A stretch of DNA of 21,023 nt from Bacteroidota bacterium (lineage in GTDB: Bacteria > Bacteroidota > Bacteroidia > Bacteroidales > Bacteroidaceae), in NCBI GenBank assembly GCA_023458215.1, contig JAEXAJ010000153.1, forward strand, positions 1 through 21,023, read 5' to 3'. Under the pieces are notes generated by a model, which searched no databases, was not told the origin of the DNA, and was given only the letters and a program-made list of their open reading frames with translations. Position numbers and translations under genes: made by a program. Below, piece by piece: positions 1 to 21,023 of the stretch; position 1 is the stretch's first letter, and every line of letters begins with the position of its first letter.

Positions 1-217
1 TGATTACTTCGCGTGCGATGAGTTGGAGGTCAACGTACGCTTTGGTTTTCACTTCTCCAGCCAGCACTACCTGTCCGGTAGTTACCAGAGTTTCGCAAGC
101 TACTTTCGAACTGGGGTCGTAAGCCAACAGTTTGTCAAGCACAGCGTCCGATATTTGATCGGCCACTTTATCGGGGTGTCCTTCAGACACCGATTCGGAT
201 GTGAATAAATATCCCAT
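1..217 (-). CDS. metK: S-adenosylmethionine synthetase, 5' part only
   Basis: Makes S-adenosylmethionine from methionine and ATP in the cytoplasm. Only the first 72 codons are in the window; the gene runs off the left edge. The translation opens [20 protein letters not shown], the highly conserved MetK N-terminus, in which the His-Pro-Asp-Lys stretch belongs to the ATP/methionine site. It continues with the family-typical [15 protein letters not shown]. The ATG at 217 is the only sensible start because the conserved N-terminus begins there. The leader upstream carries a SAM-II riboswitch candidate, which fits feedback control by the product of this enzyme. Confidence 0.97.
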
Positions 218-222
218 AATAA

Positions 223-241
223 AATTATGAATTATGAATTA
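223..241. repeat. Heptanucleotide repeat AATTATG x2.7 before metK
   Basis: Two full AATTATG units and a third partial unit (AATTA) stand head to tail, ending 5 nt upstream of the metK ATG on the minus strand. On the mRNA the unit reads CATAATT. A repeat of the same length but different sequence lies just upstream of queA and ftsX and at the start of folK. Confidence 0.8.
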
Positions 242-310
242 CTAATGTATGAATGGGGAATATAAGTGAGTAGGTGCATCCGGCAAAAAGCCGTAACAGA
301 AAAGGATGTT

Positions 311-359
311 GTTTTAGCATTTTTTTCTGTGGTTGCAAGCTACTCAAATCTTTCCACAT
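311..359 (-). promoter_or_regulatory. SAM-II riboswitch candidate in the metK leader
   Basis: Read on the minus strand, this 49-nt stretch has the order of landmarks I associate with SAM-II aptamers. A 5-bp P1 stem is UGUGG (354-358) with CCACA (328-332). The loop holds GATTTGA (344-350) followed by TTGCAACC (331-338). The 3' tail contains GCTAAAAC (311-318). TAGC in the loop (339-342) is complementary to GCTA in the tail (315-318), compatible with the pseudoknot of this class. It begins about 8 nt after the transcription start predicted from the TATCTTTG box, and the next gene is metK, a natural target of SAM feedback. The call rests on motif recognition and context, not on a covariance-model score. 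Confidence 0.8.
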
Positions 360-373
360 TTCATTTTCGGATG

Positions 374-381
374 CAAAGATA
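374..381 (-). promoter_or_regulatory. metK promoter -7 box TATCTTTG
   Basis: The minus strand reads TATCTTTG, a perfect match to the Bacteroides -7 consensus TAnnTTTG, followed by GCAT as is common at these promoters. No clear TTTG -33 box is seen at the usual distance. Transcription would start near 367, giving a leader of about 150 nt that contains the riboswitch candidate. Confidence 0.7.
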
Positions 382-483
382 AAGAGAAAATCTATTAGTC
401 GAGAAGAAATTAACGTTAAATGTCGTTTCTTATGGCAGAGCAACCACATTACTAAGAAGCTTTGCCCCCAGTTGCTCCGTACA

Positions 484-546
484 TACTCCTTACCTTCTCC
501 CTACCTACTCCCTACCTTCTCCTTTCTTAATAGGTAGGGAGTAGGT
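484..546. repeat. 22-nt direct repeat with 15-bp inverted repeat
   Basis: Two near-identical 22-nt pyrimidine-rich units start at 484 and 506 (both begin TACTCC and continue TACCTTCTCC). The motif ACCTACTCCCTACCT (503-517) is then repeated exactly in inverted form at 532-546, giving a 15-bp perfect stem with a 14-nt loop. Neither flank has a T tract, so it is not an ordinary terminator. It lies about 160 nt upstream of the likely rhamnosidase ATG. The rest of the 382-707 gap shows only a weak TAnnTTTG-like box (TCATTTTG, 623-630). Confidence 0.8.
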
Positions 547-707
547 CCGAATGAGACCTGTATCAGAAGCATAGCAAATATTAATTTCAAGTAATTCTAT
601 ATCAAAAAGCAAAAGAAGAAAATCATTTTGTTCAGTGATAGACCCACGAAAAAGCGTTTACTTTGACAATTAGAAATTCTATTGTTAACGCCGTAAATCA
701 CTACAAG

Positions 708-3452
708 ATGAACAGAATGACTTTGTTACTCGCAATCACCTTCCTCTTGGGACTGGTAAGTTGCGCCCCTACCGGACAAGTAGAAGTAAAAAACCTTCGT
801 CTAGAAATGAAAAAAGACCCGATGGGCATCAATGTATCACAACCCCGCTTCTCCTGGCAAATCAGTTCGGTTCAACCGGACTTGACGCAAACCAGCTACC
901 AGATACAAGTAGCCTCCTCACCCGATGAATTGGTGCAAGGGAAGAATCTCTATTGGGATTCGGGAGTTGTCTCCTCCGACCAGTCCATCCTCGTTCCTTA
1001 CAACGGAAAAGATTTAGAATCAGAAAAGCCTTATTACTGGCGTGTGCAAATCACTACCAACCAAGGCAAAACAGCTTGGAGCGAACCTGCCCAATGGTCG
1101 ATGGCTATATTGAACCCCGCAGATTGGAAAGCGAGCTGGATAGGCGAGGATACTCTTTCAAACCCCGGAGAACGATTGGGCGATGACAAGAACTCGCACA
1201 CCCGTCTTGCCGCCCGCTATTTTAGAAAAGAGTTCACCGCCGACAAAGAGGTAAAACGAGCTACTCTCTACATCTCAGGTTTAGGCAGCTCCGAAACCTA
1301 CCTGAACGGGCAGAAAATCAGCGAAGATATCTTTGCCCCCATACCGTCTATGTACAACAAACGGGTTTATTATAATACGTATGACGTAACACCATTCATC
1401 CAAAACGCCGAAAACACCCTCGGCATCATTGTAGGCAACGGCCGTTACCTTGCCATGCGCAATCCCGGCATGGTAACCTTCGGGCTCCCCAGCCTTCTTG
1501 CTCAACTGAAACTGGAATACGCCGACGGTTCAGAATCCACCCTGCTCTCCGATACGTCTTGGAAAGTAACTTCCAAAGGTCCCATCGTTGCCAACAATGA
1601 ATTCGACGGTGAAGAATACGATGCCCGCCTCGAAATGGGAGACTGGAACAAGAACGGATTTAATGATGCCCATTGGCAGAACGTCACCATCATGCCCACC
1701 CCGGCAGGCGAACTGACCGCCCAACAAGCTCCCAACATCCGCATACAAGATACTGTGAAACCGATCTCAATCACCGCCCGCCCTGACGGAAAATATATCG
1801 TAGATATGGGACAGAACATGGTAGGCTGGCTCAAAGTCCAACTGAAAGGCAAAGAAGGACAACCCGTCAAGATGGTATTTTCCGAACTGCTCAAAGAAGA
1901 CGGTTCACTCTACCTCGATAACCTCCGTTCGGCACAAGTAACGGATATATATACCCCTGCCCGCAACGGTGATTTCAGTTGGCATCCTTCTTTTGTTTAC
2001 CATGGCTTCCGCTTTGTAGAAGTTTCCGGGCTGGACTACCAACCCGCAGTCGAGGATTTCACCGGCGAAGTGTTCTATGACGAAATGGCTACCACAGGTG
2101 CTTTTGAAAGTTCACAACCCTTACTTAACCAACTTCATAAAAATGCTTTCTGGGGTATTCGGGGTAACTATCGTGGTATGCCTACGGACTGTCCGCAACG
2201 CGACGAACGTCTTGGCTGGTTGGGCGACCGCACCACCGGAGCTTATGGAGAAGCTTTCTTGCTGGACAACTCCCAACTCTACAACAAATGGTTGCAAGAC
2301 ATCGAAGATTCCATGACTCCTGAAGGCAGCATCTCCGACGTTTCACCTGCTTACTGGCAATTCTACTCCGACAATGTGACCTGGCCTGCCGCTTTCTTCT
2401 ATGTAGCCGATATGCTCTACCGCCAATATGGGGATGACAGCGGTATCCGTGCCCACTACCCCGCCATGAAGCGCTGGATGAATCACATTCAGGAAGTCTC
2501 CATGAAGGACTATATCATCACTAAAGACACATACGGCGACTGGTGCATGCCGCCCGAAAAGATGGAGCTTATCCACTCCCAAGACCCTGCCCGCAGAACA
2601 GACGGAGCCATCCTCAGCACTACCGTTTACTATGATTTGCTGAAGAAGATGGAAAACTTTGCCCGCATCTGTGGTCAAGATGCCGATGTTCAAGGCTATG
2701 AGGAACTTGCCACCAAAATCAAAGAAGCCTATAACGAACGCTTCTTCAATAAAGAAACCGCACAATACGGTAACAACACAGTCACAGCTAACATACTTTC
2801 ACTCCGCCTGGGGTTAGTGCCCGACGGTTATCAAGAAAAAGTCTTCGCCAACATTATCGAAAAGACTGAGAAAGATTTCAACGGCCATGTCAGCACCGGC
2901 GTACTTGGCATCCAGCACCTCATGCGTGGACTGACCGAACGTGGACGCACCGACCTTGCCCTCAAGATTGCCACCAACGAAACCTATCCTAGCTGGGGAT
3001 ATATGATAAAGAACGGCGCCACCACCATTTGGGAATTATGGAATGGCAATACCGCCGATCCTGCCATGAACTCCGCCAACCACGTTATGCTGTTGGGCGA
3101 CTTACTGATTTGGTATTACGAAGACCTTGCGGGAATAAAATGTGCATCCGATGCCATCGGATTCAAAAAGATACTGATGGCTCCTGTATTCCCCGAAGGG
3201 CTTACCCATGTAAATGCTTCCTATCAATCAGCTTATGGGGACATAAAGAGTGATTGGACTAATAAAGCCGGAGAATTGTCATGGGAAATCTCTGTTCCGG
3301 GCAACACTTCTGCTATTGTTCGCATACCTAAAAAGTTCAATGTAAGTAAAGAGACAAAAGAGCAGAAAGGAGTACAAAAAATATCTGAAACGGAAGAGTA
3401 TACTGAGATTGAAGTGGGATCGGGTGATTACCGGTTCAGTGGCGCCAAGTAA
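708..3452 (+). CDS. Alpha-L-rhamnosidase lipoprotein (GH78)
   Basis: Hydrolyses terminal alpha-L-rhamnose from plant or microbial glycans, acting outside the cytoplasm. The first 19 residues form a lipoprotein signal with lipobox LVSC (Cys19), not closely followed by acidic residues, so a periplasm-facing anchor is possible. Next come an N-terminal beta-sandwich region (about 25-330), a rhamnosidase concanavalin-like domain, and the catalytic six-hairpin barrel. The barrel carries the GH78 signature DCPQRDERLGWLGD (494-507), which contributes acidic catalytic/binding residues, and GATTIWELW, whose Glu776 matches the family's general base. The 914-residue length is normal. I start at the ATG at 708 because it opens the signal peptide; an in-frame TTG at 663 adds an unlikely leader. 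The gene converges with the phosphatase gene and may supply a hydrolase to the adjoining Sus-like locus. Rhamnose specificity is family knowledge; the polymer is unknown. Confidence 0.93.
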   Translation: MNRMTLLLAITFLLGLVSCAPTGQVEVKNLRLEMKKDPMGINVSQPRFSWQISSVQPDLTQTSYQIQVASSPDELVQGKNLYWDSGVVSSDQSILVPYNGKDLESEKPYYWRVQITTNQGKTAWSEPAQWSMAILNPADWKASWIGEDTLSNPGERLGDDKNSHTRLAARYFRKEFTADKEVKRATLYISGLGSSETYLNGQKISEDIFAPIPSMYNKRVYYNTYDVTPFIQNAENTLGIIVGNGRYLAMRNPGMVTFGLPSLLAQLKLEYADGSESTLLSDTSWKVTSKGPIVANNEFDGEEYDARLEMGDWNKNGFNDAHWQNVTIMPTPAGELTAQQAPNIRIQDTVKPISITARPDGKYIVDMGQNMVGWLKVQLKGKEGQPVKMVFSELLKEDGSLYLDNLRSAQVTDIYTPARNGDFSWHPSFVYHGFRFVEVSGLDYQPAVEDFTGEVFYDEMATTGAFESSQPLLNQLHKNAFWGIRGNYRGMPTDCPQRDERLGWLGDRTTGAYGEAFLLDNSQLYNKWLQDIEDSMTPEGSISDVSPAYWQFYSDNVTWPAAFFYVADMLYRQYGDDSGIRAHYPAMKRWMNHIQEVSMKDYIITKDTYGDWCMPPEKMELIHSQDPARRTDGAILSTTVYYDLLKKMENFARICGQDADVQGYEELATKIKEAYNERFFNKETAQYGNNTVTANILSLRLGLVPDGYQEKVFANIIEKTEKDFNGHVSTGVLGIQHLMRGLTERGRTDLALKIATNETYPSWGYMIKNGATTIWELWNGNTADPAMNSANHVMLLGDLLIWYYEDLAGIKCASDAIGFKKILMAPVFPEGLTHVNASYQSAYGDIKSDWTNKAGELSWEISVPGNTSAIVRIPKKFNVSKETKEQKGVQKISETEEYTEIEVGSGDYRFSGAK

Positions 3453-3485
3453 ATGATACTCTCCAAATAAAACCATAAAAACAAA

Positions 3486-3516
3486 GAAGTGCGCCGATAT
3501 CCCATCGTCGCACTTC
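3486..3516 (-). terminator. Hairpin terminator after the phosphatase gene
   Basis: GAAGTGCG (3486-3493) pairs with CGCACTTC (3509-3516), and after one mismatch CGAT (3495-3498) pairs with ATCG (3504-3507), leaving a 5-nt loop. On the minus strand the stem is followed by a T-rich run (about 3485 down to 3460), as expected for termination of the leftward phosphatase transcript. It lies in the 99-bp gap between two converging genes and may also stop the rhamnosidase transcript, but the plus-strand T run is weak. Confidence 0.7.
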
Positions 3517-3551
3517 CCGATACATAGTCTTTTCTATTGTTAACTTTAAAA

Positions 3552-4832
3552 CTATTCTTTCAATAGGTTCCGGTAGTAGCTTTCTACATCGCTCCACTTG
3601 TAGAAGGGGAATGTATCGGTCTGCACCGGGATGTGCACTTCGTGCTCATTGTGCATAATCTTCACCAAGATATCATCTGCACTGCCTTTCTCGTTACGGA
3701 AAAAGACGATTTGCACATTGGCGGCCATGGGAACAACTTTAAAGTCGCTCCATACCTTATATACTTCGGCGGGGTCGCTGACGGCGACATTACAATTCTC
3801 TATGTGCAACAGGGCTACAAGAGGTATTACATTACCATCGTGTCCGAAACGGAGTGTGGCTGCTATGCCTCCTTGCCGGATAGCCTCATCGGCACTATCC
3901 AGGATATTACGCAGCAATGATTTGGCATTGGCGACGACGATTCCTTTTCCATCGGCATGGTTGGCATTGCCTACGTAGAAACGGTAGTTGATGCATTGCC
4001 AAAGGTCGAACAGTTCTTGTGGCTCGAAGAGGTCGTAAAAAGACACTTTTGTCTCTACGTTCTGCATATCGCTGGCTATCCAGTACATGCCCCACATTAC
4101 TTCCTTAGGGTTCACCTTCTTCAGGATGAACTGCTTGTCTTTAAATAGGGAAGCAATCAGGCGGTCGGGGTTGGTATGGGCTTCTTCAAACTTCCGGAAC
4201 TCCTCTGCCCAAGGTCCATTCTGAGAGTGGGTAAAACGGTTGGATTCGTCTGTGTGATAGTTCAGATAATCCATGTACTTGGGGCTTGCCTCGTAAGAGA
4301 TACGCAGATTAGGATTCAGTTCTTTCAGACGGTCGCCGAAAGCTACCATGCTCATGGCACAACGCAACACTACGGTGGAGCGGGCGGAGATGGTGGGATT
4401 GCCCTTGAAGGCTTCGGGGAAGGCGGCATACATTCTCTCGGCAATACCCCGATGCTGGCGTACGCCCAGCGGGGTCAAGTCGCCGCCATGTCCTTCGGCT
4501 TCTTTCCATACTTGCAGCAAACGCTGATAGGCATTTTCTCCTAACTCGGAAAGGGCTCCTTGACGGCTTGCGCCTTCAAATAGGTCGATGAGCCATTTAT
4601 AATCGCGGTCGCCGATAAGGAAGCGGGAGCCGTGACGGCCGTAGTGGCTCACGTAGAAGGGTTTGTATCCTTTGGGCGCTTTGGTTTGCGGAGCAAAGTC
4701 AAGCGGATATGCCCAATACACACCACCGGTTTTCTCAATGGTAGAGAACATCTCTTCTTTAGTTGTCTGCGCTTCAAGGGAGGAGTAACACATCCACGCC
4801 GCACATAATAATAGGATTGGTTTTAGTCTCAT
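3552..4832 (-). CDS. Exported histidine-type phosphatase
   Basis: A branch-2 histidine acid phosphatase of the kind that includes phytases and MINPP-like enzymes; it removes phosphate monoesters through a phospho-histidine. The N-terminus is a type I signal peptide (about residues 1-22, ending LEAQ), so it acts in the periplasm or beyond. The catalytic motif is YGRHGSRF (RHGSR at 66-70). ISARSTVVLRC (about 148-158) supplies a further conserved Arg. The proton-donor dipeptide is His331-Asp332 in FGHDGN, i.e. HD rather than the HAE of animal MINPP. Length is 426 residues from the ATG at 4832; upstream codons back to 4919 look non-coding. It lies 172 nt downstream of susD on the same strand, so it may be part of the Sus-like operon. 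The substrate (inositol phosphate, sugar phosphate, phosphorylated glycan) cannot be read from sequence. Confidence 0.88.
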   Translation of the reverse strand: MRLKPILLLCAAWMCYSSLEAQTTKEEMFSTIEKTGGVYWAYPLDFAPQTKAPKGYKPFYVSHYGRHGSRFLIGDRDYKWLIDLFEGASRQGALSELGENAYQRLLQVWKEAEGHGGDLTPLGVRQHRGIAERMYAAFPEAFKGNPTISARSTVVLRCAMSMVAFGDRLKELNPNLRISYEASPKYMDYLNYHTDESNRFTHSQNGPWAEEFRKFEEAHTNPDRLIASLFKDKQFILKKVNPKEVMWGMYWIASDMQNVETKVSFYDLFEPQELFDLWQCINYRFYVGNANHADGKGIVVANAKSLLRNILDSADEAIRQGGIAATLRFGHDGNVIPLVALLHIENCNVAVSDPAEVYKVWSDFKVVPMAANVQIVFFRNEKGSADDILVKIMHNEHEVHIPVQTDTFPFYKWSDVESYYRNLLKE

Positions 4833-4904
4833 TATATTTAAATTAATTGTTCGTAAATACTGTATAAAGCAAGAACTTACCTCACAGCCAAGGCGTCTAA
4901 AAGT

Positions 4905-4978
4905 CCCACTCGGTTCCAACGTAGTGGGAACTTATTCCCAAGCTGTTGGGAATTTCTTCCCAGCATGTTGGGAATTTC
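4905..4978. repeat. Tandem palindromes TTCCCA/TGGGAA, 21-22 nt period
   Basis: Three palindromic units follow each other: TTCCAACGTAGTGGGAA (4914-4930), TTCCCAAGCTGTTGGGAA (4935-4952) and TTCCCAGCATGTTGGGAA (4957-4974), separated by 4-nt spacers CTTA and TTTC, with TTTC after the last. Starts are 21 and 22 nt apart. A further CCCACT at 4905-4910 pairs with AGTGGG at 4923-4928. The array occupies the gap between the susD stop and the phosphatase ATG (82-142 nt upstream of the latter). It could be a set of operator sites or, in mRNA, a run of small hairpins that sets relative expression of the two genes. Confidence 0.8.
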
Positions 4979-5004
4979 TCAGCATCAGTAGAGCAGGAAG
5001 CCGA

Positions 5005-6693
5005 TCACTTATAGCCCTCGTTCTGCTTCAATACAGGGTTGTTCGTCAGTTCACTTTCCGGTATGGGGAAGAGTTTATACTTGTTGTCTACATCTTCTCC
5101 CAAGCGGGCGCCATTCTTCCAATCCCAGTTCTTGCCTTTCGTAAACTTGCCGAAGCGGATCAGGTCGGTACGGCGAACCAACTCGGAAGCAAGCTCTTTC
5201 TGACGTTCAAGCAGAACGAAATCCAACGTAAGTTCATTGAGGCTGATATCCCCTGAAACATCGGAACGGACACCGCTCTTAGCGTATTTGCCGGACATAT
5301 AGGCACGCTCCCTGAGTTCATTCACATATCCCAGTGCTTCCTCCTTTGTGCCGTTCGCCCCGCGCAAGATAGCTTCGGCAGCCATCAGGTAGGCATCGCC
5401 CGTGCGGAACAAGGGGAAATCGATGGAAGTATAGGCATCGCCCGAAGCACAGAGTTTGTCATCCTTGGTTACGTTTCTCCATTTGATGTAACCGTATCCG
5501 TAGGAGAAAGTACTGGTCATCTCCATCTTCGCATCCCAGGTTTCTTTTACCTGATTGGGAAGAGCGGTCATAAACTGGGCACGCTTGTCTTTCTTCCCGT
5601 TGCCCCAAGTATCATTGACATCGAATGCCACATCATCGGCATCAAAAGCATCGACCAATGTTGCTTTGGCACGCACATTGCCCCAACCTCTCGAACCGAC
5701 GCCTGTCTGATACAATTCATCCATCGGACCGTTTACAAAAGCTTTTACATAGAAGTTGGTACCTGCCGAGCTTTGGGCACGCAGTCCGTCTTGCACCAAG
5801 GGCCAAATGATTTCTTTGCAGGTATTATTATCTGCCAGGAAGATTTCACGATAATCGGAAGCAAGCGGATAATGTCCGTCGGTAATGATTTTCTTTGAGT
5901 AGGTATAAGCATCCTGATACTTGTTCTCATTGATCCAAGAGTCGGCATTCAGGTAGATGCGAGCCAGCAGAAACCAGTCGGCAACACGGTCTACACGTCC
6001 GTATTCGTTCTCGCCGGGAGCTTTCAGGTCATTCTCGATAGCTATCAATTCACTTTCTGTAAATTCAAATATCTGCTTGCGGGTATATTGAACGGGGATT
6101 TCCTTCACACCGGTATGCTCGTCTACGTAAGGCACGCCGCCATACAAATCACAAAGCATGGAGTAGCAATAGGCACGTATCAGGCGGGCTTCGGCACGGT
6201 AGCTGATGTAGTCGCCTTTCATCTCATCCCAAAGACCTCTACTTTGTAGTTTGCCTTCGGTGCATTCGCGTAACAGTTCGTTACAATAGGCGATGCTCAT
6301 GTAAAGCCGCTGGTACGTCCAGGTTACTACCGAAGCATTAGAAGCGTCCCACTGAAGGTTCAGGCACTTGCGCAGACCGTTAGAGGAAGAAGGCATCAGG
6401 AAATTATCCGTAGGCATCTCTTGTAGGTAGAACAGCAGGCGCACGTATCCCGAATATCCTTCGTTGGCACCTTCCAAGTCACCATTGCCGCCATCTCCAC
6501 CTTGCTGACCGGTAAGGATGAGCGAGGCATAACATTTAGCCAAGACGCCGGTGTAGCCGTCCTTGGTCTTATAGACTTGTTCGTTTACTAATTGGTTGTC
6601 GTCCAATGGCATGGTATCGAGGTCGCCCAAACAGGAAACCAGGAACGTGCCAAGAAATACTATAATGAATGAATAAGCTATTATCTTTTTCAT
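5005..6693 (-). CDS. SusD/RagB-family outer-membrane lipoprotein
   Basis: Surface lipoprotein that caps the partner SusC porin and binds its ligand before import. It has a lipoprotein signal ending LVSC with Cys21, followed by LGDLD, whose acidic residues fit surface export. Typical SusD features follow: an N-terminal helical (TPR-like) region with NELLREC, RAEARLIRAYCYSMLCDLYGG (about 165-190) and, near the end, PLFRTGDAYLMAAEA, the ERQKELASE block and KYKLFPIPESELTNNP. Length 562 is normal. It starts 21 nt after the susC stop, so the two are co-transcribed. Ligand identity is not predictable here; ligand-binding residues are not conserved across the family. Confidence 0.95.
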   Translation of the reverse strand: MKKIIAYSFIIVFLGTFLVSCLGDLDTMPLDDNQLVNEQVYKTKDGYTGVLAKCYASLILTGQQGGDGGNGDLEGANEGYSGYVRLLFYLQEMPTDNFLMPSSSNGLRKCLNLQWDASNASVVTWTYQRLYMSIAYCNELLRECTEGKLQSRGLWDEMKGDYISYRAEARLIRAYCYSMLCDLYGGVPYVDEHTGVKEIPVQYTRKQIFEFTESELIAIENDLKAPGENEYGRVDRVADWFLLARIYLNADSWINENKYQDAYTYSKKIITDGHYPLASDYREIFLADNNTCKEIIWPLVQDGLRAQSSAGTNFYVKAFVNGPMDELYQTGVGSRGWGNVRAKATLVDAFDADDVAFDVNDTWGNGKKDKRAQFMTALPNQVKETWDAKMEMTSTFSYGYGYIKWRNVTKDDKLCASGDAYTSIDFPLFRTGDAYLMAAEAILRGANGTKEEALGYVNELRERAYMSGKYAKSGVRSDVSGDISLNELTLDFVLLERQKELASELVRRTDLIRFGKFTKGKNWDWKNGARLGEDVDNKYKLFPIPESELTNNPVLKQNEGYK

Positions 6694-6714
6694 ATCGTGA
6701 GTTATTTTAATCCG

Positions 6715-9690
6715 TTAGAAATTTAAGTTAGCGCTTACTGAGAACACCCGCGGACGAGGATATACTTCCTTGTCGATACCGCTGTAGATTTCCGGGTCGA
6801 TGCCGGAATAACCGGTGAAGGTAGCCACATTCTGAACACCGAAAGTCAGGCGCAAGGAGCTCGATTTATCCCACAGTTTATTGAAGGTATACCCCAATGA
6901 AATGTTATCCAGGCGGAAGAAGTTACCCTTTTCAAGGAAATAGTCTGAATAGAGCTGCTGGTTTTGGAAACCTGTCTCTTTCGTCCGAAGCAGGATGTTC
7001 GAGAAGTTGCCTTGGTCGCTGTAAACCGACTGTATGTATTGGTCGGCAGCTACGTAGTTGTAGACATAATTGCCGAATGCTCCGTGTCCGCTGATAGCGA
7101 AATCCCAGTTCTTATAACTTAATTGGGTATTGAAGCCGAGGTAGGACTTGGGCAAAGCGCTCTTGTTAGTGGCATACTTGGTTTCGGTAGCAGAGATGGA
7201 ACCGTCGCGTTGTACGTATTTCCCTTCTATCGGTTTGCCATTGTCATCGTATGCTTGCTGTGCCAGATAGAAAGTATAGGGACGCTGACCTACCATGAAT
7301 ACCTGTACCGTCTTGCCCGTACCCGAGATGGCTCCGGTCTGTACAAAGTTTGCATCCGAATCGACTACGTTCAGTTTGGTGATTTTAGAATCGTTCCAGG
7401 TGTAGTTCATGCCTACCGTCCACTTCCAGTCTTTGGTATGTACGGGTACTGCATTGATAGAGAATTCAACACCCTTATTGTCCATCTCGCCGATGTTGGT
7501 GGTGAGAACGGAGGAATAGTTGGTTCCCGAAATCACGGGGATTGTATTCAGCAGATCTTTGGTATGACGCTGGTAGTAGTCCACCGAACCGTAGATACGG
7601 TTATTGAGGAAGCCATAATCCAGTCCGATATTGTAAGTCTCGGTAGTTTCCCACTTGATGTCGGAGTCGTATCCGTTGGGGCGGTAGGTGTTGTACCACT
7701 TATCTCCAAACTGGTAGCAAGATTCAGGGTAAGATACGGTGAAGGTCGTCATGTACGGATAGTCATTCAGGATATCCTGCTGTCCGGTCTGCCCGTAGCT
7801 AAGGCGCAACTTCAAATCGGATAGCACTTCAGAATCTTTCAAGAAAGCCTCTTGGCTAATCTTCCAACCCAAAGCCACGGACGGGAACAGTCCCCAACGG
7901 TTGCCCTCCGCAAAACGGGAAGAAGCATCCGAACGAAGTGTGGCGGTCACCATATAGCGGTTGTCGTAGGAATAGTTAAGACGACCGTAGAATGAAAGCA
8001 GATAGTATTCTGATTCATAATGCTTGGGAGAGAAGAGTTCCTTTCCTTCGGGAGAGAGGGTGGTAGCGTCGAATTTCTTCCAAAAATGCTGCCAGCCATA
8101 TCCACCCATCGCACTGAAGTTGTGCTTTTCGTTGAATACGTGTGAGTAATTGGCGTACATATCCAATAGATAATTCCGCTTGTTCTGCTTAGAGTCGTAA
8201 GCCAGTCCCGTACCATCTTTCATATTAGAGGTATACATCATGCCTGCCAATTGGGGAACACTCTTCGAGTATTTGCTTTGCAAGACATCATAGCCCAGGT
8301 TTACGTTCAACTGCAAATCTTCGAGGTGATGCACCTTATAGTTAAAAGAAGCATTACCGATAGAACGGGTCACTTTGTTGCTGTTATCCTGCAAATCGAG
8401 CTGTGCCACAGGATTGTCCGTCTGAATAGCCATGGGTGAGTTACCGTTCATCCAAATGAAATAGCCCAAACCGGGATCGGTAGCGGATGTAGTACTTCCG
8501 GTCTTCACAGGGCGTGTAGGGTCATAACGGAGTGCATTGCCAACTACGCTTTCGTCTACCTTGCGGTTGTTTTCGTAGGACACCTTCAAATTCAAATCTA
8601 CGGTAAGGTGCTTGTCGAAGAATTTGGGAGAAATACCTCCGTTGAAAGTATATCTTTCATAGTTGTTGGTACGGACCACACCGTTCTGATTGGTATATCC
8701 CAAAGAAACACGGTAAGGTGCATTCTGCTTAATCTTGCCCGAAACGGAGAAGTTATGCTCTTGTCCAAAGGCTGTGCGGTAAATCTCATCCTGCCAGTCG
8801 GTAGATGCGCTACCCAATGTTATAGTGCTCGGTATACCGGAAACAGTAGGCACGAACTGGCGGAACTCGTCGGCCGAAAGGATATCCAATGTTTCAGTAA
8901 CCGTACTCACCGAGAGGTTTGTGGAGTAGTTGAAGCGCAACTTGGCATCATCGCCTTTCTTCGTGGTAATAACAATCACACCGTTGGAAGCACGTGAACC
9001 GTAGATGGCCGTAGCCGAAGCATCCTTCAGTACCGTAAACGTTTCTATATCGTTAGGGTTGATACCGCCGATTACATTGCCACCACCTTCGATGGTAGAG
9101 TTATCCACCGGCACGCCGTCAATCACAATCAGCGGGTCATTGGATGCCGAAAGCGAAGCGCCGCTACGGATACGGATCGTAGAACCCGAACCCGGAGCAC
9201 CGGAACTGGTTACTACGTTTACTCCCGGAACTTTACCCACCAATGCATCTTGTGCAGTAGTGCGCAACCCTTTATTGAAATCATCGGGTTTAATGGCCGT
9301 TACCGAACCGGTAGCATCCGATTTCTTCACGCTACCATAACCAATAACAACAACATCGTCCAGCATCTCGCTATCTTCTTCCATCACCACCTTCATATTG
9401 GCTGATACCGGCATTTCTACATCTTTATAGCCTATATATTTAATGAGTAAAACAGCCTTCGGGCCAGATACGGATAAGGTAAACTTGCCATCCACATCGC
9501 TGATCGTTCCGTTTGTCGTTCCTTTTTCCAGGATATTCGCCCCGATAACGGGCAGGTTCTCCCTATCAATAATAAGACCTTTTGCCACAGTCTTCTGTGC
9601 AGAAACGCCTACACTGAAAATTAAAGCTAGCAGTACAAGCACGTACCGCCACTTACTTTCAAAAGCTTTCGGATTTTTCTTGTTTTTCAT
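6715..9690 (-). CDS. SusC/RagA-family TonB-dependent transporter
   Basis: Outer-membrane beta-barrel that imports ligand handed over by SusD, powered by TonB-ExbBD. A signal peptide (about residues 1-31, cleavage after VSA) is followed by a carboxypeptidase-D-like regulatory domain (about 36-115, KGLIIDRENLPVIGANI onward). Then come the DDVVVIGYG TonB-box/SusC signature and the plug domain with DALVGKVPGVNV and GSRASNGVIVITTKKG. The 22-strand barrel ends in aromatic NLNF at the C-terminus. Length 991 is normal. There is no N-terminal secretin/STN extension, so control through a FecR anti-sigma partner is not expected; the TPR regulator at 10754-12373 is a better candidate. Confidence 0.96.
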   Translation of the reverse strand: MKNKKNPKAFESKWRYVLVLLALIFSVGVSAQKTVAKGLIIDRENLPVIGANILEKGTTNGTISDVDGKFTLSVSGPKAVLLIKYIGYKDVEMPVSANMKVVMEEDSEMLDDVVVIGYGSVKKSDATGSVTAIKPDDFNKGLRTTAQDALVGKVPGVNVVTSSGAPGSGSTIRIRSGASLSASNDPLIVIDGVPVDNSTIEGGGNVIGGINPNDIETFTVLKDASATAIYGSRASNGVIVITTKKGDDAKLRFNYSTNLSVSTVTETLDILSADEFRQFVPTVSGIPSTITLGSASTDWQDEIYRTAFGQEHNFSVSGKIKQNAPYRVSLGYTNQNGVVRTNNYERYTFNGGISPKFFDKHLTVDLNLKVSYENNRKVDESVVGNALRYDPTRPVKTGSTTSATDPGLGYFIWMNGNSPMAIQTDNPVAQLDLQDNSNKVTRSIGNASFNYKVHHLEDLQLNVNLGYDVLQSKYSKSVPQLAGMMYTSNMKDGTGLAYDSKQNKRNYLLDMYANYSHVFNEKHNFSAMGGYGWQHFWKKFDATTLSPEGKELFSPKHYESEYYLLSFYGRLNYSYDNRYMVTATLRSDASSRFAEGNRWGLFPSVALGWKISQEAFLKDSEVLSDLKLRLSYGQTGQQDILNDYPYMTTFTVSYPESCYQFGDKWYNTYRPNGYDSDIKWETTETYNIGLDYGFLNNRIYGSVDYYQRHTKDLLNTIPVISGTNYSSVLTTNIGEMDNKGVEFSINAVPVHTKDWKWTVGMNYTWNDSKITKLNVVDSDANFVQTGAISGTGKTVQVFMVGQRPYTFYLAQQAYDDNGKPIEGKYVQRDGSISATETKYATNKSALPKSYLGFNTQLSYKNWDFAISGHGAFGNYVYNYVAADQYIQSVYSDQGNFSNILLRTKETGFQNQQLYSDYFLEKGNFFRLDNISLGYTFNKLWDKSSSLRLTFGVQNVATFTGYSGIDPEIYSGIDKEVYPRPRVFSVSANLNF

Positions 9691-10064
9691 AATGGTTTTA
9701 ATTAGTTAATATAAGTGTAACAAAGTATCATGCCGGAGACATCATACATTCAATAATTCAAGGTCAACTGTTCTCTTGTAAGGGGAGAATCAGAACGAAG
9801 GCAAAAGTAGCAGCTAGTGAACCGCAAGGAAAGTATACTAAAGAAAAAGTAAGTAAATTAAGAGGAGAAACAAACGTAAACCACTATTTATCAATAGCTT
9901 CATTAAAGTAAAAGAAAGATAAAAAGTAAGAGCAGAGGAGGTGTCTCATGCTTTGGCATTGACACATTTTTAGGAGCAAGAGCAGTTTTATGGATACATT
10001 TGCGTTCACATTTTTGTGAATATCAGAAAGAAGTATTATTTTTGCAACATAATACGAGAATGAT
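9691..10064. promoter_or_regulatory. Divergent intergenic region susC / higB
   Basis: This 374-bp gap holds the promoters of two divergent units. For susC the minus strand has two perfect TAnnTTTG boxes, TACTTTTG (9802-9809) and TACGTTTG (9872-9879); neither has a clear TTTG at -33, so an activator may be needed. A hairpin with GTGTC/GACAC and ATGC/GCAT arms (9941-9965) is followed by ATTTTT on the plus strand and may insulate the higBA unit. The higBA promoter is described separately. No small gene was seen. Confidence 0.4.
10005..10044 (+). promoter_or_regulatory. higBA promoter with overlapping palindromic operator
   Basis: TTTG at 10013-10016 and TATTTTTG at 10037-10044 are spaced by 20 nt and match the Bacteroides -33/-7 consensus fully. 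They lie 20 nt upstream of the higB ATG. The palindrome TTCACA-TTTT-TGTGAA (10005-10020) covers the -33 box, which is where HigA would be expected to bind to repress its own operon. Operator identity is inferred from position and symmetry. Confidence 0.7.
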
Positions 10065-10382
10065 ATGTTTGTTACATTTCAAGAGACATACTTGCAGGAT
10101 CTTTACGAGAAAGGAAAGACGAGTGAAAAAAAACACCGTTATCAGCCTGACATCGTTAAGCGGTATAAGAAATGTATTGATGCTCTTTTAGGTGCAAGAA
10201 GTGCAGAAGATCTCATGGTGATTAATTCATTGAATTACGAAGTACTGAAAGGAGACAAACAAGGTATTTCATCCATTAGAGTAAATGATAAATATCGAAT
10301 AGAGTTTACTATAAGGGAAACGATGGACGAACCTGTCATTACTGTATGTAATATCATTGATTTGTCAAACCATTATAAATAA
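10065..10382 (+). CDS. higB: RelE/ParE-superfamily toxin, HigB-like
   Basis: Predicted toxin of a type II toxin-antitoxin pair; HigB proteins cut mRNA, usually on the ribosome. The 105-residue protein has the small basic layout of the family. KKHRYQPDIVKRYKKCIDAL lies in the N-terminal helical part, NSLNYEVLKGDKQGISSIRVN leads into the beta-sheet, and KYRIEFTI is the strand typical of the fold, ending in ICNIIDLSNHYK-like sequence (here VCNIIDLSNHYK). The toxin gene precedes the antitoxin gene, the reversed order usual for higBA. The ATG at 10065 follows a well-formed promoter by 20 nt. Its neighbours on both sides belong to an apparent Sus-type locus, so the pair looks like an insertion. Confidence 0.85.
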   Translation: MFVTFQETYLQDLYEKGKTSEKKHRYQPDIVKRYKKCIDALLGARSAEDLMVINSLNYEVLKGDKQGISSIRVNDKYRIEFTIRETMDEPVITVCNIIDLSNHYK

Positions 10383-10391
10383 TTAGCCGCT

Positions 10392-10736
10392 ATGATTACA
10401 ATTAAAGGTGTTGACCCTAGAATGATTGCCAACAATCTAACTCCGTTTGAGCCGACTCATCCGGGCGAACTGATAAAAGATGAGATTGAATATCGTGGTA
10501 TATCCCAAAGGAAGTTGGCTAAACAAATGGGTATCTCCCCAACACTACTCAACGAAATATTAAATGCCAAACGTGCCGTTTCTACGGAATATGCTCTTCT
10601 ATTTGAAGCTGCACTTGGCATTGATGCCGAGATTTGGATTCGTATGCAAGCCCGGTATGACATGCAAGTAGCTAAATCAGATAAGTCCTTTCTTGAAAGA
10701 CTTGCCAATATCAGAAAGATTGCGGCAGTACTATAA
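10392..10736 (+). CDS. higA: HigA-family antitoxin, XRE helix-turn-helix
   Basis: Neutralises HigB and represses the operon. PFEPTHPGELIKDEIEYRG (about 18-36) is the hallmark HigA opening. The helix-turn-helix is SQRKLAKQMGISPTLLNEILNAKR (38-61), and the C-terminal part has AALGIDAEIWIRMQARYDMQ. Length 114 is typical. The ATG is 9 nt after the higB stop, so the two are co-transcribed. Its 3' end converges on the TPR regulator gene, whose stop is 17 nt away, with no obvious terminator between. Confidence 0.92.
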   Translation: MITIKGVDPRMIANNLTPFEPTHPGELIKDEIEYRGISQRKLAKQMGISPTLLNEILNAKRAVSTEYALLFEAALGIDAEIWIRMQARYDMQVAKSDKSFLERLANIRKIAAVL

Positions 10737-10753
10737 AACTACCAAGCCATCAG

Positions 10754-12373
10754 TTACAGCCTCGGCACCTGCACCGCCAAGTCCTTACCCGGGACAATCG
10801 CTTTGTTCCTCATCTTCATTCGGTAGTTATATACCGTCTGAAGTGAATAATGAAGGAAGTTGGCAATCTTCGAATTGTCGTTTATCCCTAAACGGATAAG
10901 GGCATAGATACGCAATTCAGGGGTCAGCAGCTCGCCATCCTTCAATTGTATGCGCTCTTCTTCACGGAGCAGAGTATTGAACGACTCTACAAAGTCAGGA
11001 AAGATGGAAAGAAATATAGTATCGAACTTACTAATAAAAAGTTTGAAGTCATCCGAAGTAGAAGACTGACTGCGGAGCATCTTGGAGATATCCGCCATAG
11101 AGCCGGTATTGGCAATCTTTAGCAGAGTTTTCCGGTCATTCTCCTGCTGGTAGATAAACTCGGAGCAGATATTGAAAAGCAATCCGATATACTCTTCTTT
11201 GATGTGATTGGACTCTTTTATTTCTTCGTTCATTCTTGTCAGGTTCTCGGTCATTTCCTGCAAACGCCGGTTTTGCTCGGCAAGTGATTGCTTCACCTTC
11301 AGCAGTTTGGTGTTCTTCTTGCGAATAAAAAGGAACGCAATAATCAATGTTATCACCAGCACCGATAGTATAAGGAGAAAGAACAATACTCTGCGTTCGT
11401 CCGCCTTTATACGGGCATCGTTGGCAGCATTAATAATGGGAAGATACTCGGCAATATCAATAAAGCGATAACGAGCTTTACCGAAATTCACATCTTCCAA
11501 TGAACAGGATATATAATTATAAGCTCGTGCAATGTCCCCTTCCTGAAAAAGGAGGAACGCCAGACGTTGCAAGGACATATAAACTTTCTTGGCATTGGCA
11601 ATATCGGTTATTGAGGCAAGTATCAGATAATGTTTTGCTTGCAGAGTGTCTTGCTTGCCCAAATATAATTCGGCCAAGAGGTACTCCACCCTGGCTCTAT
11701 CCGCGTCGTTATCGGTTGTTTGTTCATAGTAATTCTTCAACAGTCCGATGGCTTCCTCCCATTTGCCCGACATACCCAACCGCCCGCATTTATTCGTAAA
11801 GTAGCTGGAAGAATGTGGCTCACTGATAGCGACCAGCGTATCTTTATAGGCTTTTATCTGTTGTTGGAAGAATTGTTTCCGGGCAGGATCTATTTCATCA
11901 TTATAGCAAGACAGGTAAGTGGTATGATATAAATAGTAAAAGTAAGTATCTGCTTTAACGGCTTCTGTATGCTTGATCGTACCAAGTAAAACGAGCGCAT
12001 TTTCATGCTTGCCCATCTTATTCATAACATCGGCTATGTTCATTAATCCTTGGTTGACAAGCTCTCCATCTTTCAAGCTCTCTGCCAATGCCAATCGCTC
12101 CTTAGCTATTATAAAAGCCGTATCAATGCGGAATGAACGATACTTTGCAAACAAATCTCCCAGAATATCAAACTTATGTCTATCATCCTCGGCATAATTC
12201 AAAGTCCGGCGTAGCTCTTCTATCTCTTTTTCTACTTTATGCTGATAAATCTCACGTTGCGCAATCATCTTATCCAATTTTTGAAGCAAAGCGGCATCGT
12301 CCGTCTTGTCCGCAGCTATCACGCCGGAACAAACACAAATAAAGAGAAGAAAAGGGGTAACGTATCTAAGCAT
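10754..12373 (-). CDS. Membrane TPR regulator with DUF6377-like DNA-binding domain
   Basis: Probable transcription regulator of the neighbouring susCD unit. A signal peptide (1-20) leads into a periplasmic TPR-like region (about 22-320, helices such as NQGLMNIADVMNKMGKHENA and YLLAELYLGKQDTLQAKHYL). One membrane helix follows (328-350, FFLLILSVLVITLIIAFLFI then RKKN), then a coiled coil (about 352-390). The cytoplasmic C-terminal domain (about 392-528) ends in a helix-turn-helix-like block, LTPELRIYALIRLGINDNSKIANFLHYSLQTVYNYR. The layout implies that a periplasmic ligand is sensed and DNA is bound by a tethered domain, without the kinase of hybrid two-component systems. Family and architecture are recognised; the target is inferred from position, with higBA lying between this gene and susC. 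Confidence 0.85.
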   Translation of the reverse strand: MLRYVTPFLLFICVCSGVIAADKTDDAALLQKLDKMIAQREIYQHKVEKEIEELRRTLNYAEDDRHKFDILGDLFAKYRSFRIDTAFIIAKERLALAESLKDGELVNQGLMNIADVMNKMGKHENALVLLGTIKHTEAVKADTYFYYLYHTTYLSCYNDEIDPARKQFFQQQIKAYKDTLVAISEPHSSSYFTNKCGRLGMSGKWEEAIGLLKNYYEQTTDNDADRARVEYLLAELYLGKQDTLQAKHYLILASITDIANAKKVYMSLQRLAFLLFQEGDIARAYNYISCSLEDVNFGKARYRFIDIAEYLPIINAANDARIKADERRVLFFLLILSVLVITLIIAFLFIRKKNTKLLKVKQSLAEQNRRLQEMTENLTRMNEEIKESNHIKEEYIGLLFNICSEFIYQQENDRKTLLKIANTGSMADISKMLRSQSSTSDDFKLFISKFDTIFLSIFPDFVESFNTLLREEERIQLKDGELLTPELRIYALIRLGINDNSKIANFLHYSLQTVYNYRMKMRNKAIVPGKDLAVQVPRL

Positions 12374-12399
12374 CGACTCAAAGGTTATAAACTCAAAAG

Positions 12400-12407
12400 C
12401 AAAGATA
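12400..12407 (-). promoter_or_regulatory. Promoter -7 box of the TPR regulator gene
   Basis: The minus strand reads TATCTTTG followed by CTTTTG, a perfect -7 match 27 nt upstream of the regulator ATG. It overlaps the very end of the folK operon (folK stop at 12418), so the regulator probably has its own promoter even though it lies in line with folK. No convincing -33 box was found. Confidence 0.6.
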
Positions 12408-12417
12408 TAGCTTTTTC

Positions 12418-12969
12418 CTATAATAACTCCCCTATTGTCTTATTAAATACCGGGTGCACCACATCAGTAGCAATCTCCGCCAATGGTTCCATAACAAAAC
12501 GGCGTTCCTGCATCAACGGATGGGGAAGTTTGAGTTCAGGAGTATCCAGCAAGACAGGCTTGCCATCGGATGCAAAGCAAAGCAACAAGTCGATATCTAT
12601 CACCCGGTCACTATATGCACCATTGACAGATTTATGAGTACGCCCCATTTCACGCTCAATTTCCTGCGTGATATGCAATACATCGAAAGCAGATAGAGAT
12701 GTCTCTACACACAGAGCAGCATTGAGAAAGGTGTTATCCGAAGAAAAACCCCAAGGTGCAGTAGCATAAAAAGCGGAAAGAGAAATCACTTTCCCTATCC
12801 GCTCTCCTATTTTCTGTACGGCGGTATGGAGGTATTGCTCCTTATCGCCCAAGTTAGTTCCAAGACCTAAAAAGAGAAATGAAGAATGAGGAATGAAGAA
12901 TGAAGAATCAGGCTGCGCGTTTACACCGCACGGCAATTCTTCATTCTTCATTCTTAATTCTTCATTCAT
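12418..12969 (-). CDS. folK: HPPK: hydroxymethyl-dihydropterin pyrophosphokinase
   Basis: Transfers pyrophosphate from ATP to 6-hydroxymethyl-7,8-dihydropterin in folate synthesis. The HPPK body begins at FLFLGLGTNLGDKEQYL (31-47). It includes FYATAPWGF, the Mg-binding VIDIDLLL with Asp125 and Asp127, and LPHPLMQERRFVMEPLAEI. The first ~30 residues are odd: they are translated from heptanucleotide repeats and their inverted copy and have no counterpart in the family. The start must still be in the repeat, because no ATG lies between it and the conserved body; ATGs at 12969 and 12951 and a TTG near 12936 are possible. It is the last gene of the operon, starting 1 nt after the queA stop. Confidence 0.92.
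   Translation of the reverse strand: MNEELRMKNEELPCGVNAQPDSSFFIPHSSFLFLGLGTNLGDKEQYLHTAVQKIGERIGKVISLSAFYATAPWGFSSDNTFLNAALCVETSLSAFDVLHITQEIEREMGRTHKSVNGAYSDRVIDIDLLLCFASDGKPVLLDTPELKLPHPLMQERRFVMEPLAEIATDVVHPVFNKTIGELL
12879..12969. repeat. Inverted heptanucleotide repeats at the folK 5' end
   Basis: Four ATGAAGA-type heptads (12879-12906, one with G for A) face four or more TTCTTCA-type heptads (12937-12969, one TTCTTAA). The copies form an 18-bp perfect inverted repeat, 12891-12908 against 12936-12953, with a 27-nt GC-richer loop. The whole element is inside the folK reading frame and includes its start codon, so the mRNA would fold a strong hairpin over the start region. Confidence 0.85.
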
Positions 12970-12970
12970 A

Positions 12971-14029
12971 TTACTTATCCGTAATCAGCATCGCATCCCC
13001 ATACGTACCGAAGCGATAATCTTCTTTCAACGCAATATCGTATGCATTCATTACCTGGTCGTAACCACCGAAGGCAGCAACAATCATCAATAAGGTAGAA
13101 AGCGGCATGTGGAAGTTGGATATCATGGCGTTGGCAACCGTAAAGTCATACGGAGGGAAGATGAACTTATTTGTCCAACCCTGGTATTCCTTCAGATGAC
13201 CGTCTGTGCTGACTGTGCTTTCAATAGCACGCATTACAGTAGTACCTACCGCACAAACTTGCTTGTTGAAGTCTTTTGCACGATTAACAACCCTTACAGC
13301 TTCTTCGTTTACAAGCATCTGCTCAGAGTCTGTTTTATGTTTGGTAAGGTCTTCTACATCAATATCACGGAAGTTACCCAAGCCGGCATGCAAAGTGATA
13401 TATGCAAAATCAATTCCCTTGATCTCCATACGTTTCAGCAATTCACGGCTGAAGTGCAGGCTGGCAGTAGGAGCGGTTACAGCACCTTCGTTACGAGCAA
13501 AGATGGATTGGAAACGTTCGGAATCCTCCGGTTCTACGGGACGATTAATAATGCTGTGGGGCAGCGGAGTTTCGCCCAACGCATAGAGTGCCTTTTTGAA
13601 CTCATCGTGCGGTCCGTCGTAGAGGAAGCGCAAGGTACGGCCACGTGAAGTGGTGTTATCAATCACTTCGGCTACCATTGAGTCATCATCACCAAAATAG
13701 AGTTTATTGCCGATACGGATCTTACGGGCAGGATCTACCAGTACGTCCCAAAGGCGAAGCTCTTCATTCAACTCACGCAACAAGAACACTTCGATACGGG
13801 CACCGGTCTTTTCCTTGTTACCATACAGGCGGGCAGGGAATACCTTAGTGTCATTGAAGATAAATACATCCTTATCATCGAAGTAATCCAGGACATCCTT
13901 AAACATCCGGTGTTCGATTTCGCCTGTCTTTCTATGAAGCACCAGCAGGCGCGACTCATCTCTGTACTTCGTGGGGTGCAAAGCTATCTTCTCTTCGGGA
14001 AGCTTGAATTTAAATTGCGACAGTTTCAT
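12971..14029 (-). CDS. queA: tRNA preQ1 ribosyltransferase-isomerase QueA
   Basis: Moves the ribosyl group of S-adenosylmethionine onto preQ1 in tRNA, making epoxyqueuosine at the wobble position. The protein opens [19 protein letters not shown] and continues with [52 protein letters not shown] and [13 protein letters not shown]. Further family blocks are [14 protein letters not shown] (here [12 protein letters not shown]), [12 protein letters not shown] and [21 protein letters not shown], all in family order. Length 352 is normal. The ATG at 14029 follows a run of TTATAAC heptads that also covers the end of truB; the gap to the truB stop is 20 nt. Confidence 0.97.
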
Positions 14030-14034
14030 AATTA

Positions 14035-14060
14035 GTTATGAGTTATAAGTTATAAGTTAT
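14035..14060. repeat. Heptanucleotide repeat GTTATAA x3.7 between truB and queA
   Basis: Units GTTATGA, GTTATAA, GTTATAA and a partial GTTAT lie head to tail. The array supplies the last three codons and stop of truB and ends 5 nt before the queA ATG (minus strand). It is the same unit length and the same position relative to the downstream start codon as the repeats before metK and ftsX. Confidence 0.85.
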
Positions 14061-14757
14061 TTGTTTCTACCTCTTGCGCATCGATCCACTCTTTAAAATC
14101 AAGTGGGTTGAGGCAATCTTCTATGCGGACATCGCCCACACGGGTACGCTCTAAAGCAGTGAGATGGGCACCACTATTTAGGGCCTCACCAATATCACGA
14201 GCTAAAGCGCGGATGTATGTACCTTTGCTGCATACTACGCGGACTTTGATTTCGGGCAAATTGCATTCCAGCAACTCTATCTCGTCAATGACCAGCAGCT
14301 TCGGTTTCAAGTCTACCTCTTCCCCCTTACGGGCGAGGTCGTAAGCACGCTTGCCGTTTACCATGCAAGCCGAAAAAGCGGGCGGTACTTGTTGAATCTC
14401 GCCGATAAACTTTTTCAAGATTTCTTCTACCAACTCACGAGTGATGTGCTCAGTAGGATAGGTAGCGTCTATTTCGTGTTCCAAATCGTATGACGGAGTA
14501 GTAGCGCCCAACTGAATGGTGGCAATGTACTCTTTCGTATGATATTGAAATTCTTCTATCCGCTTGGTAGCCTTGCCTGTACAGATAATCATTACTCCTG
14601 TGGCAAGCGGGTCGAGCGTTCCGGCATGACCTACTTTCAGTTTCTTAACTCCTATACGCCGGCAGATGTGGTAACGTGCATGTCCTACAACCTTGAACGA
14701 GGTCCAGCCCAGCGGTTTATTGAAAAATAAAACTTCTCCTTCTTTAAAGTTCATCAT
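14050..14757 (-). CDS. truB: tRNA pseudouridine(55) synthase TruB
   Basis: Isomerises U55 in the T-loop of tRNAs. The N-terminal part has LFFNKPLGWTSFKVV and the catalytic block KVGHAGTLDPLATGVM, with the nucleophilic Asp at residue 49 counted from the ATG at 14757. Other family motifs are KEYIATIQLGATTPSYD, QVPPAFSACMVNGKRAYDLARKG and GTYIRALARDIGEAL. At 235 residues it is a short form without an extended C-terminal PUA domain. I chose the ATG at 14757 because it overlaps the uppP stop as TGATG, a coupling arrangement; a GTG at 14760 and an ATG at 14754 are alternatives. The last codons lie in a heptanucleotide repeat. Confidence 0.96.
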   Translation of the reverse strand: MMNFKEGEVLFFNKPLGWTSFKVVGHARYHICRRIGVKKLKVGHAGTLDPLATGVMIICTGKATKRIEEFQYHTKEYIATIQLGATTPSYDLEHEIDATYPTEHITRELVEEILKKFIGEIQQVPPAFSACMVNGKRAYDLARKGEEVDLKPKLLVIDEIELLECNLPEIKVRVVCSKGTYIRALARDIGEALNSGAHLTALERTRVGDVRIEDCLNPLDFKEWIDAQEVETNNL

Positions 14758-15611
14758 CACATTACCTCCAGATTATGACCTGTCAGTAATAGGATCAGAA
14801 TCAATCCGCCAACAATGATGCGATACCAACCAAATGCCTTGAAACCATACTTCGTCACAAAATTGATAAAAAACTTGATAGCCAGCAGAGCTACTACAAA
14901 AGCAACCACATTACCAATAATCAAAGCAGGCATATTGTTCACAATAATCTCCGTTCCTCCATCCAGGAAGAGTTTCAGCATCTTATAAGCCGTAGCCGCA
15001 AACATAGTAGGCACAGCCAGGAAGAATGAAAATTCAGCGGCAGCCTTGCGGGTCAGCTTCTGCGACATACCACCTACGATGGTTGCCATGGAACGTGAAA
15101 CGCCCGGTATCATGGCAATGCACTGGAACAAACCGATATTGAAAGCCTTCTTCTCTGTCAAGACGGTATCTTCACTGCCTTTCGAGAAGATTTTATCGCA
15201 AAATAGCATGAATATACCGCCAATGACAAGCATTACGGCTACTACTGTTACACTCTCCAACATCTCGTCTATTTTGTCGCTGAACAAGAAGCCCAGTATA
15301 GCTGCGGGAATGAATGCTACCAGTAGTTTCCAGTAGAAGTCGAACTTATGCAAAAAACATTTCAAAGCAGAAGTTCCCTCCGGCACCGGAGTATGATTCA
15401 GCTTGAAGAACCGTTTCCAGTACAGACAAACCACTGAAAGGATAGCGCCGAACTGGATAATCACCGTAAACGCTTTTACAAACTCCGTGCTCTCTACACC
15501 CAGTATATTTTGTGTTATAATCATGTGCCCGGTAGAAGAAACCGGCAAAAACTCCGTCAAACCTTCGACGATAGCAATAATAATCACCTCAAGAGTACTC
15601 AAATCTCCCAT
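14757..15611 (-). CDS. uppP: Undecaprenyl-diphosphatase UppP/BacA
   Basis: Integral membrane enzyme that dephosphorylates undecaprenyl pyrophosphate on the outer face of the inner membrane so the carrier can be reused for peptidoglycan and surface glycans. Both active-site motifs are present: [15 protein letters not shown] (16-30) and [14 protein letters not shown] (168-181) with Ser172/Arg173. About eight hydrophobic segments span the 284 residues, a normal length. The gene begins 2 nt after the DUF3098 stop and its stop overlaps the truB start, so translation is likely coupled along the operon. Confidence 0.96.
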
Positions 15612-15613
15612 AA

Positions 15614-15856
15614 TTACTCGTTAACCTCCTTTTTTGTTTTAGGTTTACGCAACACAGCGTATATCATGAACACGAAGCCCAAGAGACAAACCACAGGAGC
15701 TACTTTAATGCGTCTCACACTGAAGATATCCGGCTCGAAGTGCGTTGCCGTAGACACCGGGCCGGTCATCAGAAGAAAACCGATAATTACCACTGCCATA
15801 CCGATAGCCAGCAGGATAAAGTTGGTTTTGTCAAAAGCGAATTTCTGTTTATCCAT
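15614..15856 (-). CDS. DUF3098 small membrane protein
   Basis: An 80-residue protein with two membrane helices (about 11-31, [20 protein letters not shown], and about 52-69, [18 protein letters not shown]) joined by a short polar loop with [12 protein letters not shown], and charged ends. It matches the DUF3098 family as I know it from Bacteroidetes, usually found, as here, between ftsX and uppP. Function is unknown; the constant neighbours suggest a role near FtsX or the lipid-carrier phosphatase, but that is inference from position only. Confidence 0.8.
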
Positions 15857-15892
15857 CTATTTATTGTTTATTTAGTTGACAAGATTTCAGGA

Positions 15893-15952
15893 AACAAGGG
15901 GACAAGATGAAATGTCCGATGAGTATCATCCTCGTCATCTTGTCTCCTCGTT
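15893..15952. repeat. Imperfect inverted repeat between ftsX and DUF3098
   Basis: An 18-nt arm at 15893-15910 (core GACAAGATGA) is matched by its inverted copy at 15935-15952 (core TCATCTTGTC) with two mismatches, one of which can wobble-pair in RNA. A smaller GATG/CATC stem lies in the loop, and another direct copy of GACAAGAT occurs just outside at 15878-15885. The element is 8 nt after the ftsX stop. No T tract follows, so an intra-operon attenuator or mRNA-processing hairpin is more likely than a full terminator. Confidence 0.65.
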
Positions 15953-15960
15953 ACCTTATT

Positions 15961-16842
15961 CTATATATAATATAATGTACCCGCCTTCATCCTCAGATAT
16001 TTGTTGATGGAAAGCAGGGCGCACAGCCAAGTTATAAGTACCCCGAACACCAATACCGATGCAGACACCAACAGCATCACGTCGGGAGTGATAACCTTTA
16101 TCAATTCCGGCTCGTAAGAAACCAGCCAATAGGCAGCTCCCCACAAGATAGCATCCGCCACCACAGCAGACAATACGCCAATCCAGAAGTTACGCCGCAG
16201 GAACGGGCGACGAATAAATGCCCAACTCGCCCCTACCAGCTTCATGGTATGAATAAGGAAGCGTTTGGAATAAATTGTGAGCCGGATGGTATTGTTTATC
16301 AATGCAAAAGAGATGAATGTGAGTATCACAGCCAGTCCCAAGAGCATCAAACTGATGTTGCGGATATTATCATTGACGGCATCTATCAGGTCTTTCTGAT
16401 AAAGCACTTCCTGGATATTAGTATTCTTCTTAATCAGCTTCTCAATCTTGGCAATACTATCCGAGTTGGCATAATCGGAATGCAGCTTTATCTCGATGGA
16501 TGCCGTGAAAGGATTATAACCCAGGAACTCTTGCGGGTCTGTACCCATTGCTTCCGTCTGTTCGCGAAGGGCTTGTTTCTTGGAAATGTATTCTGTTTCT
16601 TTCACGAAAGCTTCTTTATCCAGTTTCTTCTGCAATTTCAGGATATCGCTCTCCTTCATGTCGTCACTGATAAGGACGGAGAAACTGATATTTTCCTTCA
16701 CGTAGATAGAAAGATTATGCGCAGCCAGCACAAAGAATACGACAAGTCCCAGCAACAGCAACACCATCGTCGTACTAATACTGGACGTGATGAACTGCAT
16801 ATCAAAGTAAGATACCGAGTTATTTTTACCTTTCGCCTTCAC
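15961..16842 (-). CDS. ftsX: Cell-division ABC transporter permease FtsX
   Basis: Inner-membrane partner of FtsE that relays division signals to periplasmic peptidoglycan hydrolases. The FtsX layout is present: a membrane helix at 23-42, a large periplasmic domain (about 45-160, starting with NISFSVLISDDMKESDI), then three helices at about 164-184, 219-241 and 256-278. The cytoplasmic-loop signature TMKLVGASWAFIRRPF (199-214) is also seen. Length 293 is normal. The start is a GTG at 16842: the next upstream in-frame codons are CAA and a TAA stop, and the sequence MKAKGKNNSVSYFDM fits the family. ftsE is not in the window. The GTG stands 6 nt after a heptanucleotide repeat. Confidence 0.92.
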   Translation of the reverse strand: MKAKGKNNSVSYFDMQFITSSISTTMVLLLLGLVVFFVLAAHNLSIYVKENISFSVLISDDMKESDILKLQKKLDKEAFVKETEYISKKQALREQTEAMGTDPQEFLGYNPFTASIEIKLHSDYANSDSIAKIEKLIKKNTNIQEVLYQKDLIDAVNDNIRNISLMLLGLAVILTFISFALINNTIRLTIYSKRFLIHTMKLVGASWAFIRRPFLRRNFWIGVLSAVVADAILWGAAYWLVSYEPELIKVITPDVMLLVSASVLVFGVLITWLCALLSINKYLRMKAGTLYYI

Positions 16843-16848
16843 TTGTTA

Positions 16849-16867
16849 AATTGAGAATTGAGAATTA
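16849..16867. repeat. Heptanucleotide repeat AATTGAG x2.7 before ftsX
   Basis: AATTGAG, AATTGAG and partial AATTA stand head to tail, ending 6 nt before the ftsX GTG start (minus strand, unit CTCAATT). Unit length, copy number and position copy those of the metK repeat, although the unit sequence differs. Confidence 0.8.
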
Positions 16868-16904
16868 ATACTTTATCTTATTCTTTTTCTTTATCATCTT
16901 CATC

Positions 16905-17807
16905 TTATTTCTGTTTCTTCCTGAACACGTAGATCATCGAACTGCTACGCTCTTTCTTTACCAGCGAGCTAAGCCATGCCAATGTTCCGGTAATCATTCC
17001 GCGCAGGAAGGTGCACGAATGCCGCATGTGCTTCTCCGTCAGCATCGACACATAAAATGCGTCGAACGGCATGGGATGACGCTCTGCCATAATAAACCCG
17101 TGTTTGGAACCGAACTGCTGCATAGTGCCCGGAGTGAAGTGCCACAAGTGGCGGGGCACATCGTAGGCAGCCCAGTAAGCGCCGTACTTCTTTGCGTCGA
17201 AAGAAGAACAGTTGGGTACGGCTATTATCAGCACACCTTTATCTGTCAACAAGGAGTTCAAAGTCTGCCACATCTCATTAAGCGGTTCCAGATGTTCCAT
17301 CACATGCCACAGGGTGATCACATCGAAGCTTCCGGGTTCAAAATCTTTTAAAGCCGTATCCGGTTTTACATCCAGGTTGAAATGTTCTTTGGCAAAGGCA
17401 CGTGCTCCGGCATTTTTCTCTACCGCTTCCACTTGCCAGCCACGGCGCTGCATGGTGTCCGCAAAGTATCCGGTACCGGTACCGATGTCCAGCAGGCGGC
17501 CTTCCTTACGGTGTGCTTCGTGCGTCACTAGACGAGCCTTACGCCCCAACATATAGTTGCGCACCCAGTGATAAACGGAGTTCATCGCCCCTTTCTTCGT
17601 ATCGGAATGGGAAATATAATCGGGAGTCTCGTAATAGCGTCCTATCTCCGTTTCCACAGGAAAATCTTGCGTGAAAAGAAATCCGCAATCCTGACAACGG
17701 CACAAGTGGAACATTTCGCCCGAGGCATAATGGTCTACGCAAGTCAGGGCACGCTCTATCTGCGTACCGCCGCATAACGGACAAGCTTTTATAGTGAATT
17801 TATTCAT
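16905..17807 (-). CDS. Class I SAM-dependent methyltransferase with zinc ribbon
   Basis: A 300-residue methyltransferase of unknown substrate. The N-terminus has a four-cysteine zinc-ribbon-like pair, CPLCGG (Cys9, Cys12) and CRCQDCG (Cys38, Cys41). The Rossmann fold follows, with SAM motif I LLDIGTGTG (105-113), an acidic residue after strand 2 (VEAVEKN) and the post-I block FDVITLWHVMEHL. The region PRHLWHFTPGTMQQF is typical of this group, often annotated as methyltransferase type 11/12 acting on small molecules or glycolipids. I start at the ATG at 17807, just before the zinc ribbon; the 16 codons upstream look non-coding. It heads the operon and is followed 62 nt later by ftsX. Confidence 0.88.
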   Translation of the reverse strand: MNKFTIKACPLCGGTQIERALTCVDHYASGEMFHLCRCQDCGFLFTQDFPVETEIGRYYETPDYISHSDTKKGAMNSVYHWVRNYMLGRKARLVTHEAHRKEGRLLDIGTGTGYFADTMQRRGWQVEAVEKNAGARAFAKEHFNLDVKPDTALKDFEPGSFDVITLWHVMEHLEPLNEMWQTLNSLLTDKGVLIIAVPNCSSFDAKKYGAYWAAYDVPRHLWHFTPGTMQQFGSKHGFIMAERHPMPFDAFYVSMLTEKHMRHSCTFLRGMITGTLAWLSSLVKKERSSSMIYVFRKKQK

Positions 17808-17872
17808 CGAACGTTCTGCCAAAAAGGAAATGCAGCCTGAACTGACAGACCACAATACACCTAAATTTGGTG

Positions 17873-17902
17873 CAAAATAACAAATAAAAAGTGATTTACA
17901 AG
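17873..17902 (-). promoter_or_regulatory. Possible promoter of the methyltransferase-folK operon
   Basis: The minus strand has TTATTTTG (17873-17880), one mismatch from TAnnTTTG, with CTTG (17899-17902) 18 nt further upstream in place of TTTG. It would give a leader of about 60 nt to the methyltransferase ATG. It is the best candidate in the region, but weak. Confidence 0.35.
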
Positions 17903-18095
17903 GCTTTCGTTAAGGAGATTTAATAATAAACGACCTTTACTGTACATATTCCAACCGATTACCCTGTTACCACCCTAAACTATTTAAATCAAAATGTGAA
18001 AGAATGAGGTTAATGATAAGCAGAAGTAACTTCACTTAAGCTTTGGAAATAAAGATCTCTGACTCTCTACAAAGTTTAAAAACTAGTTTTATCCG

Positions 18096-18197
18096 TCACG
18101 CTATCACGCAACATGCCATACAAAACTAATAATCAAACAATTAAAGCGTGATAGATACGCGTGATAGATAAATATTTTAACAAGTATCTATCACGCT
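18096..18197. repeat. Direct and inverted copies of GCGTGATAGATA
   Basis: GCGTGATAGATA occurs at 18146-18157 and 18159-18170 (13-nt period) and inverted as TATCTATCACGC at 18185-18196. With flanking bases the first copy can pair over 14 bp (18145-18158 with 18184-18197), so two alternative stems compete for one inverted partner. Shorter related copies TCACGC and TATCACGC lie at 18096-18109. No gene covers the region. The preceding 17856-18095 shows only a 12-bp palindrome AAAACTAGTTTT (18079-18090). Confidence 0.8.
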
Positions 18198-18208
18198 CTA
18201 TATGATCA

Positions 18209-18313
18209 GTTTCAATGATGTAAACTCCTGGTTTCAACAGTCTAAACTCCCAGTTTCAACGCATGAAACTGTTGGTTTCAACGTATGAAACTACTGGTTT
18301 CATGTATTGAAAC
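18209..18313. repeat. Five palindromic 17-mers at an exact 22-nt period
   Basis: Units begin at 18209, 18231, 18253, 18275 and 18297, each 17 nt and separated by 5-nt spacers (TCCTG, TCCCA, TGTTG, TACTG). The consensus is GTTTCA-N5-TGAAAC. The last three have perfect 6-bp arms; the first two have GTAAAC or CTAAAC as right arm. Centres differ between units (ATGAT, ACAGT, ACGCA, ACGTA, TGTAT) while the arms are kept, as expected for selection on symmetry. Because AAAC-N5-GTTT is also symmetric across the spacers, the array can pair in two registers. Confidence 0.9.
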
Positions 18314-18334
18314 TTTTGTTATGTCTATTTCTCA

Positions 18335-18372
18335 GGACATTGTCCGTTATCAAGCGGACAAGTGTCCGATAA
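18335..18372. repeat. Two GGACA...TGTCC palindromes, 21-nt period
   Basis: GGACATTGTCC (18335-18345) and CGGACAAGTGTCCG (18355-18368) are palindromes whose GGACA cores start 21 nt apart. Each is followed by a related tail (TTATCA and ATAATGA). TTATC before and GATAA after the second palindrome extend its symmetry. The pair directly follows the GTTTCA array and has the same spacing but a different motif. The remaining stretch to 18552 shows only a weak -7-like CATCTTTG (18418-18425). Confidence 0.7.
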
Positions 18373-18552
18373 TGAACAGAGGCAGAAAATACCTTTTTAC
18401 TGAATATCAACAACTTACATCTTTGGCACGCGAATTGACTATTATTAGGCGAAGGCGTTCGAAAAGAAAAAGCAAACCGAAATGCAACTTTTTCAATCGA
18501 AGCGGACGTCTAAAGATAAAACAAGAATAGTAACAATAAAAAAATAAAGATT

Positions 18553-19056
18553 ATGAAAACTACAAGTTTATTCAAAGCAGTCGCATTCGTAGCAATGGTT
18601 ATCGTAAGTGTTATGAATTCAGAAGCAAAGGCACAGGACAGTAACTTCATCACCAATGAAGAAGTAAAAAACGAATTGGTAGTTGCCAAGACTATCTTCA
18701 AGAAAGACGGCGCACAGCTTTACCGCCACATCCGCTACAACTTTACGTACGACGACCAAAATCGTCTGACCGGCAAAGAAGCCTCCAAATGGGACAGTAC
18801 ACGCAACGAATGGACACCTTATTTCAAGATATCCTATCAATATAGCGAAAATGAAATCACCATGCTTTACGGCCGTTGGAACAATTCACACAAAGCATTC
18901 GACTCTGATGTAAAGAAAAGCGTATACGAATTAAATGATGAAAACATCCCGGTAGCCTACAAGTACTTCCAGCAAAACACAGATAAATCCGACTGGACAA
19001 TGGTAAGTTACAACAAGGTAAACTTTACACATAACTTGCTGGCAATGGCAAAATAA
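18553..19056 (+). CDS. Secreted DUF3836 protein
   Basis: A 167-residue exported protein of unknown function. The signal peptide covers about residues 1-28 (hydrophobic AVAFVAMVIVSVM, then SEAKAQ). The mature part has short beta-strand repeats: YNFTYDDQNRLTGKEASKWD, WTPYFKISYQYSENEITMLYGRWN and KKSVYELNDENIPVAYKYF. This tyrosine/aspartate-rich pattern, with a YDDQNR turn resembling YD-type repeats, is what I recognise as the Bacteroides family DUF3836. The ATG at 18553 follows an A-rich leader suited to Bacteroides translation. Upstream are the 22-nt-period arrays; 20 nt downstream begins a terminator-like element. Family call is from memory; nothing indicates a reaction or ligand. Confidence 0.75.
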   Translation: MKTTSLFKAVAFVAMVIVSVMNSEAKAQDSNFITNEEVKNELVVAKTIFKKDGAQLYRHIRYNFTYDDQNRLTGKEASKWDSTRNEWTPYFKISYQYSENEITMLYGRWNNSHKAFDSDVKKSVYELNDENIPVAYKYFQQNTDKSDWTMVSYNKVNFTHNLLAMAK

Positions 19057-19075
19057 CAAGAAATGCCGCATAACC

Positions 19076-19233
19076 AAGAGGCTGTGTAAAAAGCACTTGA
19101 GTGCTTACATAATGATAATATTTTAGGCACGGATTACACGGAATAACACGGATTAAGTAAACTAAAACAGTGAAATCCGCGTAATCCGTGCCTAAAAGAA
19201 AGCATCAAGAGAGTTTTCACACAGCCTCTTTTT
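19076..19233 (+). terminator. Branched inverted-repeat element ending in a T run
   Basis: AAGAGGCTGTGT (19076-19087) pairs perfectly with ACACAGCCTCTT (19219-19230), and TTTTT begins at 19229, so on the plus strand it can terminate the DUF3836 transcript. Inside are AAGCAC-TTGA-GTGCTT (19091-19106) and a 17-bp perfect stem, TTTTAGGCACGGATTAC (19121-19137) with GTAATCCGTGCCTAAAA (19181-19197). Near-repeats CACGGATTA, CACGGAATAA, CACGGATTAA lie in the latter's left part. The terminal 12-bp repeats also resemble the ends of a miniature inverted-repeat transposable element. Confidence 0.65.
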
Positions 19234-19330
19234 ATCCTTGAAAACAGAATCTGCGATCAAGGGGTATCACCATAACCTTTAGACCATGCCATATCAACCT
19301 TGGGATAGCAAACACCACTCAAATTCTCAA

Positions 19331-20707
19331 TCAAGACGGAAAGACCTCTTCCCCCTTCAAGGTAGCGGAACTTGATTCGGTAATCTTTACCATCACAAAG
19401 TCGCCCACACGATGCGTGCCACGGTCGAAAACAACCACACGGTTTTGCTCGGTACGACCGAAGAGTTGCTCGCGGCTACGTTTGGAAACACCTTCTACCA
19501 GTACTTCGTAAGTCTTGCCGATACACCCGGCATTTGCTTCGCCCGACAGACGGTTCTGCATCGCAATCACTTCATTCAAGCGACGAATCTTTATATCTTC
19601 GGGCACATCATCCGGCAGATGCTTGGACGCATGCGTACCGGGACGCTCGGAGTACTTGAACATGAAAGCGCCATCGTAACCACACTCTTCCATCAGCGAA
19701 AGAGTCTCTTGATGATCCTCTTCCGTCTCGCTGTGAAAACCGGTGAAGATATCGGTAGACAAACCGCAATCGGGAATCAAACGGCGAATCGCCGCAACAC
19801 GTTCCAAATACCATTCGCGAGTATATTTACGGTTCATAAGTTTCAAGATGCGTGAACTTCCGCTTTGTACGGGCAGGTGGATGTGCTTGCAAACATTAGG
19901 TACTTCGGCAATGACTTGCAGGGTTTCATCGCTCATATCCTTGGGATGAGAAGTAGTAAATCGTACACGAATGCCCGGCGCGGCCTCTGCCACTATGCGA
20001 AGCAACATTGGGAAAGTAACCACTTCTCCATCCGCTTTCTCAAAACGATAAGAATTGACGTTTTGTCCCAGCAAAGTCACTTCTTTATAACCTTTTGCTG
20101 CCAAGTCGGCTACCTCATTCAAGATGCTCTCTACGTCACGACTACGCTCGCGTCCGCGGGTATAGGGGACAATGCAGTAAGTGCAGAAATTATTACACCC
20201 ACGCATAATAGATACAAAGCCGGAGATATGGTTTCCACAAATACGCGACGGAATCACATCCCGGTAAGTCTCCGTAGTAGAAAGCTCCACATTCATGGCT
20301 TTCTCGCCGGCTTCTACAGCCGCAATCAATTCAGGTAATGTAAGGTAGGCATCAGGGCCTACTACCAAATCTACATGATGGTTATTAATCAGGTCGTCTT
20401 TGACACGCTCTGCCATACAACCCAAAACACCCACAATCAGATTACGTTTCTTCTTCTTCATCGAATGGAAGAATTCCAAACGGTTCAGAATCTTCTGCTC
20501 GGCGTTGTCACGAATAGAACAAGTATTCATAAACACCGCGTCAGCCTCTTCCAGTGTATCAGCCACAGAATATCCTGCCATCTGCATGACGGATGCGATT
20601 ACTTCACTGTCGGCCACGTTCATTTGGCAGCCATAAGTTTCGATGAACAACTTCTTGTTGTCCTCAGTAGTTGCAGATTTAAAGTCTGCTCCCATTTCCT
20701 TTTCCAT
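19331..20707 (-). CDS. miaB: tRNA methylthiotransferase MiaB
   Basis: Radical-SAM enzyme that adds a methylthio group to N6-isopentenyladenosine-37 of tRNAs reading UNN codons. Both iron-sulfur clusters can be placed. The N-terminal MTTase domain has Cys27 (TYGCQMN), Cys63 (NTCSIRD) and Cys97 (LGCMAERV), and the radical-SAM triad is Cys171, Cys175, Cys178 (RGCNNFCTYC). It is followed by IVPYTRGRERSR, LLGQNVNSYR, HLPVQSGSSRILKLMNRKYTREWYLE and STDIFTGFHSETEEDH. A C-terminal TRAM domain (about 390-455) closes the protein. Length 458 is normal. A longer polar N-terminus of about 18 residues precedes the domain; the ATG at 20707 is the first available. It stands alone here with its own promoter. 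Confidence 0.97.
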   Translation of the reverse strand: MEKEMGADFKSATTEDNKKLFIETYGCQMNVADSEVIASVMQMAGYSVADTLEEADAVFMNTCSIRDNAEQKILNRLEFFHSMKKKKRNLIVGVLGCMAERVKDDLINNHHVDLVVGPDAYLTLPELIAAVEAGEKAMNVELSTTETYRDVIPSRICGNHISGFVSIMRGCNNFCTYCIVPYTRGRERSRDVESILNEVADLAAKGYKEVTLLGQNVNSYRFEKADGEVVTFPMLLRIVAEAAPGIRVRFTTSHPKDMSDETLQVIAEVPNVCKHIHLPVQSGSSRILKLMNRKYTREWYLERVAAIRRLIPDCGLSTDIFTGFHSETEEDHQETLSLMEECGYDGAFMFKYSERPGTHASKHLPDDVPEDIKIRRLNEVIAMQNRLSGEANAGCIGKTYEVLVEGVSKRSREQLFGRTEQNRVVVFDRGTHRVGDFVMVKITESSSATLKGEEVFPS

Positions 20708-20782
20708 AAATTTGTTTTTCTAATTGAGTTTATAAACGATAATTTACCAACGCTATATTGCTAAATTATCATTTTGCGTCTG

Positions 20783-20790
20783 CAAAGATA
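20783..20790 (-). promoter_or_regulatory. miaB promoter -7 box TATCTTTG
   Basis: The minus strand reads TATCTTTGCAG, a perfect TAnnTTTG box, 75 nt upstream of the miaB ATG. The -33 region has only TTTC at about 26 nt spacing, so the upstream element is weak. Confidence 0.65.
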
Positions 20791-20905
20791 CGCCTTCCGA
20801 AGCAATTCTAAGTGACGAAATAAAAGAAAAATACGTGTTTAAACTACTAATATATAGCCTCTATACTAATTAATGTTAACAATACGAACATTTCCTGAGC
20901 ATTAG

Positions 20906-20937
20906 TTTGGCGCACAAAGAATTAATTGCCAAATTTG
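20906..20937 (+). promoter_or_regulatory. Possible rightward promoter near the window edge
   Basis: TTTG (20906-20909) is followed after 20 nt by CAAATTTG (20930-20937), one mismatch from TAnnTTTG. Transcription would start near 20944 and meet the hairpin at 20993, making a short leader or small RNA of about 75 nt. Confidence 0.4.
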
Positions 20938-20992
20938 TGGAATGAAAGAAACATTAGATTTTTTCATAGTTAAGGTTTAGGTTAAAAAAAAT

Positions 20993-21020
20993 AAGGGGAG
21001 CTGTGAAGCTGCCCTTTTTT
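20993..21020. terminator. Strong hairpin with T runs on both strands
   Basis: AAGGG-G-AGCT, loop GTGA, AGCT-G-CCCTT forms a stem with one G-G mismatch. On the plus strand TTTTTT follows (21015-21020). On the minus strand the stem is followed by A and eight T (20984-20991 region). It can therefore end a leftward gene lying beyond the right edge, or a short rightward transcript starting near 20944. Confidence 0.75.
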
Positions 21021-21023
21021 ATT

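Follow-up and report, generated by a model that had tools for sequence, protein, structure and literature searches.

Introduction

Why does a row of evenly spaced palindromes lie between two bacterial genes? The window is a 21,023-nt stretch of DNA from a Bacteroidota bacterium (assembly GCA_023458215.1, contig JAEXAJ010000153.1). It carries such a row about 240 nt upstream of a DUF3836 gene, in the divergent gap that separates this gene from a methyltransferase-domain gene. A sequence-only reading described five 17-mers of the form GTTTCA-N5-TGAAAC at 22-nt steps and proposed either sites on one DNA face for a cooperative dimeric regulator or a row of small RNA hairpins. The best explanation, tentative and of somewhat less than even confidence, places the array in a dispersed Bacteroides repeat family, as one of its copies. 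The array would form a strip for a putative sequence-specific DNA-binding protein and not an operator of the neighboring gene.

Arrays of the window

The coordinates and the exact 22-nt step of the five-unit array are as first described (Table 1). The exact form GTTTCA-N5-TGAAAC is present in three of the five units, the last three, while units 1 and 2 end in GTAAAC and CTAAAC. A search with GTTTCANNNNNTGAAAC at no more than 2 mismatches gives 5 matches in the window, one at each unit start and all inside the array; 3 of 100 shuffled controls also reach 5. Five 2-mismatch matches alone are not rare, and the rarity lies in the exact units and their exact spacing. Units are separated by 5 nt, the same length as the gap within a unit, so the half-site appears at 11-nt steps in alternation with its reverse complement.

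Table 1. Arrays, array units, and neighboring genes in the window
Feature	Positions	Strand	Description
Five-unit array	18209..18313	.	Period 22 nt: 5' arm 6, centre 5, 3' arm 6, spacer 5
Unit 1, GTTTCAATGATGTAAAC	18209..18225	.	Degenerate, pairing over outer 4 bp
Unit 2, GTTTCAACAGTCTAAAC	18231..18247	.	Degenerate, pairing over outer 4 bp
Unit 3, GTTTCAACGCATGAAAC	18253..18269	.	Exact
Unit 4, GTTTCAACGTATGAAAC	18275..18291	.	Exact
Unit 5, GTTTCATGTATTGAAAC	18297..18313	.	Exact
Second array, three units	4913..4974	.	Same architecture; arms TTCCCA/TGGGAA; first unit GTTCC/GGAAC
Methyltransferase-domain gene	16905..17855	-	Neighbor on the other side of the five-unit array
DUF3836 gene	18553..19056	+	PF12930, E 4.7e-43; neighbor, outside the element

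The right arms of the second array are exactly 22 nt apart, and 30 nt separate the end of this array from a SusD stop codon. For both arrays of the window, the dyad score is equaled by 0 of 200 column permutations.

Other repeats and elements are present in the window. Directly upstream of the five-unit array, inverted and direct copies of GCGTGATAGATA (18142-18200) make up a different repeat. An array of period 11/22 at 475-529 (CTCCCTACCTA) is non-palindromic. An Rfam covariance-model search of the window gives no match over the five-unit array at gathering scores, and its sole match is a SAM-II riboswitch elsewhere (304-363, minus strand, 66.4 bits).

The 22-nt phase

The phase was examined in a sample composed of the window and 80 loci of relatives (1.46 Mb). 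Distances between dyad centres peak at 11, 22, 33, 44, and 55 nt. Six chains of at least four dyads have their centres exactly 11.0 nt apart, and the 12 other steps tried (9-15 nt) give no such chain. One Markov-1 simulation yields no chain at any of the 13 steps. Tandem Repeats Finder returns 44 arrays of period 22 and at most 14 of any other period from 16 up. A separate excess of period 7 and period 14 repeats is seen in the intergenic DNA of loci L001-L080.

Recurrence of such palindromes at 21 to 23 nt in Bacteroidales intergenic DNA was a check named by the sequence-only reading. Among 565 intergenic regions of relatives, 40 match themselves at lag 22, and none of these regions does so after one shuffle (seven lags tried). 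Lags of 12 to 45 were tried in a 150-kb sample of E. coli, and 0 of its 50 regions self-match. In 180 kb of B. fragilis and P. vulgatus DNA, 1 of 63 regions does so at lag 22. The phase signal is therefore a class feature and is uneven between species. Genome G286 has a lag match in 10 of 87 regions, an overstated rate because its stretches are not random: 4 of 20 were lengthened to include known arrays, and a fifth holds one by position. The loci of G010, G236, and G341 were also chosen because they bear arrays.

The period is more common than the symmetry. By column permutation, 24 of 58 arrays of period 21-23 are dyadic at p 0.05 or less, where about 3 are expected; one of the 59 array regions was too short for this test. 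The remaining 34 share the period and have no significant symmetry. Palindromicity of the consensus unit of tandem repeats proved too insensitive, and column permutation was used instead.

Distribution among Bacteroides genomes

The exact motif of the window is present in the genomes of 10 of 13 relatives. B. timonensis has 34 exact copies, many of them spaced by multiples of 22 nt. The 17-mer of unit 3 also occurs within arrays of B. clarus (G002) and B. propionicigenes (G006), and unit words are shared across loci and species in both orientations. B. fragilis and P. vulgatus have one motif copy each, and these copies are intra-ORF, as is one other repeat of B. gallinarum.

A strict two-unit pattern is found in 6 of 201 genomes from the taxonomic family, and its reversed control has 0 matches in all 201. 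Of 149 genomes of the genus, 57 have the looser pair GTTYC-N7-GRAAC-N5, with as many as 83 matches in a single genome, and the other 92 have none. The reversed control of this pair is nonzero in 5 of the 149, four of which are among the 57. Other species have arrays with other arms and the same period, e.g., the CTATAGAT-type arrays of B. rodentium, B. fluxus, and B. cutis. One viral contig carries one pair of units.

An Rfam search near two similar elements (L184 and L196) gives no family at gathering scores. A literature search found no description of the arrays; most subscription journals were outside its scope, and novelty is provisional. The accessible text of a paper on P. gingivalis repeats (PMC5771137) has no match to the arrays.

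Evolution in sister species

B. bouchesdurhonensis (G236) and B. faecalis carry arrays at common loci, where long flanking matches are 75-97% identical, mostly 93-96%. Orthologous array pairs number about 15, and 11 of them were aligned. These alignments have internal gaps of 22, 44, and 66 nt, as well as others, e.g., 21 and 24 nt. The number and the content of units differ between the two species. Between the two species, arms are identical at 686 of 737 positions (93.1%), centres at 334 of 511 (65.4%), and spacers at 157 of 243 (64.6%). Units were called in one species only, since a pattern required in both would inflate arm identity. The flanks in the same alignments are identical at 2201 of 2644 positions (83.2%), a value lowered by misaligned ends. 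Relative to the flanking DNA, centres and spacers evolve faster and arms slower. In the sister species, as had been noticed in the window, arms are kept and centres are not. Fast centres and slow arms suggest exchange with other units combined with selection on the half-sites.

In B. faecalis, the array matches of L205 and L206 are identical and separated by 81 kb, and another pair of identical matches lies on two contigs. These pairs may reflect recent duplication or assembly.

Proposed role of the arrays

The working unit would be GTTYCA, a 6-bp half-site that recurs at 11-bp steps, each time on the opposite strand. With this phase, all half-sites would fall on about one face of negatively supercoiled DNA. 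We infer that copies of a symmetric DNA-binding protein sit next to one another on the strip, and that the docked protein serves as a structural or architectural mark instead of an operator of the adjoining gene. Arrays would gain, lose, and exchange units while selection preserves the half-sites and their phase. The conserved half-sites, variable centres, and exact step fit the original idea of sites on one DNA face for a symmetric protein, and the regulatory part of that idea is not supported (see below).

Several observations count against a docking strip. The excess of the period over the symmetry is unexplained by a plain protein-site model. A mixed-species set of 162 units has 15 compensated arm changes within units versus 6.7 expected, as base pairing would give. 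The 92 pattern-free genomes and the single lag-22 region of B. fragilis and P. vulgatus also weigh against it.

The arrays are spread over the genomes of common gut bacteria in strict phase, and gene annotation does not show them. An array would be a ready bait for a protein that recognizes it. A row of palindromes close to a Bacteroides promoter is not necessarily an operator.

Relation to known repeats

The strongest competing explanation, doubtful on balance, is a selfish or neutral repeat of the REP/BIME kind. A putative enzyme would mobilize the arrays, the arms would be its recognition site, and copies would persist where they do least harm and bring no gain to the host. REP, BIME, and REPIN elements with their RAYT (TnpA_REP) are dispersed, intergenic, palindromic, clustered, and have lineage-specific unit sequences, and the arrays resemble them in all of these features. 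Like REP/BIME, the arrays are dispersed multi-copy palindromes that are mostly intergenic. Their sporadic presence between species, the unit words common to loci and species in both orientations, and the hypervariable insertion site in the window are all consistent with selfish spread. Y1 transposase genes are found in 7 of 15 genomes searched, and all seven have at least one two-unit match.

Other features differ from REP, BIME, and REPIN. The arrays have an exact 22-bp head-to-tail phase, little sign of a pairing constraint in single genomes, and no Y1 linkage. Mediterranea massiliensis (G012) has arrays without a Y1 match, as do three genomes with one pair each (G130, G061, and G104). None of 9 Y1 matches has a GTTYC-N7-GRAAC unit within 1.5 kb, and by eye the Y1 flanks bear other palindromes. 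Many arrays also hold their position in sister species. As described in the accessible part of PMC3733652, one end of a REP palindrome carries a tetranucleotide, GTAG or CGTC according to class. No fixed tetranucleotide is present in unit columns 7-11 or 18-22 (162 units). The GTAG class has its RAYT gene flanked by the same repeats and the CGTC repeats do not, according to the available sections of PMC3733652 and PMC6006769. A match to a known repeat family had been named as a result that would explain the spacing and symmetry away; the arrays have neither the REP/BIME tags nor the RAYT linkage. Membership in the RAYT/REP system was rejected on the distribution of Y1_Tnp and on its flanks.

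REP-like palindromes (GCCCTGAAAGGGC and others) lie beside Bacteroides Y1 transposases at three of the Y1-match flanks (L137, L139, and L141). They are perhaps the atypical subclass 2.6 elements found in the accessible text of PMC6006769.

Two further systems share parts of the architecture. CRISPR arrays have regular short repeats with variable segments between them and GTTTC...GAAAC ends, as the arrays do. The variable segments here, however, are only 5-7 nt, words recur between arrays, and unique spacers of guide length are absent (spacer 5 nt). Plasmid iterons and parC-type centromere arrays are short sites phased at about 11 or 22 bp that are bound by proteins side by side. Unlike these, the Bacteroides arrays are chromosomal, occupy many dispersed loci, and alternate in half-site orientation.

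Similarity to parS

A special case of the docking strip is that the arrays weakly bind the chromosomal ParB, or a relative, and aid chromosome organization or segregation. This is improbable. The parS-like 14-mer GTTYCACGTGRAAC is found exactly once in each of 17 genomes tried (17/17), in a conserved context. Its reversed control has one match in 1 of 10 genomes. The array half-site GTTYCA is identical to half of the host's parS-like site and has the same Y/R freedom at the fourth base. Position 6 of the half-site is A in 68-91%, position 7 is G in 4% or less, and position 8 is G in 35-59%, in line with the CACG of parS. The arms of the second array in the window, TTCCCA/TGGGAA, presumably resemble a Noc binding site.

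The two kinds of site differ in architecture. The full parS dyad is TGTTTCACGTGAAACA or a close variant in the accessible text of PMC10197239. It is absent from the array units, which have N7 between GTTYC and GRAAC; the 14-bp parS-like sites are elsewhere, one per genome. Array half-sites are thus N7 and not N4 apart, are phased, and number tens per array-rich genome versus one parS-like site. With a 7-nt instead of a 4-nt centre, a ParB dimer could therefore not sit on both halves as it does on parS. A longer parS 16-mer (TGTTYCACGTGRAACA) has no match in 7 genomes, and the 14-mer was then used. Other array families also have unrelated arms.

The position of arrays on the chromosome gives a partial signal. 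Four genomes, each with one large contig, have 40 array clusters at a mean normalized distance of 0.41 from the parS-like site (two chromosome lengths are rounded). Clusters within 0.2 of the site, the nearest fifth, number 15 of 40 (binomial p 0.008, threshold chosen post hoc). A KS test for origin bias gives p 0.079, and genome G247 has no bias. Among the matches listed for G286, 20 of 27 clusters are in a 1.8-Mb stretch on one side of the parS-like site. The GC skew of G286 changes sign, negative to positive, in the interval 1.12-1.46 Mb; the parS-like site of this genome is close by, at 1.57 Mb.

A dedicated ParB or Noc paralogue was considered and rejected. Twelve array-rich genomes and 12 with no or almost no arrays were searched with HTH_ParB, and each of the 24 has one strong match (E below 2e-36). 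The remaining matches, with E of 6e-12 or weaker, fall in both groups and do not mark the array-rich genomes.

Identity of the half-site with half of the host's parS makes a link to chromosome organization a lead, as yet unproven. In its boldest form, tens of phased parS-half strips would recruit ParB or a related protein at places away from parS and make up a distributed chromosome-organizing or nucleoid-occlusion system, with lineage-specific sequences and a constant 22-bp phase. This extension is a long shot. As context and not as evidence, the available part of PMC10197239 describes aligned chromosome arms in B. caecimuris and no condensin homologue in two Bacteroidetes genomes examined. 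The array is a candidate mark for the open question of how Bacteroides arms align without known condensins (PMC10197239, same part).

RNA hairpins and position between genes

The proposal of a row of RNA hairpins, acting in transcripts as an mRNA stabilizer, terminator, or protein sponge, is very unlikely. The units are palindromic, and the compensated changes within units of the mixed set (see above) are what pairing would give; between units, 3 are observed versus 5.2 expected. Sets from single genomes are different. At arm position 4/14, the most variable one, two sister genomes have 7 double changes versus 13.4 expected (some units are counted twice, and L208, where the script calls no array, is excluded). 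Among 181 exact units from four genomes, the Y/R position 4/14 is changed on one side in 30 units and on both sides in 1, versus 1.4 expected if independent, a comparison of little power. Position 6/12 is paired in 130 exact units versus 122.6 expected (z 2.2), a weak covariation in favor of pairing. Positions 7/11 and 8/10 are as expected, as are the spacer ends (z 0.5). On the sense strand, G.U is not in excess over C.A (16 versus 28, convergent contexts left out). With weak arm covariation at most and no G.U bias, RNA hairpins are therefore disfavored. The half-sites are read as largely independent and probably recognized in DNA, on a test of low power in which position 6/12 leans the other way.

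Array position relative to genes rests on crude ORF calls. Loci selected by the motif contain 11 arrays in tandem contexts, of which 10 lie closer to the upstream gene, at its 3' end, and the eleventh is flush with both genes; this count omits a single intra-ORF site (L120). B. bouchesdurhonensis tandem arrays are nearer the 3' end in 8/9, 10/13, and 9/14 cases at ORF minima of 60, 100, and 150 aa. This lean would suit an element of the transcript. Loci not selected for period-22 arrays have 27 such arrays in tandem contexts, of which 16 lie closer to the 3' end. By eye, three arrays (L092, L097, and L103) come after a terminator-like hairpin, which argues against a hairpin role of their own.

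Convergent gaps appear at first to be preferred. With ORFs of at least 60 aa, the 18 array loci of B. bouchesdurhonensis are 8 convergent, 9 tandem, and 1 divergent (convergent p 0.007). With at least 100 aa, they are 4 convergent (p 0.19), 13 tandem, and 1 divergent (p 0.14). The preference is lost at the 100-aa minimum and is therefore not robust, and position gives little support. Period-22 arrays in loci not selected for them occur at 0.67 per kb of convergent gaps, 0.35 of tandem gaps, and 0.32 of divergent gaps.

The locus between the methyltransferase and DUF3836 genes

The distance between the conserved promoter flanks of the two genes ranges from 43 nt to 7 kb across species. It is about 410 nt in the window (414 when aligned to B. 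rodentium), 43 nt in B. rodentium, 297 nt in B. clarus, 247 nt in B. gallinarum, 579 nt in Mediterranea massiliensis, and 3 to 7 kb in five others. B. rodentium keeps both promoter flanks and has no array between them; an array-free orthologous locus was one part of the refuting result named by the sequence-only reading, which coupled it with unchanged flanking expression. B. clarus and B. gallinarum have 22-nt arrays of different sequence here. From these comparisons, the place between the two flanks is taken as a probable insertion hot spot, and the flanks appear to be conserved without need of the array.

The least probable explanation is that a cooperative dimeric regulator binds the array as an operator of the methyltransferase or DUF3836 gene: the upstream position in a divergent gap and the helical phasing would suit it, but neighbors elsewhere are unrelated and the B. 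rodentium locus is array-free, and a DUF3836 operator is therefore disfavored. The arrays of other sequence in B. clarus and B. gallinarum, and the divergent setting of only 1 of 18 B. bouchesdurhonensis array loci, also speak against it. Of 36 proteins that neighbor arrays in B. bouchesdurhonensis, 10 were scanned; nine belong to different Pfam families, and one has no match.

The DUF3836 promoter itself has two elements, at 18355-18368 and 18424-18438. They are an upstream dyad, CGGACA-AG-TGTCCG, and a sigma54-like sequence, TGGCAC...TTGA, which we take to resemble the sigma54 consensus. By eye, a similar promoter sequence is present upstream of eight DUF3836 orthologues.
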